In this document: positions 1 to 64,000 of the stretch, piece by piece
How the letters are laid out: every line of letters starts with the position of its first letter
Numbering within the stretch: position 1 is the first letter of the stretch
Assembly: GCF_034479635.1 (NCBI RefSeq)
Contig: NZ_CP140153.1
Span: forward strand, 875,501-939,500
From: Guyparkeria halophila
Lineage (GTDB): Bacteria > Pseudomonadota > Gammaproteobacteria > Halothiobacillales > Halothiobacillaceae
Direction: 5' to 3'
DNA: 64,000 bases
Position numbers and translations under genes: made by a program
Notes under the pieces: model-generated
The model's input: the letters and a program-made list of their open reading frames with translations, nothing else
Told to the model about the DNA's origin: nothing
Database searches by the model: none

Positions 1-223
1 ACCGTCCTTTTCCTGGGACGGACGGCTGAAGGACGGGCGCATGGCGCCCGAGGGCAACTACAAGGTGAATGCCACGGCGACGGTGGACGGCAAGGGGCAG
101 GCGCCCCAGACCTACGTCGGGGCCGTGATCAGCAGTGTGGGCGTGACCAAGAATGGGCCGGAGCTGAATCTCGACGGTTTGTCGTCGGTCAAGCTGTCGG
201 ATATCGTTGAAATCATTAATTAA
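1..223 (+). CDS. flgD: Flagellar hook-capping/assembly protein FlgD, C-terminal part (truncated by window edge)
   Basis: The reading frame is open from the first bases of the window to the stop at 221-223, so only about the last 73 residues are seen. They show the FlgD C-terminal pattern: a FSWDG motif followed by a G-x-M-x-P-x-G-x-Y stretch, then a short beta-rich tail with conserved glycine and leucine positions. FlgD scaffolds hook polymerisation at the distal end of the growing hook. It lies 15 bp upstream of flgE on the same strand, the usual flgB-L order, which supports the call despite the truncation. Confidence 0.88.
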   Translation, partial: PSFSWDGRLKDGRMAPEGNYKVNATATVDGKGQAPQTYVGAVISSVGVTKNGPELNLDGLSSVKLSDIVEIIN

Positions 224-238
224 ACCGGAGGACGCAGC

Positions 239-1489
239 ATGTCGTTCAATACCTCCATCAGCGGCCTGAACGCCGCGCAGAAAGACCTGAACGTGACGAG
301 CAACAACATTGCCAATGCCAAGTCCACCGGCTTCAAGAAGTCGCGGGCCGAGTTCGGCGATATCTATGCGGTCAGCGCGTTCGGCAACAGCAAGACGGCC
401 GTGGGCCAGGGTGTCATCAACCAGGCGGTCACCCAGCAGTTCTCGCAGGGTAACCTCGAGTTCACCGATAATTCGCTCGACTTGGCGATTTCCGGTCAGG
501 GCTTTTTCGCCTTCCAGCCCTCACTGGATAGTTCCGAATCTGTGTTCAGCCGTGCGGGTGCGCTAGGCGTGAACAAGAACGGTTATCTGGTGAACCAGGC
601 GGGTGAGTTCCTGAAGGCACTTCCGGTTAACGAGAATGGGACATTGCAATCGACCTCATTGGCGACCTCCAGTCCAGTCCAGTTGCCGGTAGCCGCCGGC
701 GCCCCGCAGGCTACCACCGAGGGAAGTTTGTCGCTCAACTTGCCCGCAGGTGCAGCAACCCCGCCGGTGACGACGTTCGACCCTGATGACCCGGACTCTT
801 ACAACCAGGCAAACTCGCAGCGGATTTATGATTCCTTGGGTAATCCGCACACGTTGACGAGTTATTTCGTCAAAACAGGCAATCCCAACGAATGGGATGT
901 TTACTACCAGATCGATGATCAGCCGGTGGCTGACATGACCCAGCAGACGGTTACGTTCAATACAGATGGTTCGTTCGACTCGGCCAGTGCCAATCCGGTG
1001 ACCGTGACCGAGACCGGTGCAAATTTGGGCACTGGGGCTGGGGATCTGAGTATCGACATGACGTTTCGCACCGACTCGACTCAATACAATGGCCCGTTCA
1101 ATGTTGCCGATCAGTCAGCCGACGGCAACACCACCGGTCAACTGACTGGCATCTCGGTCGGCACCGACGGCCTGATTCGTGCGAGCTACACCAACGGCGA
1201 GTCCATCCCGCTTGGCAAGGTCGCCCTGGTCGACTTTCGTAACCCCCAAGGCCTGAAACAGGTGGGCGACAACCAGTGGATTGAATCCATCGACTCGGGT
1301 GGGCCGCTGGCGGGTGAAGCCGGTACCGGTACTTTTGGTGCCATTCAGGGTGGGGCATTGGAGACGTCCAACGTCGACCTCACTTCCGAGTTGGTCAGCC
1401 TGATCACCGCACAGCGGAACTTCCAGGCCAACTCGCGGGCGATCGAGGCCAACAAGACCCTGAGCGACACCATTATCGGCATCCGCTGA
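239..1489 (+). CDS. flgE: Flagellar hook protein FlgE
   Basis: 416 residues, normal for a FlgE without large insertions. The N-terminus carries the rod/hook family signature (SGLNAAQKDL followed by NNIANAKSTGFKKS), which forms the D0 coiled coil. The C-terminus has the matching heptad region with NFQANSRAIEANK. The middle is a Thr/Asn/Gly-rich beta domain typical of the hook surface. A GGAGG ribosome site sits about 7 nt before the ATG. FlgE polymerises into the universal joint between the basal body and the filament. A strong terminator follows directly, so flgE is probably the last gene of the upstream flg transcript. Confidence 0.95.
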   Translation: MSFNTSISGLNAAQKDLNVTSNNIANAKSTGFKKSRAEFGDIYAVSAFGNSKTAVGQGVINQAVTQQFSQGNLEFTDNSLDLAISGQGFFAFQPSLDSSESVFSRAGALGVNKNGYLVNQAGEFLKALPVNENGTLQSTSLATSSPVQLPVAAGAPQATTEGSLSLNLPAGAATPPVTTFDPDDPDSYNQANSQRIYDSLGNPHTLTSYFVKTGNPNEWDVYYQIDDQPVADMTQQTVTFNTDGSFDSASANPVTVTETGANLGTGAGDLSIDMTFRTDSTQYNGPFNVADQSADGNTTGQLTGISVGTDGLIRASYTNGESIPLGKVALVDFRNPQGLKQVGDNQWIESIDSGGPLAGEAGTGTFGAIQGGALETSNVDLTSELVSLITAQRNFQANSRAIEANKTLSDTIIGIR

Positions 1490-1516
1490 TCCCCTCCAGC
1501 GAATGACCGATCCATG

Positions 1517-1540
1517 AGGCGGCCTGCGGGCCGCCTTTTT
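1517..1540 (+). terminator. Rho-independent terminator after flgE
   Basis: An 8-bp perfect GC-rich stem (AGGCGGCC at 1517-1524, GGCCGCCT at 1529-1536) with a 4-nt TGCG loop is followed at once by a T run. It lies 27 bp after the flgE stop and before the sigma-54 promoter of flgF, so it separates two flagellar transcription units. Confidence 0.88.
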
Positions 1541-1590
1541 CGTGCCCGCAAGCGCCTAAATCGGCGCGTCTTTCGTTGAATATTTCCTCT

Positions 1591-1606
1591 TGGCACACCT
1601 CCTGCA
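1591..1606 (+). promoter_or_regulatory. Sigma-54 (RpoN) promoter upstream of flgF
   Basis: The sequence TGGCACACCTCCTGCA has the invariant GG (1592-1593) and GC (1604-1605) separated by exactly 10 nt. It matches the TGGCAC-N5-TTGC consensus except for one base (CTGC). It ends about 60 bp before the flgF start and just after the flgE terminator. In polar-flagellum bacteria this class of flg operon is known to depend on RpoN with a FleQ/FlrA-type activator. The activator is not in this window. Confidence 0.75.
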
Positions 1607-1666
1607 TTACCCAGGGTAACGGGGCATTTTCCCCGGTTGTGATTCGTGAATCGTGGAGGTGTTGTG

Positions 1667-2410
1667 ATGGATCGTCTGGCTTATATCGCCATGAGCGGTG
1701 CCTCGCAGACATTACGGGCCCAGGCCACCAACGCCAATAATTTGGCGAACGTGAACACCCAGGGCTTCAAGGCCGATATCGACGCCTTTGCCGCCCTGCC
1801 GGTCTACGGCCCGGGGCAGGCCTCGCGGGCCTATACCGAGGCGCAGGGCAAGGGCGCGGACTTCTCCGCTGGCCCCTTGATGACCACCGGTCGGGATCTG
1901 GATGTCGCTATCAAGGGTGACGGGTTTCTTGCCGTCGAGGCGCCGGACGGGCGGGTGGCGTACACCCGCCGCGGGGACCTGCACCTGACCGCCAACGGCC
2001 AGTTGCAGACCGGGCAGGGTGATCCGGTGATGGGCAACGAGGGCCCGATCGCGATCCCACCGGCCGAGAAGATCGACATCCATGCCGACGGCAGCATCAG
2101 CATCATCCCGGTAGGGGGTGACGCCAACGCGCCGGCGATGGTCGATCGCATCCGGCTGGTCAACCCGGCGCAGGCCGATCTGACCAAGGGCGGGGATGGA
2201 CGCTTTTCCCTGCGCCCAGGCGTTGAAGAACCCCAGGCCGATGCCGCGGTTCAGGTAGCCAGCGGCGTGCTCGAGGGCAGCAACGTCAACGCCGTCGAGG
2301 CCATGGTCAACATGATCGAGTACGGCCGCATGTTCGAGACACAAAGCCGCATGATTCGCACGGCAGACGAGAACGGCGAAGCCGCCGACCGCCTGATGCG
2401 CCTCGGTTAA
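1667..2410 (+). CDS. flgF: Flagellar proximal rod protein FlgF
   Basis: 247 residues from the ATG at 1667. An in-frame GTG at 1646 also exists, but the GGAGGT at 1655-1660 is correctly spaced only for the ATG. The N-terminus ([30 protein letters not shown]) and the C-terminal NVNAVEAMVNMIEYGRMFE are the rod-protein family signatures. FlgF is a proximal rod component that works with FlgB, FlgC and FlgG. It is the first gene of the flgFGHIJKL run and has its own likely sigma-54 promoter. Confidence 0.94.
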   Translation: MDRLAYIAMSGASQTLRAQATNANNLANVNTQGFKADIDAFAALPVYGPGQASRAYTEAQGKGADFSAGPLMTTGRDLDVAIKGDGFLAVEAPDGRVAYTRRGDLHLTANGQLQTGQGDPVMGNEGPIAIPPAEKIDIHADGSISIIPVGGDANAPAMVDRIRLVNPAQADLTKGGDGRFSLRPGVEEPQADAAVQVASGVLEGSNVNAVEAMVNMIEYGRMFETQSRMIRTADENGEAADRLMRLG

Positions 2411-2431
2411 TTCAGTTAGGGGAGACACACC

Positions 2432-3220
2432 ATGACCACACCCGCACTCTGGACAGCAAAAACCGGCCTGGACGCGCAGCAGACGCGCATGTCGGTGATT
2501 TCCAACAACCTCGCCAACGTCAATACCACCGGTTTCAAGCGTGACCGGGCGGTGTTCGAGGATCTGATCTACCAGAACTACCGGCAGGTCGGCGCGGCGA
2601 ACAACCAGCAGGACGAGGTGCCGACGGGCCTCAACGTCGGCACCGGTGTCCGCGTGGTGGCCACGGAGAAGCAGCACACCCAAGGCAATCTTCAGCAGAC
2701 CGATAACGCCCTGGACATGGCCGTCAACGGCCGCGGTTTCTTCCAGGTGCTCCAGCCGGACGGCAACATCGCCTACACCCGTGACGGCGATTTCTCGCTC
2801 AACAGCGACGGCCAGTTGGTCACGGCTAATGGTCAGCCGGTACAGCCGGCGATCAACGTTCCACAAGGGGCGCAATCGATCACGATCGGTTCGGACGGTA
2901 CGGTCAGCGCGCAGTTGGCCGGCCAGGCCCAGCCGGTCCAGCTGGGCAACATCCAGCTGGCGGACTTCGTCAACCCGGCGGGCCTGCAGCCGATCGGCAA
3001 CAACCTGTTCGTCGAGTCTGGCGCCAGTGGGGCGCCCCAGCTGGACACCCCAGGCCTCAACGGCCTGGGCGCGATCCAGCAGGGCGCGCTGGAGAGCTCG
3101 AACGTCAACGTGGTCGAGGAGCTGGTCAGCATGATCGAAACGCAGCGTTCGTACGAGATGAATTCCAAGGCCATCTCGACGACCGACGGCATGCTCCAGT
3201 ACCTCAACCAGAACGTCTGA
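2432..3220 (+). CDS. flgG: Flagellar distal rod protein FlgG
   Basis: 262 residues, the canonical FlgG length. It starts [17 protein letters not shown], followed by [15 protein letters not shown]. It ends with [27 protein letters not shown], all diagnostic of FlgG. A GGGGAG ribosome site precedes the ATG. FlgG forms the distal rod that passes through the P and L rings, whose genes follow immediately. It starts 21 bp after flgF and is presumably co-transcribed. Confidence 0.96.
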
Positions 3221-3245
3221 TGACGCCGATCCACGGAGGCCTGTC

Positions 3246-3938
3246 ATGAAATCGTCAATCCAGTCGCTTTTCCGGGCACCGGTCTGGCTCGGGGTGTTGC
3301 TGCTGGCCGGTTGCGCCAGTCAGCCGCCGATCAAGCCCGACCCGCAATTCGAGCCCTCGTTGCCGCCGGAGACATCCGAGCACAACCCGGTGCAGAGCAA
3401 CGGAGCGATCTTCCAGACGGGGCAGGTGGACAACCTGTTCGCCGACTCGCGGCCGTATCGCGTTGGCGACATCTTGACGGTGATCCTCGAGGAGCGCATG
3501 CAGGCCTCCAAGAGCGCGCAGACCTCCACCGGCAAGAGCCAGGAAACGGCGATTACCCCGCCAAACGTCCTGGGGTTGACCGGCCCGGCGATCGAGCGGC
3601 TCAACGCGCAGATCAGCGGCGAGCGTGACTTCGCCGGCGACGGCGAGAGCAGCCAGCAAAATACGCTCAACGGTCAGATCACCGTGACTGTCGCCCGCGT
3701 GCTCTCCAACGGCAATCTCGTGATCCGCGGCCAGAAGTGGATCGGCATCAATCAGGGCAGCGAGTTCATCAAGCTGGCCGGGATGGTCCGCCCGCAGGAC
3801 ATCGCCGCCGACAACACCATTATGTCGACCCGCGTGGCCAACGCGCAGATTGCCTACGGTGGCGAAGGCGTGATCAACGAATCGAACAACATGGGCTGGC
3901 TGGCGCGCTTCTTCAACAGCCCGGTCTTCCCCTTCTGA
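3246..3938 (+). CDS. flgH: Flagellar L-ring lipoprotein FlgH
   Basis: 230 residues. A lipoprotein signal ends in the lipobox LLAGC with the acylated Cys at residue 23. The mature part has the FlgH hallmarks: [17 protein letters not shown], then [32 protein letters not shown], then [12 protein letters not shown] and a terminal phenylalanine. FlgH forms the outer-membrane L-ring bushing around the distal rod. Its stop overlaps a possible flgI start, a translational-coupling arrangement. Confidence 0.96.
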
Positions 3939-5083
3939 TGGTGGGTCGCATGCATATCACTACACACATTCGAGCCTTTCTCGCCGGCCTGTTGCCACTG
4001 ATGCTCGCCGCTGCGGCCGCCGCCTATGCCCCGCAGGCGGGGGCCGAGCGCATCAAGGATGTGGCGAGCTTCGCCGGGGTGCGTGACAACCAGTTGATCG
4101 GCTACGGCATCGTCGTGGGTCTGGCCGGCACGGGCGACCAGACCACCCAGGTGCCGTTCACCCGCCAGAGCATCCAGAACATGCTCGAGCGCCAGGGGTT
4201 GTCGCCTGATGGCGGCAACGTGCAGCTCAACAACGTGGCGGCGGTCATGGTCACCGCCAACCTGCCACCGTTCGCCAAGCCGGGTCAGACGATCGACGTC
4301 ACGGTCTCCTCGATCGGCAACGCCGACAGCCTGCGTGGGGGCGAACTCCTGATGACGCCGCTGAAGGGCGCGGACGACAACATCTATGCCGTGGCCCAGG
4401 GCAGCCTGATCGTCGGCGGCTTGGATGCCTCGGGGCGTGACGGCTCACGCGTGACCGTCAACATTCCCACGGCCGGGCGTGTGCCTAACGGGGCGACGGT
4501 CGAGCGCAGCGTCCCGTCCAAGATGGGTGGTGCCGGGGCGGTGTTCCTCAACCTCCGCGAGCCTGACTTCACCACCGCGCGCCGCATGGAAAAGGCCATC
4601 AACGATGCGCTCGGCGGTGGCGTGGCACAGGCGGTCGATGGCGGCACGGTCAAAGTGCGCGCGCCTGACTCGCCCGACCAGCGTGTCGGTTTCATGTCGG
4701 TGCTGGAGAACGTCCAGGTCCAACCGGGTGAAGGCCCGGCCCGCGTGGTGGTCAACTCGCGCAGCGGGACGGTCGTCATCGGTCAGAACGTCACGATCGA
4801 GGCGGCCGCTGTCTCGCACGGCAACCTGACAGTCACGGTGGACGAGAGCCTCAACGTCTCGCAGCCGGCGCCCTTCAGTGAAGGCGAGACGGTCGTCACG
4901 CCGGAGTCGGATGTCACCGTGCAGGAAGCGGTTAATCCCGCTTTCGTCTTCGATCCGGGCGTGAAGCTCAACGACATCGTCCAGGCCATCAATGCGGTCG
5001 GTGCCTCGCCGTCGGACCTGGTTGCCATCCTGCAGGCGCTCAAGAGCGCCGGGGCGCTCAAGGCCCAGTTGATCGTGATCTGA
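3938..5083 (+). CDS. flgI: Flagellar P-ring protein FlgI
   Basis: About 381 residues if read from the ATG at 3938, which overlaps the flgH stop as ATGA. A second in-frame ATG at 3950 (377 residues) has a weak GGTGGG upstream and is also plausible. The open frame extends further upstream inside flgH but lacks a reason to be used. A Sec signal peptide ends at the QAGAER region. The mature protein starts with [32 protein letters not shown], diagnostic of FlgI, and ends with the conserved [22 protein letters not shown] tail. FlgI forms the periplasmic P ring around the rod. Confidence 0.95.
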
Positions 5084-5092
5084 GGTGACGTG

Positions 5093-6133
5093 ATGGTTAG
5101 TCCGGCGCAAATCAACTCGTATACCGATTTCCAGGGCCTCAACCAACTGCGTTCGCAGGCGGGTAAGGATCCGGGGCAGGCGCTCAAGCAGGTCGCCTCC
5201 CAGTTCGAGACCCAGTTCGTCAAGATGATGCTGCAGTCGATGCGTGAAGCCACGCCGCGCGATGGTCTGTTCAACAGTGAGCAGACCAAGACCTTCGAGG
5301 GCATGTTCGACCAGGAGATCGCGCAGAAACTCTCCAGCCGCGCCGGCGGCATCGGCCTGGCAGAGATGATCGAGCGCCAGTTGTCCAAGCAGGCCGGCGC
5401 CATGGACGGCGAGCGGCCATCGGAGGGTTTCCCGCTGCAGGTCAAGGAAGGAGGGGGCGTGGTCGAGCAGGCGCCACGTGCCTACCCGTTGCCCGATGCC
5501 TCCGAATGGACCCTGCGTCCGCATGCCTGGATGCAGAAGGACCGGGAGACCGAAGACGTCCCCGGGGAGGACAAGAAACTGGCGCAGCCGGGACCGACGA
5601 AAGAGCGGTTGGCCGCGCTGGATTCATCCGAGGCGGCGGGCGTCAAGAAACAGCCGGCCTACTGGGAATCGCCGGAGCAGTTTGTCGAAGCCATCCTCCC
5701 GCATGCTCGGGAGGCGGCCGACAAGCTGGGCGTTTCGCCCAAGGTGCTGGTGGCTCAGTCGGCGCTGGAGACCGGCTGGGGCAAGCACGTGCCGCATGAC
5801 GGCAGCGGTCAGGCGAGCAATAACTTCTTCGGCATCAAGGCGGATCGCAGCTGGAACGGTGAACGCCAGGTCCATGGCACGCTGGAATTCGAGTCCGGCA
5901 GTCTGGTGCGTCGACAGGCCGCCTTCCGTGAGTACGACTCGATGGCTGCCTCGTTCAACGATTTTGCCCGTTTCATCCAGGAGAACCCGCGCTACGGCAA
6001 GGCCCTGGAAGCCCGTGACGATCCCGAGCAGTTCGCCCGGGAACTGCAGCAGGCCGGCTATGCCACCGACCCGAAGTACGCCGACAAACTGATATCGATC
6101 ATGAATTCGCCGGCGATGAAGGACGCGGTGTGA
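5093..6133 (+). CDS. flgJ: FlgJ, rod-capping protein with peptidoglycan hydrolase domain
   Basis: 346 residues from the ATG at 5093. The GTG one codon upstream is less likely, given the GAGGT at 5082-5086. Residues about 15-105 form the rod-binding domain (QFETQFVKMMLQSMREATPRDGL). A charged linker of about 80 residues follows. Residues about 190-345 are a glucosaminidase-type muramidase domain with SALETGWGKH containing the catalytic Glu. This two-domain form is typical of beta- and gammaproteobacteria. FlgJ caps rod growth and cuts a hole in the murein for it. Confidence 0.94.
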   Translation: MVSPAQINSYTDFQGLNQLRSQAGKDPGQALKQVASQFETQFVKMMLQSMREATPRDGLFNSEQTKTFEGMFDQEIAQKLSSRAGGIGLAEMIERQLSKQAGAMDGERPSEGFPLQVKEGGGVVEQAPRAYPLPDASEWTLRPHAWMQKDRETEDVPGEDKKLAQPGPTKERLAALDSSEAAGVKKQPAYWESPEQFVEAILPHAREAADKLGVSPKVLVAQSALETGWGKHVPHDGSGQASNNFFGIKADRSWNGERQVHGTLEFESGSLVRRQAAFREYDSMAASFNDFARFIQENPRYGKALEARDDPEQFARELQQAGYATDPKYADKLISIMNSPAMKDAV

Positions 6134-6150
6134 TCCGGTCGAGCCGGTGC

Positions 6151-6177
6151 TCAAGTTTTCCCTTCTTCTGCCGATAA
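6151..6177 (+). promoter_or_regulatory. Sigma-28 (FliA) promoter upstream of flgK
   Basis: TCAAGTTT (6151-6158), an 11-nt spacer, then GCCGATAA (6170-6177). This is one base away from the consensus TAAAGTTT-N11-GCCGATAA. It lies 30 bp upstream of the flgK ATG, so flgK and flgL can be expressed as late, FliA-dependent genes in addition to read-through from flgF-J. Confidence 0.87.
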
Positions 6178-6207
6178 GGTCGGCAGTACTCCCTTAGAGG
6201 CCTCACC

Positions 6208-7893
6208 ATGGCGGACATCCTCAGCAACGCAACCAGTGGTCTGCTCGCCGTTCAGCGTGCCCTGACCACCACGGGCAACAACGTCGCGAATGCGAACACC
6301 GAAGGCTATTCCCGCCAGGTGGTCAACCTCAGCGCTCGCCCCCCGGAGTTCGTCGGTAACGGCTACGTGGGCAATGGCACGCAGGTGCAGTCCATCACTC
6401 GGCGTTTCGACCAATTCGTCGAAAGCCAGTTGCGTGATGCCACCAGCGACAACAGCCGGCTGCAATTCGTGAACGAGTTTGCCAGCCAGATCACCGGTGT
6501 GCTGGGGGACACCGAGACTGGTGTCGCCCAGAGCACGCAGGCCTTTTTCAATGCAGCGAGCGACGTGGCGGCGAACCCCACCGACACGACAGCCCGCCAG
6601 GCCTACCTCGACCAGGCCTCGGCCCTGACGGATCGTTTCAACCAGCTCGACGGGCGTCTGGCAGACATGAATGCGCGCATCGGCATGGAGGCGAACGCGA
6701 TCTCGCGTGAGGTGAATACTTTTGCTGAGGAGATCGCCAACCTCAACGACACGATCAGCAAAGCCTACCGCCGCGATCCCAACGCCTTGCCGAACGACCT
6801 GCTTGATCGGCGCGATCAACTGGTTCGTGATATCGCCGAGCGGGTCAATATTCGGGTGAACGAGGACGGGGCCGGTTCGCTGAACCTGGCCGTGGGCACC
6901 GGCCAATCGCTGGTGACGGGCAACAGCGCTACCCAATTTCAGGCGATCAATGGCGCTTCCGGTTTGACCGTCAAGATCGGCGACAAAGTCATCACGGAGC
7001 GGGTCACCGGCGGCAAGATCGGCGGCATGATTGATACCCAGAACGAGCTGATCACTCCGCTGCGTAACGAACTGGGGCGGGCGGCGATGGTGATGGCCCA
7101 GGAGAGCAATGCCATCCAGACCAATGGCTTTGACCTCGACGGCAATGCCGGTAACCCGCTGTTCAGCACGCTTGGTACCTTCGAGCCGAATGTGACCGTG
7201 GATAGCCGGAACGACGGTGACGGTTCTGCCTCCGGCTCAATCACCGATGCCACGCTGCTCGAGGGCACGCGCTATGAGGCGCGCTTCGATGGTGCCAATT
7301 GGCAGATCCGCTCACAGGACGATCCGGGCACGACGCTGGCGACCGTCGGCCCCGCTGGCACAACCTCGGGTCTGCCCGGTATGGACCTGAGCTTCAACGG
7401 GACGCCGCAGTCGGGGGATGTGCTCTACATCGATCCGGCTGCCGGGGCCGCCGGGCGGATCGAGACCTCCTTGAGCGACCCACGCGATGTCGCCGCTGCC
7501 GGTGACGACGGTACGGGCAGTTCGCTGGGCACGCGCGACAATACCCAGATCCAGGCGATGGCCGCACTGGCGAACCAGCGCCTGGTTGGTCAGACCGCCT
7601 CGGGTGGCCCCGGCCAAGACGGGATCGATGCGTTTGATGGTCAGACCATCGGCGGAGCGCTGTCCTCGGCGGTCAGCAATGCGGGATCGGTGGCTGCGAC
7701 CGCTCAGCTGCAGGGTGAGTCGGCCCAGTCGGCACTCGACAGTCTTGTGGCCCGGCAGCAGTCGGTCTCCGGGGTCAACCTGGACGAGGAAGCGGCCAAC
7801 CTCCTCAAGTACCAGCAGCAGTACCAGGCGCTGGCCCGGACGATTTCCATCTCGGGCAACCTGTTCCAGTCCGTTCTCAATGCTCTGGGCTAA
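6208..7893 (+). CDS. flgK: Flagellar hook-associated protein 1 (FlgK)
   Basis: 561 residues. The N-terminus SGLLAVQRALTTTGNNVANANTEGYSRQVV is the HAP1 signature. Residues about 120-200 form a helical region with the conserved LDQASALTDRFNQLD stretch. The C-terminus SVSGVNLDEEAANLLKYQQQYQALARTISISGNLFQSVLNAL is diagnostic. FlgK is the first junction protein between hook and filament. The gene has its own sigma-28 promoter and is followed 21 bp later by its partner flgL. Confidence 0.96.
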   Translation: MADILSNATSGLLAVQRALTTTGNNVANANTEGYSRQVVNLSARPPEFVGNGYVGNGTQVQSITRRFDQFVESQLRDATSDNSRLQFVNEFASQITGVLGDTETGVAQSTQAFFNAASDVAANPTDTTARQAYLDQASALTDRFNQLDGRLADMNARIGMEANAISREVNTFAEEIANLNDTISKAYRRDPNALPNDLLDRRDQLVRDIAERVNIRVNEDGAGSLNLAVGTGQSLVTGNSATQFQAINGASGLTVKIGDKVITERVTGGKIGGMIDTQNELITPLRNELGRAAMVMAQESNAIQTNGFDLDGNAGNPLFSTLGTFEPNVTVDSRNDGDGSASGSITDATLLEGTRYEARFDGANWQIRSQDDPGTTLATVGPAGTTSGLPGMDLSFNGTPQSGDVLYIDPAAGAAGRIETSLSDPRDVAAAGDDGTGSSLGTRDNTQIQAMAALANQRLVGQTASGGPGQDGIDAFDGQTIGGALSSAVSNAGSVAATAQLQGESAQSALDSLVARQQSVSGVNLDEEAANLLKYQQQYQALARTISISGNLFQSVLNALG

Positions 7894-7914
7894 GGCCGGG
7901 GCGAGGGTAAAGCG

Positions 7915-8808
7915 ATGCGCGTTTCCACGTCATTGATGTTCCAGCAGGGGGTGCAGAGCCTCCAACGACAGCAGTCCGAGATGATCCGGGCACAGACCGA
8001 CATTGCAACGGGTGTGAAGCTGCGGACCGCGGATCGCGATCCGGTCGCTTTCGGCCAGGCCAGCCAGTTGACCAATCAGCAGGCGCGCGTGGACCAGTTT
8101 CTGCGTAGCAACGAGATGGCAACCGGCAAGATCGAGGCGCAGGAGACGCGTTTGTCGGCGAGTACCGATATTCTCCAACGGGTTCGCGACATCGCTATTC
8201 AGGCCAACAATGGCGCCAATGATGCTACCTCGCGCGCCGCGTTGGCCGATCAGTTGGCGGAGTTGCGCGACGCGCTTGCGGGACAGGCCAATGCCAAGGA
8301 TGAGCGCGGCGAGTACGTGTTCTCCGGGACACAGGCAGGACAGGTTCCCTACGATGCGGCAGGGGTCGACCAGCTAGCGGGTGCGGCCCAGCCAGTCGAC
8401 TTGCAGGTGAGCGAAAGCGACTCGGTCACGGTGAACCGGGTGGCCAGCGATATCTTCAATACCGCACCGGGTTCCAACCGTTCCGCCATGCAGGTGATCG
8501 ACGACCTCGAGGCGGCCGTGCGCACGGGTAACGATGCCGCCTACGGGGGGCTGCAGGGGGAGGTCGACGACGTGCTCGACCGCGTGATCACCGCTCAGGG
8601 CGAAATGGGCAACCAGCTCAACAAGCTCGAGCGCCTCCAGGATGACCAGAGTGCCTGGAGCCTGAGCAACAAGGAGTCAATCTCCAAGCTCCGCGACACT
8701 GATCTCGCCGAGGCGATTACGCGACTCAACGAGAACTACCTGACGCTGCAGGCCACGCAGCAGAGCATGGCCAAGATCCAGCAACTGTCCTTGTTCAACA
8801 ACCTCTGA
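7915..8808 (+). CDS. flgL: Flagellar hook-associated protein 3 (FlgL)
   Basis: 297 residues. It starts MRVSTSLMFQQGVQSLQRQQSEM, followed by a flagellin-like helical D0/D1 region (AQTDIATGVKLRTADRDPVAFGQA). It ends with the helical SDTDLAEAITRLNENYLTLQATQQSMAKIQQLSLFNNL-like tail typical of FlgL. The protein joins FlgK to the flagellin filament. It is the last gene of this flagellar block. The 246 bp to fabD contain no convincing terminator; a TACGAT at 9024-9029 could be a weak -10 element for fabD, but no good -35 was found. Confidence 0.95.
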   Translation: MRVSTSLMFQQGVQSLQRQQSEMIRAQTDIATGVKLRTADRDPVAFGQASQLTNQQARVDQFLRSNEMATGKIEAQETRLSASTDILQRVRDIAIQANNGANDATSRAALADQLAELRDALAGQANAKDERGEYVFSGTQAGQVPYDAAGVDQLAGAAQPVDLQVSESDSVTVNRVASDIFNTAPGSNRSAMQVIDDLEAAVRTGNDAAYGGLQGEVDDVLDRVITAQGEMGNQLNKLERLQDDQSAWSLSNKESISKLRDTDLAEAITRLNENYLTLQATQQSMAKIQQLSLFNNL

Positions 8809-9054
8809 TCCAGACGAATCTCACCCTGAACTGACGCAGCATCTTGATAGTGCCCGTTCGGTTGCCTTGGTGAGGCGGCCGGTCGTGAAGGGGTGTGCCG
8901 TCGGCCTCGTCTTTCGCTCGTCGAGAAAGCAGCCTCTCTGGCTACCCTTGATCCGGTTTCCACTCTTCCCATATGCCCATTGGGTGTCGGGAGTGCGGTG
9001 CCAGAGCGTCGGGGCGGCTGTGGTACGATCCCGCCGTTTTCAATCGGCGAGAGC

Positions 9055-9987
9055 ATGAACATGATTGCAGGGGTGTTTCCGGGGCAGGGTTCCCAGTCCA
9101 TCGGCATGGCCAGCGGCTGGGGCGAACACGAGGATATTGCGCAGGCGGTCTTCGATCGTGCGAGTGATGTGCTCGGTTACGACCTTTGGGCACTGGTCGC
9201 CGATGGTGATCCGGCCCAGCTCAACCAGACGGAACGTACCCAGCCGGCCATGCTGGCCGCCGACGTCGCGGCCTGGCAGATCTGGCGTCACAACGACGGG
9301 GCCATGCCGGCCGCACTCGCCGGCCACAGCCTGGGCGAATACGCCGCGCTGGTGGCCGCCGATGCCATCGATTTCGAGGCGGCGATTGCCCTGGTCGCCC
9401 GCCGCGGCCAGCTGATGCAATCGGCCGTGGCCGAGGGACAGGGCGCCATGGCTGCCGTCCTTGGCCTGGAAGACGATGCCGTGCGAGGGGTTTGTGAGCG
9501 GGCCCGCGACGGAGAGGTCTGCGAGGCGGTGAACTTCAATGCCCCGGGCCAGGTGGTGATTGCCGGCGACCGGGCCGCCGTCGAACGTGCTGAGGCGATC
9601 GCCGGCGAGGCGGGTGCCAAGCGTTTCGTCCTGCTGCCGGTAAGCGTGCCGTCGCATTCCTCGCTGATGCGCGAGGCCGGCGAACAGCTGCGCGCCGAGA
9701 TCGCGCAGGTCGACATTCGTGCTCCGCAGATCCCCGTCATTCACAACGTGGATGCATTGACCCACGAGAAGCCCGAGGCCATTGCCACCGCGCTGGTCGA
9801 GCAATTGTTCCGCCCAGTGCAATGGGTCGCCTGCGTCCAGGCCATGCAGGCAATGGGTGCCGGCGACCAGGTCGAGTTCGGCCCCGGCAAGGTGCTCACC
9901 GGCCTGGCTCGTCGGATCGATCGCCGCATGGGCGCCAAGGCGGTCTTCGACCAGGCCACGCTGGAGAAGGCACTCGGCACCGAGTAA
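9055..9987 (+). CDS. fabD: Malonyl-CoA:ACP S-malonyltransferase
   Basis: 310 residues from the ATG at 9055, the usual FabD length. The open frame continues 54 codons upstream but that part does not resemble the family. It shows the N-terminal FPGQGSQ loop, the nucleophile motif GHSLGEYAAL with Ser92, and a PVSVPSHSSLM segment carrying the catalytic His near residue 200. It transfers malonyl from CoA to ACP to start chain elongation. The adjacent fabG, acpP and fabF confirm the context. The genes usually found upstream (plsX, fabH) are not here; flgL precedes it instead. Confidence 0.95.
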   Translation: MNMIAGVFPGQGSQSIGMASGWGEHEDIAQAVFDRASDVLGYDLWALVADGDPAQLNQTERTQPAMLAADVAAWQIWRHNDGAMPAALAGHSLGEYAALVAADAIDFEAAIALVARRGQLMQSAVAEGQGAMAAVLGLEDDAVRGVCERARDGEVCEAVNFNAPGQVVIAGDRAAVERAEAIAGEAGAKRFVLLPVSVPSHSSLMREAGEQLRAEIAQVDIRAPQIPVIHNVDALTHEKPEAIATALVEQLFRPVQWVACVQAMQAMGAGDQVEFGPGKVLTGLARRIDRRMGAKAVFDQATLEKALGTE

Positions 9988-10042
9988 GCCAGGCCTCGAG
10001 CAAGCGCGCTACCGAATCAAGAAACACCACGAGGAAGACCTC

Positions 10043-10801
10043 ATGTCAGAACAAGCAAGCCAATTCGCCAACCTCGAGGGCCGTGTTGCCCTGGTCACCG
10101 GCGCATCGCGCGGCATCGGTGCGGCCATCGCCGATGCCCTGGTGGCCGCCGGTGCGACGGTGATCGGGACGGCCACCTCGGAGAAGGGCGCGGCGGCCAT
10201 CGACGAGCGTCTGGGCGAGAAGGGTGCCGGCATGGCGCTGGACGTGACCGATGGCGCGCAGGTCGATGCGGTGATCAAGGAGATCGAGTCGCGCTTCGGG
10301 CCGGTGGCCGTGCTGGTCAACAACGCCGGCATCACCCGTGACACGCTGCTGATGCGCATGAAGGAAGACGACTGGGACGCGATCATCCAGACCAACCTCA
10401 CGTCGGTCTTTCGCCTGTCGCAGAAGGTCATGCGCTCGATGGCCAAGGCCCGCTGGGGGCGGATCATCTCGATCGCCTCGGTGGTCGGTTCGATGGGCAA
10501 TGCCGGGCAGACGAACTACGCGGCGGCCAAGGCCGGCATCATGGGCTTTTCCAAGTCGCTGGCGCGTGAGCTCGGCCCGCGCGGCGTGACGGTCAACGTG
10601 GTTGCCCCGGGCTTTATCGAGACCGACATGACCCGCGACCTGCCGGAAAAGCAGAAGGATGCCCTGCTGGGCAACATCCCCAATGGCCGGTTGGGCCAGC
10701 CCGATGAGATCGCCTCGGCGGTCCGTTTCCTGGCCGCCCCGGAAGCCGGTTACATCAACGGCCAGACGATCCACGTCAACGGCGGGATGTACATGGGGTA
10801 A
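10043..10801 (+). CDS. fabG: 3-oxoacyl-[ACP] reductase
   Basis: 252 residues from the ATG at 10043; the longer open frame runs back into fabD. It is a classical short-chain dehydrogenase: TGASRGIG at residues 19-26 binds NADPH, VLVNNAGITRD follows, and the catalytic Tyr-x3-Lys lies in NYAAAKAGIMGFSKSLA. The end, GGMYMG, is typical of FabG. It reduces 3-oxoacyl-ACP to 3-hydroxyacyl-ACP. It sits 55 bp after fabD, and two small hairpins follow its stop. Confidence 0.96.
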   Translation: MSEQASQFANLEGRVALVTGASRGIGAAIADALVAAGATVIGTATSEKGAAAIDERLGEKGAGMALDVTDGAQVDAVIKEIESRFGPVAVLVNNAGITRDTLLMRMKEDDWDAIIQTNLTSVFRLSQKVMRSMAKARWGRIISIASVVGSMGNAGQTNYAAAKAGIMGFSKSLARELGPRGVTVNVVAPGFIETDMTRDLPEKQKDALLGNIPNGRLGQPDEIASAVRFLAAPEAGYINGQTIHVNGGMYMG

Positions 10802-10802
10802 G

Positions 10803-10840
10803 ACCCGCCTTGGCGGGTTTGAGCGCTTAGGCGCATTTTT
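10803..10840 (+). terminator. Hairpin terminator(s) after fabG
   Basis: A 7-bp inverted repeat ACCCGCC (10803-10809) / GGCGGGT (10812-10818) is followed by TTT. Then comes a GCGC-TTAG-GCGC mini-hairpin that leads into ATTTTTATTT. Together they probably attenuate read-through from fabDG into acpP, which has its own promoter-like sequence just downstream. Confidence 0.55.
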
Positions 10841-10842
10841 AT

Positions 10843-10871
10843 TTGGCCTGCCGGGCGGTTTTCACTAGAAT
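10843..10871 (+). promoter_or_regulatory. Sigma-70-like promoter upstream of acpP
   Basis: TTGGCC (10843-10848), a 17-nt spacer, then TAGAAT (10866-10871). It is about 80 bp before the acpP ATG. A separate acpP promoter is expected, because acyl carrier protein is needed in far larger amounts than the flanking enzymes. Confidence 0.5.
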
Positions 10872-10950
10872 GCCGGGCAGTGTTGGCCCGGAGTTGCCGA
10901 GCCAAAATGTTTAATTGATTAGTGTTTGTACCAGAAGAGGTTCGATACGA

Positions 10951-11190
10951 ATGAGCACCGTTGAAGAACGCGTCAAGAAGATTGTTGTAGAGCAGTTGGG
11001 CGTCAAGGAAGAAGAAGTTACCAACGAAGCTTCATTCGTTGACGACCTCGGCGCGGATTCCCTCGATACCGTCGAGTTGGTCATGGCCCTGGAAGAAGAG
11101 TTCGAGTGCGAGATTCCGGACGAAGAGGCCGAGAAAATCACCACCGTTCAGCAGGCCATCGACTACGTCAACAACCACAAGGACGCCTGA
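10951..11190 (+). CDS. acpP: Acyl carrier protein
   Basis: 79 residues from the ATG at 10951; the short upstream open extension is not conserved-looking. It is strongly acidic, with the phosphopantetheine attachment motif [10 protein letters not shown] (Ser37). The start [22 protein letters not shown] is typical. It carries growing acyl chains for FabD, FabG, FabF and downstream acyltransferases. The 205-bp gap to fabF contains three successive hairpins, which probably tune the ACP to FabF ratio. Confidence 0.97.
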
Positions 11191-11207
11191 TCGGGCCCTT
11201 GTGCGTT

Positions 11208-11327
11208 TCACAGGCCCCGCGCTGTTGCACGGGCCTGTGACCTGAAAACCGTGTTTCGGTCTTCCTTTCGGGGGGTCGATCGCGGTTTTTTACTAGGGGC
11301 CTCAGCCCGATGCGATCGGGCTGAGGC
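11208..11327 (+). terminator. Three consecutive hairpins between acpP and fabF
   Basis: First: perfect 10-bp inverted repeat TCACAGGCCC (11208-11217) / GGGCCTGTGA (11231-11240). Second: AAAACCG (11245-11251) / CGGTTTT (11283-11289) ending in a T run, the most terminator-like. Third: perfect 13-bp stem (11299-11311 / 11315-11327, core CAGCCCGAT) with a 3-nt loop. They can act as a partial terminator or as RNA-stabilising structures after the highly expressed acpP. Confidence 0.6.
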
Positions 11328-11395
11328 TTCCTGGGGATCGCCAAGCCGATCGGCAGCCCGCCCGGCCGTCACCTAACCAACTGGAAAAGAGCATC

Positions 11396-12643
11396 ATGAG
11401 CAAACGTCGCGTCGTGATCACCGGCCTTGGGCTGGTGACCCCGCTGGGGAACAACGTCAAGGATTCATGGGACGGCATTCTTGCCGGCCGGTCGGGTGTG
11501 GCCCCCATCGATCGTTTCGATACCGAGAAGATGGCAGTCAAGTTTGCGGCCACGGTCAAGGATTTCGATCCGACCACGATCATCCCGGCCAAGGACGTGA
11601 AAAAGATGGAGCCGTTCATCCACTACGCGATGAGCGCCTCCATCGAGGCGATCGAAGATGCGGACCTGATCAGCGACTCGCTCGATCTTGACCGGGTGGG
11701 TACGTTCATCGGTTCGGGCATCGGCGGACTGGGTGGCATCGAGCGCAACACGCTGACCCTGGAAAACCAGGGGCCGCGGCGTGTCTCGCCGTTCTTCATT
11801 CCCGGTGCGATCATCAACATGGCCTCCGGTCAGCTTTCGATCCGCTATGGTTTCCGTGGTCCGAACCTCGCCACGGTGACTGCCTGCACGTCGGGCACCC
11901 ACAGCATCGGCCAGGCCGCCCGCATGATTTCCTACGGTGATGCCGACGTGATGATCGCCGGGGGCACCGAGGGCGCCGTCTCACCGCTCGGTGTGGCGGG
12001 TTTTGCCTCGGCGCGTGCCCTGTCCACTCGCAACGACGATCCCGAGCGGGCCTCGCGTCCCTGGGATCGTGACCGCGACGGGTTCGTGCTGGGTGAGGGC
12101 GCCGGCGTGGTGGTGCTCGAGTCGCTGGAACATGCCCAGGCTCGCGGTGCGCATATCTATGGCGAGGTAAAGGGCTTCGGCATGAGTGCGGATGCCTATC
12201 ACATGACCCTGCCGGCCGCCGACGGCGACGGTGCGCAGCGCTGCATGAAAGCGGCGCTCAAGGATGCCGATCTTCAGCCGAGCGACCTCGGCTACATCAA
12301 CGCCCACGGGACCTCCACGCCCGCCGGTGACGGTACCGAGGTGCAGGCCATCAAGAAGCTCTACGGCGATACGCCGGTCGAGTGCCCGGTCAGTTCCACG
12401 AAGTCGATGACCGGGCACCTGCTCGGTGCGGCCGGTGCCATCGAAGCGGTGTTCTCGGTGCTCGCCCTGCGCGATCAGGTGCTGCCGCCGACGATCAACC
12501 TCGACAACCCCTCCGAGGATTGCGATCTCGATTTCGTGCCCCACGAGGCACGTCGCGTCGAGGGCCTCGAGGTGGCCATGTCCAACTCGTTCGGCTTCGG
12601 CGGGACCAACGGCACGCTGATCTTCGGTCGAACGATCGACTGA
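11396..12643 (+). CDS. fabF: Beta-ketoacyl-ACP synthase II
   Basis: 415 residues, standard for KAS II. The nucleophile Cys164 lies in [14 protein letters not shown]. The two active-site histidines are in [11 protein letters not shown] and in the [12 protein letters not shown] segment. The N-terminus [17 protein letters not shown] is characteristic. It condenses malonyl-ACP with acyl-ACP. The gene follows acpP as in most gammaproteobacteria and is followed about 100 bp later by pabB. Confidence 0.97.
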
Positions 12644-12745
12644 TGGACGCGGGGCGACGCTCGAGCCAACCGGGCGCCCGTCGGTCCTGCCGGGACCGGC
12701 CGCCAGTGAGCTGCGTCCGTCACCCGACCTTCGCGTGAATCGCCC

Positions 12746-14200
12746 GTGAGCGAGCCCGTCATCCAACGTCTCGAATCGGATCCAGCCAGGGCGTTGGCCT
12801 CGCTCGCCGCGGTGCTGACGGCCGCCGGCCAGCGCGCCAGCCACCTGTTCGAGAGCGTGACGGCCGGCGGCCCCCTGAGCCGCTGGTCGATCCTGTTCTC
12901 CGCCGCCGACGAGCGCCTGGCCGCCCCCGCCACGCCGTCAGCCGATGCGCCGCGATTTCTCGATGCCTTCCAGCAGGCCATTTCTCGCCGACAGCCCCTG
13001 GACGATGCCTTTGACGCCGACGATTGGCTGGCCGCGCAGGGCCTGCCGCGGACGTTTCCCTTTCTCGGCGGCTGGAGCTTCTTCCTTGCCTACGAGATGG
13101 CCGCGGAAATCGAGCCCACGCTCGACCTGCCGCCATTCGCGCTCGGAGCCGAGAGCGGCTTTCCGCGCGCGATCGCCGAATATCACCCGGCGGCCCTGGT
13201 GCGGGATCATGATTCGGGCGAGGACATCGTGGTCCACGACGGCAGTGTCCAAGGGGCGGAACTGGCCAAGGCCCTGATCTCGGCGCGGGTGCGGGCGGGG
13301 GAGACCGCTGGCCGCGATCAGCATCGTGGCGAGGTCGAGCTGACTGAACTGCTCCCCCCAGTGGGTGCGCCTCACCGCGAGCGGGTGGCCCGGGTCCGTG
13401 ATTACCTGTTCGCCGGCGATGTCTTCCAGGCCAATCTCTCGCACGCCTGGCGCTTTCGGCTCGCGCCTGGGGTATCCTCGGGGGCGGTCTACGGATCGCT
13501 TTGTCGCCGCAACCCGGCGCCGTTTGCCGCCTGGTACCGACAGCCCGAGGGCGAGATCATCAGCTCCTCACCGGAGCGGCTCCTGCGCGTGGCCGAGGGG
13601 CATGCCGAGACCCGCCCGATTGCCGGTACGCGTCGGCGCGACCCGGACCCCGAGCGTGACCAGGAACTGATCGAGCAACTGCGTGCCCACCCCAAGGAAC
13701 GCGCCGAGCACGTCATGCTCATCGACCTCGAGCGCAACGATCTCGGCCGCGTCTGTGAACCCGGCTCGGTGCGGGTCGACGAGTTGATGGTGGTCGAGTC
13801 CTACGCCCAGGTGCATCACCTGGTCTCGAATATCGTCGGCCGGTTGCCGGCAAGCACCTCGCCTCTGGCTGCGCTGGCCGCCTGCTTCCCCGGCGGGACG
13901 ATCACCGGCTGCCCGAAGGTGCGCTGCATGGAAATCCTTGCCGAACTCGAGCAAACCGGACGCGGGCCGTACACCGGCAGCCTCGGCTATCTGAGCAATC
14001 ACGGCCAGATGGATAGCAATATCCTGATTCGAAGCCTGTTTCTCAGCCCGGACCGGCGGGGTGAATTTCGCACCGGCGGCGGCATCGTGGCGGACTCCGA
14101 TCCGGCGCGCGAGCTCGACGAGACCTACCAGAAGGCCCGCGGCGTGCTCGATGCCCTGGGTGGCGAGGCGGCCCTGGTCGCCGGGGTGCCGGTCGGATGA
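12746..14200 (+). CDS. pabB: Aminodeoxychorismate synthase component I
   Basis: 484 residues from a GTG start; no in-frame ATG fits. The C-terminal two thirds form the chorismate-binding domain: RPIAGTRRRDPDPERDQELI, then LIDLERNDLGRVCEPGSV, then CFPGGTITGCPKVRCMEI, which holds the Lys that attacks chorismate. The N-terminal part matches the poorly conserved PabB/TrpE N-domain. It makes 4-amino-4-deoxychorismate for folate synthesis, with ammonia from PabA (not in this window). Its stop overlaps the pabC start as ATGA. Direct adjacency to pabC favours pabB over trpE. Confidence 0.92.
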   Translation: MSEPVIQRLESDPARALASLAAVLTAAGQRASHLFESVTAGGPLSRWSILFSAADERLAAPATPSADAPRFLDAFQQAISRRQPLDDAFDADDWLAAQGLPRTFPFLGGWSFFLAYEMAAEIEPTLDLPPFALGAESGFPRAIAEYHPAALVRDHDSGEDIVVHDGSVQGAELAKALISARVRAGETAGRDQHRGEVELTELLPPVGAPHRERVARVRDYLFAGDVFQANLSHAWRFRLAPGVSSGAVYGSLCRRNPAPFAAWYRQPEGEIISSSPERLLRVAEGHAETRPIAGTRRRDPDPERDQELIEQLRAHPKERAEHVMLIDLERNDLGRVCEPGSVRVDELMVVESYAQVHHLVSNIVGRLPASTSPLAALAACFPGGTITGCPKVRCMEILAELEQTGRGPYTGSLGYLSNHGQMDSNILIRSLFLSPDRRGEFRTGGGIVADSDPARELDETYQKARGVLDALGGEAALVAGVPVG

Positions 14201-15114
14201 ATCAGGTCGAGTTGCCCGTCACCGATCGCGGCTTGGCCTTTGGCGACGGCCTGTTCGAGACGCTGTTCGCCCACGAGGGACGGGTGGTCCGGCTTGCCGA
14301 TCACCTTGCCCGGCTGCGCTTCGGGCTGGTCAAGCTGGGCTTGCCCGAGCCATCCGGCGAGCGGGTGCTCACCTCGCTCGACGAGGCGGTCGAGGCGGGG
14401 GCGACCGGCGTGTGCAAGCTGATCGTCACGGCCGGGTCGGGGCCGCGCGGTTATCGTCGTCCCGAGCACCCCGAATTGACCGTGACGGCCACCTTCGGCG
14501 TGTTGCCGCCGGTCCCGGCCGCACCACTGGCCCTCGATCCGGTTCCGGTGGCACTGGAGGGGGCCGCCGCGCTACAGGGCCTCAAGCATCTCAACCGGCT
14601 GGTGCAGGTGCTGGCCCAGCAGTCGCTCCCCGGCGATCGGACGGAAGGGCTGATGCTTGATCCGGGTGGGCGGGTCGTTTCCGGTACGATGGGCAACTTC
14701 TTCTGGCGTGAGCGCGATGGCTGGCATACGCCGCCGCTGGTCGGCGGGGCGATTGCCGGTACGCGCCGGGCCTGGTGGATCGAGACCCTGGGCGCTCGCC
14801 TCACCCCCTGCGCCCCGGGACGTCTGGCCCTGGCCCAGGCGGCGTTTCTCTGCAATGCCGTCTCGGCCTGGCGGCCGGTCGGCACGCTGCTGGGGCGGGA
14901 GCTTGCCACAACCGATGCCCCGCCCGTCAGCGGCCTGGAATGCGTCGAGGGCCGCTGGCAACCGCCGGCTGACGTCACCACGAACCCCTGGCCCGCGACC
15001 TTGTCCGAGGCATTGGTCGGCAGCGATTGGGGGCGGGTCGCCCTTCGCGAACTTGCGGCCGACGGCCCGTTGGGGCGCTCGAGCCTACCATCACCGGAAT
15101 CGATCGAGAGTTAG
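14197..15114 (+). CDS. pabC: 4-amino-4-deoxychorismate lyase
   Basis: 305 residues of fold-type IV PLP enzyme. The start MNQVELPVTDRGLAFGDGLFETL has the family's DRGLxFGDGLFET motif. A LQGLKHLNRLVQVLAQQ segment contains the PLP Lys, and EGLMLDPGGRVVSGTMGNFFWR follows. It converts aminodeoxychorismate to p-aminobenzoate and pyruvate. Its ATG overlaps the pabB stop, so the two steps are translationally coupled. The C-terminus runs about 30 residues beyond the typical length. Confidence 0.92.
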   Translation: MNQVELPVTDRGLAFGDGLFETLFAHEGRVVRLADHLARLRFGLVKLGLPEPSGERVLTSLDEAVEAGATGVCKLIVTAGSGPRGYRRPEHPELTVTATFGVLPPVPAAPLALDPVPVALEGAAALQGLKHLNRLVQVLAQQSLPGDRTEGLMLDPGGRVVSGTMGNFFWRERDGWHTPPLVGGAIAGTRRAWWIETLGARLTPCAPGRLALAQAAFLCNAVSAWRPVGTLLGRELATTDAPPVSGLECVEGRWQPPADVTTNPWPATLSEALVGSDWGRVALRELAADGPLGRSSLPSPESIES

Positions 15115-15123
15115 GAGTTGCGG

Positions 15124-16149
15124 ATGCGGCGAGCCATTGGTGTGTTCCTGATCTGGGCGGGCGGCATGGGCCTGGTCGCGACCCTACTAGTCGGGGTGGG
15201 ATTGGCCATGCACTACTGGCAGCAGCCGCTGGTCCACGAGTCAACCACGCTTACCGTGGAATCGGGTCAAGCGATGCCGACGATCGCCCGATCCATCCAC
15301 GAGGTGCAACCGGCCATCCCGGCCCGGGCGATCGACTGGACGGCCCGCTTTCGCGGCCAGGCCCGCTCCATCCAGGCGGGTGAGTATGAAATCCGTCCCG
15401 ACGAGCGCCTGGCCTCGCTGCTCGATCGGATGGTGGCCGGCGACGTGATCGAGTACCGCTTCACCGTGCCGGAGGGCGTCACCGCACAGGCCTTTCTCGA
15501 CCGGCTGGCCGAGGCACCGCGCATCCGCCGCACGATCGAGGAACTGACACCCAAGGCGGTGATCGAGGCGCTCGAACTGCCGGTGGATCACCTCGAGGGC
15601 TGGCTCTATCCGGACACCTATCAGTACCCCGCGGGCACCAGCGATCGCGCCCTGGTCCAGCGCGCCTTCACCCAGATGCGCGAGACGCTCGATGCCGCCT
15701 GGTCAGCCCGCGCGGACGACCTGCCATTGGAAAGCCCCTACGAGGCCCTGATCCTCGCCTCGGTGATCGAGAAGGAAACCGGCCTGTTGGGCGAACGTGG
15801 CGAGGTCGCCGGCGTGTTCGTCAATCGCCTCCGGCGTGGCATGCGCCTGCAGACCGATCCCACAGTCATCTATGGCATGGGCGAGGACTACGACGGGCGC
15901 CTGTACACCCGGCACCTGCGCGAGGACACGCCCTACAACACCTATACGCGCGCCGGGCTGCCACCGACACCGATTGCCCTGCCGTCGGCCGCTTCGCTCA
16001 AGGCGGCGACCCGTCCGGCCGAGACCGATGCCCTGTATTTCGTCGCCGACGGCACCGGCGGGCATGCATTCTCGCGCACGCTCAAGGAGCACAACCGTGC
16101 CGTCGCGCGTTGGCGGGCTCATCAGCGCGAACAGGGAGACCGGCCATGA
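15124..16149 (+). CDS. mltG: Endolytic murein transglycosylase MltG (YceG family)
   Basis: 341 residues. AGGAG at 15113-15117 selects the ATG at 15124 over a TTG two codons upstream. One N-terminal membrane anchor (about residues 5-28) is followed by a LysM-like region. The YceG core ASVIEKETGLLGERGEVAGVFVNRLRRGMRLQTDPTVIYG contains the catalytic Glu. YNTYTRAGLPPTPIALPS is also conserved. It cleaves nascent glycan strands at the inner membrane and limits strand length. Its stop overlaps tmk as ATGA. Confidence 0.95.
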   Translation: MRRAIGVFLIWAGGMGLVATLLVGVGLAMHYWQQPLVHESTTLTVESGQAMPTIARSIHEVQPAIPARAIDWTARFRGQARSIQAGEYEIRPDERLASLLDRMVAGDVIEYRFTVPEGVTAQAFLDRLAEAPRIRRTIEELTPKAVIEALELPVDHLEGWLYPDTYQYPAGTSDRALVQRAFTQMRETLDAAWSARADDLPLESPYEALILASVIEKETGLLGERGEVAGVFVNRLRRGMRLQTDPTVIYGMGEDYDGRLYTRHLREDTPYNTYTRAGLPPTPIALPSAASLKAATRPAETDALYFVADGTGGHAFSRTLKEHNRAVARWRAHQREQGDRP

Positions 16150-16784
16150 CCGATCCGCATTCCAGGCCGCGCTTTGTCACCCTCGAGGGGCTGGAAGGCG
16201 CCGGCAAGTCGACCGCGATGGCCTTCGTGCGCGAATGGTTCGAGGCGCGCGGCGAGACCGTGCTTTGCACCCGCGAGCCCGGCGGCACCCCGCTGGCCGA
16301 GGAATTGCGCACGGTCCTCAAGGCCGTGCGCGAGGAGCCGGTGGCCGCCTCGACCGAACTGCTGCTGATGTTCGCCGCCCGCGCCCAACACGTCGAGCGG
16401 GTGATCCGCCCGGCCCTGGTTGAGGGACGGGTGGTGATCTGCGACCGGTTCACCGATTCGACCCGCGCCTACCAGGGCGCCGGGCGCGGGTTGTCGATGG
16501 TGACCATCGACCAGTTGGCCGCGGTGGCGCATTCGGGTTGTGATCCCGAACTGACGTTCTGGCTGGATGTCCCGGTGACCCTCGGCCTCGAGCGGGCGGC
16601 CAACCGCGAGGCGGCAGATCGATTCGAGCAGGAGACGCTTACCTTCTTCGAGCGGGTGCGTGGCGGCTTCGAGTCGCTCAGTGAACGCGAGCCGGCACGG
16701 GTGCGACGGGTGGATGCGACATGCTCCCTGAACGACGTGCGTGCGCAAATTGAGACTGAACTGGAGGCTGCTCATGGCGGCTGA
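16146..16784 (+). CDS. tmk: Thymidylate kinase
   Basis: 212 residues from the ATG that overlaps the mltG stop. The P-loop GLEGAGKST is at residues about 15-23. VVICDRFTDSTRAYQGAGRG is the DR(F/Y) base-binding and LID-preceding region. It phosphorylates dTMP to dTDP for DNA synthesis. It overlaps the start of holB by 11 bp, the common mltG-tmk-holB order in gammaproteobacteria. Confidence 0.96.
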   Translation: MTDPHSRPRFVTLEGLEGAGKSTAMAFVREWFEARGETVLCTREPGGTPLAEELRTVLKAVREEPVAASTELLLMFAARAQHVERVIRPALVEGRVVICDRFTDSTRAYQGAGRGLSMVTIDQLAAVAHSGCDPELTFWLDVPVTLGLERAANREAADRFEQETLTFFERVRGGFESLSEREPARVRRVDATCSLNDVRAQIETELEAAHGG

Positions 16785-17823
16785 CACGATGGACAGCAAC
16801 CTCTCGGGGCTGGCCGAGCAGCGACTGATCAGCGATCCGGCCACCATTACGAGCGCCGGCTGGCTGAACGATGCCTGGTCGCAGCTCGAACGGATGATGG
16901 CCGCCGGGCGCCTGCCGCACGGTCTGCTGCTGCATGGGCGCCTGGGTGCGCCGATGACCGCCTTGCTGGAGACATTGGCCCGCCGCCTGATCTGCGATGC
17001 GCCGCGGGATGGCTGGCCGTGTGGCGAGTGTCCCGCCTGTCGTCAGGCCGAGCAGGGCAGCTTCCCCGATCTGCATCGGCTCGCCGACGATCCCGAACAT
17101 CGCGATATTCCCGTGGATGCGATTCGCACCCTGATCGATGGGGCGTTCATCACGCGTTACGGCCGCATGCGGCTGGTGCTGATCGAGCGCATCGAGCGGC
17201 TCAACCGCGCCTCGGGCAATGCCCTGCTCAAGCTCCTCGAGGAGCCGCCGGAGTCGATGCAGTTTCTCTGCACGGTCGAGCAGGTCGATCGATTGCTGCC
17301 GACGATTCGTTCGCGGTTGCAGCGCGTGCGCCTGCGCGAGCCACGACCCGATGAGCTGGCCGCGTGGTGGCGCCAGGCCAGCGGGTGCTCGCCGGAGCGG
17401 GCCGAGTTATTGGCGTTCATCGACGATCCCACGCTGGTCGACGGCACCGATCCCACATTCGACTGGCAGGCGGTCACCAGTGCCTGGGTGCGGCTGGCCG
17501 AGGAACCGGGGTCGCCATTGGCCCACATCGCGCCGTGGTTGGCGACGCCCCGACCGGTGCTGGCCCGCTGGCTTTTGCGGCTTTGGCCGGCCGTGGCCCG
17601 TCGCCAGGCCGGCCTGGCCGACACGTTGCCGACGGCAATCGTGCCGATGATCGAGCGGCTCGCCCGGGCCCACGACAACGAGCGGTGGTTGGCGGTGCAA
17701 ACCCGCCTGATCCAGTTCGCCCGCGAGGCGGGGCATCCGCTGCATCCGGAGCTCTCGGTCGAGCAGCTGGCGCTCGATCTGGTCGACCCGCGACTGGCTC
17801 GGCGCCTCGAGCCAGTCGGCTGA
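16774..17823 (+). CDS. holB: DNA polymerase III subunit delta prime
   Basis: 349 residues from the ATG at 16774, supported by GGAGG at 16763-16767; earlier starts lie deeper in tmk. It shows the zinc module Cys74, Cys83, Cys86 and Cys89 (CDAPRDGWPCGECPACR). GNALLKLLEEPPESMQFLCTV and LPTIRSRLQRVRL are clamp-loader signatures. As usual for delta prime, the Walker A site is degenerate (GRLGAPM lacks the GKT), so it is a stator rather than an ATPase. Confidence 0.94.
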   Translation: MAADTMDSNLSGLAEQRLISDPATITSAGWLNDAWSQLERMMAAGRLPHGLLLHGRLGAPMTALLETLARRLICDAPRDGWPCGECPACRQAEQGSFPDLHRLADDPEHRDIPVDAIRTLIDGAFITRYGRMRLVLIERIERLNRASGNALLKLLEEPPESMQFLCTVEQVDRLLPTIRSRLQRVRLREPRPDELAAWWRQASGCSPERAELLAFIDDPTLVDGTDPTFDWQAVTSAWVRLAEEPGSPLAHIAPWLATPRPVLARWLLRLWPAVARRQAGLADTLPTAIVPMIERLARAHDNERWLAVQTRLIQFAREAGHPLHPELSVEQLALDLVDPRLARRLEPVG

Positions 17824-17936
17824 CCTGTTGACGCTTCGATGCGGCAGCCAATGCCGTTAGACTAGGCATTCATCCGGTCGGCTCGAATCCCGCCCGGAGC
17901 GATCTTCTTCGGCAAACCGTGACGAGGTAGCGTGCA

Positions 17937-18290
17937 ATGGCAGCAGGAGGCGGCCTGGGTGGAGGCATGATCCACCACAACATCCCGGACAAGGACACGC
18001 TCTACAAGTCCTACATGCCGTTCGTGAAGAACGGGGGACTGTTCATTCCGGGGCACACGCAGATTCCGATGGGCAAGGAGATTTTCCTGACCCTGACCCT
18101 GATGGGAAGCCCCGAGCGGCTCGCCGTGGCCTCCAAGGTAGTCTGGATCACCCCGCAGGGCTCGCAGGGCGGCAAGGTGGCCGGGATCGGCGTGCAGTTC
18201 GGCCGCATGGATCAGGGCCGCACGCGCCAGCAGATCGAGACCTACCTTGCCGGGGCGCTGGAGAAGGAAACCCCCACCTACACGATGTGA
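17937..18290 (+). CDS. pilZ: PilZ-domain protein, type IV pilus PilZ-like
   Basis: 117 residues of mostly beta structure. It has the PilZ features F-V-x-N-G-G-L-F-I-P near residues 28-37 and the D/N-x-S-x-x-G-like end (GKVAGIGVQFGRMD). There is no RxxxR motif, so it probably does not bind cyclic-di-GMP, as for the founding PilZ of Pseudomonas. The GAGGT site is about 8 nt before the ATG. It sits between holB and tatD, exactly where pilZ is found in many gammaproteobacteria. A role in pilus biogenesis or twitching is known for the family. Confidence 0.88.
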   Translation: MAAGGGLGGGMIHHNIPDKDTLYKSYMPFVKNGGLFIPGHTQIPMGKEIFLTLTLMGSPERLAVASKVVWITPQGSQGGKVAGIGVQFGRMDQGRTRQQIETYLAGALEKETPTYTM

Positions 18291-18343
18291 TTTCGACCGG
18301 GCGGGGCCCAGGGCCCGCGACCGGCGCATTCCCGCGGAGCACC

Positions 18344-19168
18344 ATGCAACTGTTCGATTCGCACTGCCACCTCGACCGGGTGGAACTCGACGCCTTCGAC
18401 AACGACTTCGACCGCTTCATGCACACCGCGTGGCTGGAATCGGTCACGCGGATGCTGTGCGTCTCGATCAAGCCCTCGACCTGGCCGGCGATGACCGACC
18501 TGGTCTCACCCTACCTGTCGGGCAACGCCGATCGGCGCGCCGAGCGACCCGAGGTGTTCCTCTCCTACGGTCTGCACCCGACCGACGATGTCGGCACCGT
18601 GATTCCTGCCGAGGAACTGGTGCGCGCGATCCGCGAGGATCGGCACGCCGATTCGATCGTGGCGGTAGGCGAGACGGGGTTGGACTACTTCCACTGCGAG
18701 AAAGGCGAGCGCTGGCAGCACGACCGCTTCGTCCATCACATTGAAGCGGCCAAGGCCGTGGACAAGCCGGTGATCATCCACACGCGCGGGGCGCCGGGTG
18801 ACACGATGGATGTGCTCGAGCGCGAGCACGCCGAGGACTGCGGGGGCGTCATGCATTGCTTCGCCGAGGACTGGGATACGGCGCGCCGGGCACTGGACCT
18901 GGGGTTCTATATTTCCTTTTCCGGCATTGTCACCTTCAAGTCGGCCGCCTCGTTGCGCGAGGTGGCGAAGAAGGTGCCCGGTGATCGCATCCTGGTCGAG
19001 ACCGACTCGCCCTATCTCTCGCCGGTCCCCTACCGTGGCAAGCCCAACAACCCCATTCGAGTTCGCCACGTGGCCGAGGTGCTGGCGGACCTGCGCGGCG
19101 AGAGTCTGCCGGAGATGGCCGCCCGGACTCGCGAGAACACGCGCCGCTGGCTGAAGCTGGGTAGCTGA
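18344..19168 (+). CDS. tatD: TatD-family metal-dependent DNase/hydrolase
   Basis: 274 residues from the ATG at 18344 (GGAG upstream); an in-frame GTG at 18287 overlapping pilZ gives an unconvincing N-terminal extension. Metal ligands are visible: FDSHCHLD at the start, GETGLDYFHC, PVIIHTRGA, GGVMHCFAED, and LVETDSPYLSPVPYRGKPN. The family shows 3'-5' exonuclease and deaminase-like TIM-barrel chemistry. This is the YcfH type that follows holB-pilZ. A symmetric terminator follows. Confidence 0.92.
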   Translation: MQLFDSHCHLDRVELDAFDNDFDRFMHTAWLESVTRMLCVSIKPSTWPAMTDLVSPYLSGNADRRAERPEVFLSYGLHPTDDVGTVIPAEELVRAIREDRHADSIVAVGETGLDYFHCEKGERWQHDRFVHHIEAAKAVDKPVIIHTRGAPGDTMDVLEREHAEDCGGVMHCFAEDWDTARRALDLGFYISFSGIVTFKSAASLREVAKKVPGDRILVETDSPYLSPVPYRGKPNNPIRVRHVAEVLADLRGESLPEMAARTRENTRRWLKLGS

Positions 19169-19201
19169 CGAGCCGTCCTCGTTTCGACCACCTGGCAATG
19201 A

Positions 19202-19228
19202 AAAAGGGGCCCGAGGAGGGCCCCTTTT
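19202..19228. terminator. Bidirectional terminator between tatD and mltD
   Basis: A perfect 11-bp stem AAAAGGGGCCC (19202-19212) / GGGCCCCTTTT (19218-19228) has a 5-nt loop. T runs on both strands let it serve both convergent genes. Confidence 0.9.
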
Positions 19229-19246
19229 CACGTCTGGTGATGCCCC

Positions 19247-20797
19247 TCAGTTACTGGCGACCAACAGCTCCTGTCCGGGCTTGAGGGCGGCATCCGGTCC
19301 GATGCGATTGAGCGCGGTGAGCTCGTCGACCGTGGTGGAGAACCGCTGCGCAAGCTGCCACAGCGTGTCGCCCGGCTGGACCACGTATTTCGAGGGGGTC
19401 TCGTCGCCACCACCGGCGACCTTGGCGCCGATGATCACCTTGTCACCCGGGCGCAGCACCGGGTTGTCGCCGTAGGCATTCATGCGACGCAGTTCGGCCA
19501 GCTTGACGCCATGCTGGCGCGAGATGGCCCAGAGCGACTCGCCCGACTGGACCGTGTGGGTGCGCGCATTGCCCGAGGCGATCGCTCGATCCACGCGTCC
19601 GGTAGGCACGAGGATTTCCTGGCCGGGTCGGGCCACCGCCGACTGGCGGCGATTGATCGCCAGCAGTTCATCGACCGAGCTGCCGTAACGCTGCGCAATC
19701 CGATAGAAGCTGTCGCCACGCACGAAGGTATAGCGTTGCCAGTCCTCGGCGGCGCTGGCCGCGGAATTGAGCGTCTCGACGTCGAAACGCCCGCGCGCCT
19801 CGCGCGGGACCAGCAGTTGCCGCGGCGTGTCACCGGTGATCGACCGGCCGAAGCCCGGGTTGAGCCGATAGATCTCGTCGTGATCCATCCCGGTCATGTC
19901 GGCGAGCTTGACCAGGCTGACGGAGCGTTCCAGCTCCACTTGAGCCAGCGCGGGGCGATTCTCGATCGCGTGCGGCGTGAAACCGTATTTCTCGGGATGG
20001 GAGAAAATCCTGACCAGGGCGAACAGGCGGGCCGGGTAGTCCTGGGTCTCCTTGCGGATCTGCTTGAGGCTCCAGAAGTCGGTAGCCCGGCCGCGCTGTT
20101 CGTTTTGCCGGATCGCATTGAGCAGGGTGCCCTGGCCACCATTGTAGGCGGCGATCACCGTGGGCCAGTCGTCGTCGAACATGCCGCGCAACTGGCTGAA
20201 ATACGTGACGGCCGCGTCGGTGGAGGCCTCGATGTCGCGACGACCGTCGTAGAACGCGTCACGCTCCAGGCCAAAGTAGGTGCCGGTGGAGGGAATGAAC
20301 TGCCAGATGCCCGCCGCCGAGCTCGACGACAGGGCTTGCGGCAGGTAAGCGCTCTCCACGATTGGTAGCAGCGTCAGCTCCAGTGGCAAATTGGCCGCCT
20401 CGAGTTTTTCCACGATCATGTAGAGATACGGTTCGGCGCGTTCGCTGACCTCGCGCAGGTACTCCGGGTGGCGGGCGTAACGACGGATCTCCGCATCGAC
20501 GCGGGCATTGTCCGGCACCGGCAGGGTGAAACGACTGGCGACTGCGCCCCAGAGGTCGTGTTGGTGATCCGTGGCCGGCGGCTCGTTTCCGTCCTGGCGG
20601 CTGATCGCCGGCAGGGTGGAGAAACCCGGCCGACTGCTTTCCCGCGCGTCGGCGCCTTGCCGGTCGGCTGGCGGCACCAGGCCGGCACAGCCATGCAGCA
20701 GCAGGACGGCCACGAGCAGGAGCAGGCCGCGCAGCAGGCGCGTCGAGACCGTGAGATGTCGTGGCGGCAGGGTGGGGTGAGTCGGCGAGACAGGCAT
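19247..20797 (-). CDS. mltD: Membrane-bound lytic transglycosylase D with LysM repeats
   Basis: 516 residues from the ATG at 20797; the open frame extends into gloB but only this start gives a signal. A lipoprotein signal ends in LLHGC. An SLT domain (about residues 110-260) has LLPIVESAYLPQALSSSSAAGIWQFIPSTGTYFGL with the catalytic Glu. Three C-terminal LysM repeats follow, marked by FYRIAQRYGSSVDELLAIN, LWAISRQHGVKLAELRRMN and LWQLAQRFSTTVDELTALN. It cleaves murein with formation of anhydro-muropeptides at the outer membrane. It lies 34 bp after gloB, a frequent pairing. Confidence 0.94.
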   Translation of the reverse strand: MPVSPTHPTLPPRHLTVSTRLLRGLLLLVAVLLLHGCAGLVPPADRQGADARESSRPGFSTLPAISRQDGNEPPATDHQHDLWGAVASRFTLPVPDNARVDAEIRRYARHPEYLREVSERAEPYLYMIVEKLEAANLPLELTLLPIVESAYLPQALSSSSAAGIWQFIPSTGTYFGLERDAFYDGRRDIEASTDAAVTYFSQLRGMFDDDWPTVIAAYNGGQGTLLNAIRQNEQRGRATDFWSLKQIRKETQDYPARLFALVRIFSHPEKYGFTPHAIENRPALAQVELERSVSLVKLADMTGMDHDEIYRLNPGFGRSITGDTPRQLLVPREARGRFDVETLNSAASAAEDWQRYTFVRGDSFYRIAQRYGSSVDELLAINRRQSAVARPGQEILVPTGRVDRAIASGNARTHTVQSGESLWAISRQHGVKLAELRRMNAYGDNPVLRPGDKVIIGAKVAGGGDETPSKYVVQPGDTLWQLAQRFSTTVDELTALNRIGPDAALKPGQELLVASN

Positions 20798-20831
20798 GGT
20801 GTGATTCGATATCCGGTGAAAAGCGGGGAGG

Positions 20832-21641
20832 TCAGAGCCGCGCCAGGCCGTCGAAGTCGTCCTTCCAGTGGCGCAGCTGGGCGAAGGCCTCGATGTCGTC
20901 CTCGATGCATTCGCCGACGTAGCGCTCGATCGCCTCGCGCAGGGCCGGCACGCGAACGCGCAGGAACGGATTGGTGCGCTTCTCGAGGTCCATCGTGGCA
21001 CTGGCCGTCGGTTCGCCGTTCGACCGCTTGGTCGCGACCTCGCGGACTCGGGCGGCAATGTCGGGGTTGTCGGGTTCGGCATGTGCGGCAAAGCGCAGGC
21101 TGTCGGTGGTGTACTCGTGACCGCAATAGATGGTCGCCTCCGGCCCGATCTCGTCACCAAGGGCGGCCAGCCGGTCGAGCGAGTGCAGCATCTGTGCCGC
21201 CGTGCCCTCGAACAGGCGTCCGCAACCGCCGGTGAACAGCGTGTCGCCGCAGAAGATGGCCTGCCCGCTGACGTAGCTGAGGTGATCCTGGGTGTGGCCG
21301 GGCGTGGCCATGACCGCGAACTCGCCTACGCCGGGAACGCTGAACCGATCCCCTTCGCCGACGACCGTCTCGACACCCACGCGGCGGCAGCTGTCGGGGC
21401 CGTAGACCGCCATGGGAAAGCGCTGGGCCAACGCGGCCAGGCCCTGAACGTGATCGCCATGGTGATGCGTGATCAACGTGGCCACCGGCTTGAGCCCGCG
21501 GGCCTCGATGGCCTCGATCACCGGGCCGGCCTCACCGGCATCGATGATCACCGTGGCGCGGTCATCCCCCTCGATCAGCCAGACGTAATTGTCCGAGAGG
21601 ACGGGAATGCAATGGATGGTCGGCGCGGTTACAGTGCTCAT
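20832..21641 (-). CDS. gloB: Hydroxyacylglutathione hydrolase (glyoxalase II)
   Basis: 269 residues of metallo-beta-lactamase fold. ITHHHGDHVQG is the T-H-x-H-x-D-H metal motif. Further ligands lie in ATPGHTQDHLSY, IFCGDTLFTGGCGRLFEG and YCGHEYTTDSLRFA. The C-terminal glutathione-binding segment (KRTNPFLR) is intact. It hydrolyses S-lactoylglutathione to lactate and glutathione. The gene diverges from comEC across about 60 bp and is probably co-transcribed with mltD. Confidence 0.95.
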   Translation of the reverse strand: MSTVTAPTIHCIPVLSDNYVWLIEGDDRATVIIDAGEAGPVIEAIEARGLKPVATLITHHHGDHVQGLAALAQRFPMAVYGPDSCRRVGVETVVGEGDRFSVPGVGEFAVMATPGHTQDHLSYVSGQAIFCGDTLFTGGCGRLFEGTAAQMLHSLDRLAALGDEIGPEATIYCGHEYTTDSLRFAAHAEPDNPDIAARVREVATKRSNGEPTASATMDLEKRTNPFLRVRVPALREAIERYVGECIEDDIEAFAQLRHWKDDFDGLARL

Positions 21642-21702
21642 CTTGGCATCTTAACGCAGTGGGGCTGGGGCAAGGAATGCCCCTGTGCCGTTGCGGAGCC
21701 AA

Positions 21703-24210
21703 ATGACAGGGCAAGTCGGCAGGGATGCGGCAACGATGGACAGGGAAGTCATGTCGCCAGGCAAGGCCTCGGCGTCCGGGGAAGTATGCGCACGGTCACC
21801 GCAGCGGCGGCTGGCGGCACGCTGGTTGTTGCTGGCCTGGGCCGGCGCGGCGCTGCTGGCCTGGTTCGTGCCTTGGTGGGCGCTGGTCGATTCGGGTCTG
21901 GCCGCCGTGGGCAGCGCCTGGTGGGCGATGCTTGTCCTCGGTCTGGCGTTGCTGGCGCTGGGCGCGTGGCGGCAGGGTTTCTCGCGCTGGGCCTTGCTCG
22001 TGATCGGCGTGGCTGGCGCGTTGCATACCCTGGTGCCGGTGGCGATACTTGTTGATCGGACCCCCGTGTTCGCCGACCGGGTCGACTGCCAGCTCAAAGG
22101 CAAGGTCGTGGGTCTGGTCGATGACCGGGTCGATCGCCGTCGCCTTACCTTCGCGGTGCAGACCGCCCGCGCGGTCGACCCGGATGACCGGGGCGCTGCC
22201 CGGGTCTGCCAGCGATTGCTCCCGGGTGGGCGCCTCAAGCTCAGTGATTACACCCCGCCTCCCGGGCGGGTCGAACTGATCCCCGGTGTCCGCTATGACC
22301 TCAAGGCGCGCATCAAGCCCCTGCGCGGCCACGCCAACCCCGGTGGCTTCGATTACCGCCGTTACCTGTTTCGCCACCAGATACTCGCCACCGGCTACCT
22401 GCGCGAGCGTCAACCGATTGACCTTGGCAGGGCGTCTGGCTGGGCCGCGCAGGTCGATCGCTGGCGGGATGCCGCACGCTCCCGGTTGCAGGAAACCCTG
22501 GCGGCAGCAGAAAGGCGCACTGCCGATGGGCCGTTGTCGGCCGGGGCGGCGCTGCTGCACGGGCTGGCGCTGGGTGATCGTGGCGAGCTGAGCGACCGGC
22601 AATGGGAATGGCTGCTGGCCTCCGGCACCAACCATCTGCTCGCGATCTCGGGGTTGCACGTCGGCATGGTGGCGGCCCTGGCGGCCTGGTTGGTGCGCGT
22701 CGGCTGGGGATGGCTGGCGATCAGCCGAGGTTGGCCGGCCCAGCGACTGGCCGCGCTGGCGGCCGTGCTGGCCGCCTGGAGCTACGCGTTGATCGCCGGG
22801 CTGTCGATCCCCACCCTGCGGGCAGCACTGATGCTGACGGTCCTGTTGCTCGGGGTGCTGATGCAGCGGCGTTGGCGACTGCTCGATCTCTGGCTTATTG
22901 CCTTCGTGCTGGTGATGGGGATCGATCCCTTTGCCCCGCTGGATATGGGATTCTGGCTGTCGTTTGCCGCGGTGCTCCTGATCATTGTCATGATTCGCGG
23001 CCGCGAAGGGCTCTGGCGGCCCTGGGAGTTGCTGCGGCTGCAATGGTTGCTGACCCTGGGGTTGCTGCCGCTGACCTGGGGGCTGTTCGACCGGGTCGCC
23101 TTCGCTTCGTTGCCGGCGAATCTCCTGGCCGTGCCGCTGGTTTCCATGTTGATCACGCCGCTGGCACTGCTCACCCTGTTCCTGGCGCTCATCAGCCCCG
23201 CGGTTGCCGCCTGGCCGGCCTGGCTGATCGACGGGCTCGGTCAGAGGCTGTTCGGGGTGCTGGGCTGGCTGGTGGCGATCTTTCCGGATTCCAACCACGC
23301 GCCACCCGGTCCGCTGGTGCTGGCCCTGTTCGCCCTCGGAGTTCTCTGGCTCGGTTTGCCGCGGCGGTTCCCGGGGCGGGTGCTGGCTATTGTCTTGTTG
23401 CTGCCGGCGCTGCTGGTGGGCTCGTCACGACCGGCGCCCGGACAGTTCGAGGCCGTGGTGCTGGATGTGGGGCAGGGCGCGGCCGTGTTGTTGCGGACCG
23501 CCCACCACGACTTGTTGTATGACGCCGGGCCTCGGCATGGACGGTTCGATACCGGTGAGGCGATCGTCCTGCCGGCCTTGCGAGCCCTGAATGTCTCGCG
23601 ACTCGATCGGATCGTGATCAGCCATGACGCCATGGATCACGCCGGTGGGCTTGCCTCCATCCGGCAGGCCTTTCCGCAAGCCGCGGTGGTCGGCCTGACG
23701 GAGGGTCGGTTCGGTGTCACCGGGGCCGGCATGGCATGCCGGCACGGGTCGGAGTGGTCGCAGGACGGGGTGCGGTTCTCGCTACTTCGCGCTCCTCGTG
23801 GCTCCAGCAACGATCGCTCGTGCGTGCTGCACGTGGCGGGGGCCTCGGAGAGCCTTCTCCTGACCGGCGACATCGAGGCGGCCGCGGAGCAGTGGCTGCT
23901 GCGCCATGCCCGGTTGGAGGCCGATGCCGTGTTGGTGCCGCACCACGGCTCGGCCAGTTCCTCGACTACCGCCTTCATCAACGCCACCGGAGCCCGGCGG
24001 GCACTGGTCAGTGCCGGCTTTCTCAATCGCTGGGGGCATCCACGAGAGGCGGTCACGGCTCGTTGGCAGGCGGCGGGCGCCACGGTCTGGCGCACGGATC
24101 GGGATGGGGCCTTGCATCTTGAACGTGGCGGCGTGCGTGCCGAGCGCGCCGGGCAGTGGCCCTTTCCATGGCGTCGCCCGGCCGCGTCGATGCACCGTTT
24201 GGCGCCCTGA
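21703..24210 (+). CDS. comEC: ComEC/Rec2 family DNA-uptake channel protein
   Basis: About 835 residues from the ATG at 21703, supported by GGAG about 6 nt upstream; a GTG at 21685 is possible. N-terminal membrane segments are followed by a soluble OB-like domain (about residues 80-250). The Competence domain comes next with many membrane helices (GTNHLLAISGLHVGMVA and AGLSIPTLRAALML are signatures). A C-terminal metallo-beta-lactamase domain begins at VVLDVGQGAAVLL. It transports single-stranded DNA across the inner membrane. Oddity: the metal motif reads SHDAMDHAGG instead of the usual SHxDxDHxGG. Confidence 0.92.
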   Translation: MTGQVGRDAATMDREVMSPGKASASGEVCARSPQRRLAARWLLLAWAGAALLAWFVPWWALVDSGLAAVGSAWWAMLVLGLALLALGAWRQGFSRWALLVIGVAGALHTLVPVAILVDRTPVFADRVDCQLKGKVVGLVDDRVDRRRLTFAVQTARAVDPDDRGAARVCQRLLPGGRLKLSDYTPPPGRVELIPGVRYDLKARIKPLRGHANPGGFDYRRYLFRHQILATGYLRERQPIDLGRASGWAAQVDRWRDAARSRLQETLAAAERRTADGPLSAGAALLHGLALGDRGELSDRQWEWLLASGTNHLLAISGLHVGMVAALAAWLVRVGWGWLAISRGWPAQRLAALAAVLAAWSYALIAGLSIPTLRAALMLTVLLLGVLMQRRWRLLDLWLIAFVLVMGIDPFAPLDMGFWLSFAAVLLIIVMIRGREGLWRPWELLRLQWLLTLGLLPLTWGLFDRVAFASLPANLLAVPLVSMLITPLALLTLFLALISPAVAAWPAWLIDGLGQRLFGVLGWLVAIFPDSNHAPPGPLVLALFALGVLWLGLPRRFPGRVLAIVLLLPALLVGSSRPAPGQFEAVVLDVGQGAAVLLRTAHHDLLYDAGPRHGRFDTGEAIVLPALRALNVSRLDRIVISHDAMDHAGGLASIRQAFPQAAVVGLTEGRFGVTGAGMACRHGSEWSQDGVRFSLLRAPRGSSNDRSCVLHVAGASESLLLTGDIEAAAEQWLLRHARLEADAVLVPHHGSASSSTTAFINATGARRALVSAGFLNRWGHPREAVTARWQAAGATVWRTDRDGALHLERGGVRAERAGQWPFPWRRPAASMHRLAP

Positions 24211-24451
24211 CCGATCGTCGGCATACCCGGTCCGCTCAACCGGTGGTGTCGGGGCGGGTCCGGTTGGTGGCATGACTTCTGCTAACCTATGCTAACGAAA
24301 ATGCCCGCCCGCAGATGTGCCATGTCTCTATGCGCTACATTGGGGTGAGGCTGACATCGACGTGGCAAATCCACGTACAGTGAGCGGGTATGGCCACGGA
24401 ATCGGCTCGACGGGCAGGGAGGCACGGCCCCAGAGGTAAGACCGGTCCCTG

Positions 24452-24892
24452 ATGAAATCGACCAGCCTGTATTCCGAGGAGCAGATCCGCGCCGCCGAGC
24501 AATACCTCAAGGAGGTGGGCGCGGACGATATGAGCCTCGACAATCGCAATGGCCGCAATGGCCAGCCGGAATCGGTGCGTGCGCTGAATCCGGACGAGCG
24601 CGGTATTCGCATTCTCCACGGTGTGTATCTCGACTTCTTCGCCAAGGATCGCCTGGCCCTGATCGTGCCGCGTTACGCCCAGCAATTGCCGCTGACCTGG
24701 ACCAAGGAAGGAATGCGCCTGGTGGTTATGCGTCGCTACGCCGACGAGCAGCTCGGTATTCGGCAGATTCTCGAAGGGCTGGTCGTCAAGGCTACCGAGG
24801 CACGACGCGACGAAGACCCCCACCAGGCCCTGGTCCTGATCATGCACATCAACCGACAGCGCCAGTTCGAACCCGGTGAGAACCCCGGCTGA
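24452..24892 (+). CDS. Conserved-looking hypothetical protein, function unknown
   Basis: 146 residues, charged and soluble, with no signal peptide, membrane segment or motif that I recognise. The start is helical and acidic (EEQIRAAEQYLKEVGADDMSLD). A central mixed region (ILHGVYLDFFAKDRLALIVPRYAQQLPLTWTKEGMRLVVMRRYADEQLG) looks like a compact alpha/beta fold. The last 10 residues are polar. The ATG at 24452 has only a poor ribosome site. The 241 bp upstream hold a weak TTGGTG-N18-TATGCT promoter candidate at 24264-24293. The stop codon lies inside a tandem 11-bp duplication. Confidence 0.65.
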   Translation: MKSTSLYSEEQIRAAEQYLKEVGADDMSLDNRNGRNGQPESVRALNPDERGIRILHGVYLDFFAKDRLALIVPRYAQQLPLTWTKEGMRLVVMRRYADEQLGIRQILEGLVVKATEARRDEDPHQALVLIMHINRQRQFEPGENPG

Positions 24893-24914
24893 TTTATGGC
24901 TGATTTATGGCTGA
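24887..24914 (+). repeat. Tandem 11-bp direct repeat at the end of the unknown gene
   Basis: GGCTGATTTAT occurs at 24887-24897 and again at 24898-24908, followed by a third partial GGCTGA. The first copy supplies the stop codon of the preceding gene, so the duplication adds no residues to it. Confidence 0.85.
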
Positions 24915-25072
24915 CCCACCATCGGCCACCCCGTGATGTCGTCCGGGTTGCCTGCATCGCCAACCTTGTCAATCCCGCTGCACTGACCTATCTAAGGGTG
25001 TCGTGTGTCGTTGCACGAATCCTCACTCGGGTAAGTCGTGGGCGAGGTCATGGGCAATGCGGAGGAATCGCC

Positions 25073-25414
25073 ATGAGCAGTCGGGATGAGTTGGTCGAAA
25101 AGTACGCACTGGAGCTTCGGGAGAAATGTGGCGAGACACCGGATCGCGACCTGCTGGGGCGCGTGGTCGCCGGGCTGGGGCCGGCCGTCTACAACGCCGA
25201 TGCCTCGGTGGTCGCGGCGAGTGACCCCGACGAGGTGGAGAACATCAAGAAGCACTTCCTGGTCAAGAAGTTGGGGCTGACCGACGGGCCGGATCTGGAT
25301 GCGGCCCTCAGCAAGGTGTTCGATCAGTACGGCCGATCCAACCGGCACAAGTATCGAGCCGTCGTCTACTACCTGCTGACCCGACACTTCGGCCGGGAGG
25401 CGGCCTACCCCTGA
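25073..25414 (+). CDS. DUF2853 family protein
   Basis: 113 residues from the ATG at 25073, with a perfect GGAGG 7 nt upstream. The frame stays open 59 codons further upstream but that part is not family-like. The sequence MSSRDELVEKYALELREKCGETPDRDLLGRVV, then YNADASVVAASDPDEVENIKKHFLVKKLG and the C-terminal YGRSNRHKYRAVVYYLLTRHF, matches the small soluble DUF2853 family as I know it. The family's role is unknown. A TTGTCA-N17-TATCTA element at 24966-24994 is a weak promoter candidate. Confidence 0.82.
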   Translation: MSSRDELVEKYALELREKCGETPDRDLLGRVVAGLGPAVYNADASVVAASDPDEVENIKKHFLVKKLGLTDGPDLDAALSKVFDQYGRSNRHKYRAVVYYLLTRHFGREAAYP

Positions 25415-25441
25415 ACGGCAACCTCTCAGCACGACAACAAA

Positions 25442-25471
25442 AAACCCCGGCCTGCGAACAGGTCGGGGTTT
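25442..25471. terminator. Bidirectional terminator between the DUF2853 gene and ectC
   Basis: A 13-bp stem with one G-T wobble (25442-25454 / 25459-25471, core AAACCCCG and CGGGGTTT) and a CGAA tetraloop. A-rich and T-rich flanks on the two sides suit both convergent genes. Confidence 0.88.
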
Positions 25472-25516
25472 CGTCGTTTCATGCCAGCCGGTTGGCCAAC
25501 CGGTGGTCGGTCGTGA

Positions 25517-25927
25517 TCAGTCGTCCAGGCTGAGTGCCGGGTAGACGCCGTTCTCGTCGTGGACTTCACGGCCGGTCAGCGGCGGGTTGAACACGCAGAT
25601 CAGGCGCATGTCCTCGCTACCGCCGCGCAGGTAGTGCTTGTCGGCGGCCGGATCATTGAGGAGATACATCATCCCGTCGCGGATCGGGTAGGTGACATCG
25701 TTATTGATGTCGTGGATCTCGCCGTTGCCACCCACGCAGTAGACCGCTTCGATGTGGTTCTGGTAGTGGATGAAGGTCTCCGTGCCGGCGCGGATGATGG
25801 TGTCGTTGTAGGAAAAACCCACCTTGTCGTCGGCGAGGATCAGGCGACGGCTGACCCAGTTGCCGTTTTCGGCCTCGACTTCGCGGTCGGTGCCGATGAT
25901 GTCCCGGTCAAGATAACGTACGAGCAT
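25517..25927 (-). CDS. ectC: L-ectoine synthase
   Basis: 136 residues of cupin fold, the usual EctC length. It starts [17 protein letters not shown]. The metal and substrate region [18 protein letters not shown] and the C-terminal [23 protein letters not shown] are diagnostic. It cyclises N-gamma-acetyl-diaminobutyrate to ectoine, the main osmoprotectant of halophilic bacteria. It is the third gene of ectABC, 62 bp after ectB. No ectD (hydroxylase) or ask gene follows. Confidence 0.97.
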
Positions 25928-25989
25928 GGTTGACTCCGTAACTGGTTGAGGGCCCCGCCGGCAAGACGGGGCGGCGTCATTCGCGTGTA

Positions 25990-27264
25990 TCAGCCCTTGC
26001 GAGCGGCCGCGGCGGCGTCGACCGACTCGTCGAGCAGATCCAGGCCCTTGTTCAGCTCTTCCTCGCTGATGGTGAGCGGGGCGAGGAACTTGATCACCTG
26101 GTCGTCAGCGCCGGCGGTCTCGGCCAGCAGGCCACGCTTGAACGCCTCGGCGGAGACTTCGTTGCAGAAGTCTTCGACCTCGGATTGCAGGCCCCAGATC
26201 ATGCCCAGGCCGCGTACGTCGGAGATCAGATCCTTGTGGCGCTCGGCGATGGCCTGGAAGCGCGCCTCGACCTTCTTGCCCTTTTCGGCGACTTCCTTGG
26301 AGAACTCGTCGGTTTCCCAACGCTCCAGCGCGGTCGCGCCGGCGACGAAGGCCAGCGAGTTGCCGCGGAAGGTGCCGGTGTGCTCGCCCGGCGACCACTC
26401 GTCGATGTCCGGACGCATCAGCACGATCGCCATCGGCAGGCCGGTGCCGATCGACTTGGAGATGGTGACGATGTCCGGCTTGATGCCGGCACGCTCGAAG
26501 CTGAAGAAGTTGCCCGTGCGGCCGTTGCCCACCTGGATGTCGTCGACGATCAGCAGGATGTCGAGGTCCTTGCACATCTTGTCGAGCTTCTGGAGCCATT
26601 CGACCGAGGCGACGTTGATGCCGCCTTCACCCTGGATGGTCTCGACGATGATGCCGGCCGGCAGGTCGTAGCCCGAGCTGGCGTCCTCGTAGTACTGGCG
26701 CATCATGTCGATGCTGTCCATCTGGCCTTCGCCGGTCGGGTCGAAGTAGTTGTCGTACGGCATCTTGGTGACGTTCAGCGGCACGCCGTAGAAGTCGTCG
26801 TGGTAGAACTCGTTACCGGTGACCGCGAGCGCACCGAGGGTGTGGCCGTGGTAGGCGTTGGTGAAGGAGACGATCTTCGAGCGCTCCTTGACCTTGCGCG
26901 CCAGCTTCAGGGCGGTCTCGACCGCGTTGGTACCGGTCGGGCCGACGAACTGGACCTTGTAGTCCAGGCCGCGCGGCTGAAGGATGGTCTCCTGCAGCTT
27001 CTTGATGAACAGGTACTTGGCGTCGGTCGCCTTGTCGAGCGCGTTGGTGACGCCGTCACGCTCGATGAAGTCGATGATCGCGCGCTTGATGGCCGGATCG
27101 TTGTGGCCGTAGTTCAGGGAGCCGGCACCACCGAAAAAGTCGATGTAGGCCTTGCCCTGATGGTCCCACATGGTGGCGTTCTTGGATTTGACGAAAATGG
27201 TCGGGAACGAGCGGATGTAACCGCGAACGTTGGACTCGTATTTCTCGAACAGGTCGATGTTCAT
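25990..27264 (-). CDS. ectB: Diaminobutyrate--2-oxoglutarate transaminase
   Basis: 424 residues from the ATG at 27264; a GTG one codon upstream is also open. It is a class III aminotransferase with [30 protein letters not shown] (Asp for PLP) and [17 protein letters not shown] with the PLP lysine at residue 270. The start [19 protein letters not shown] is specific to EctB. It makes L-2,4-diaminobutyrate from aspartate semialdehyde. It lies in the middle of ectABC, about 90 bp after ectA. Confidence 0.97.
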
Positions 27265-27357
27265 CACAGGTCCTCGTCTTGAGCTTGAAAAAGAAATCGG
27301 GATCGAAAAGAAAATAGCACCGCCGGCGCATTTCGCACCGGACGATGGTGTCGTTGA

Positions 27358-27831
27358 TCAGAGATCGATGACGTAGAGGTCTTCCGGCTGATGGCCATCG
27401 CCGAGAAGTTCACTGGAGAGATAGGGCTCGCTGCGGATCGAGCGCCCCAGCTTTTCTGCCCAACGGGTGAACAGGGCCTGGGAGGCCGGGTTGTCCGGGG
27501 CGATGGTCAGTTCGATGCGCTTGATCTCGGTAAACCAGTCGCGCTCCTGAAGGGCGCTCAGCAGGCGGGAGGCGACGCCCTGGCCGCGTGCCGAGGCATC
27601 GACGCCGATCTGCCAGACAAACAGCGAATCGGGGTTGTCCGGCAGACGGTAGGCCGTGACGAAACCGACAAGGTCATCGCCGTTTTCCGCGATGGCGCAG
27701 GTCGAGCGGAAGTGGTCCGCAAGCAGGAAGTAGAGGTAGGCCGAGTTGAGGTCGAGCGTGCCCGCTCGCTGGATCAGTTGGTGAATCCGACCCCCATCCT
27801 CGAGGCGCGGTTCACGAAAATGAATCGTCAT
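27358..27831 (-). CDS. ectA: L-2,4-diaminobutyrate acetyltransferase
   Basis: 157 residues from the ATG at 27831; the frame is open 41 codons further but that part overlaps the promoter. It is a GNAT fold: acetyl-CoA site VDASARGQGVASRLLSAL, then IELTIAPDNPASQALFTRWAEKLG. Start MTIHFREPRLEDGGRIHQLI. It acetylates diaminobutyrate in the second ectoine step. It is slightly shorter than many EctA proteins but complete. It heads the ectABC operon behind a clear sigma-70-like promoter. Confidence 0.94.
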   Translation of the reverse strand: MTIHFREPRLEDGGRIHQLIQRAGTLDLNSAYLYFLLADHFRSTCAIAENGDDLVGFVTAYRLPDNPDSLFVWQIGVDASARGQGVASRLLSALQERDWFTEIKRIELTIAPDNPASQALFTRWAEKLGRSIRSEPYLSSELLGDGHQPEDLYVIDL

Positions 27832-28136
27832 GCTTTTTTGCCTGCCCGCGTTCAGTTTCCAGCCGCGATCAGGTCCGTATAAGTGAGCGGCCATTATAGG
27901 GCATGAGGCGCAAAGCTCAACCGGGCACCGTGGTCGGGTCGGCCTGTCGATCACGCTGTAATGGCGCTGTCATGCGGTTCGTGGTGTCCATGTGCCGCCC
28001 TGATGAGGGAAGGAATGCGTTCGGGGGATCGGGGAGCGGCCGACTAGTGCGATGGGGGCGAGAAGACGGCATGGTGGCGCCGTGTCGGGACCGGTTGTTC
28101 TGGGCACACGCCGCCCTTTCCCGAAGGCAGTGGCTT
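27832..28136. other. Intergenic region upstream of ectA (305 bp)
   Basis: Between the ectA start and the nsrR stop. It contains the ectA promoter at 27893-27920. In the rest I see no gene, no strong hairpin and no repeat. Open frames on the plus strand here run antisense into nsrR and look like high-GC shadows. Confidence 0.7.
27893..27920 (-). promoter_or_regulatory. Sigma-70-like promoter of ectABC
   Basis: On the minus strand: TTGAGC (27920-27915), a 16-nt spacer, then a perfect TATAAT (27898-27893), about 62 bp before the ectA ATG. Ectoine operons are generally induced by salt; a sub-optimal -35 with short spacing is compatible with such control, but no operator is visible. Confidence 0.72.
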
Positions 28137-28649
28137 TTATTGCGTGTGTTGCGGCGGATGACGGTGAAAGGTCAGTGGGGTCTCACCTGGAGGCAAGTGG
28201 GCAATGTCGGCAAGGGTGTAGTGGTCGAGCACCGCCCAGAATGCCTCCAGAGCCTCGCCGAGGATCGGTGCCAACCGGCAGCTTGACGTGATCCGACAGT
28301 CGCCGGTCGTGCCGAAGCACTCGACCAGTTCCCAATGGCCCTCCATGTCGCGGGCGACCGCACCCAGCGAGATGCATGACTCGGGGCGGGCCAGTGCCAG
28401 TCCGCCCCCTTTGCCGCGGCGCGCCTTGACGTAGCCACGTGCGGCCAGCGTGTTCGCCACCTTCATCAGGTGGTTGTAGGAGATGTCGAAGTAATCGGCG
28501 ATCTCGCGGATCTTCGGCAGGGCAGTCGTTGCCGTAGCCTCATCCGTGGTTCTCTCTGTGGCGGCCTTTGTCGTGGCATTCCTGGTGGCTTGGTCGGCCA
28601 GATACATCAGGAGTCGAAACGCGAAGTCGGTCTGCTGATTGAGCTGCAT
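28137..28649 (-). CDS. nsrR: NsrR-type Rrf2 family nitric-oxide-sensing repressor
   Basis: 170 residues from the ATG at 28649 (MQLNQQTDFAFRLLMYLADQ). The winged helix (KIREIADYFDISYNHLMKVANTLAARGYVKARRGKGGGLALARP) is followed by the cluster-binding cysteines C111, C118 and C124 in ECFGTTGDCRITSSC. The end LDHYTLADIAHL is strikingly like NsrR. NsrR proteins carry a nitric-oxide-sensitive Fe-S cluster and repress detoxification genes. Oddity: residues about 21-43 are a Thr/Ala-rich insertion that breaks the normally compact N-terminus. It diverges from the hemerythrin-nnrS pair. Confidence 0.88.
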   Translation of the reverse strand: MQLNQQTDFAFRLLMYLADQATRNATTKAATERTTDEATATTALPKIREIADYFDISYNHLMKVANTLAARGYVKARRGKGGGLALARPESCISLGAVARDMEGHWELVECFGTTGDCRITSSCRLAPILGEALEAFWAVLDHYTLADIAHLPPGETPLTFHRHPPQHTQ

Positions 28650-28689
28650 GGCGTCCGTTCTCAGGGGTGGCTCAGTGAAGGGGTGGCGT

Positions 28690-28718
28690 TTGTAATATGC
28701 AGACAGTATGCATATTCT
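28690..28718 (+). promoter_or_regulatory. Promoter of the hemerythrin-nnrS operon
   Basis: TTGTAA (28690-28695), a 17-nt spacer, then TATTCT (28713-28718), 35 bp before the hemerythrin ATG. Most of the promoter is covered by the dyad proposed as the NsrR operator, a classic repressor placement. Confidence 0.65.
28694..28716. promoter_or_regulatory. Putative NsrR operator (23-bp dyad)
   Basis: Perfect 8-bp inverted repeat AATATGCA (28694-28701) / TGCATATT (28709-28716) separated by 7 nt. This gives the 11-1-11 geometry described for NsrR sites (AANATGCATTT half-sites as I recall the consensus). It lies between nsrR and the hemerythrin gene, so it can control both directions. Confidence 0.75.
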
Positions 28719-28753
28719 GTCCGGCCAATGCCAGCCACGCGGGAGGAGCCCCG

Positions 28754-29158
28754 ATGCGACGTCACGAAAGACTGCAACCCCTGTCTCGCGAGCATCATCA
28801 CACCCTGAAGATCGCACGTCGATTGCAGCGGGGCGAGCCCGATGACGCGCTGCACCGGGAGCTGGCCGAACATCGACGCGAGCTTGCGGCGCACTTCGAG
28901 GCCGAGGAGTCGATCGGCCGTCAGGCGCGGGCGCAGTGCCCCGAGGATACGACCCTGGCGGGGCAGCTCGATCGCATGCAGCATGAGCATCGCCAGATCG
29001 AAGCGCTGCTCACCGAGGTGCTCGAGGGTGCGTGTGACCAGGGCAGTTGCCATCGTCTGGGGGCATTGCTCGTCGCCCATGTGCGGTTCGAGGAACGCGT
29101 GTTGTTCAATCATTTACAGGAAGGTTGTTTACCGGGGCAGGTAGGAGAATCGGTATGA
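28754..29158 (+). CDS. Hemerythrin HHE-domain protein
   Basis: 134 residues from the ATG at 28754 with GGAGGAG at 28742-28748. It is a four-helix bundle with iron-ligand patterns SREHHHTLKIARRL, ELAAHFEAEE, MQHEHRQIEALL and LLVAHVRFEERVLF. The di-iron site may bind oxygen or nitric oxide. Related Rrf2-linked hemerythrin-like proteins (for example YtfE/RIC types) protect Fe-S centres from nitrosative damage, but this protein lacks the N-terminal YtfE domain. It overlaps nnrS by ATGA and is probably controlled by NsrR. Confidence 0.85.
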   Translation: MRRHERLQPLSREHHHTLKIARRLQRGEPDDALHRELAEHRRELAAHFEAEESIGRQARAQCPEDTTLAGQLDRMQHEHRQIEALLTEVLEGACDQGSCHRLGALLVAHVRFEERVLFNHLQEGCLPGQVGESV

Positions 29159-30345
29159 GTGATTGGCGTCACTGGCCCGTCCTGTCGGTCGGTTTCCGGC
29201 CCTGGTTTCTGTTGATGCTGGGGTTCGCCACGCTGGCGATGGGTCTCTGGGCCGGTGTCTGGGTCGTCGGCGGTTGGGGAGCCGCGATGCAGGGACTGTT
29301 CGACGGCGGACAGTTCGACTGGCGCTGGCACGCCCACGAGATGACCTTCGGGGTGGGCGTGGCCCTGGTCGCCGGCTTTCTCACCACCGCCGCGCAGAAC
29401 TGGACTGGTCGGCGCGCGTGGCACCCGGCCGGCCTGCTGTTGGTGTTGGGGATCTGGCTCGCCGCGCGGCTCGCGTTCCTACTCATGGGAGCGAGTCCGT
29501 TCTGGCCGTATCTCCTTTCGATTGCCGCCGAGCTGGGCATCCTGTTCGTCGCCGCCCGACTGATCCTGTTGTCCCGTCAGTGGCACAACCTGATGTTCGT
29601 GCTCGCGTTAGCTGGAATCGTGCTGGCGGATGCGCTCTTCGCCCTGCAACGGCATGACGGCGGGCTGGCCGGCATCCACGGCTGGTTGGGGTTGTTGCCG
29701 ATCGTGGCGATGCTGCTGTTCATCGCCCAGCGGGTGGTGCCGCCGTTCTCGGCCAACCGGCTGGGCATACCGCCACGGCACACCGGGCGTTACGTGGCTT
29801 TCGTCCTTGGTGGCGGGCCGTTGCTGCTGTTCGTTGTCTTGTTTGCCCAGCCGATCCTGCCGAACGTAATGCCTTTGGTCGGAGCGACCATCGCCGCCGT
29901 GGTCGCCGTGACCGGCGGCTACGCGCTGGTTCGCTGGTGGCACCGCAAGGTGCTTACCGAGCCGATGTTGTGGCTGCTGTTCCTGGGCGTGTCCGTGGTG
30001 CTGGTCGGACTGGCGTGGCTGGCGGCGGTGTTGGCCGGTCTGCCGGCCGGCGGCCTGGATGGCCCGTTGCACGCGCTGGGCCTCGGCATGCTGGCGGTGA
30101 TGGCGATGGGCATGATGACGCGCGTGAGTGCCGGGCACACCGGCCGGCCCATTCACCTGCCCAAGTGGTTGCGGCCGGCACTGGTCGTGTTGCTCGCGGT
30201 GGTGGCCGGCCGACTGCTGCTGCCGATCTGGCCGGGCCTCGAGCCGGTCTGGCTCGCGTTGACGGCCGGTGGGCTGGCGCTGGTTTATCTTGCGATGTTG
30301 CTGGTGATCGGCCCGTGGCTGGTCGCCAGGCGAAGGTCTGCATGA
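29155..30345 (+). CDS. nnrS: NnrS family heme/copper membrane protein
   Basis: 396 residues from the ATG that overlaps the hemerythrin stop, with AGGAG at 29143-29147. It has about 12 hydrophobic helices. The family's WHAHEMTFGVGVALVAGFLTTAAQNWTG region carries likely heme-ligand histidines, and MGMMTRVSAGHTGRP is a conserved C-terminal motif. NnrS proteins relieve nitric-oxide stress and are typically controlled by NO sensors. The last codons and the stop lie inside the left arm of a long palindrome, so the C-terminus may have been changed by insertion of that element. Confidence 0.92.
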   Translation: MSDWRHWPVLSVGFRPWFLLMLGFATLAMGLWAGVWVVGGWGAAMQGLFDGGQFDWRWHAHEMTFGVGVALVAGFLTTAAQNWTGRRAWHPAGLLLVLGIWLAARLAFLLMGASPFWPYLLSIAAELGILFVAARLILLSRQWHNLMFVLALAGIVLADALFALQRHDGGLAGIHGWLGLLPIVAMLLFIAQRVVPPFSANRLGIPPRHTGRYVAFVLGGGPLLLFVVLFAQPILPNVMPLVGATIAAVVAVTGGYALVRWWHRKVLTEPMLWLLFLGVSVVLVGLAWLAAVLAGLPAGGLDGPLHALGLGMLAVMAMGMMTRVSAGHTGRPIHLPKWLRPALVVLLAVVAGRLLLPIWPGLEPVWLALTAGGLALVYLAMLLVIGPWLVARRRSA

Positions 30346-30500
30346 ATCCGCTGTCACTCTGGCCCTGCGAGTTGTTCGTAATCAAGGCGCGGCGCCGTCG
30401 GCGTGCCGGTGGCCACGTCAAGGTGGTGCAACGCCGAGTACGGACAACTCACAGGGCCCAGCTTGGCACGCAGAGCGGCATCGGATTCATGCAGACCTTC
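30332..30500. repeat. 169-bp imperfect palindrome (MITE-like or structured RNA)
   Basis: Outer arms are a perfect 19-bp inverted repeat (30332-30350 and 30482-30500, containing GGTCTGCATGAATCCG). Moving inward, further arm pairs match: CTCTG with CAGAG; GCCCTGCGAGTTGTTCGTA with TACGGACAACTCACAGGGC, allowing two mismatches; and GGCG with CGCC. One side has a 12-nt insertion. The centre has a CCAC-GTCAA-GTGG hairpin. The element starts inside the 3' end of nnrS and fills the gap to the convergent hemN. Confidence 0.78.
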
Positions 30501-30580
30501 CCTAAGGCCGATGCCTGACCGCCGGTGCGGAGAAGATAGCCAACAGGCCGGTGCCTTGGGGAAATCGCTTTAGAAGTTCC

Positions 30581-31966
30581 CTAAATCACCTTGGAGAAGC
30601 GCTGGCCATCGAGGCTGCCGTGGTACTCGTCGAAGGCCATGCAGACGTTGCGGATCAGCAGGCGTCCGCGTGGCTGAACCTCGATCGCCTCGGGCGTGAT
30701 GGTGACCAGCTCGTCACGGGCCATGTCGGCCAGCTCGTCGAGGGCACCGCTGAAGTGGTCAGCGAAGTCGACATCGAACCGCTGTTCGATCTCAGGAATC
30801 GAGAGCCGGAAGTGGCAGATCAGTTCGGTGATCACGTGCCGGCGCAGCACGTCTTCCTCGGTGATTGCCACCCCCTTCTCGATCGGCAGGCGGCCGGCCG
30901 TCACCGCGTCGTGGTACCCGTCGAGTTCCTTGACGTTCTGGCTGAACACGCCGCCCACCTGGCTGATCGAGGAGGCGCCCATCGCGACCATGTCGCACTC
31001 GGCATGGGTGGAATAGCCCTGGAAATTGCGCTGCAGCGTGCCCTCGCGCTGGGCGATCGCGAGCGGGTCGTCCGGCTTGGCGAAGTGGTCCATTCCGATC
31101 AGTACGTACCCGGCGTGCTGCAGGTAGCCGATGGTCGAGCCGAGGATGTCGAGCTTTTCCGCCGGGCTGGGCAGGTCGTCACCGGCGATCCGCCGCTGCG
31201 GCTTGAAGCGACTCGGCAGGTGGGCGTAGTTGAAGATCGACAGCCGGTCGGGATCGAGCTCGATCACCCGGTCGAGGGTGCGCATGAAGCGGTCGCGCGA
31301 CTGGTGCGGCAGGCCGTAGATCAGGTCGATGCTCACTCCGTGGAAATCCTGCTCGCGGGCGGTCTCGACCACCTCGCGGGTCTCCTCGAAGCTCTGTACG
31401 CGGTTGACGGCCTTCTGCACGTCGGGGTCGAAGTCCTGTACGCCGAGGCTGATGCGGTTGAAACCGATCTCGCGCAGCAGGCGGATGGTGGCGGCATCGG
31501 CCTCGCGCGGGTCGATCTCGATCGAGTACTCGCCCGAATCGTCCGTCTTGAGCGCGAAGTGCTCGCCGGTCTTCGCCATCAACTCGCGCATCTCGTCGTG
31601 CGAGAGGAAGGTGGGCGTGCCACCGCCCCAGTGGAGCTGGTCGACCGGGCGGCCGGCGTCGAACAGCGCCGATTGGAGTGCCATCTCGCGGTAGACATCG
31701 TCCAGGTACGGGCGCGCCTTGGCGCGGTCCTTGGTCACCACCTTGTTGCAGGCGCAGTAGTAGCAGACCGTGTCGCAGAACGGGATGTGCAGGTACAGCG
31801 ACAGCGGCCCGCCGATGGCGTTCGAACGGGCGGCTGCCGTCCGGTAGTCGGCCTCGGTGAAGCCGTCGTGAAATTGCACCGCAGTGGGGTAGGAGGTATA
31901 GCGCGGCCCGCTGGTGTCGTAGCGGCGGATCAGGTCGGCGTCGAACGGGATTTCAGTCTGGCTCAT
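30581..31966 (-). CDS. hemN: Oxygen-independent coproporphyrinogen III oxidase
   Basis: 461 residues from the ATG at 31966. It is a radical-SAM enzyme with the HemN-type motif HIPFCDTVCYYCACNKVVT. It also shows YTSYPTAVQF near the start, LHWGGGTPTFLS, and GVSIDLIYGLPHQ. The length and the extra cysteine of the motif (C-x3-C-x2-C-x-C) indicate true HemN rather than HemW. It makes protoporphyrinogen IX precursors without oxygen, suggesting microaerobic or anaerobic growth. No FNR box is visible upstream. Confidence 0.95.
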   Translation of the reverse strand: MSQTEIPFDADLIRRYDTSGPRYTSYPTAVQFHDGFTEADYRTAAARSNAIGGPLSLYLHIPFCDTVCYYCACNKVVTKDRAKARPYLDDVYREMALQSALFDAGRPVDQLHWGGGTPTFLSHDEMRELMAKTGEHFALKTDDSGEYSIEIDPREADAATIRLLREIGFNRISLGVQDFDPDVQKAVNRVQSFEETREVVETAREQDFHGVSIDLIYGLPHQSRDRFMRTLDRVIELDPDRLSIFNYAHLPSRFKPQRRIAGDDLPSPAEKLDILGSTIGYLQHAGYVLIGMDHFAKPDDPLAIAQREGTLQRNFQGYSTHAECDMVAMGASSISQVGGVFSQNVKELDGYHDAVTAGRLPIEKGVAITEEDVLRRHVITELICHFRLSIPEIEQRFDVDFADHFSGALDELADMARDELVTITPEAIEVQPRGRLLIRNVCMAFDEYHGSLDGQRFSKVI

Positions 31967-32178
31967 GGGCGTCGGTAGGCGGTTGTTGGACTGGATGACG
32001 GCAAGCGCGAAGTGTAGCCCCACCCGCGTTATCCCGTCGTCCGAGTAGAATGCTCGGGAAATGCGGTTCAAGGCCGGGACAAGTTGCTGGGGTTTTCCCC
32101 GACCGTTCGACTGGCTATCCTTCGCGGCCCGCGGGGCGTTCGGACGGCGGCGCCGATTGGAGATACAGGGAGACAGGC

Positions 32179-32787
32179 GTGATCGGCGAGATGCTGCAGT
32201 GGTTGGATTACTTCGGTACGGCGGTATTCGCCGTCAGTGGCGCGCTGGTGGCTGATCGCAAGCGCATGGACCTGATGGGGTTCCTGATCCTCGCGACCGT
32301 CACCGGCATCGGTGGCGGCACGCTGCGGGATCTGTTGCTCGATCGGCCGGTGTTCTGGTTGACGCAGTGGGAGTACCTGGTGATCGCTGCGGTGGTGGCG
32401 ATTGCTACCTTCTTCGCCAGCAAGCCGGTCCATCAGCGGGCCAACTGGCTGCCCTGGGCCGATGCCGTGGGGCTGGCGGCCTTCTGCGTCATTGGCACGC
32501 AGATCGCGCTGTCGATGGATGCCAACCCGATGATCGCGGTGATGATGGGCATCATGACGGCGGCCTTCGGCGGGTTGATCCGTGACGTACTGGCCGGCGA
32601 GCCGCCGCTGCTGCTGCACCGCGAGATCTACGCCTCGGCCGCGCTGGCCGGCGGGATCGTCTATGTTCTGTTCGCCCACTGGCTTTCCTGGCCGATCGCC
32701 GCGGTGATCCTCGGGTTCAGCGTCGCCCTGATCGTGCGCGGGCTGGGCATTCGCTATCACTGGCACCTGCCGTCCGCCGACCGCTGA
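32179..32787 (+). CDS. TRIC cation channel / UPF0126 (YicG) family membrane protein
   Basis: 202 residues from the GTG at 32179, chosen because GGGAG at 32168-32172 is well placed; the ATG four codons later has no ribosome site. Seven hydrophobic helices form two repeats, each with a glycine-rich motif: ATVTGIGGGTLRDLLLDRPVFW and GIMTAAFGGLIRDVLAGEPPLLL. These repeats define the family, which is related to trimeric intracellular cation channels. The bacterial substrate is unsettled. It is followed 41 bp later by an ABC exporter. Confidence 0.88.
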   Translation: MIGEMLQWLDYFGTAVFAVSGALVADRKRMDLMGFLILATVTGIGGGTLRDLLLDRPVFWLTQWEYLVIAAVVAIATFFASKPVHQRANWLPWADAVGLAAFCVIGTQIALSMDANPMIAVMMGIMTAAFGGLIRDVLAGEPPLLLHREIYASAALAGGIVYVLFAHWLSWPIAAVILGFSVALIVRGLGIRYHWHLPSADR

Positions 32788-32828
32788 AAGCCGGACCACC
32801 ACACGTTTCAACGCATCGCGAGTCCTTC

Positions 32829-33806
32829 ATGAGCAATGCCATGGAAAACGTCATGAACAATGCCGTCGAGATCTATGAGCTCGAGAAGACCTACGAGGGG
32901 GGCACCCGTGCCCTCAAGGGTATCGAGCTTGCCATCGCCGAGGGCGACTTCTTCGCCCTGCTGGGCCCCAACGGGGCGGGCAAGTCGACCACCATCGGCA
33001 TCCTCTGTTCGCTGGTCAACAAGACCGCCGGCTCCGTAAAGGTGTTCGGTCACGATCTCGACCGCGATCGCGCCTGGGTCAAGGCGCAGATCGGCGTGGT
33101 GCCGCAGGAATTCAACTTCAACCAGTTCGAGCCGGTCGAGGAAGTCGTCATCAACCAGGGCGGCTTCTACGGCATGACCCGCAAGGCGGCCAAGAAGCGC
33201 GCCCACGAGCTGTTGAAGCAACTGGGCCTGTTTGAGAAGCGCGAGGGCATGGCCCGGGCACTCTCGGGCGGCATGAAACGCCGCCTGATGATCGCCCGCG
33301 CCCTGGTGCACAGCCCGCGCATGCTGATCCTCGACGAGCCCACCGCGGGCGTGGACATCGAGTTGCGCCGCGGCATGTGGGACTTTCTCACCCAGATCAA
33401 CAAGCAGGGCACCACGATCATCCTGACCACGCACTACCTCGAGGAAGCCGAGGCCCTGTGCCGCAATATCGCGATCATCAACGAGGGGCGCATCGTCGAG
33501 CACAACTCGATGCGCAACCTCTTGGCCAAGCTCTCGCAGGAGACGTTTGTGCTGTATGCCCGTGAGCCGGTGGAATCCTTGCCGGAGATGCCCGTGGTCG
33601 GCTCACGACTGATCGACGACGAGACTATCGAGGTCGACCTGAGCCGCGGCCAGGAGCTGACCGGCGTGTTCGACGTGCTGCGCGGTCACGGCATCGTGAT
33701 CGAGCGCATGAAGAACAAGACCAACCGGCTCGAGGAGCTGTTTCTGCGCCTGGTGCAGGATGACGATGCCGCCGCCAGTGCCACCAATGCCGAGGAGCGT
33801 TCATGA
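32829..33806 (+). CDS. yadG: ABC-2 type exporter ATP-binding protein (YadG-like)
   Basis: 325 residues. Walker A LLGPNGAGKSTT is near residue 54. The Q-loop is in VVPQEFNFNQFEPVEEV, the signature is ALSGGMKRRLMIARAL, Walker B is MLILDEPTAGVD, and the H-loop is LTTHYLEEAEAL. The C-terminal 90 residues form the accessory domain common to YadG-type exporters. The stop overlaps the permease start as ATGA. The substrate is unknown. Confidence 0.88.
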   Translation: MSNAMENVMNNAVEIYELEKTYEGGTRALKGIELAIAEGDFFALLGPNGAGKSTTIGILCSLVNKTAGSVKVFGHDLDRDRAWVKAQIGVVPQEFNFNQFEPVEEVVINQGGFYGMTRKAAKKRAHELLKQLGLFEKREGMARALSGGMKRRLMIARALVHSPRMLILDEPTAGVDIELRRGMWDFLTQINKQGTTIILTTHYLEEAEALCRNIAIINEGRIVEHNSMRNLLAKLSQETFVLYAREPVESLPEMPVVGSRLIDDETIEVDLSRGQELTGVFDVLRGHGIVIERMKNKTNRLEELFLRLVQDDDAAASATNAEERS

Positions 33807-34639
33807 GCATCCGTTCGCAAAGCGACGCATTCGATCAGCAGGGCCCGGGGGAGAAGGCCGTGGGGCTGACCACGCGCGGGGCGTGGAACGCCTTCGTCAT
33901 GCTGCTGACCCGCGAGATCCTGCGCTTCGGCCGCATCTGGGTGCAGACCGTGCTGCCGCCGATGATCATGACCGCCCTGTACTTCGTGGTGTTCGGTCAT
34001 TTGATCGGGCCGCGCATCGGCGAGATCGACGGCGTGCCCTACATCCAGTACCTGGTGCCTGGCCTGATCCTGATGTCGGTGATCACGCAGAGTTACGCCA
34101 ACTCGGTCTCCTCGTTCTTCGGCGCCAAGTTTGCCCGCCATATCGAGGAACTGATGGTCTCGCCGATGCCCAACTGGCTGATCATCGTCGGTTACGCCGC
34201 CGGCGGGGTGGCGCGCGGCCTGACGGTCGGCGGGGCGGTGACGCTGGTCGCGTTGCTGTTCGCCGAGCTCTCGGTCCACAGTGTGCTCAACCTGTTCGGC
34301 GTGGCCCTGATGACCTCGATCCTGTTCGCCCTGGGCGGGCTGATCAACGCCGTCTACGCCACGCACTTCGATCATATCTCGATCGTGCCGACCTTCGTGC
34401 TCACGCCACTGACCTACCTGGGCGGGGTGTTCTACTCGATCAACATGCTGTCGGAATTCTGGCAGCAGGCCTCGCTCTACAACCCGATCCTCTACATCAT
34501 CAACGGCTTTCGCTACGCCATGCTGGGCATCAGCGACGTGCCGATCTGGAGCACCTACGCCATCCTCGCCGTCGGCATCCTGATCGCCTACCTCTACGTG
34601 CTGCGCCTGTTCCGCAAGGGTATTGGTCTGCGCGGTTGA
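33803..34639 (+). CDS. yadH: ABC-2 type permease (YadH-like)
   Basis: 278 residues with six membrane helices of the ABC-2 family. An amphipathic N-terminal stretch is followed by IWVQTVLPPMIMTALYFVVFGHLIG. The conserved ABC-2 motif region YLGGVFYSINMLSEFWQQASLYNPILYIINGFRYAMLG is near the C-terminus. It is translationally coupled to the ATPase gene. YadGH-type exporters are widespread and poorly characterised. Confidence 0.88.
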   Translation: MSIRSQSDAFDQQGPGEKAVGLTTRGAWNAFVMLLTREILRFGRIWVQTVLPPMIMTALYFVVFGHLIGPRIGEIDGVPYIQYLVPGLILMSVITQSYANSVSSFFGAKFARHIEELMVSPMPNWLIIVGYAAGGVARGLTVGGAVTLVALLFAELSVHSVLNLFGVALMTSILFALGGLINAVYATHFDHISIVPTFVLTPLTYLGGVFYSINMLSEFWQQASLYNPILYIINGFRYAMLGISDVPIWSTYAILAVGILIAYLYVLRLFRKGIGLRG

Positions 34640-34678
34640 GCGGAGTTGCCTGAGTCCAGGGCTGGCAGGAGCAACCCC

Positions 34679-34706
34679 ATGCGACTCCGTGCCATGCAAG
34701 TCGCAT
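34679..34706. terminator. Small inverted repeat after yadH
   Basis: Perfect 8-bp repeat ATGCGACT (34679-34686) / AGTCGCAT (34699-34706) with a 12-nt loop, 40 bp after the yadH stop. No T run follows, so a terminator role is weakly supported. Confidence 0.35.
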
Positions 34707-34827
34707 CGAGTGGCATCCAATCCAGGCGGTCTAAAGCAGCGTTGCCTGCCGACAGATAAGGGACAAGACATGGCCCTTTACCGTGTGACCAGGTTGCGAG
34801 ATCGCCGATGTACCTCAGCCGGTGCGA

Positions 34828-35838
34828 TCAGAACACATAGCGTAGGTTGGCGCCTACCGTATCGGTGAAGAGATCACTGCCCCATTGCTGACGCTGGTAA
34901 CCCGCACGCATGGTCAGGTTATCCATGACATGCCAGTTGATGCCGAGTTGAAAGCCATAGGAAAGACGGTTGCGCTCGTCCTGGAATGGAACGGCGGTAG
35001 CGATCGAACCGCCTGGGTTTCTTACCAGTGCCGGAGCGCCAGCGTCAGAGAAAACGTCGTAGCCGAGGTTGATACCCGCATAGGGCACAATTGCATCAGT
35101 GGCAGCGTAATTCAGATTGGCATTGATTGAGGCCGTTCCAACCTCGTAATCCTGATTGTCCTGCCGTCGGTCGAACTCATCCTGGTAGGAATCCTGCTCA
35201 CCGTGGATGTAACTGAAAGCCGCCCGCCCTGAGGCCCATAGACGGTCATTCAGGGGGTAGAAGGCGGAAGCCCCGATGTCGAGAACGACACTGCTTCCGT
35301 CGGTCGATTTCTGGCTTGGCGGAGCCAGGGTCGAGAAGTCCGTTATGTCGCTGTCTGTTTGCAGGTAGGTGATCGCTGCATCAATCGATACGCCGCTATC
35401 CAACATGTGCATGCCGTACAGGCCGATGCCGCGGGTGTCGTCGTCGATGACGCTGTAGCCACGGGTGGCGCCGTCGGAAGGGTCCGACCGGGTTTCCGTG
35501 TCCTGTTCGAGGAGTGAGATGCCGATAACAGTCCGCGCCGTGATGCGATAGTCGATGCCGACCGCGTAGCTGTCACTGTCGCTGGTTTTGCCAACATCGC
35601 GGCGCTGGTCTTCCAGTTCCGAGTGTCGGTAATCTATCCAAGCGCCTATGGTCCCCTCTTTGGGAGTGAGTCGGTTCTCCACGAAAGCCGCCCGGAGTTT
35701 CGGGTCGATTTGCCCACTTTCGATGCCTTCGAGCAACTGTTTGAGTCGTTGTGTTTGTTCAGACTCCGCTGCGACAACAGTACCGCTGGCGGAGAAGAGA
35801 ATGGCTGCCAGTCCGAGCCCGACGCTTTTTTTGGTCAT
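34828..35838 (-). CDS. Predicted outer-membrane beta-barrel protein
   Basis: 336 residues. A Sec signal peptide (about residues 1-23, ending GTVVA) is followed by a short helical, acidic segment (EQTQRLKQLLEGIESGQIDPKLRAAF). The rest is a series of alternating beta strands such as GIGLYGMHM, VDIGASAFYPL and LSYGFQLGINWHV. It ends in RYVF, the terminal aromatic signal for barrel assembly. It resembles autotransporter-type barrels, but no passenger domain is present. It lies 16 bp downstream of a lipoprotein gene. Function unknown; a surface or porin-like role is inferred. Confidence 0.75.
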   Translation of the reverse strand: MTKKSVGLGLAAILFSASGTVVAAESEQTQRLKQLLEGIESGQIDPKLRAAFVENRLTPKEGTIGAWIDYRHSELEDQRRDVGKTSDSDSYAVGIDYRITARTVIGISLLEQDTETRSDPSDGATRGYSVIDDDTRGIGLYGMHMLDSGVSIDAAITYLQTDSDITDFSTLAPPSQKSTDGSSVVLDIGASAFYPLNDRLWASGRAAFSYIHGEQDSYQDEFDRRQDNQDYEVGTASINANLNYAATDAIVPYAGINLGYDVFSDAGAPALVRNPGGSIATAVPFQDERNRLSYGFQLGINWHVMDNLTMRAGYQRQQWGSDLFTDTVGANLRYVF

Positions 35839-35854
35839 TATTCAGATCCTGCTA

Positions 35855-36256
35855 TCAGTCGCTGGTTGTCATTAATTGTTGAAGAAACTGGACTCTTGTC
35901 TCGCCCGAGGGGATGGGATAGCTGGCGCTGTCAGAATCGGACCAGCTTATCCGGGCGCCGCTTTGGCTCGTGGCTTTCTCCCCTTGCGCGGTTTTCAGGT
36001 GGGCCAGGATCACCCGCCTTCTTTCTGCCGAGAAGGACTCGATATGGGCTTGCATTTCCTTGCGTTCAGACGTGTTTAGACTCAACTCCGTGGTCTCCAG
36101 CAACTCGGTCAACACCCGATCGGGTGTTGCTTCTGACTGTTGCGTGCTGGCTAGGTGGGCATCCAATACTTCCTCGTATTCGTAGCAGCCAGATAAAAGG
36201 GCCACCAGTAGGGGAAGCAGGAGGAGAGGGCTTTTCTTGGTAACAATGCTTTTCAT
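35855..36256 (-). CDS. Small predicted lipoprotein of unknown function
   Basis: 133 residues from the ATG at 36256 (MKSIVTKKSPLLLLPLL); the frame is open 33 codons further upstream without resembling a signal. A lipobox LLSGC places the acylated Cys at about residue 23. The mature part is polar and helical (TELLETTELSLNTSERKEMQAHIESFSAERRRVILAHL), with no family I recognise. It is the upstream partner of the barrel protein and diverges from a LuxR-type regulator gene. Confidence 0.7.
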   Translation of the reverse strand: MKSIVTKKSPLLLLPLLVALLSGCYEYEEVLDAHLASTQQSEATPDRVLTELLETTELSLNTSERKEMQAHIESFSAERRRVILAHLKTAQGEKATSQSGARISWSDSDSASYPIPSGETRVQFLQQLMTTSD

Positions 36257-36424
36257 CGGATGGCAGGGTCCTGAGCCGTTCATTAACTTGATTTGAAAAA
36301 CTTTTCTGAATCCGCAAGGGGCCTTGCGCGCAACATTGCAGAAACCGGGTTTCAATTGGTTTGGGCCGAATGCGGCTAGTTAGGCGAATGAGAACGTTAC
36401 GTTATCGGAAGGCGGAGGTGGAAT

Positions 36425-36438
36425 CCCCTGATCAGGGG
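36425..36438. promoter_or_regulatory. Perfect 14-bp palindrome near the LuxR-type gene start
   Basis: CCCCTGATCAGGGG lies 70 bp upstream of the regulator ATG, in the divergent region facing the lipoprotein gene. Its two-fold symmetry suits a dimeric LuxR-type regulator, possibly this one. A function is inferred from placement only. Confidence 0.4.
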
Positions 36439-36508
36439 GTGTGGCACCATGGGAGGCCGTGGGGTGGCCAGGTCCACCTCAGTACATTCGGTACTGGAGC
36501 CAATCTGC

Positions 36509-37300
36509 ATGTCTCTCCCCGATAGGGTCACCTCTCGCATACATCAGCTTTGGGATGAATTGGCGGACTTCGATGCTGCGCAGCCTGATTCATCCCTAGA
36601 CCATTTATTAACCGGGCTATGTGAATTAGTTAACGGGCAGAATGCGATTTGGTTTGCCGGAGTGCGGATGCCTCAAGCCGGTCCAAATGATCCATTCAGC
36701 GGTTGGCGGCCCAAGGGCAAGCACGCCCTGCGTGCATTCAAAAACGAGCGTGAGATGGAGCGCTTTGTCGATAAGCGTGTTCGGGAAGGGAAGGTGGACC
36801 TGACCACGATTCGCAATGTGTCGTTTGCGGGGCGGTTGCGCGCCAATCGCCTGGCCGATCTAGTGCCTGATGACTGGTTTCAGGGAGATTTTTATCAACA
36901 GATGTACCGACGCTTCGACCTGGGCGATGCCATTTGGGCGGGGTGTCCGGTCAATGTGGATGCCGAGGTGTATATCGGTGTTTATCGCCACCTTGGCGAG
37001 CCCTGCTTTACTGAGCGGGATCGGGATGCGGTCGAAGCGGCGCTACGTGGATTGAAATGGTTTCATCACCGGCAATTGCTAAACCGCGGCATCATAATCG
37101 CCGATGCACCGCTGACGCGCACGGAAAGACGCGTGCTGACCGAATTGTTAACAGGCGGGTCAGAGAAGGAGGTGGCCGACCAATTGGGCCACAGCCCCCA
37201 CACCACCCACGATTACGTCAAGTCAATCTATCGCAAGTTCGGCGTATCGAATCGAGCGGCACTGATGGGGCTGTGGTTAGGCGCCTCTGGGGGAGGCTGA
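36509..37300 (+). CDS. LuxR-type helix-turn-helix transcriptional regulator
   Basis: 263 residues from the ATG at 36509 (GGAG 9 nt upstream). The last about 65 residues are a GerE/LuxR DNA-binding domain: LTRTERRVLTELLTGGSEKEVADQLGHSPHTTHDYVKSIYRKFGVSNRAALM. The first about 190 residues look like a GAF-type sensor and do not show the typical acyl-homoserine-lactone binding pattern. No receiver domain is present. It diverges from the lipoprotein/barrel pair, its most likely target. Its signal is unknown. Base composition around it seems lower in GC than in the neighbours. Confidence 0.82.
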   Translation: MSLPDRVTSRIHQLWDELADFDAAQPDSSLDHLLTGLCELVNGQNAIWFAGVRMPQAGPNDPFSGWRPKGKHALRAFKNEREMERFVDKRVREGKVDLTTIRNVSFAGRLRANRLADLVPDDWFQGDFYQQMYRRFDLGDAIWAGCPVNVDAEVYIGVYRHLGEPCFTERDRDAVEAALRGLKWFHHRQLLNRGIIIADAPLTRTERRVLTELLTGGSEKEVADQLGHSPHTTHDYVKSIYRKFGVSNRAALMGLWLGASGGG

Positions 37301-37451
37301 GCTGTTGCCGTTTCCACCAAAAGAAAAGTTCTTGGGGTATCAAGATTCGGTATCGAGCGCCACCGTTTGTTGCTGATGACCCGCGAGCGTGAGGATGTGT
37401 GTTGGCGGAAGGTTGAGAGACTGGGTTTGGAGGCGGCGCTTGTGGGGATGG

Positions 37452-37811
37452 TCAGCCTTGGCTCAGGCACTTTTTGATGAAATCAGCCAGCACAATCGCA
37501 TGATTGTGCTCCCGGTCCTTGGCGGCATAGAGGAGGGTGAGTGGTCGTTCGGCGGCAATCTCGGCCAGGTGCTCGACTTCCTCGTTGCCTTCCAGCTCAT
37601 TCCGATAGCGTTCGGTGAACGCGGCAAACCGGTCCGGGTCATGCCCGAACCAGCGGCGCAGCGAGCCTGACGGGGCGACCGTCTTGAGCCACTCGTCGTG
37701 GGCGAGATCCTGTTTTTTTACGCCTCGAGGCCATAGCCGATCGACCAGGACGCGATAGCCATCGTCGCGCTCGGGCGAGTCGTAAACCCGTTTCGTGCAC
37801 AGGTTTGGCAT
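37452..37811 (-). CDS. DUF488 family protein (YeaO-like)
   Basis: 119 residues. The motifs KRVYDSPERDDGYRVLVDRLWPRGVKK, then W-F-G-H-D-P-D-R-F and LTLLYAAKDREHNHAIVLADFI, are typical of the DUF488 family, small soluble proteins without an assigned reaction. It is the last of three closely spaced minus-strand genes (msrA, small membrane protein, DUF488), suggesting a stress-related operon. Confidence 0.85.
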   Translation of the reverse strand: MPNLCTKRVYDSPERDDGYRVLVDRLWPRGVKKQDLAHDEWLKTVAPSGSLRRWFGHDPDRFAAFTERYRNELEGNEEVEHLAEIAAERPLTLLYAAKDREHNHAIVLADFIKKCLSQG

Positions 37812-37829
37812 CGGTTCACCCCCGAAGCG

Positions 37830-38012
37830 TCAGCCCTTTGGGCCGAACAGCCACCAGACGATCAGGCCGAGGATCGGCAGGAACAAAATGATGACGATCC
37901 ACAACGCCTTCATGCCGGCCGAGGCCGAGCTTTGCGCGACCTTGATGATCGCGTAGATATCCAGGAAGAGGATGATCAGGCCAAGCAGGCCACCGTAGGG
38001 AAAATCGAGCAT
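37830..38012 (-). CDS. Small PLDc_N-type two-helix membrane protein
   Basis: 60 residues with two membrane helices: GGLLGLIILFLDIYAIIKVA and ALWIVIILFLPILGLIVWWLFG. The W-I-V-I-I-x-x-P-I-L-G-L-I-x-W pattern and a terminal GPKG match the PLD nuclease N-terminal small membrane family. Such proteins are often found alone and their role is unclear. It sits 18 bp upstream of the DUF488 gene and 20 bp after msrA. Confidence 0.8.
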   Translation of the reverse strand: MLDFPYGGLLGLIILFLDIYAIIKVAQSSASAGMKALWIVIILFLPILGLIVWWLFGPKG

Positions 38013-38032
38013 CGCTGTCTCCTTGCGGGTGT

Positions 38033-38503
38033 TTAGAGTACGCCGGCGCGGCGCTTCTCCAAGTAACGTTGATGGTAGTCCTCGGCGGGCCAGAAGGCCG
38101 AAGCCGGCACAATCTCGGTAACGATCGGTCGATCCAGGGTGGCTTGCTGCTCATCGCGCATCCGTTCGGCTATCTCGTGCTGAGTCTGGCCATGGGTGAA
38201 GATCGCGGAACGATATTGCGTGCCCACGTCGGGCCCCTGGCGATTCGGCGTGGTCGGATCGTGCATGGCGAAGAAGGCCCGCACCAGGTCCTCGAAGCCG
38301 ATGCGGTCCGGGTCGAAACGCACCTCGACGGCCTCGGCATGCCCGGTATCGCCGCTGCAAACCTGACGGTAGTCGGGGTGATCGACATGCCCCCCGGTAT
38401 AGCCCGAGACTACGTCGATCACGCCGGGCATCTGGCGGAAGCGATCCTCCACGCCCCAGAAGCAGCCGGCGGCAAAAGTGGCGACGTCGTTTTCCTGAAT
38501 CAC
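38033..38503 (-). CDS. msrA: Peptide methionine sulfoxide reductase A
   Basis: 156 residues. The catalytic motif GCFWG places the nucleophilic Cys at residue 14. The segments [28 protein letters not shown] and TQYRSAIF, with [14 protein letters not shown] near the end, are conserved. It repairs methionine-S-sulfoxide in oxidised proteins using thioredoxin. First gene of a small minus-strand operon. Confidence 0.95.
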
Positions 38504-38612
38504 GGTCTGGCCTCCGATTTGATTACCATGCGATGACCATAGCGCATCAGCCGCCCGTTCGAATGCGGCATGCCGACCCTGTCATTCGTACCAATCTGGG
38601 AGCCCGTGTTCC

Positions 38613-39389
38613 GTGAAGACCGTCGACTGCCCGTTGCCCTTCGATTCGCTTGCCGATTGCCTGGAATGGATCGAACCCCGGCTGCTCGATGCCCACCAGC
38701 GCCATCTCGGCGGGGAACAAGTCGAGGCGATGCCATGGTGGCCGGCTGGATACGCCACGGATTCGGAGGATCGCGCCTTCGAGATCGCCGTGGGCGCGGT
38801 CCTCACGCAGAACACCAACTGGCGCAACGTCGAAAAGGCCTTAGCCAACCTGCACGCAGCAAAGGTTCTGACCGCCGCTGACATCCTCGCCCTCGAGGAC
38901 GAGAACCTCGCCGAACTGATCCGCCCGTCGGGCTTCTACCGGATCAAGACCCGCCGTCTGAAAGCCATGACGTGCGCCTGGCACGAGGCCGGTGGCCTAG
39001 CCGCGTTGAAGAACCGCCCGACCGGCGAACTGCGCGACTGGCTGCTTGCCATCCACGGCGTGGGCCACGAGACCGCCGACGACATCCTGCTCTATGCCCT
39101 CGAGCGCCCCGTCTGGGTAATTGACACCTACACTCGCCGACTGTTCCACCGGCTCGGCTTTCCCGAAACCGCGGCGCGCAAATACGACCAGCTGGCCGAC
39201 GACCTGCTCACCCACACTCAAGAGCCCACCGCTACCCGGCTGGCCCGCTGGCACGGCCTGATCGTCGAGCACGCCAAGGCGCATTGTCGAGTTAAACCGG
39301 CCTGTGCTGAGTGCCCATTGCGTGAGCGGTGTCTGCATGGGGTTGGTCGGGAAACGATCGGACGATTGCCCGTGTTGCGACTTGGCTAA
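38613..39389 (+). CDS. Endonuclease III-like HhH-GPD DNA glycosylase, MagIII-like
   Basis: 258 residues from a GTG start. The helix-hairpin-helix reads IHGVGHETADDILLYALERPVWVIDTYTRRL. The general catalytic Asp is D171. The position of the beta-lyase Lys of Nth is Glu153, so a monofunctional glycosylase is expected. The E-T/S-A-D pattern recalls 3-methyladenine glycosylase MagIII. A C-terminal Fe-S motif is present with C225, C231, C234 and C240, one residue shorter in the first gap than in Nth. The substrate is not known from sequence alone. Confidence 0.83.
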   Translation: MKTVDCPLPFDSLADCLEWIEPRLLDAHQRHLGGEQVEAMPWWPAGYATDSEDRAFEIAVGAVLTQNTNWRNVEKALANLHAAKVLTAADILALEDENLAELIRPSGFYRIKTRRLKAMTCAWHEAGGLAALKNRPTGELRDWLLAIHGVGHETADDILLYALERPVWVIDTYTRRLFHRLGFPETAARKYDQLADDLLTHTQEPTATRLARWHGLIVEHAKAHCRVKPACAECPLRERCLHGVGRETIGRLPVLRLG

Positions 39390-39554
39390 GCCGAGTCACC
39401 TTGGTGCCATTGAGGGTGTCACGAGGCTCGTCGCGTTTGGAGTAGCGCGTGACGCGGCCGCGTTCCCACAAAAGCGGCAATCCAGTTAACAAAGCAACCA
39501 CGTTCCCAAGGCCAGTCCGGCTCTAAAAGTCAGACCAAACCAAAACCAGTCTCG

Positions 39555-42110
39555 CTACAACCAAAGCATCCGCCCCAACTCGTAGGGATGCAGCAACGTC
39601 TCATGGGTCGGCACAACTCTCAGTCGATAATCGACTTCCCCCGCCAGATCGGCGGGCAACGCAATCCGATGCCGGCCCCATGCCTGTCCGTCCAGCGACT
39701 CGACCAGCTCGCCTACGACAACCCGCCGAGAGCCCCCCTCACTTAACACTGCCTCACATCGGAGCGAATGGGGAGGCAGTCCCGGGCTGGTGGTTTCGAT
39801 TTCGATGCTCAAGGATTCGCCTTGGTCCATGATCGACTCGGGTGTGCGGAGGACCTTTACGCCGACTCCACCCCAGTGGGTGACAAGATCGCGTTCGAAG
39901 TCGGCACGCTCGCGTGCGGCCCGATAGTCGTCTTGTGCCAGTAAGCGGTGTGCATCGATGGCTCTCCGGTAGTGGTGTTCGGCGTAGTCCCGCACCATGC
40001 GAGAGGCATTGAACCGCGGCAGGATGGTGGCGATGGCATGGCGTTGCCAGGCGATCCAGTCGCTTGGCAGACCCTTGGTATCGCTGCCCCCTGCGGCCTC
40101 GCGGCGATCGAACAACGGAATCACCTCGGTTTCCAGCAAAGTCAGTAGATCATTGGCTTCGCGGTCGTCGCGGTCGGTCGCTTCCGGGGTCGGTGCAATC
40201 GACCAGCCGTTGGCGACGCCCTGCTGGTGATCATGCCCTTCCGCCCACCAGCCATCGGCCACGGAAAGATTGAGCACACCGTTGATGCCCGCCTTCTGCC
40301 CGGAGGTGCCCGAGGCTTCCATGGGGAACTCCGGCGTGTTCAGCCAGACATCGGAGCCGGCTACCAACCGCCTCGCGAGACCCATATCGTATCCCTCGAT
40401 CAATAAAACATGCCCGGCGAAACGTTGCTCGAGGCTCAGTTCGTGGATGGTCTGCAACAGTGCCTGGCCCGGTTCGTCGGCGGGGTGCGCCTTGCCGGCA
40501 AAGACGAACACCACTGGTCGTGGGCTGGTCTCGATCAGACGGGCAAGCCGTTCGCGGTCACGAAAGAGCAGGGTGGCGCGCTTGTAGGTGGCAAAGCGCC
40601 GCGCGAAACCCACCATGAGGAACTCGTCGACCGGCTTGTCCAGCACGCGGCAACGCTGTTTGAGGCGCACGTGGCCCTCGCCGAAACGCTCGGATTGTCG
40701 TTGCAGGCGTGCCTTGAGGTCGCTGACCAGATGCGTTTTGGCAGACAGGTGCATTGACCAGAGACGACCGGCCTCGATTTTTCCGGCCATCTCGCCGATG
40801 GCTGCTTCGTGCAGGTGATCACGCCAATCGCGGCGGGTGGCGTCGAACAGACGGGTCAGATCCCGGTTGAGGAAGGTCTCGACGTGGACGCCATTGGTGA
40901 CGTGGCTGAGCGGATTCTCCTCGGTTGGCACCTCCGGCCAGAAGGCTTGGCTCATCTGTGCGGCAACCTCGCCATGCACACGGGAGACGCCGTTGTGTTG
41001 ACGTGAGCCACGCAGGGCCAGAGCGGTCATGTTGAAATGTTTGCCGTCGTGAGCCGGATCGGCGCCCAGTGCCAGTAGCTCTGGTGCCTCGATCCCCAGC
41101 GCTTCCAGTTGCGACTCAAAGTGTGCCTCTACCAAGCTCGGGGCGAAGGTATCGTGCCCGGCCGGCACTGGCGTGTGGGTGGTGAACAGGGTCGAGGCGG
41201 CCACGGCATTAAGGGCCGGTTCGAACGGCAGTCCGTCTGCGGTGAGTTCTCTCACTCGCTCGAGAATCGAGAAGGCCGCGTGTCCCTCATTGATATGCCA
41301 GGCCGAGGGCGTGATGCCCAATGTCCGCAACGCCCGCACGCCACCCAAGCCCAGCAGCATTTCCTGCTCGAGCCGCCGGCGTCGGTCACCGCCGTAAAGC
41401 CGGCGTGTGATCTCCCGATCCGCCGCCGCGTTGTCGGTCACATCGGTATCCAGCAGATAGACGCGTACCCGTCCAATCCGCGCCTCCCACACTTGCGCCG
41501 TCACGACGCGGCCCGGGTATTCCACCTTCACCTGGGTGGGCGCGCCCTCCCGCATGGCTAGCCGGATCGGCAGGTGGGAGAAGTCCAGGTCCTCAAAGCG
41601 CGGATGCTGGCGCCCCTGCGCATCGATGCACTGCTGGAAGTAGCCCTGCCGGTAAAGCAGCCCCACGCCAACCAGCGGCACGCCCAGGTCCGATGCCGCC
41701 TTGCAGTGATCGCCCGCCAGGATCCCGAGCCCGCCGGAATAGATGGGCAGGGACTCGTGAAATCCGAATTCGGCACAGAAATACGCCACCGTCTCCTGCG
41801 AGTCGAACGCCGGACCGATGGCATCCGCGCGATCATCGGCGCAATGCACCTCGAAATCCCGCCAGGCTGCCGCCAGCTCCGCCAGGAATGCCGAATCGCC
41901 AGCCGCTTCGTCAAGCCGCGCCTGCGGCACTAGCTGCAGAAACCGAATCGGATTGCCCTCCACCTGCGCCCAGGTGTCCGCGTCGATGGCGTCAAACAGA
42001 TCCCGCACCGCCCGCGACCGGCTGTAGTGGAGATTGCCGGCCAGTTCGCTCAAATTCGCGAGTGTGGGAGGCAGGGAAGGACGAACTTCCAGGTGGTGGA
42101 TGGTGGGCAC
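39555..42110 (-). CDS. glgP: Alpha-glucan (glycogen) phosphorylase, GT35 family
   Basis: 851 residues from a GTG start. It is the short bacterial/archaeal type: YFCAEFGFHESLPIYSGGLGILAGDHCKAASDLGVP near residue 110, HINEGHAAF near residue 273, and the PLP site GTSGQKAGINGVLNLSVADGWW with Lys606. It releases glucose-1-phosphate from glycogen or maltodextrins. The N-terminal DUF3417-type region is present. No other glycogen gene is nearby. It diverges from the fliC promoter region. Confidence 0.93.
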   Translation of the reverse strand: MPTIHHLEVRPSLPPTLANLSELAGNLHYSRSRAVRDLFDAIDADTWAQVEGNPIRFLQLVPQARLDEAAGDSAFLAELAAAWRDFEVHCADDRADAIGPAFDSQETVAYFCAEFGFHESLPIYSGGLGILAGDHCKAASDLGVPLVGVGLLYRQGYFQQCIDAQGRQHPRFEDLDFSHLPIRLAMREGAPTQVKVEYPGRVVTAQVWEARIGRVRVYLLDTDVTDNAAADREITRRLYGGDRRRRLEQEMLLGLGGVRALRTLGITPSAWHINEGHAAFSILERVRELTADGLPFEPALNAVAASTLFTTHTPVPAGHDTFAPSLVEAHFESQLEALGIEAPELLALGADPAHDGKHFNMTALALRGSRQHNGVSRVHGEVAAQMSQAFWPEVPTEENPLSHVTNGVHVETFLNRDLTRLFDATRRDWRDHLHEAAIGEMAGKIEAGRLWSMHLSAKTHLVSDLKARLQRQSERFGEGHVRLKQRCRVLDKPVDEFLMVGFARRFATYKRATLLFRDRERLARLIETSPRPVVFVFAGKAHPADEPGQALLQTIHELSLEQRFAGHVLLIEGYDMGLARRLVAGSDVWLNTPEFPMEASGTSGQKAGINGVLNLSVADGWWAEGHDHQQGVANGWSIAPTPEATDRDDREANDLLTLLETEVIPLFDRREAAGGSDTKGLPSDWIAWQRHAIATILPRFNASRMVRDYAEHHYRRAIDAHRLLAQDDYRAARERADFERDLVTHWGGVGVKVLRTPESIMDQGESLSIEIETTSPGLPPHSLRCEAVLSEGGSRRVVVGELVESLDGQAWGRHRIALPADLAGEVDYRLRVVPTHETLLHPYELGRMLWL

Positions 42111-42224
42111 GGCGCTCGCTCTCGTTGAATTGGTTCGAGGAGTGTAGTGCGGCTTTGTGACAGGTCGTTAGTGGTCTTCGACTGGGGCGGCGCGCGGTGG
42201 GGCGAGCGAGACGCATGACGAGAC

Positions 42225-42251
42225 TAAAGTTTCTCCAGATAGCGCCGATAC
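42225..42251 (+). promoter_or_regulatory. Sigma-28 promoter 1 of fliC
   Basis: TAAAGTTT (42225-42232), an 11-nt spacer, then GCCGATAC (42244-42251). Only the last base differs from the FliA consensus. It lies about 208 bp upstream of the fliC ATG, giving a long leader if used. Confidence 0.85.
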
Positions 42252-42348
42252 CCTCTACGGATGCCAGAACCGGGAGTCGTGACCAACCGGCCCGAAGCCC
42301 GAGAAAAGCCGAAAAGGCATCCAGCAAAGATCGGATGAAAATCGAGGC

Positions 42349-42375
42349 TAAAGTTTCTCAGGACTCAGCCGATAA
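42349..42375 (+). promoter_or_regulatory. Sigma-28 promoter 2 of fliC
   Basis: A perfect match to the FliA consensus: TAAAGTTT (42349-42356), 11 nt, GCCGATAA (42368-42375), 83 bp upstream of the fliC ATG. Probably the main flagellin promoter. Confidence 0.93.
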
Positions 42376-42458
42376 GCTCAGCAAGGCGACCTGAAAGGCG
42401 TCTTGTCCAACAAAGGCCAAGGGCCGGAATTTACGCAACGTCGTAAGGGGTTATCATC

Positions 42459-43301
42459 ATGGCAAGTGTCGTAAACACAAACATCTTCTCGCTGCAGGGC
42501 CAGAACGCACTGCGCAACACCAACAACACGCTGCAGACCTCGCTCGAGCGTCTGTCCACTGGCCTGCGTATCAACAGTGCCAAGGACGATGCCGCCGGTC
42601 TCGCGATCGCCAACCGTCTGACCACTCAGATCCGTGGTTCGGAAGTCGCGGCTCGCAACGCGAACGATGGCATTTCCATGGCGCAGACTGCTGAGGGTGC
42701 GCTGGGCTCACTGACCGACACCATGCAGCGCATGCGTGATCTCGCGGTGCAGTCGGCCAACTCCACCAACAGCAAAAGCGATCGCGAAAACCTTCAGGCG
42801 GAGTTCGCGCAGCTGCAGGATGAGCTTGGCCGGATCGTAACGAACACCGAGTTCAACGGCCAGAAAGTGCTTAACGGCGATATCTCCAACGGCGCGACGT
42901 TCCAGGTGGGTGCGAACACGACGTCCGACAACCAGATCGTGTTCAGTCTGGCGAACGTGTCGGCAACCATCGGCGCCGCGTTGTCGGGTGATGCAGCTAT
43001 CGGTTCCGGCGCATCGTTTGGCGATATCATGTCGACCATCAGCGCCCTGGACGCGTCCATCACCGCGGTTGACACCACTCGAGCTCAGCTTGGCTCGATC
43101 CAGAATCGATTTGAAGTAACCATCGACAACCTGAACAACTTCGTTGTCAACGAATCGGCAGCTCGTTCGCGGATTCAGGATGCGGATTTCGCCAAGGAGA
43201 CGGCTCAGTTGTCCAAGGCGCAGATCCTGCAGCAGGCCGGCACTTCCGTGCTGACCCAGGCCAACCAGGCGCCGCAGTCAGTACTGGGCCTCCTGGGCTA
43301 A
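42459..43301 (+). CDS. fliC: Flagellin (short type)
   Basis: 280 residues. The N-terminal D0/D1 is conserved ([50 protein letters not shown]) and so is the C-terminal end ([36 protein letters not shown]). The surface domain between them is minimal, about 90 residues rich in Ser, Thr, Ala and Gly. These Ser/Thr residues are plausible glycosylation sites for the Maf and pseudaminic-acid-like pathway encoded downstream. It is driven by two sigma-28 promoters. Confidence 0.97.
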
Positions 43302-43321
43302 TAGCCGAGACGGAAATGGAT

Positions 43322-43348
43322 GGGCCGGCGACCTTAGGGTCCCGGCTC
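43322..43348 (+). terminator. Hairpin after fliC
   Basis: Stem GGGCCGG with a bulged C and GACC (43322-43333) pairs with GGTC and CCGGCTC (43338-43348) around a TTAG loop, 20 bp after the fliC stop. No T run follows directly, so it may be a weak terminator or an mRNA-stabilising structure. Confidence 0.5.
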
Positions 43349-43453
43349 GTCAATTGGAGCGGTGGGGTTTTCCCCAAACAGTCACATCGGAACCCAAGTC
43401 GGAAAATTTGAGTTTGTGTATGCTGTAACCGCTTGATGCTTGAGGACGAACCC

Positions 43454-43924
43454 ATGAGTTCGATCAACCAGATTTCCATTACGGGCATCCCGTCCGCTTT
43501 GAGCGGACCGGATGCCTTTTTGTCTTCGGAACGGGGAAAAAGCCCGATGGCCCAGATGGCACCGAAGGCTCCGACGGCCGCTCCGGAAGGGCAGCCGCCG
43601 AAGCCTTCGGTCGAGTCAGGCTCACTCAAGGCATCTCGCGCCGAATTCACCGAGTACCAGACGCCTGATGGCCGAGACAAGCTGAGGGAAGCCATCGAGG
43701 CCATTCAGGAGAAATTGAAGCCCGGTCCCTGGGCCTTGGATTTTTCCGTTAACGACAAGCTGGGGGACGTTGTGGTCAAGGTGGTCGACCCATCCAGCAA
43801 ACAGGTGATCCGCGAGATTCCGCCCGAAGAGATCATCGCAATGCGTGAACGGCTCCGCGAGTTCAACGAGCTTAAGCTTTCGGACGTGCTGCCCTCGGGC
43901 AGTTTGCTGTCTGACATTTCCTGA
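43454..43924 (+). CDS. flaG: FlaG family flagellar protein
   Basis: 156 residues from the ATG at 43454, with GAGG 8 nt upstream. The N-terminal half is disordered and Pro/Ser/Lys-rich. The C-terminal half is the FlaG domain: LDFSVNDKLGDVVVKVVDPSSKQVIREIPPEEIIAMRERLREF. FlaG proteins influence filament length in several bacteria. It lies between fliC and fliD as in Vibrio and Pseudomonas. Confidence 0.88.
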   Translation: MSSINQISITGIPSALSGPDAFLSSERGKSPMAQMAPKAPTAAPEGQPPKPSVESGSLKASRAEFTEYQTPDGRDKLREAIEAIQEKLKPGPWALDFSVNDKLGDVVVKVVDPSSKQVIREIPPEEIIAMRERLREFNELKLSDVLPSGSLLSDIS

Positions 43925-43938
43925 TTTGAGGCACGATC

Positions 43939-45327
43939 ATGGCGAGTTCTAGCGGACTTTCAATTTCGGGGGTTGGGAGTGGTCTGGATATCCAGGGCAT
44001 TGTCAGCCAGCTCGTGCGGGCGGAAAGTGCCCCGCGACTGAATTTGCTCGACAACCGTGAAGCCTCCTACGAGGCGTCGTTGTCAGGTCTTTCGAAGCTC
44101 AAGAGCGCCGCGTCGGATCTGAGTTCAGCCGCGTTCGATCTGCGCAACCTGGACACGTTTCGCACGCGAGCGGTGTCGTCAAGCAACGAAGATATTCTCA
44201 CGGCCACGGCGTCGCCGGGAACGGCGCTGGGCAAATATCAGATCGAAGTCGGTCAGTTGGCGACAGCGCAGAAACAGGCATCGAGTGGTTTTGCCGATTC
44301 GACGTCCACGGTCGGTTCCGGGCAGCTGACCTTCGACACCAGTAGCAGCTCGTTCAGCGTTGCCGTGGCGGCTGGCGATTCGTTGGCGGATATCCGTGAC
44401 AAGATCAATGGCTCCACGGCAAACGATTCGGTACGCGCTTCGATCTTGAACGTCGACGACGGTGCGGGTGGGACTGAAGCCCGCCTGGTATTCTCCGCCC
44501 GCGAGACGGGAACGGCCAACGCCGTCACGGTGACCGCTACGGACGATGACGGCAACAACACGGACGCGGCAGGGTTGTCCCGACTTGCTTCGGGCAATCT
44601 CACCGAGCTCACCGCGGCGCAGGATGCCCAGTTGACGGTGGATGGCCTGTCGGTGACCAGTTCGACGAACCAGGTCGACGGGGTGATCGAGGGGATGACT
44701 CTGGATCTCAACCAGGCCGAGCCTGGAACCAAGGTCGAAGTCGCAGTCGAGGGTGACAATGGCCCCGTGCTCGAGGCGCTGAACAGTTTTGTCGAGAAAT
44801 ACAACGCCTGGAACAGTACCTACCAGAATCTCACGTCCTATGATGCGGAGGCCGAGCAGGGCGGCGTGCTGCAGGGCGACTCGACGGCAAACGGCATCAA
44901 TCGAGGGTTGCGTTCGTTGCTGGGCGATAATTTCGGCACAGGGGCGATCCAGAACCTGTCCGAGATGGGTATCCAGATTGATTCGGAAGGAAAAATGACC
45001 CTGGATGAATCGATTGCCGAGAATGCGTTGAACAACGATAGCCAGGCCGTGAAGGACTTCCTCACCGATCCGGCCGATGGCGTGTCGCGGCAAGTCGACG
45101 ACCTGCTCGAGCCGTATCTCAGCTTCGACGGTATTTTTGCCAACCGGGCGGATAGCTTGAATCGGTCGCTCGATCGAATCGAGGATCAGCGGGCGACACT
45201 GGATCGTCGGATGGAGAGCTATCAGGAGAGCCTGACGAAACAGTTCACCGCGATGGACAGCATCGTTCAGAGCATGCAGTCCTCGGCCAGTTATCTAAGC
45301 CGTATCGGGGTCAATTCCGGCTCCTGA
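43939..45327 (+). CDS. fliD: Flagellar filament cap protein FliD (HAP2)
   Basis: 462 residues. The start SGLSISGVGSGLDIQGIVSQLVRAESAPRLNLLDNREASYEASLSGLSKLKSA is the FliD N-domain. The middle beta domains include TVTATDDDG and LTVDGLSVTSSTNQVDGVIEGMTLDL. The C-terminal coiled region has RLDRRMESYQESLTKQFTAMDSIVQSMQSSASYL. It caps the filament and folds flagellin subunits into place. It follows flaG by 14 bp and is followed by fliS. Confidence 0.95.
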   Translation: MASSSGLSISGVGSGLDIQGIVSQLVRAESAPRLNLLDNREASYEASLSGLSKLKSAASDLSSAAFDLRNLDTFRTRAVSSSNEDILTATASPGTALGKYQIEVGQLATAQKQASSGFADSTSTVGSGQLTFDTSSSSFSVAVAAGDSLADIRDKINGSTANDSVRASILNVDDGAGGTEARLVFSARETGTANAVTVTATDDDGNNTDAAGLSRLASGNLTELTAAQDAQLTVDGLSVTSSTNQVDGVIEGMTLDLNQAEPGTKVEVAVEGDNGPVLEALNSFVEKYNAWNSTYQNLTSYDAEAEQGGVLQGDSTANGINRGLRSLLGDNFGTGAIQNLSEMGIQIDSEGKMTLDESIAENALNNDSQAVKDFLTDPADGVSRQVDDLLEPYLSFDGIFANRADSLNRSLDRIEDQRATLDRRMESYQESLTKQFTAMDSIVQSMQSSASYLSRIGVNSGS

Positions 45328-45356
45328 CTTTTGAGGCAATTCGGTGTAATTGTCCC

Positions 45357-45383
45357 TCAAGTTCTCGCTCCGGCGGCCGATTA
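45357..45383 (+). promoter_or_regulatory. Sigma-28 promoter upstream of fliS
   Basis: TCAAGTTC (45357-45364), 11 nt, GCCGATTA (45376-45383), about 83 bp before the fliS ATG. Three bases deviate from consensus but spacing and core are right. It would let fliS and its downstream partner be expressed as late genes. Confidence 0.7.
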
Positions 45384-45466
45384 CCTTGGGTAGAGCGAAG
45401 GACGGCAACTATGGTTCTCGCGCTCGGAATGACCAAGCAGCTATAGCGATATTGCAGGAGACAACG

Positions 45467-45871
45467 ATGCGAGCGAACCCTTACGCGCAATACCAGTCCA
45501 TCGACCTTGAGGCCAAGGTGGAGTCGGCATCGCCGCATGGTCTGATCGCCATGTTGTACGAAGGTCTGCTTACGCGTGTCGCCCAGGCGAAGCATGCGAT
45601 GCTAGCGGGCCAATTCGAGCAAAAGGGGCTCAACGTGACCAAGGCGATAAATATTCTTGGCGGTCTTAAAGACGGGCTCGATGCCGAGCAAAGCCCCGAG
45701 TTGGCCGAGCGTCTCGAAGAGCTTTACGATTACTGCCAGCGTCGACTTCTCGATGCCAGTGCTCAACGCGACACCGACGGTTTCGACGAAGTCTCGGCCT
45801 TGATCCGGGAGGTCAAGGAAGCGTGGGATGCCATTCAGCCCGAGGTCGCCAGGATGGCTGTGGCAAGCTGA
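45467..45871 (+). CDS. fliS: Flagellin export chaperone FliS
   Basis: 134 residues from the ATG at 45467 with AGGAG upstream; the longer open frame covers the promoter. Features: a start with YAQYQSIDLEAKVESASPHGLIAMLYEGLLTRVAQAKHAM, then KGLNVTKAINILGGLKDGLD and LYDYCQRRLLDAS, all typical. It binds the C-terminus of unfolded flagellin in the cytoplasm. Confidence 0.95.
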   Translation: MRANPYAQYQSIDLEAKVESASPHGLIAMLYEGLLTRVAQAKHAMLAGQFEQKGLNVTKAINILGGLKDGLDAEQSPELAERLEELYDYCQRRLLDASAQRDTDGFDEVSALIREVKEAWDAIQPEVARMAVAS

Positions 45872-45940
45872 AAAGCCGACTCGGGGCAGACCGTGTGCCT
45901 CAGTGGTTCAGTTGCCTATTGGGGGTGAGAGCTGAGAGTC

Positions 45941-46294
45941 ATGACTGCATCATTCCCGTTAGTCCGAAGCCTTGAGGAGTTGGGTGATCTGGGGTGTTCC
46001 CTCGATCGGATCGCCTCGGTAGTCGAGGCGGAACCGCAGGAAGAGGCCCTCAACGAGTTGGCCGATGGACTCGATCGAGCCGAAGGGCGGATTGCTGAGC
46101 TCGTGAATGAGGCCGAGTCCCGGCAGTTACTTGCCGACCAGCGACTGGTCTCGCTCAAGGCGGAGTGGCTTGAGCGTTTTGATCGGCTGTTTGCTCTCAT
46201 TGAGAGAACGCGTCATCAATTGGACGGAGAAGCCGGTGCACGTTTGTCACGTCACCGTGCCTCCGATGCCTACCTAAAAAATCAGGTGTCCTGA
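45941..46294 (+). CDS. FliT-like flagellar chaperone candidate
   Basis: 117 residues, almost entirely helical and charged (ALNELADGLDRAEGRIAELVNEAESRQLLADQRLVSLKAEWLERFDRLFALIERTRHQL). It has no recognisable signature, but size, helicity and the position right after fliS fit FliT, the FliD chaperone, or another small flagellar accessory protein. It is called by context, not by clear homology. Confidence 0.6.
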   Translation: MTASFPLVRSLEELGDLGCSLDRIASVVEAEPQEEALNELADGLDRAEGRIAELVNEAESRQLLADQRLVSLKAEWLERFDRLFALIERTRHQLDGEAGARLSRHRASDAYLKNQVS

Positions 46295-46320
46295 CTATTC
46301 ACTGGGTCGACCAATGCCTT

Positions 46321-46360
46321 GGGCCGCCATTCCGCGAGGAGAGGCGGCCCTTGTGTTTTC
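46321..46360 (+). terminator. Terminator after the fliS-fliT-like genes
   Basis: A perfect 8-bp stem GGGCCGCC (46321-46328) / GGCGGCCC (46343-46350) with a 14-nt loop is followed by TTGTGTTTTC. It separates this operon from the convergent maf gene. Confidence 0.75.
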
Positions 46361-46367
46361 TCATCTT

Positions 46368-48947
46368 TCATTTTGGCGGCATTTCAAGAGTAACTCGTGC
46401 CTGATCGAGGAACTCCTGTAGCTCCGAACGCCCTGTTGGCGAACAGTAAGGGAGATACTGCTCACAGAAGTCGATTCCGTCGGGGATTTGGAGTGCCACG
46501 AACAAGCGAACCATCTGCTTGATTCGTCTAACGTCACTGGGGAAGTGTTCCAGATGCCGAGTGAGCGCAGTGATGCCGTTTTCGGCGTCGTTCTCAACTA
46601 GCGCCAGTCTTGCCACCAAGCGCCAGTGCGTCGGGTTGAGAGTGGCCGCTGTCTGCAGTATGGCGAGGGCGTCTGCGCTTTGAGCTGCCTCCAGGTTGAT
46701 GTGGCTCAAACGAAGCAGCGCATGTTCGAGCAGGACGGCGTCCTGTTGCGGGTCGGCTTGTTCAACGACCTTGGTGTGATTGTCTGCGGCAGCCAGCAGG
46801 TCGCCGGACAGTTCATTCAGCAGTCCATTCGCATACCGAGCATATGGTCGGGCCATATCCACTTCCTTGTGATGCTCGAGGGAACCGGCCAATGAGGCGA
46901 GTGCTTGGCGTTTCTGGCTGGTGAACTGTCGCTCGATCTGTCTCAAGGATGCTCTCGGGGAGCGCTTGCGACGATGGCGATCCCGATCCTTTTCGAGCAG
47001 AGTCTCGATCGACGAGGCATAGGCGAGGCGAGCACGTTCTGCTTGCGGGCCCGAGGTTGTCTCGCGATTTGTCTCGAGCCACCCGATACGTTCTGGTTCT
47101 TCGAATTCACGATATCGGCTGGCGAGCTCCTCGCTGTCTACATCCTCACGGAGTTCCAGCAGTCGGGTTTCGATACGGTTACATGCCAGCTTCAGCGGGC
47201 TCACAAGACGACGGGCTTCCTCGCGAATGGCGTCGTAGTAGCGACCGGCGAGGTTCTCGGCCTGCTGGCGATCGAGTTCGAAAAAGTCATGCGGCAGGGC
47301 CGTCCGGAGAATGGCGCGCTTGGCTGCTCGCTGGGCCAGGCGTGCGGCCTGCCGATAACGACCCTCGAAAAGGCGGTCGATTGCCTGCATGCGTCGCTTG
47401 TGTCGTTTCTGTCGTGCGGGATGCGTGAGGTTGAAGTAGGCCTGGTTGGATTCGAGACCTAATTGAGCCAGGTTCGCTACTTTCCGCATGTCCTCCGTGA
47501 TGGTTTCCATGCTTTTAGCCAGTGAATTCAGGTGGGTCTCGCGATCGGTGCGGGTCGTCTGCTGGCGAATACGGTCGAGCGAACTTCGGTCGAATTTCGT
47601 CGGGGGCAGGGAAATGCTTTCCAGCGGCACGAATTCCACGTCATCGATGGCTGCGGCGTTGGCGCTGGGGTTAACAAATCGAACGCTACTGGACTGGCCG
47701 GCAATCTCGGCCATCGCGCGAATGCCGGCGAAATAGTCAGGTGACGTCCACGTCGATTCGCCACGATTGGTGGTGACCGGGAGAGCACTGAAATCCATGA
47801 TGGGGCCAGCCGAGGCCTCACTGCTTCCAGCCGCGTGGGTGCGGCCGTCTGGCGCATGGCAGAGATCCAGTCCGCAGAACACGATTTCCGTGAATCCCAT
47901 GTGAACGGCTAGTTGGGCAGCCATGTGCGTGACTGTCGGTCCCGTTGCGGGAAGAGCATGTTGGTCATTGACTGCCGTGTCTTCCCAAGGAACCAACGGC
48001 CCTACGCAATACAGAGAATAAGGCCAGCGATTCGTGATGGCCGGATAGGGGTGACTGCTCGTCATCAGAATAGTCTGCGCCGGGAAGTCAAACATCTGAC
48101 GGCTGACGGTCAGGCTGATCGGGAACGGGTCCACGGTGACCACGATATCCGGCATGATGCCCATGTCCTGCAGGCGGGCGGAGACGCGAGATACGGCAAT
48201 GACGAACAGCGCCAGACGGTTCTCTCGTATCCAGTCGATCTGATCATCGAGCGAGGGACCGCCAGCGATGATAACGACGCCTTGTCCGACGAACAGGTTT
48301 TCAAATGGGTCGATGCCGCCTTGAAAATTCGGGGCGGAGAGGATGTTGGGTTCGATGAACGGTGCAACGTTGAGCTTGGCTGTCGTCTGGAAACGCTCGG
48401 CGGTCAGATGGGCATCGAGGTGAGCGGTAAGTTCGACGTATTGCGGGTCGGTATTGTCCAGAGCGCCGAGTGAAGGCTCGAGCCTCACGCCATCGATACG
48501 GAAGTACGCCGGAAGCTGGAGCAGTGTGGCTTGTTCCTGCCATTCGTCGAACGCGACCAATTGCACGTAATCGTCACAATATGTGTTGATGACCGGATTC
48601 TGGCGCAAGATCAGGAGGACGTCGTTGGGCTCAATCACGAGCCAGCGACTCCCGCGTGGCATGGGCGCATGCTCGCGAATGAAGCGCAAGAGCTGGCCGG
48701 AATCGCTGCCGATGATGATGTAAAGACGGTCCTCCTGATGCAATCGCTCCCCGAAATGCTCGGCCAGAACTTTCTGGGCATGACTTTTGCTTTCGTCCTC
48801 TGTCGCATATCGTGGCGAACCGAAGTGCCGGGCATTGATGGACGGGAGAATCCAATCCCCATGTTGTGTCTGGAGCCATTCGCGCGAGGATTCCAGGCTG
48901 CCCAAATAGTCTGGATTTGCAGGCGAGGTGCGTTCGACGGGCGTCAT
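46368..48947 (-). CDS. Motility accessory factor (Maf)-type flagellin glycosyltransferase
   Basis: 859 residues from the ATG at 48947; a TTG at 49034 would add 29 residues. The central part carries the DUF115/MptE-like Maf core: GQGVVIIAGGPSLDDQIDWIREN, then MPDIVVTVDPFPIS and ITEIVFCGLDLCHAPDGR-like stretches. N- and C-terminal helical regions flank it; the last 200 residues look like TPR-type helices. Maf proteins transfer nonulosonic acids such as pseudaminic acid to flagellin. The adjacent pse genes and fliC support that role. Confidence 0.87.
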   Translation of the reverse strand: MTPVERTSPANPDYLGSLESSREWLQTQHGDWILPSINARHFGSPRYATEDESKSHAQKVLAEHFGERLHQEDRLYIIIGSDSGQLLRFIREHAPMPRGSRWLVIEPNDVLLILRQNPVINTYCDDYVQLVAFDEWQEQATLLQLPAYFRIDGVRLEPSLGALDNTDPQYVELTAHLDAHLTAERFQTTAKLNVAPFIEPNILSAPNFQGGIDPFENLFVGQGVVIIAGGPSLDDQIDWIRENRLALFVIAVSRVSARLQDMGIMPDIVVTVDPFPISLTVSRQMFDFPAQTILMTSSHPYPAITNRWPYSLYCVGPLVPWEDTAVNDQHALPATGPTVTHMAAQLAVHMGFTEIVFCGLDLCHAPDGRTHAAGSSEASAGPIMDFSALPVTTNRGESTWTSPDYFAGIRAMAEIAGQSSSVRFVNPSANAAAIDDVEFVPLESISLPPTKFDRSSLDRIRQQTTRTDRETHLNSLAKSMETITEDMRKVANLAQLGLESNQAYFNLTHPARQKRHKRRMQAIDRLFEGRYRQAARLAQRAAKRAILRTALPHDFFELDRQQAENLAGRYYDAIREEARRLVSPLKLACNRIETRLLELREDVDSEELASRYREFEEPERIGWLETNRETTSGPQAERARLAYASSIETLLEKDRDRHRRKRSPRASLRQIERQFTSQKRQALASLAGSLEHHKEVDMARPYARYANGLLNELSGDLLAAADNHTKVVEQADPQQDAVLLEHALLRLSHINLEAAQSADALAILQTAATLNPTHWRLVARLALVENDAENGITALTRHLEHFPSDVRRIKQMVRLFVALQIPDGIDFCEQYLPYCSPTGRSELQEFLDQARVTLEMPPK

Positions 48948-49047
48948 GTATGGTTGTCCCTGTGTGTGATCGTTCGGCGCGGCCAGCGGCCGGGCCGGCT
49001 TTGCGTCAAGGATACATAACCCGCCCTTAGGCAAGGGAACAAGTTAA

Positions 49048-51205
<2,158 letters not shown>

Positions 51206-51209
<4 letters not shown>

Positions 51210-51913
51210 GACTCGCGGTGATTCCAGCGCGGGGAGGAAGCAAGCGCATTCCCCGCAAGAACATCCGGGATTTCGGCGGCAAGCCGATGATTGCCTGGTC
51301 TATCGAGGCGGCGCACCAGAGCGGGCGTTTCGATCGGGTGATCGTGTCGACCGACGATCCCGAGCTCGCCGAGGTCGCCCGCACATATGGTGCCGAGGTG
51401 CCGTTCTTCCGGCCCGCTTCGCTGGCCGGGGACCAGGTGGGCACGCGCCCGGTGCTGCACCATGCGCTCGGGTATTTCGCGCAGGCGGGCGAGACGATCG
51501 ACTATGTGCTGTTCATTTACGCGACGGCCCCGTTCGTGACCGGGCGCCGGCTTGCCGCCAGTCTTGACGACTGGCTGGCGGCGTCCGGTCGTCCTGAGCG
51601 TGCCATGGCGGTGACTAGCTTCGCCTATCCGCCTCAGCGGGGTTTCGTGCTGGACCGGGCGGGCCGCATCGTCCCGCCACGGCCCGAGATGATCGCGTCG
51701 CGTTCCCAGGACCTGCCGGCGATGTACCACGATGCCGGTCAGTTCTACTTTACCCGCCCCGACCGGGAGGGAGTCATCCACGACCTGCCCTTCATCCATC
51801 CAGAGACCTGGCCGGTGGTCCTGCCGCACTATCTGGTGCAGGACATCGATGACGAGGACGACTGGATTCGTGCCGAGGCAATGTTCCAGTACATCCGTCG
51901 ACACGAGGCGTAA
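51206..51913 (+). CDS. pseF: CMP-pseudaminic acid cytidylyltransferase, PseF
   Basis: 235 residues. The nucleotidyltransferase motif LAVIPARGGSKRIPRKNIRDFGGKPMIAWSIEAA is at the N-terminus. VIVSTDDPELAEVARTYGAEVPFFRP follows, and AMYHDAGQFYF is the conserved acceptor-site segment. It activates the nine-carbon sugar with CMP for the transferase. It is coupled to pseC upstream and lies 4 bp before pseG. Confidence 0.94.
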
Positions 51914-51917
51914 ACGG

Positions 51918-52940
51918 GTGCGGTTGCTCCTGGTCGTCCATGCGTCGCCACGTTGGGGTTTCGGGCATCTCAATCGTTGTCGCGTGCTCGCCGAGGCGGC
52001 GCGTCGAAGGGGATGGCGGCCCCGGTTGCTGGTGCGTGGTCCGGTTGACGAGGTGCGTAGGCGCCTCTTCGGCCATGATGGAGAGGTGGAGTTGATCCCC
52101 GAAGGTGCCTCGACGACCGAGGAGATCGAGCACTTGGATCTCGCACGGAGGTCGGTCGACCGTGTCATTATCGATCATCCGCACCTTGATGCCGGGAGTG
52201 CAGCTTGGCTGGGCTCCCGGGGTATCCCGTGGCTCACCTTCACCCATCGTGATCACTGGCTCGGCGAGCCCGATTGGCTGGTCAACATTCGCCCTGGATT
52301 GGCTCCGCGCCAGGCATCGGGCCGGACCCGATTCCTCCATGGCCCCGCCTACGCAGTGCTGCGCGAAGAGTTCGCCGAGGCCTGTGAGGCGGCCTACCGC
52401 TCGCTCGGTGAGAACCCCCGGCTGTTCGTGACCTTTGGAGGCGGCGACGATTTTGGTGCCGGCGAATGCCTGCTGCCACCGCTGCTGGAAGCCTTTCCGG
52501 AGCTGGCGGTCGACGTAGTTACCACCCGGGCAAATTCCGGACTGGCGGTCATCGAGGCGCTTTGTCGGACGCATGGCAAACGGGCCGCTCTGCATGTGGG
52601 TCCCGACCGGATGCAGCCGTTGATGTGTCGTGCCGGGGCGGCATTGATCGCGGGGGGCACCACTACCTACGAGCTTGCCGCGGTGGGCATTCCGTTTCTG
52701 GTGGTGACGTTGGTGGAGAATCAGCGTGCGCAGGCCGCCGCCTGGGCGGATCTAGGAGCGGCGGTCGACCTAGGGTCGGTCGACGAGCGCTCGGTAGGCG
52801 ATCGCGCCGTGACGGCCGTCGACGCCCTGGTCCGGGATGCCGGGGCCTGCCAGGCCATGCGGCAGGCGGGACGTCGGCAGGTCGATGGCCGTGGCGCCGA
52901 ACGCATCCTCGAGGCGCTGGCTCAGTCGCCGAGAAGGTAG
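51918..52940 (+). CDS. pseG: UDP-sugar hydrolase PseG
   Basis: 340 residues from a GTG at 51918; the frame also opens inside pseF. The motif WGFGHLNRC places the catalytic His at residue 17, as in Campylobacter PseG. The glycosyltransferase-B-like C-half has FVTFGGGDDFGAG and CRAGAALIAGGTTTYELAAVGIPFLVVTLVENQ. It removes UDP from the bis-amino altropyranose derivative. If the 4-N-acyl group is unusual in this organism, PseG must accept it. Its 3' end overlaps the converging ATP-grasp gene by 19 bp. Confidence 0.9.
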   Translation: MRLLLVVHASPRWGFGHLNRCRVLAEAARRRGWRPRLLVRGPVDEVRRRLFGHDGEVELIPEGASTTEEIEHLDLARRSVDRVIIDHPHLDAGSAAWLGSRGIPWLTFTHRDHWLGEPDWLVNIRPGLAPRQASGRTRFLHGPAYAVLREEFAEACEAAYRSLGENPRLFVTFGGGDDFGAGECLLPPLLEAFPELAVDVVTTRANSGLAVIEALCRTHGKRAALHVGPDRMQPLMCRAGAALIAGGTTTYELAAVGIPFLVVTLVENQRAQAAAWADLGAAVDLGSVDERSVGDRAVTAVDALVRDAGACQAMRQAGRRQVDGRGAERILEALAQSPRR

Positions 52941-54124
52941 TCGATGGCGTTTTCCGCCTGAGTCTCGGCCTCGGCGCGGGAGGTCGCCGTGGCGATCACG
53001 GCCGCGAAGCGCGCCCCGGAATGGGTCAGGCTGGGGATGGGCGCCTCGTGATCGAGATGCCAATGCACGGCGCCAATGCCGCTCAGGCGGCGGGCAGCAG
53101 CCAGCCGCTCGTCATCGGGCCGCTGGTTCAACCGGTGTGCGTCCAGCTCAGTGAGGAAGCGTACGACCAGTGCGGCTTTGGCCGACGAGCGCGGTACCGC
53201 AGACAGCGGCGCCGTCTCACCCAGCGCCTGTGCGATGGCCACATCCACAAGATCGATGCCCGACAGACCGAGTGCGACTTCGCGCATGAATCCGCCGGGG
53301 ATGCGGGCGGCGATCTCCAGCAGACTGGGGCCGGCCAGGCCGACGATGAACTGCGGATAGATGATGCCATCGCGCAGTTCGATTGCCTCCGCTGCCCGTT
53401 GCACGGCCTCATGCAGGGCAGCAAGCTGCGTCCGCTCCAGGTGCGGCGGGGCGGCATGCGCTATCGCGATGCCGAAATGCGGCGGAGCGGCAGTTACCCG
53501 CTCGCTTATCGACAACACGGTGGCCTGGCCGTTCTCGACCACCGCCGTGACGTTGATCTCGGGGCCCGGAACGAAGGTTTCAATCAGTGCCCGGCCATCG
53601 GGGGCATGTGCGAGGGCGTCCGCCACGGCGGCGTCGAGCGAAGCCTCGTCGTCGACGCGGCTCGTGCCGCGCTGGCCCGAGTTTACCGCCGGCTTGAGGA
53701 CGACCGGGAAGCCATTTTCGGTCGTGAAGGCTCGTGCATCATCGAACCCAGTGACCGCGCGGTGAGGGGAGGTCGGGGCGCCGTGGCGGACGAAAGCGTC
53801 CTTCATGGCCAGCTTGTCCGTGGCCAGTTCGGCCGTGCGTTGTGAGAATCCGGGCAGGCTCAGGCTCGCCGCAACCGCGGCCACGGTGGGTACCGCGGTC
53901 TCGGACGACAACGTCATCACGCCGTCGATCTTTTCGCGGCGGGCGAGCGCGATGTTCCCTGCGGCGTCGGTAGTGCTCACGACGTGGAACTCGTCGGCGA
54001 GTGTTGCCCCCGGCGCTGACGGGTCGAGATCGGTAGCTACCACCTCGATTCCGCGGGCGTGGGCACGTTCGATCGCCGGCAACTGTTCCCGTCCGGCGCC
54101 GATCACCAGTAGACGACGTCTCAT
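52922..54124 (-). CDS. ATP-grasp ligase, candidate sugar N-acyl ligase
   Basis: 400 residues. An N-terminal Rossmann-like pre-ATP-grasp part (LLVIGAGREQLPAIERAHARGIEVVATDLDP) is followed by the ATP-grasp fold: GFPVVLKPAVNSGQRGTSRV, PGPEINVTAVV, and LLEIAARIPGGFMREVALG with metal ligands. Such enzymes join a carboxylate to an amine or thiol through an acyl phosphate. Its ATG overlaps the stop of the ComA-ComB fusion, so the two are translationally coupled. In this nonulosonate operon I infer that it attaches an acid, perhaps sulfolactate, to an amino sugar. The exact substrate is unknown. Confidence 0.8.
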   Translation of the reverse strand: MRRRLLVIGAGREQLPAIERAHARGIEVVATDLDPSAPGATLADEFHVVSTTDAAGNIALARREKIDGVMTLSSETAVPTVAAVAASLSLPGFSQRTAELATDKLAMKDAFVRHGAPTSPHRAVTGFDDARAFTTENGFPVVLKPAVNSGQRGTSRVDDEASLDAAVADALAHAPDGRALIETFVPGPEINVTAVVENGQATVLSISERVTAAPPHFGIAIAHAAPPHLERTQLAALHEAVQRAAEAIELRDGIIYPQFIVGLAGPSLLEIAARIPGGFMREVALGLSGIDLVDVAIAQALGETAPLSAVPRSSAKAALVVRFLTELDAHRLNQRPDDERLAAARRLSGIGAVHWHLDHEAPIPSLTHSGARFAAVIATATSRAEAETQAENAIDYLLGD

Positions 54125-55602
54125 GCGCCCCGGTCTCCGGCTCGGCGAATGGTGCTGCCGTCGAAGCGCCCGACCAGGTCGAACCGATCCTCCTCAGCAC
54201 AGTGGATGACGTCCGAGCCGTAGCCGAGCGAGACCAGGTTCATGCCGCTGTCGGAGGACAGGAAGTCGCGCGCCAGGTTGTCGGAGTAGCACGGATTGAG
54301 CGTTCCCCGCACCCAGGGAGTTTCGAGGTGTTCGAGGATCCTGGTTACGCCGATTCGGTCCTCGATGGCAGGCTGATTGTTCCGGCCGGCGGCCAGCAAC
54401 GTGATGGATCGGCCTTCCGCCCGGGCGATCGCCTCGGCGGCTCGGGCCGCGGCCCGAGCATTGTTGACGGTCCCGATCAGCACGGGATTTTTATGGCCGC
54501 CAGCGACGCGAATGCACTCGGTACCGTTGGTCGAGCTGATGACGACATGCTTGCCATGGAAATCCTGGTCGAGGATTTCGGTCGGGCTGTTGGAGAAGTC
54601 TACCCCGGGGAGCTTGGCCCCGCCGCGCTCGGCAAGGGTGACGTCGCCGTTCAGTTCGTCCGCGCCGAGCACCGGCGTGACACTGTCGGCCCCGTTCGCC
54701 AGGCATTGCAAGATGGTCGAGCTGGCCCGTAGCGCATCGACCACGACCACGACATCGCCTCGCTTGTGGGCACGCAGTGCGCCGGCCACGCCGAGTTCCA
54801 AGTAGGTGATGATACGGTGAGGGGCGTGGTCGCGCAGAGTGTCGGCCCGCAGCCCGTGCCGCAGCGAGGCAAGGCTCAGTACGTCGGTGGTTGCGACATT
54901 GCCGATGTTGGCCTCCGGTCCGAGCTGGTGGAGCAGCCAGATCTGCTGAGACCGTTTCGGTGCTTCCCAGATCACGTCCTCCGGGTCGATGTGCTGGAAG
55001 AGCTCGTAGGCTAGTTCGCTGTTGATCTGGCCATTCTCGTCGAAGATTCCCACTGTGCCGGATTCACGCGATTCCATGATCACCTTTTCGGCCCCCGCTT
55101 CCAGATCGGCCCGGATCTCGTCGACCCGGTCGCGGTGAGACAGAGTCGCATCCTCCTGCGGCAGCTTGCGGCCAACCTCGGAAAAGACACGGAATCCCCG
55201 TTCACGTGCCTTATCGATCAGCACGATCTTGTAGTCGCGGTCGATGCGTCCCTCGATGCCGTTCGACACCTCGATCGCATTGAATCCCAAGGTGTCGAGT
55301 TCGTCGAGCAAGGCATCGACGCGATCACGTTGAACCGCCGCCTCCAATAAAGTACCGCCCGGACAGACGAGAAGGCCGTGGTCACGGAATAGTTCGAGCT
55401 TTTCGCGCAGGATCGATTCGGGGTAGAACGCCGATGAGCCATAGGCAAGCTTGATCAGATCGATCTGTCCGGCGGCGGTGGTGACGAGATCGCGGCTGGC
55501 GGCCGGGCCCAGCCCGGAGTCCAGCACCATGGTCCAGCCGGCTCGCCGAGTGGCGGGCGAGGGGGCGTCGAGACCGAAGACCGTCTGTAGCAGATGGGAC
55601 AC
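54121..55602 (-). CDS. Fused phosphosulfolactate synthase (ComA) - phosphosulfolactate phosphatase (ComB)
   Basis: 493 residues from the GTG at 55602, chosen because AGGAG lies 6 nt upstream. Residues 1-256 match ComA: GWTMVLDSGLG, LIKLAYGSSAFYP, VCPGGTLLEA, IEVSNGIEGRI, FSEVGRKL and VIMESRESGTVGIFD. Residues about 278-493 match ComB: VVVVDALRASSTILQ, VVISSTNGTECI and the C-terminal ARDFLSSDSG region. ComA adds sulfite to PEP; ComB removes the phosphate to give 3-sulfolactate. These are coenzyme M enzymes in methanogens; homologues make sulfolactate in Bacillus spores. Here they sit between pseI and an ATP-grasp gene. The fusion and context are unusual. Confidence 0.88.
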   Translation of the reverse strand: MSHLLQTVFGLDAPSPATRRAGWTMVLDSGLGPAASRDLVTTAAGQIDLIKLAYGSSAFYPESILREKLELFRDHGLLVCPGGTLLEAAVQRDRVDALLDELDTLGFNAIEVSNGIEGRIDRDYKIVLIDKARERGFRVFSEVGRKLPQEDATLSHRDRVDEIRADLEAGAEKVIMESRESGTVGIFDENGQINSELAYELFQHIDPEDVIWEAPKRSQQIWLLHQLGPEANIGNVATTDVLSLASLRHGLRADTLRDHAPHRIITYLELGVAGALRAHKRGDVVVVVDALRASSTILQCLANGADSVTPVLGADELNGDVTLAERGGAKLPGVDFSNSPTEILDQDFHGKHVVISSTNGTECIRVAGGHKNPVLIGTVNNARAAARAAEAIARAEGRSITLLAAGRNNQPAIEDRIGVTRILEHLETPWVRGTLNPCYSDNLARDFLSSDSGMNLVSLGYGSDVIHCAEEDRFDLVGRFDGSTIRRAGDRGA

Positions 55603-55616
55603 GTTAGGCTCCTGAG

Positions 55617-56660
55617 TTATTCGATATCGAACCACGCCAGCGGCGTTCCCTTGGGGAGATCACGACGGAAGTGCCTGCCCAGCACCTCCTCGTAATGTCG
55701 GGTCGCCAGGCCATGACCGGGCCGAACCGAGCGGATGTTGTCGGCCGACAGGGGCGTGCCGGCCCGGACGTCGCGGCTGACGTATAGCGAGCGGCGCCGT
55801 TTCCGGGCGTGGCTCTCGGCATCGGTGGTGCCGCCGAACCGGACCTCGCCGATCGCGGCGTGTGCCTCACGGACCAGTCGTGTCAGCTCGGCGAATTCCG
55901 TCGGCTCGAGGGAAAAGGCGGCATCCGGGCCGCCGTCGGCGCGGTCCAGTGTGAGGTGTTTCTCGATCATACGTGCCCCCATCGTGGTCGCCACGAGGGC
56001 GGGCGCCGGTGAAAGCGAATGATCCGAGAGCCCGGCCGGGACCGACCAGAGGCGGCGCATGGCTTCGAGAGTCACCAGGTGGCTATTCTCGACCGGGGCC
56101 GGATAGCTGGACGTGCATTTGAGCAGCACCGGGCCTCGGGCCTGGTGTCGACGGACGGCGCACACCGCCTCGTCGATTTCAGCGGCTGAAGCCATGCCGG
56201 TGGAGACGACGATCGGCTTTCCGGTTATCGCCGCCCTCTCGATCAATGGGATGTCCACACATTCGAACGAGGCGATCTTGTAGGCAGGACAATCGATCGA
56301 TTCGAGGAAGTCGACGGCCTCTAGGGAGAACGGCGCGCTGAACGCAAGGATGCCGCGCTCGCGGGCTCGTTGGAAAAGCGGTTCGTGCCATTCCAGGGGC
56401 AGGGCGGCTTCGGCGTAAAGGTCGAACAGGCGGCGCCCGAACCATGGACTGGACTCGTTCTGGATCAGGAATTCCGAGTGGTCGGCGTCGAGCGTGATCC
56501 ATTCCGGACGGAACGTCTGCAGCTTGACGGCGTCGGCGCCGGCGTCTGCGGCTGCATCCACCAGTGCCAGCGCACGATCCAGTGACTGGTTGTGGTTGGC
56601 GGATAGCTCCGCCACTACCAGGGGCGGACGCGATGCGTCGTAGAACAGTTCGGCGACCAT
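55617..56660 (-). CDS. pseI: Pseudaminic acid synthase, PseI
   Basis: 347 residues from the ATG at 56660 (AGGA upstream); a much longer open frame covers the methyltransferase gene in another frame. It is an NeuB-type TIM barrel: VVAELSANHNQSLDRALALVDAAADAGADAVKLQT, then STGMASAAEIDEAV, KCTSSYPAP and GLSDHSLS. A C-terminal SAF antifreeze-like domain follows (ARKRRRSLYVSRDVRAGTPLSADNIRSVRPG). It condenses PEP with the hexose to give the nine-carbon acid. It belongs to a minus-strand operon converging on pseBCFG. Confidence 0.93.
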   Translation of the reverse strand: MVAELFYDASRPPLVVAELSANHNQSLDRALALVDAAADAGADAVKLQTFRPEWITLDADHSEFLIQNESSPWFGRRLFDLYAEAALPLEWHEPLFQRARERGILAFSAPFSLEAVDFLESIDCPAYKIASFECVDIPLIERAAITGKPIVVSTGMASAAEIDEAVCAVRRHQARGPVLLKCTSSYPAPVENSHLVTLEAMRRLWSVPAGLSDHSLSPAPALVATTMGARMIEKHLTLDRADGGPDAAFSLEPTEFAELTRLVREAHAAIGEVRFGGTTDAESHARKRRRSLYVSRDVRAGTPLSADNIRSVRPGHGLATRHYEEVLGRHFRRDLPKGTPLAWFDIE

Positions 56661-56677
56661 GTTAAGCGTCCTGAGAG

Positions 56678-57577
56678 CTAGCTGGCCGGTGTGACCAGCA
56701 TGGTGATGTTGCGGCCCATGCCGAGTCGACAGAGGTGCCGGTAGACGGCGAGAGTCTCGCAGGGATCTATGTCGGTCATCGCCGATTCCAGCCGGACTCG
56801 GGCGACATGGGCCGCACGCCCACGGCTCCGATCGGCGATGTAGTTCGCCTCGTCGTTCAGCAAGAACCAGTCGATGGGGAAATCCGAAAAGGCGTCGCGC
56901 ACGGACCATCCGCAAGCTTCGGCGAGGTTTTCCAGGCCGGCCAGATTGAAGTAGTTGAGATGCTCTGGTGGGCAGACCCAGAAAGTGTCCTCGATCAGGC
57001 CCTTGTCCAGCGCCACCTGCTGGGTCACGGAGAAGTCGTTGGGCACCTCGATCATCAGCAAGCCACCGGGTGAACACAATCGGCCCAGCTGGCTCACTAG
57101 CGCAGCGGGCTCGGGCGAGTGTTCGAGGACGTTGTCGAGCCATAGCAGGTCGAACCCGCCTGGCTGTCGTTCAGCGAGTGTATCGAGCGTCTCGTCGACC
57201 TCGCCGCTCAATACGCGATCACATAGGGGGGCGTTGTGGCGGCGGCAGGCATTGTCACTGAAGTCCACACCGGTTACATCCCATCCCCGATCGGAAAACC
57301 AGCGCAGGGCCCAACCCTCGCCGCAACCGACGTCCAGAAAGCGATGGGGGCCCTCGCTGGCGCCCGGAAGGACGTCAATGGCCGCCTGCCGGAGACGGAA
57401 ACGGTTTTCGCGGTGCCGCGTGTCCAGCGGCTGGTAAGTTTTCTTGTAGGTGCCGTGGTCCTGCTGGAAGTACTTGTCCCGATAGAACGCGGCGAGTGTT
57501 TCCCGGGACGGGATCGGCTCGATGTGACGATAGCCCAGACGGTGCGTCACGATTCGGTACGGGGTGCTGGCAGCCAT
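56678..57577 (-). CDS. Class I SAM-dependent methyltransferase
   Basis: 299 residues. The SAM site is FLDVGCGEGWALRWFSDRGWDVTGVDFSDNACRRH, followed by FDLLWLDNVLEHSPEP and GGLLMIEVPNDFS. The N-terminus (TPYRIVTHRLGYRHIEPIPS) and KYFQQDHGTYKKTYQPLDTRHRENR resemble methyltransferases found in surface-sugar clusters. It lies 17 bp upstream of pseI in the same operon, so a sugar or its N-acyl group is the likely methyl acceptor. The acceptor atom cannot be read from sequence. Confidence 0.82.
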   Translation of the reverse strand: MAASTPYRIVTHRLGYRHIEPIPSRETLAAFYRDKYFQQDHGTYKKTYQPLDTRHRENRFRLRQAAIDVLPGASEGPHRFLDVGCGEGWALRWFSDRGWDVTGVDFSDNACRRHNAPLCDRVLSGEVDETLDTLAERQPGGFDLLWLDNVLEHSPEPAALVSQLGRLCSPGGLLMIEVPNDFSVTQQVALDKGLIEDTFWVCPPEHLNYFNLAGLENLAEACGWSVRDAFSDFPIDWFLLNDEANYIADRSRGRAAHVARVRLESAMTDIDPCETLAVYRHLCRLGMGRNITMLVTPAS

Positions 57578-57613
57578 TGTGATTCCCTTCTTGTGGTCGG
57601 CCTTGCCGCGTTA

Positions 57614-58402
57614 TCAGCGCTGAGCGGTTTGCCGCGATGCAACACGACCGATCGCGGGCATCTTGATCCCTAGCTTGTCGGCCAGTGTCAGCGCCCGGGT
57701 CAGTCGCTGCGGCGCCGATCGGCCCATGCACTGGTGCTTCGGATCGCCGTCGAAACCGCGGACCATGCCTTCAATCAGGCGTTGGTGATCGAATGCCTTC
57801 CCCACTTTCGCTTCTTGCAGGGCGATGACGTCCGCTGCGATGTCGCGGGCCAGTTGCTGGTGGTTGCTCCACAGGTCCTCGACGTCGCCGCCGGTTTCGA
57901 GGCCGGCGATGTTGGTGGTCAGGATGTAGACGTTCTTGATCACCAGCTCCTCGAGCATCGCATCGCTATCGGTCACCCGGTGCGCGGGGATGTCGAGTGA
58001 TTGCATGGCCGCGACCAGGGCGTCGGCCTTGGGGCCGTGTGCCGGCGAGGAGATCAGCGGCTTGACCGGCTTGCCGGGCTTTTTCTCGAACCAGATCGAG
58101 GCGACGGTCGGCGTCTCGATGCCGTACTTGCGCCAGTCATTGGGTAGGAGTTCGTTCTGGATCAGCACCAAGCGGTCGTACCAGGCGGTTGGGATGCGTT
58201 CGAGCACCGAATCGAGGTCCTTCTCGCCGACGGCGACCAGCAGCCCGTCGAGGAAGGGGCGGGAGGACAGTGCCGACTCGATGTCGGTGTCCCGTCCGAT
58301 CGGGAAGACGGGGTGGCCGGTCTTGAGCAGGCCGTGGGCGAGCACGCCGCCGATCTCGCCGGCGCCGATAAGGCCCCACTCGGTGGCAAACGGCTGGGTC
58401 AT
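57614..58402 (-). CDS. Rossmann-fold, ketopantoate-reductase-like protein of unknown substrate
   Basis: 262 residues. The start WGLIGAGEIGGVLAHGLLKTGHPVFPIGRD has a GxGxxG dinucleotide site. The middle (LIQNELLPNDWRKYG) recalls the 6-phosphogluconate-dehydrogenase-like reductase folds. The helical C-terminal half has EELVIKNVYILTTNIAGLETGG, where the Lys resembles the catalytic Lys of PanE. It could oxidise or reduce a 2-hydroxy/2-oxo acid such as sulfolactate or glycerate, but that is inference from the neighbours. It sits between the roxA and methyltransferase genes. Confidence 0.62.
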   Translation of the reverse strand: MTQPFATEWGLIGAGEIGGVLAHGLLKTGHPVFPIGRDTDIESALSSRPFLDGLLVAVGEKDLDSVLERIPTAWYDRLVLIQNELLPNDWRKYGIETPTVASIWFEKKPGKPVKPLISSPAHGPKADALVAAMQSLDIPAHRVTDSDAMLEELVIKNVYILTTNIAGLETGGDVEDLWSNHQQLARDIAADVIALQEAKVGKAFDHQRLIEGMVRGFDGDPKHQCMGRSAPQRLTRALTLADKLGIKMPAIGRVASRQTAQR

Positions 58403-58424
58403 GGGATTTCTCCGGATTTGCTAG

Positions 58425-59627
58425 TCAGTCTTGTTCGTCTTCGTCGGGGATCAGCAGCTGGCCCGCGGTGAGGATTTTTTCCAGCAGGATGCGCGCGCTG
58501 GCGTTGCTGGCCCGTTCGGCGAGCGCCTCGCCGGGCACGTGAACGTGCCGGGTCAGCAGGCGCGCCAGCGGCAGGGACTCGGCGTCGAGCGCGTGGCTCT
58601 GGCCGTCGATGCAGAGATGGCCGGGGTCATCGCCGTTCGGCTCGAGCAGCAGCCAGCGCGAGGCCGGAGTGCGCTGCAGTTCGCTGATCTCGTGCAGGTG
58701 GTCGAGGATGCCGACGATCTCTTCCTCGTGGTAGCGCGGGTAGAGATCGGCATGGTCGACGGGGCGCTCGGTCAGCGTCTCGGCGATCAGCCGGTCGAGC
58801 TGGTTGGCATCGGCCGTCATCGCCTCGAGCACCCAGTCGCGCAGTCGCTGGCGGGTGGCTGCATCGAGTTCGCCCGGATTGTCGCCGGGAGAAAGCGCCG
58901 GGTCGCGGTAGCGCGCTTCCGGCGCCAGCGTGGCCAGTCGGTCGCAGACCCCGCCGACCAGGTCGGCCTGCGTGGGCGCGCGAAAGCCGATCGACCAGGT
59001 CATGCAGTCGTCGACGGCGACGCCGTGGTGCGGAATGCCGGGCGGCAGGTAGAGCATGTCGCCCGGCTCGAGCACCCACTCGTCGGTCGGCTCGAACTCG
59101 GCCAGGATGCGCACATCCAGCCCCTCGCGATAGGCGGTATGCACGGGCGGATTCTCGATCTGCCAGCGGCGTTGGCCGTGCGCCTGCAGCAGGAAGACGT
59201 CGTAGTCGTCGATATGCGCGCCCACGGAGCCGCCCGGTGGGGCGTAGGAGATCATCAGGTCGTCGATGCGCCAGTCGGGCACGAAACGGAATTGCTCGAC
59301 GATTTCCATCAGTTCGGGGACCAGCTTCTCGCAGTCGGTGACCAGCAGGGAGTAGCCGTCGTCCGGCAGGTTGCGGAAGTCCTCCTCGGTGAACGGCCCC
59401 ATCTTCATCTGCCAGTCGCGCTTTTCGCCGTGCTCCAGGATCAGGCGCGACGGGGCGTCCGCCTCGCAGGCCAGTCCCGCCAGCTCCTCCGGGGCGATCG
59501 GGCTGTCGAAGCCCGGGAAGGCGCCGCGGATCAGTACCGGTTTCTTCTGCCAGTAGTCGCGCAGGAACGTCTCGACGGAGAGATCGCCGAGGACTTGATC
59601 GATGGGGGTGTTCGTCGATGCGGTCAT
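58425..59627 (-). CDS. roxA: Ribosomal protein uL16 arginine hydroxylase (RoxA/YcfD, JmjC-cupin)
   Basis: 400 residues. The 2-oxoglutarate/Fe(II) centre is visible as VGAHIDDYDVFLLQAHG (His138, Asp140) and LYLPPGIPHHGVA (His200 or His201). YWQKKPVLIRGAFPGF near residue 25 is typical of YcfD. A C-terminal winged-helix region follows. The known enzyme hydroxylates an arginine of ribosomal protein uL16. It is a housekeeping gene, apparently the first gene of the operon that continues into the sugar genes, with only 22 bp to the next start. Confidence 0.92.
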   Translation of the reverse strand: MTASTNTPIDQVLGDLSVETFLRDYWQKKPVLIRGAFPGFDSPIAPEELAGLACEADAPSRLILEHGEKRDWQMKMGPFTEEDFRNLPDDGYSLLVTDCEKLVPELMEIVEQFRFVPDWRIDDLMISYAPPGGSVGAHIDDYDVFLLQAHGQRRWQIENPPVHTAYREGLDVRILAEFEPTDEWVLEPGDMLYLPPGIPHHGVAVDDCMTWSIGFRAPTQADLVGGVCDRLATLAPEARYRDPALSPGDNPGELDAATRQRLRDWVLEAMTADANQLDRLIAETLTERPVDHADLYPRYHEEEIVGILDHLHEISELQRTPASRWLLLEPNGDDPGHLCIDGQSHALDAESLPLARLLTRHVHVPGEALAERASNASARILLEKILTAGQLLIPDEDEQD

Positions 59628-59743
59628 GGCCGTTTCCCTGCGATTGAGTGCGTATGGTCAAGTCTAACGGATAAGGAGGAAGGGAGAGAGTGGTTGGTCG
59701 CGTGGGGATGGACAGCGCCAGGTTACGGTCTCTTCATCCCGTC

Positions 59744-59763
59744 ATTCCCGCGGACGCGGGAAT
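59744..59763. repeat. ATTCCCGCG palindromic repeat, copy 1
   Basis: ATTCCCGCG (59744-59752), 2 nt, CGCGGGAAT (59755-59763), preceded by GTC and followed by CCA. The core recalls dispersed repeats of Neisseria dRS3 type (ATTCCC-N8-GGGAAT). An opposite copy lies about 100 bp away. Confidence 0.8.
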
Positions 59764-59859
59764 CCATGGCTGTGTGCCCCGGTGTGTCGGGTAAGCCAAA
59801 CCTATCCGAGTCCTTGGGCGTGGTGGCCATCCGTCAATTCTGGTGGCTTCGGTCACTGG

Positions 59860-59879
59860 ATTCCCGCTTTCGCGGGAAT
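59860..59879. repeat. ATTCCCGC palindromic repeat, copy 2 (opposite orientation)
   Basis: ATTCCCGC (59860-59867), TTTC loop, GCGGGAAT (59872-59879), preceded by TGG and followed by GACGG. The flanks show that it is inverted relative to copy 1. Confidence 0.8.
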
Positions 59880-59964
59880 GACGGTTTTGGGGGTGCTTGC
59901 GGTGGAGGCGTAGCCGGCAAGACCCAGAAGGAGGGCGTGGGTGTGTCGTCCGGGTGACGGCAAT

Positions 59965-59995
59965 GAAAAACGGCGCACCGAAAAGGGTGCGCCGT
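59965..59995 (-). terminator. Rho-independent terminator of sqr
   Basis: Perfect 10-bp stem ACGGCGCACC (59970-59979) / GGTGCGCCGT (59986-59995) with a 6-nt loop. On the minus strand it is followed by TTTTT, about 28 bp after the sqr stop. Confidence 0.92.
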
Positions 59996-60022
59996 CGTGG
60001 GCTTTGGCCTTGGGTGGTGGGT

Positions 60023-61432
<1,410 letters not shown>

Positions 61433-61472
61433 TCAAGCCAATGAATCAACGTGGGTTTTCGTCTGAAAAGCC

Positions 61473-61500
61473 GTATTAGGAAACAATAATCCGGTGGCAA
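61473..61500 (-). promoter_or_regulatory. Candidate sigma-70 promoter of sqr
   Basis: Minus strand TTGCCA (61500-61495), 16-nt spacer, TAATAC (61478-61473), about 173 bp before the sqr ATG and just after the prmB stop. The leader in between is AT-richer than its surroundings and may hold further control sites. Confidence 0.42.
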
Positions 61501-61517
61501 AGCTCGTCGACGTTTCG

Positions 61518-62483
61518 TCAGCCGCGCCAATCAGCCAGCTGTTCGCAGGGAAAGCCAACGATCGATGACGGGGCGGGTGAGAGATCGACCCACAGGCCGC
61601 GGTGTTCGGGCCAGCGCTGGTCGAACCAGTGCCGTCCGTTGCCCATTTCGACGAAGATCCAACCGCCCGGCGCGAGATGTTTGGCTGCCTGGTCGAGCAG
61701 CCGTTCGACCAGCGCCAGGCCCTGGTCCGGAGCGAACAGGGCGCTGGCCGGTTCGTGGTGGTATTCGTCGGGCAGGTCCTCGGCCTCGTCGGGGTCGACG
61801 TAGGGCGGGTTGCTGACGATCAGGTCGAAGATCAGCGGCTTGTCATCGGCATCCAGGAGCTGGTCGAAGCCGTCGGACTGGATCAGTTCGACGCGCTCGG
61901 CGAGCTGGTAGTCGGCGACATTGTGTGAGGCGACCGCCAGCGCGCCGAAATCGATGTCGCTGCCCACCACGTTCGCCTCGGGAAAATGCTCGGCCAGCGC
62001 GATGGCGATGCAGCCCGAGCCGGTGCCGATATCGAGCAGGCGTTGCGGTGCGGGATTGCGGGCCAGCAGGCCCTTGAAGTCCTCGCGAATCAGGTCGCCG
62101 AATGGCGAACGCGGGATCAGCACGCGCTCGTCGACGTAGTAGGGCTGGCCCAGGAACCAGGCCCGGTTGAGCAGGTAGGCGGTGGGGGTGTGGTCGAGGC
62201 AGCGACGACGGATCAACTCGACCACGGTGCTGCGTTCCTCGCTGGTCAGGTGCGCCTGCCACCAGTCATGCCCCAGATCAGGCGGTAGCCGCAGCCCTTC
62301 CAGCACCAGCCAGGCGGCCTCGTCCAGGTAGCTGAGGGTCCCGTGACCGAGGAAGACGCCGTGCTCGTCCATGCGACTGGCGGCCCAGCGGACGAAATCG
62401 AGGATGGTCTCGAGGTGGTCGTGGTTGCCGAGTGCTTTGGGCGCATCGGACGGGTCGTGGGCGTGGCTCATTCGGTGGCTCAT
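61518..62483 (-). CDS. prmB: 50S ribosomal protein uL3 glutamine N5-methyltransferase
   Basis: 321 residues; a second in-frame ATG at 62471 gives four fewer residues. A helical N-domain (TILDFVRWAASRMDEHGVFLGHG, then DEAAWLVLEGLRLP) precedes YVDERVLIPRSPFGDLI, the SAM site LLDIGTGSGCIAIALAEHFP and the catalytic FDLIVSNPPYVD. The N-terminal RWAxSRM and LGHGT features distinguish PrmB from PrmC. It methylates a glutamine in ribosomal protein uL3. It diverges from psd. Confidence 0.92.
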   Translation of the reverse strand: MSHRMSHAHDPSDAPKALGNHDHLETILDFVRWAASRMDEHGVFLGHGTLSYLDEAAWLVLEGLRLPPDLGHDWWQAHLTSEERSTVVELIRRRCLDHTPTAYLLNRAWFLGQPYYVDERVLIPRSPFGDLIREDFKGLLARNPAPQRLLDIGTGSGCIAIALAEHFPEANVVGSDIDFGALAVASHNVADYQLAERVELIQSDGFDQLLDADDKPLIFDLIVSNPPYVDPDEAEDLPDEYHHEPASALFAPDQGLALVERLLDQAAKHLAPGGWIFVEMGNGRHWFDQRWPEHRGLWVDLSPAPSSIVGFPCEQLADWRG

Positions 62484-62596
62484 CGGGAAGGCGTGTGGAA
62501 GGGCGTATGGTGCAATCGCTGCTCTGGCACAATAGTACCTTCACAGCGACCGATGCCGGGAGAGCCCGGCCCTTATTCAGGCCAACACGAGGTAAC

Positions 62597-63511
62597 ATGA
62601 CAAGCCCAAACAATACCGTGAAATGGCAGTCGCGCCTGTGGGCGCGCATCCAGTACGTCCTGCCGCACCACCTGATCTCCGGGCTGGTGTTCCGGGTGAC
62701 GCGTTGGCGCGCGCCCTGGACGGCGTGGCTGATCCGGCGCTTCGTCAAGGCCTTCGGGGTAAACCTTGGCGAGGCGGCCCAGACCGATCCGGCCGACTAC
62801 CCGACGTTCAACGCCTTCTTTACCCGGTCGCTGGCCGAGGGGGTGCGACCTATCGACGGCGCGGACGGCACCTGGATCAGCCCGGTCGACGGGGGGATCA
62901 GTCAGATCGGTCACATCCAGTCGGGCAACATCTTCCAGGCGAAGGGCCGAGCCTACACGGCCACCGAACTGCTCGGCGGTGACGAGTCGCTGGCCGAGCC
63001 GTTCAAGGACGGCTCGTTCGCGACGCTTTACCTCTCGCCCTCGGACTATCACCGCATCCACATGCCGGTGACCGGCACCCTGCGCGAGATGATCCACGTG
63101 CCGGGGCGCCTGTTCTCGGTCTCGACCGGCACGGTTGCCGAAGTGCCGCGGCTGTTCGCCCGCAACGAACGGCTGGTCTGCCTGTTCGACACCGCCGACG
63201 GGCCGATGGCGATGGTGCTGGTCGGGGCGATCAACGTCTCGGCGATCGAGACCGTCTGGGCCGGGTTGGTCACGCCCACTCCGCAGCGCCAGATGGGTCG
63301 GTGGACGTATGGCGGTGACACCGGTCTGTCGATCCGTCTCGAGCGCGGTGCCGAGATGGGGCGCTTCAACATGGGCTCGACGGTGATCCTGCTGGCGCCC
63401 AAGGGCGTCGAGTTGGACACGGCCTGGCAGGCTGAGGTGCCGATCAAGCTGGGGCAGCGGTTGCAGGCGGCCGGTTCCGGTGACGAGGGCGAGGCGAAGG
63501 CCGAAAGCTAG
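62597..63511 (+). CDS. psd: Phosphatidylserine decarboxylase proenzyme
   Basis: 304 residues from the ATG at 62597 with GAGGT upstream; the frame continues 55 codons into the promoter region. The start has VLPHHLISGLVFRVTR, then DYPTFNAFFTRSLAEGVRPI, LYLSPSDYHRIHMPV with catalytic Asp and His residues, and RFNMGSTVILL containing the GST self-cleavage site (M-GST instead of the common L-GST). It makes phosphatidylethanolamine at the inner membrane. Confidence 0.95.
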   Translation: MTSPNNTVKWQSRLWARIQYVLPHHLISGLVFRVTRWRAPWTAWLIRRFVKAFGVNLGEAAQTDPADYPTFNAFFTRSLAEGVRPIDGADGTWISPVDGGISQIGHIQSGNIFQAKGRAYTATELLGGDESLAEPFKDGSFATLYLSPSDYHRIHMPVTGTLREMIHVPGRLFSVSTGTVAEVPRLFARNERLVCLFDTADGPMAMVLVGAINVSAIETVWAGLVTPTPQRQMGRWTYGGDTGLSIRLERGAEMGRFNMGSTVILLAPKGVELDTAWQAEVPIKLGQRLQAAGSGDEGEAKAES

Positions 63512-63586
63512 GTTTTCATTCGGTTCGCTCTGACGTGTCTGGCCTCGATTGATTTGGCAACGGCTTTAAGCGTGGTGCCGCGGATC

Positions 63587-63616
63587 GCTGGATTCCCGCG
63601 AAGGCGGGAAACCAGC
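63587..63616. terminator. ATTCCCGC-type palindrome between psd and epmA, likely terminator
   Basis: Stem GCTGG-A-TTCCCGC (63587-63599) pairs with GCGGGAA-A-CCAGC (63604-63616) with one A-A mismatch and a GAAG loop. It is a third relative of the two ATTCCCGC palindromes near 59.8 kb and lies between convergent genes. Confidence 0.6.
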
Positions 63617-63663
63617 AATCGAAGCCGCCGGGGCGGATGCAACCGGCGCGGTCGTCGCTGCCT

Positions 63664-64000
63664 TTAGACCCGTCGCGCCGAGAACGGCAGCACGGCGTCG
63701 ATATCCTCGGCCCCCGTCAGCCACATCAGCAACCGGTCCACGCCCATGGCCACGCCGCTGCACTCGGGCAGGCCGTGGGCCAGGGCCGCGAGGAAGCGTT
63801 GCTGGCTGGGTGAGGGGCCGTGGGCGTCGGTCACGCCCAGGCGGCGGGCCTGCTCGTCAGGGTCGACGAGCTCGTGGTAGCCATTGGCCAGTTCCAGCCC
63901 GCCGCCGTAGACCTCGAACCGTGCCGCCGTGCGGATCTCCCGACCCTCGAAGCTTGAGGTCTGGAGGCGTGCCATCGCCGCCTGGCTGGCCGGGTAGCCC
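63664..64000 (-). CDS. epmA: EF-P--(R)-beta-lysine ligase EpmA, C-terminal part (truncated by window edge)
   Basis: About 112 C-terminal residues; the frame is open to the window end. The stretch YPASQAAMARLQ, then RFEVYGGGLELANGYHEL and the class-II tRNA-synthetase motif 3, SGVAMGVDRLLMWLTGA, match EpmA (GenX/PoxA) rather than full-length LysS. EpmA attaches beta-lysine to elongation factor P. The 5' part lies outside the window. Confidence 0.9.
   Translation of the reverse strand, partial: GYPASQAAMARLQTSSFEGREIRTAARFEVYGGGLELANGYHELVDPDEQARRLGVTDAHGPSPSQQRFLAALAHGLPECSGVAMGVDRLLMWLTGAEDIDAVLPFSARRV

Follow-up and report, generated by a model that had tools for sequence, protein, structure and literature searches.

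ComA and ComB are known from coenzyme M synthesis in archaea, where these two catalytic domains convert PEP and sulfite to sulfolactate in the opening two reactions. ComA is also found in alkene-oxidising bacteria, Bacillus subtilis makes sulfolactate, and spore sulfolactate is a further role. The standard pseudaminic acid (Pse) pathway of Campylobacter and Helicobacter, on the other hand, relies on PseB, PseC, PseH, PseG, PseI and PseF. In a stretch of 64,000 nucleotides of the Guyparkeria halophila genome (contig NZ_CP140153.1, positions 875,501 to 939,500; hereafter, the window), elements of both systems are found together. Unlike the archaeal proteins, ComA and ComB are fused here and lie in a flagellar sugar cluster. 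This cluster has PseB, PseC, PseF, PseI and, below the curated cut-off, PseG in common with the standard pathway, and is likewise adjoined by flagellar genes and a Maf-like gene. It differs in that ComA-ComB, an ATP-grasp ligase and a methyltransferase stand in place of PseH, of which a purpose-built profile found no trace in the window.

A preliminary description of this DNA had proposed that the sulfolactate made here is destined for a flagellar glycan and not for coenzyme M, and sequence comparisons support that reading. To it we add where in the pathway this may happen, the PseH step, and which enzyme may do the attaching, the ATP-grasp protein. On balance, we think it somewhat probable that a module making and attaching sulfolactate has replaced PseH in the pseudaminic acid pathway of the flagellum. 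The features of the locus, in window coordinates, are as follows.

42459-43301, plus strand: flagellin gene, the likely acceptor; 280 amino acids, 53 of them Ser/Thr; ORF read by eye
46368-49034, minus strand: Maf/PseD-like flagellin glycosyltransferase; PF01973 (MptE-like) 3.8e-33; NF050051 (FlagModPseD) 33.5 bits, far below the cut-off of 670
49060-50064, plus strand: pseB; TIGR03589 545.5 bits, cut-off 407.75; 95% identical to the sister species
50061-51209, plus strand: pseC, 4-aminotransferase; TIGR03588 535.5 bits, cut-off 423.5
51206-51913, plus strand: pseF, CMP-Pse synthetase; TIGR03584 257.1 bits, cut-off 205.7
51918-52940, plus strand: pseG, divergent UDP-sugar hydrolase; start tentatively placed here at a GTG; best match TIGR03590, 117.7 bits, below the cut-off of 153.55
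52922-54124, minus strand: ATP-grasp carboxylate-amine ligase, 400 amino acids; candidate enzyme for linking sulfolactate with the 4-amino sugar; PF13535 and PF02786 above cut-off
54121-55602, minus strand: ComA-ComB fusion, 493 amino acids; predicted to make (R)-3-sulfolactate from PEP and sulfite, on the basis of Pfam and PDB matches and a fused relative, 87% identical, in genome G004
54841-55551, minus strand: ComA half of the fusion, phosphosulfolactate synthase domain, residues 18-254; PF02679 2.1e-75; predicted model close to 1qwg
54163-54771, minus strand: ComB half, phosphosulfolactate phosphatase domain, residues 278-480; PF04029 7.3e-39; sequence matches to 2z0j, 2yyv and 1vr0
55617-56660, minus strand: pseI, pseudaminic acid synthase; TIGR03586 430.8 bits, cut-off 340.25; the listed ORF starts further upstream
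56678-57577, minus strand: SAM methyltransferase, 299 amino acids; PF13489 4.4e-23; may O-methylate the sugar or the acyl group
57614-58402, minus strand: conserved right-hand flank, outside the cassette; 85-86% identical beside the standard pse operon of the sister species; no family match

The fusion was described initially as one frame at 54121-55602; these coordinates are correct, and the strand, which was not given, is minus. The ORF opens with a GTG preceded by CAGGAG and contains no internal stops. In Pfam, the first domain scores 253.8 bits against ComA (cut-off 25.2) and the second 133.7 bits against 2-ph_phosp (cut-off 26.4). A PDB sequence search with the fusion retrieves Methanocaldococcus jannaschii ComA (1qwg, 1.1e-50), and the second half alone retrieves 2z0j, 2yyv and 1vr0 (4.3e-17 to 4.7e-15). 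For the N half, the predicted structure agrees with 1qwg at TM 0.92 (target length), 2.3 A and 37% identity; the ComA half alone is modelled well, while the ComB half has pLDDT mostly below 50, its rows having probably been aligned across ComA columns. By Pfam, PDB sequence matches and the ComA-half model, both halves thus belong to the families to which they had been assigned. We consider it quite improbable that the ComA half has shifted in substrate and couples PEP with a nucleophile other than sulfite, making the attached acid something other than a sulfonate. Scores below the NCBI equivalog cut-offs in both halves (TIGR03849, 264.6 versus 280; TIGR00298, 107.6 versus 175.05) would agree with such a change, but its structural and sequence closeness to M. 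jannaschii ComA, the EVGxK, RESG and EAP stretches retained in the alignments, and the fused ComB partner speak against it. So does a conserved lysine matching K137 of M. jannaschii ComA, which we take to be the catalytic one.

A chance fusion, or a sequencing or assembly error, is ruled out, because the second species, G004, has the 87% identical fused frame in the same gene order, and the fusion is under purifying selection (pN/pS ~0.10, the strongest constraint among the cassette genes). Searches of the genus, class, phylum and genome contigs found the fusion in these two species only, and both copies lie in pse clusters, the co-occurrence that the preliminary description had suggested looking for. 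No match was found in 9 other members of the genus (3 of them less than 90% complete), which argues against a housekeeping role, and no relatives were found in viral contigs. A genome-contig scan with a single protein, reaching close relatives, gave one contig, evidently the record of G004. A draw of 398 genomes of the phylum (E<=1e-15, at most three candidates scored per genome) gave the window's own genome and two weak half matches. Among 37 plasmid records, the one spanning most of the query, from Legionella lytica, carries separate genes. This plasmid locus (L101) and two further gammaproteobacterial loci (L026 and L027) encode ComA proteins that share 40-43% identity with the ComA half of the fusion and are followed immediately by ComB; in contrast to the window these are tandem, separate genes, and no pse genes were noticed in the stretches read.

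Could sulfolactate serve a purpose unrelated to glycans, such as coenzyme M synthesis, a compatible solute or a sulfite sink, with the fusion merely housed in the pse cluster? The known roles of ComA and ComB would suit this explanation, as would sulfolactate production in B. subtilis, which gave a match in a control search, and a sulfite sink is perhaps needed by a sulfur oxidiser, which the host, as first described, is, since SoxB is present. Its genome, however, has no match to PF02615 (comC) and only 19.8 bits against TIGR03846 (comE; cut-off 221.5). Coenzyme M synthesis is therefore rejected, in line with the preliminary description. The partners of the bacterial route (a lyase and a PLP enzyme, as in L029) are absent among the fusion's neighbours in the window, and among the 11 other ComA genomes a coenzyme M-type neighbourhood was seen in L029 alone (judged by reading and Pfam; the other ten mostly by reading ORFs). 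Beyond coenzyme M, the non-glycan uses are opposed by the absence from the rest of the genus noted above and by gene order: the fusion was correctly placed between pseI, which ends 14 bases upstream, and the ATP-grasp gene, whose start overlaps the fusion stop by 4 bases, and this order is kept in the second species. We regard these uses as improbable.

Comparison of the same site between species is the new element of this study. At the loci of sister species (L097 in G003 and L099 in G005), the interval from the Maf gene to the 57614 gene is occupied by pseB-C-F-G-H-I, with PseH (TIGR03585) above cut-off in both genomes; a locus from another family of the same class (L168, G172) has the standard layout too. 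In the window and one more species, this site contains ComA-ComB, ATP-grasp and the methyltransferase instead of PseH. DNA collinearity of the window with the sister loci ends at about 51.5 kb and restarts at 57.67 kb, with 84-88% identity in the right-hand flank. The complete genome of the host has no TIGR03585 match at E<=1e-3, and the purpose-built PseH profile found nothing at locus L024 either. Such absence is not rare, as 11 of the 34 other pse stretches have no PseH-like match. In 341 genomes, TIGR03585 is above cut-off in 9, compared to 33 for PseI; this profile misses many GNATs, so that weighing losses of PseH against gains of ATP-grasp genome by genome is uninformative. The slot is modular: in two loci (L148, L172) pseG and pseI are separated by a gene for a formyltransferase-like protein, and in another (L177) a NeuD-type protein is encoded beside pseI, the best matches in all three being below NCBI cut-offs. 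One further locus, L132 (G167), was tried as a second case of ATP-grasp taking over from PseH and ruled out, as the sensitive PseH profile and Pfam revealed a PseH-like GNAT side by side with the ATP-grasp; an ATP-grasp ligase, therefore, need not replace PseH.

PseB, PseC, PseF and PseI of the window all exceed the curated NCBI cut-offs, yet they are not equally typical. When the mean identity that each window protein shares with the standard loci is set against the mean among those loci, the values are 71.9 versus 65.5 for PseB and 61.2 versus 63.0 for PseC, but 49.8 versus 58.5 for PseF, 47.0 versus 60.9 for PseI, and 25.4 versus 40.2 for PseG, where the window and L024 are the lowest of the set. 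By this measure, enzymes upstream of the PseH step appear ordinary and the downstream ones are outliers, with divergence seeming to begin at the step right after PseH. Faster evolution alone could also have made outliers of PseG, PseI and PseF.

The ATP-grasp protein scores 45.4 bits against PF13535 (cut-off 27) and 56 against PF02786 (cut-off 19.8); its match to the LAL_C2 domain (PF18603) reaches 23.1 bits against a cut-off of 29.4, which a relative, L120, exceeds at 76.5. The predicted structure (pLDDT 88.4) has an L-amino acid ligase fold, the nearest structures being 4dim and the L-amino acid ligases 3vmm, 4wd3 and 3vot (TM 0.79 for 3vot). In 13 of 15 other genomes, a homologue of PseB, C, F, G or I (E<=1e-4) is encoded no more than about 10 kb from a relative of this protein, and in 7 of these 13 the sole such neighbour is a PseC-like aminotransferase. 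These are raw counts, and sugar clusters often contain DegT aminotransferases. The window's protein has no match in the 34 other pse stretches (phmmer, E<=1e-8).

Sulfolactate could also enter the flagellar glycan elsewhere, if the ATP-grasp enzyme linked it, or its derivative, to a further amine or an outer residue, and the 4-amino group were acylated by an unrecognised enzyme. The coexistence of GNAT and ATP-grasp in L132 is compatible with this, as is Clostridioides difficile, where the sulfonated moiety is reported to cap an outer sugar and not Pse (PMC5207245). We find this somewhat unlikely nonetheless: across the replaced stretch (51.5-57.7 kb), ORFs, Pfam and NCBI profiles give no further gene recognised as forming amides or transferring acyl groups, the divergent enzymes are those that act right after 4-N-acylation, and the genome is without a PseH match at the threshold given above.

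If sulfolactate does enter at the PseH step, PseB and PseC would produce UDP-4-amino-4,6-dideoxy-AltNAc, as in the usual pathway, and its 4-amino group would be left unacetylated. Sulfite would be added to PEP by the ComA half, and loss of the phosphate through the ComB half would give (R)-3-sulfolactate, whose free carboxylate the ATP-grasp enzyme may activate and join to the 4-amino group by an amide bond. The divergent PseG, PseI and PseF would turn the sulfolactyl sugar into CMP-Pse5Ac7-N-sulfolactyl, to which the methyltransferase may add a methyl group, and the Maf-like transferase would place the sugar on flagellin. The computed residue masses are 426.094 Da for Pse5Ac7-N-sulfolactyl (C14H22N2O11S) and 440.110 Da with one methyl, compared to 316.127 Da for ordinary Pse5Ac7Ac. 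Of the 11 other genomes with ComA in the class draw, 3 also have the gene in a cluster for surface glycans, close to a ligase that activates acids. Tentatively, bacterial surface glycans may draw on sulfolactate repeatedly as an acyl building block, with ComA making it and either an ATP-grasp or an AMP-forming ligase activating it; in our case it would replace the N-acetyl group added by PseH to give Pse5Ac7-N-(3-sulfolactyl), a sulfonated sialic-acid-like sugar on flagellin.

Should this be true, pseudaminic acids would gain a sulfonated member, and ComA-ComB a role beyond coenzyme M and spore sulfolactate. For the ComA genes that sit in several other clusters for surface glycans, there would be a function open to testing. 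In nonulosonic acid synthesis, 4-N-acylation would be a step exchangeable as a cassette, even for a charged acid derived from the cell's own sulfur chemistry. There would also be a bearing on phage receptors and natural sources of organosulfonates.

In the titles and opening lines of the papers listed, largely from outside subscription journals, we found no report of sulfolactate in a bacterial glycan; no paper turned up on sulfolactate together with pseudaminic acid and, for sulfolactate with flagellin, only subjects unrelated by title. While no precedent was found for sulfolactate, ATP-grasp proteins in flagellin glycan synthesis and sulfonates on flagellin each have one. According to PMC3765264, Shewanella oneidensis encodes the ATP-grasp protein SfmE with the genes for a 274 Da mono-N-acetyl Pse, seen by mass spectrometry. 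Like the window, sfmABCDE has both an ATP-grasp ligase and a methyltransferase for a flagellin glycan of the Pse type, and no clear PseH is described for the species. It differs in lacking clear PseG, PseI and PseF as well, and in having a TPP enzyme and a reductase in place of ComA-ComB; the formulae given there for the modification contain no sulfur. In C. difficile type B flagellin, according to two reports (PMC5207245, PMC5207246), the sulfonate is taurine, present along with Ala and Gly on a chain that contains Fuc3N, and neither pseudaminic acid nor sulfolactate is involved. As in the pathway proposed here, however, a sulfonate is carried by flagellin and an ATP-grasp protein is required, its mutant losing the sulfonated cap (PMC5207246).

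The flagellar pseudaminic acid (Pse) cluster of Guyparkeria halophila contains one reading frame that joins two enzymes, phosphosulfolactate synthase (ComA) and phosphosulfolactate phosphatase (ComB). Two of its features are needed for orientation:

46368-49034, minus strand, Maf-like transferase, located after fliS
54121-55602, minus strand, ComA-ComB fusion, GTG start, 493 residues

The assignment of both halves in the preliminary description is upheld by Pfam and by structure-database matches. Residues 18-254 match ComA (Pfam, 2.1e-75), and residues 278-480 match 2-phosphosulfolactate phosphatase, i.e., ComB (7.3e-39); the ComA and ComB families are also the best matches in NCBIfam, both below the curated cut-offs. 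Among solved structures, the first half is matched to M. jannaschii ComA (1qwg, 1.1e-50), upon which its predicted model superposes with TM 0.92 by target length and 37% identity, and the second half to three ComB-type entries (4.3e-17 to 4.7e-15). Searching the G. halophila genome with the fusion returns this single place. The predicted product of the fusion is, with high probability, sulfolactate.

Reading of the upstream plus-strand genes identifies flagellin (42459), fliD (43939) and fliS (45350). After the Maf-like gene, pseB, pseC, pseF and pseG lie on the plus strand and face a minus-strand set of methyltransferase, pseI, fusion and ATP-grasp genes. As described earlier, the fusion is placed between pseI, 14 bases away, and the ATP-grasp gene, whose start overlaps the fusion stop by 4 bases. 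PseB, PseC, PseF and PseI score over the NCBI cut-offs; PseG is the best match for its gene, yet under its cut-off. The host was also taken to be a sulfur oxidizer, which agrees with a SoxB match at 802 bits, and sulfite is presumably at hand in its cytoplasm.

Within the genus, the fusion is found in one of the 10 other genomes, G004, which is 64% complete, three of the nine genomes without it being under 90% complete. There too it resides inside a pse cluster, with the same gene order: methyltransferase, PseI, ComA-ComB and ATP-grasp, facing PseG, PseF, PseC and PseB, then Maf. In two sister species (G003 and G005), the corresponding Maf gene and right-hand genes (57614 and JmjC) enclose a standard pseB-C-F-G-H-I operon, a layout seen also in another family of the class (G172). 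The DNA of the window matches that of the sisters until about 51.5 kb, and the match resumes at 57.67 kb, with 84-88% identity on the right-hand side; between these points, alignment is limited to a stretch of pseI, so that about 6 kb have been exchanged. The two states of the site thus differ in having either pseH or the fusion, ATP-grasp and methyltransferase genes. In addition to the operon at the Maf site, G003 carries one more pse operon of the standard kind, which also encodes a PseH (L098:10359-15929). The right-hand gene at 57614-58402 encodes a 262-aa protein with no match in Pfam or NCBIfam, 85-86% identical in the sister species, where it lies beside the JmjC gene; its relatives flank the pse operon of G172 (L168).

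PseH is the acetyltransferase that normally acylates the 4-amino group. Its family, TIGR03585, has two over-cut-off matches in G003 and scores over cut-off in G005 as well; nothing in the complete G. halophila genome matches it at E<=1e-3, and G004 has one match, on another contig, at 27.9 bits against a cut-off of 93.1. A profile seeded with the PseH sequences of the two sisters and iterated over the same collection of stretches matches neither the window nor the G004 stretch. When applied to all 34 other over-cut-off PseI places in a class draw of 341 genomes, this profile scored at least 90 bits near pseI (no more than about 2 kb away) in 19 cases and elsewhere in the stretch in four, with none found in 11. 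The absence of a PseH match is therefore not special on its own. At least three of the 11 carry another likely N-acylating enzyme near pseI: a formyltransferase-like protein between pseG and pseI (L148:10198-10842 and L172:8700-9356) or a NeuD-type acyltransferase beside pseI (L177:8745-9380), all below NCBI cut-offs; the remaining eight include some short contigs and some cases with an extended PseI frame. From the three we infer that the 4-N-acylation step is exchangeable in general, and its enzyme seems to have been exchanged repeatedly in pse clusters.

We compared the window proteins with 11 standard loci, namely the two of G003 and nine of the 34 stretches, chosen for a PseH match (the G005 locus, a near-duplicate of one G003 locus, was omitted). 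Mean identity is ordinary for PseB (71.9 versus 65.5% among standards) and PseC (61.2 versus 63.0%), which act before 4-N-acylation, and low for the enzymes acting after it: PseF (49.8 versus 58.5%, 9 loci), PseI (47.0 versus 60.9%) and PseG (25.4 versus 40.2, 16 loci), where the window and G004 are the lowest of all. This pattern fits an altered acyl group; faster evolution of PseF, PseI and PseG could also account for it. Between the window and G004, synonymous divergence approaches saturation (pS 0.70-0.82), and pN is 0.077 and 0.073 for the fusion halves and 0.103 (PseB) to 0.300 (PseG) for the other block genes, the methyltransferase being compared over its last 121 residues. Within the block, the fusion is thus the gene under the strongest constraint.

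ComA is found over cut-off in 12 of 369 class genomes, our own included, and we read the neighborhoods of the 11 others. Three are surface-glycan clusters that also encode acid-activating ligases. L025:7067-10702 contains an aminotransferase, an AMP-forming ligase, a WbuX amidotransferase, a histidine phosphatase adjoining ComA, a flippase-type match below cut-off, and a PAPS reductase match in a short frame just at cut-off (22.5 bits). In L028:1677-5890, PAPS reductase adjoins ComA, accompanied by histidine phosphatase, ATP-grasp, glycosyltransferase and flippase-type proteins; in both clusters it is as if the phosphatase replaced ComB and the reductase supplied sulfite. L034:4687-7419 has tandem ComA and ComB followed by an ATP-grasp-like gene (NCBIfam best 45.7 bits, under its cut-off; nothing in Pfam), near glycosyltransferases, an MBOAT acyltransferase and a Wzy_C protein. 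A neighborhood of coenzyme M type, which would have argued against a glycan role had most homologs shown it, is seen in one of the 11 (L029), with lyase and PLP-enzyme genes like those of the bacterial coenzyme M route. Two are ComA-ComB tandems, L026 beside an AMP-forming ligase and L027 at a contig end, with neither pse nor glycan genes in the stretch in view; the ComA of G053 is broken by stops; and L030 (a 3.7-kb contig), L031, L032 and L033, all too distant for tblastn at 1e-5, showed no telling neighbor on reading. This small sample suggests repeated use of sulfolactate in surface glycans, with different ligases to activate it. On a Legionella lytica plasmid, ComA is part of an annotated 970-residue frame (L101:6817-9729), in which it follows a long N-terminal extension; an aminotransferase gene comes before this frame.

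The structures nearest to the model of the ATP-grasp protein (pLDDT 88.4) are 4dim, whose title reads phosphoribosylglycinamide synthetase, and three L-amino acid ligases, namely BacD, RizA and 3vot of B. licheniformis, all of them ATP-grasp folds. Amino acid ligases form an amide between a carboxylate and an amine. Sulfolactate probably goes into the flagellar glycan; for the entire chain, in which sulfolactate from the fusion would be joined by the ATP-grasp enzyme to the amino group normally acetylated by PseH, we see somewhat better than even chances. Such joining would require a free carboxylate with the phosphate out of the way, a need that would explain the fusion of phosphatase to synthase. 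The predicted residue masses would be 426.094 Da, or 440.110 Da with one methyl.

Relatives of the ATP-grasp protein occur at E<=1e-20 in at least 15 other genomes of the 369, and 13 of these 15 have a PseB, C, F, G or I homolog up to about 10 kb on either side (tblastn E<=1e-4, several close to this limit), seven of the 13 having a PseC-like aminotransferase alone; at the same threshold, L124 and L134 have none of the five. One pse cluster (L132:9218-11450) encodes both GNAT and ATP-grasp proteins, then an HMGL-like aldolase. L121 contains, by Pfam, TPP enzyme, methyltransferase, NeuB-type and cytidylyltransferase genes, and resembles the sfm cluster of S. oneidensis as described in PMC3765264. 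According to that paper, S. oneidensis is without clear PseH, PseG, PseI and PseF orthologs, and the sugar on its flagellin is most probably a singly acetylated Pse (274 Da) bearing an additional group, considered methylated and free of nitrogen. We found no report of sulfolactate on flagellin in the literature searched. In C. difficile, mutation of an ATP-grasp gene strips a sulfonated cap off flagellin (PMC5207246), and this cap contains taurine (PMC5207245). Precedents thus exist both for an ATP-grasp enzyme that takes part in making a flagellin glycan and for flagellin that bears a sulfonate.
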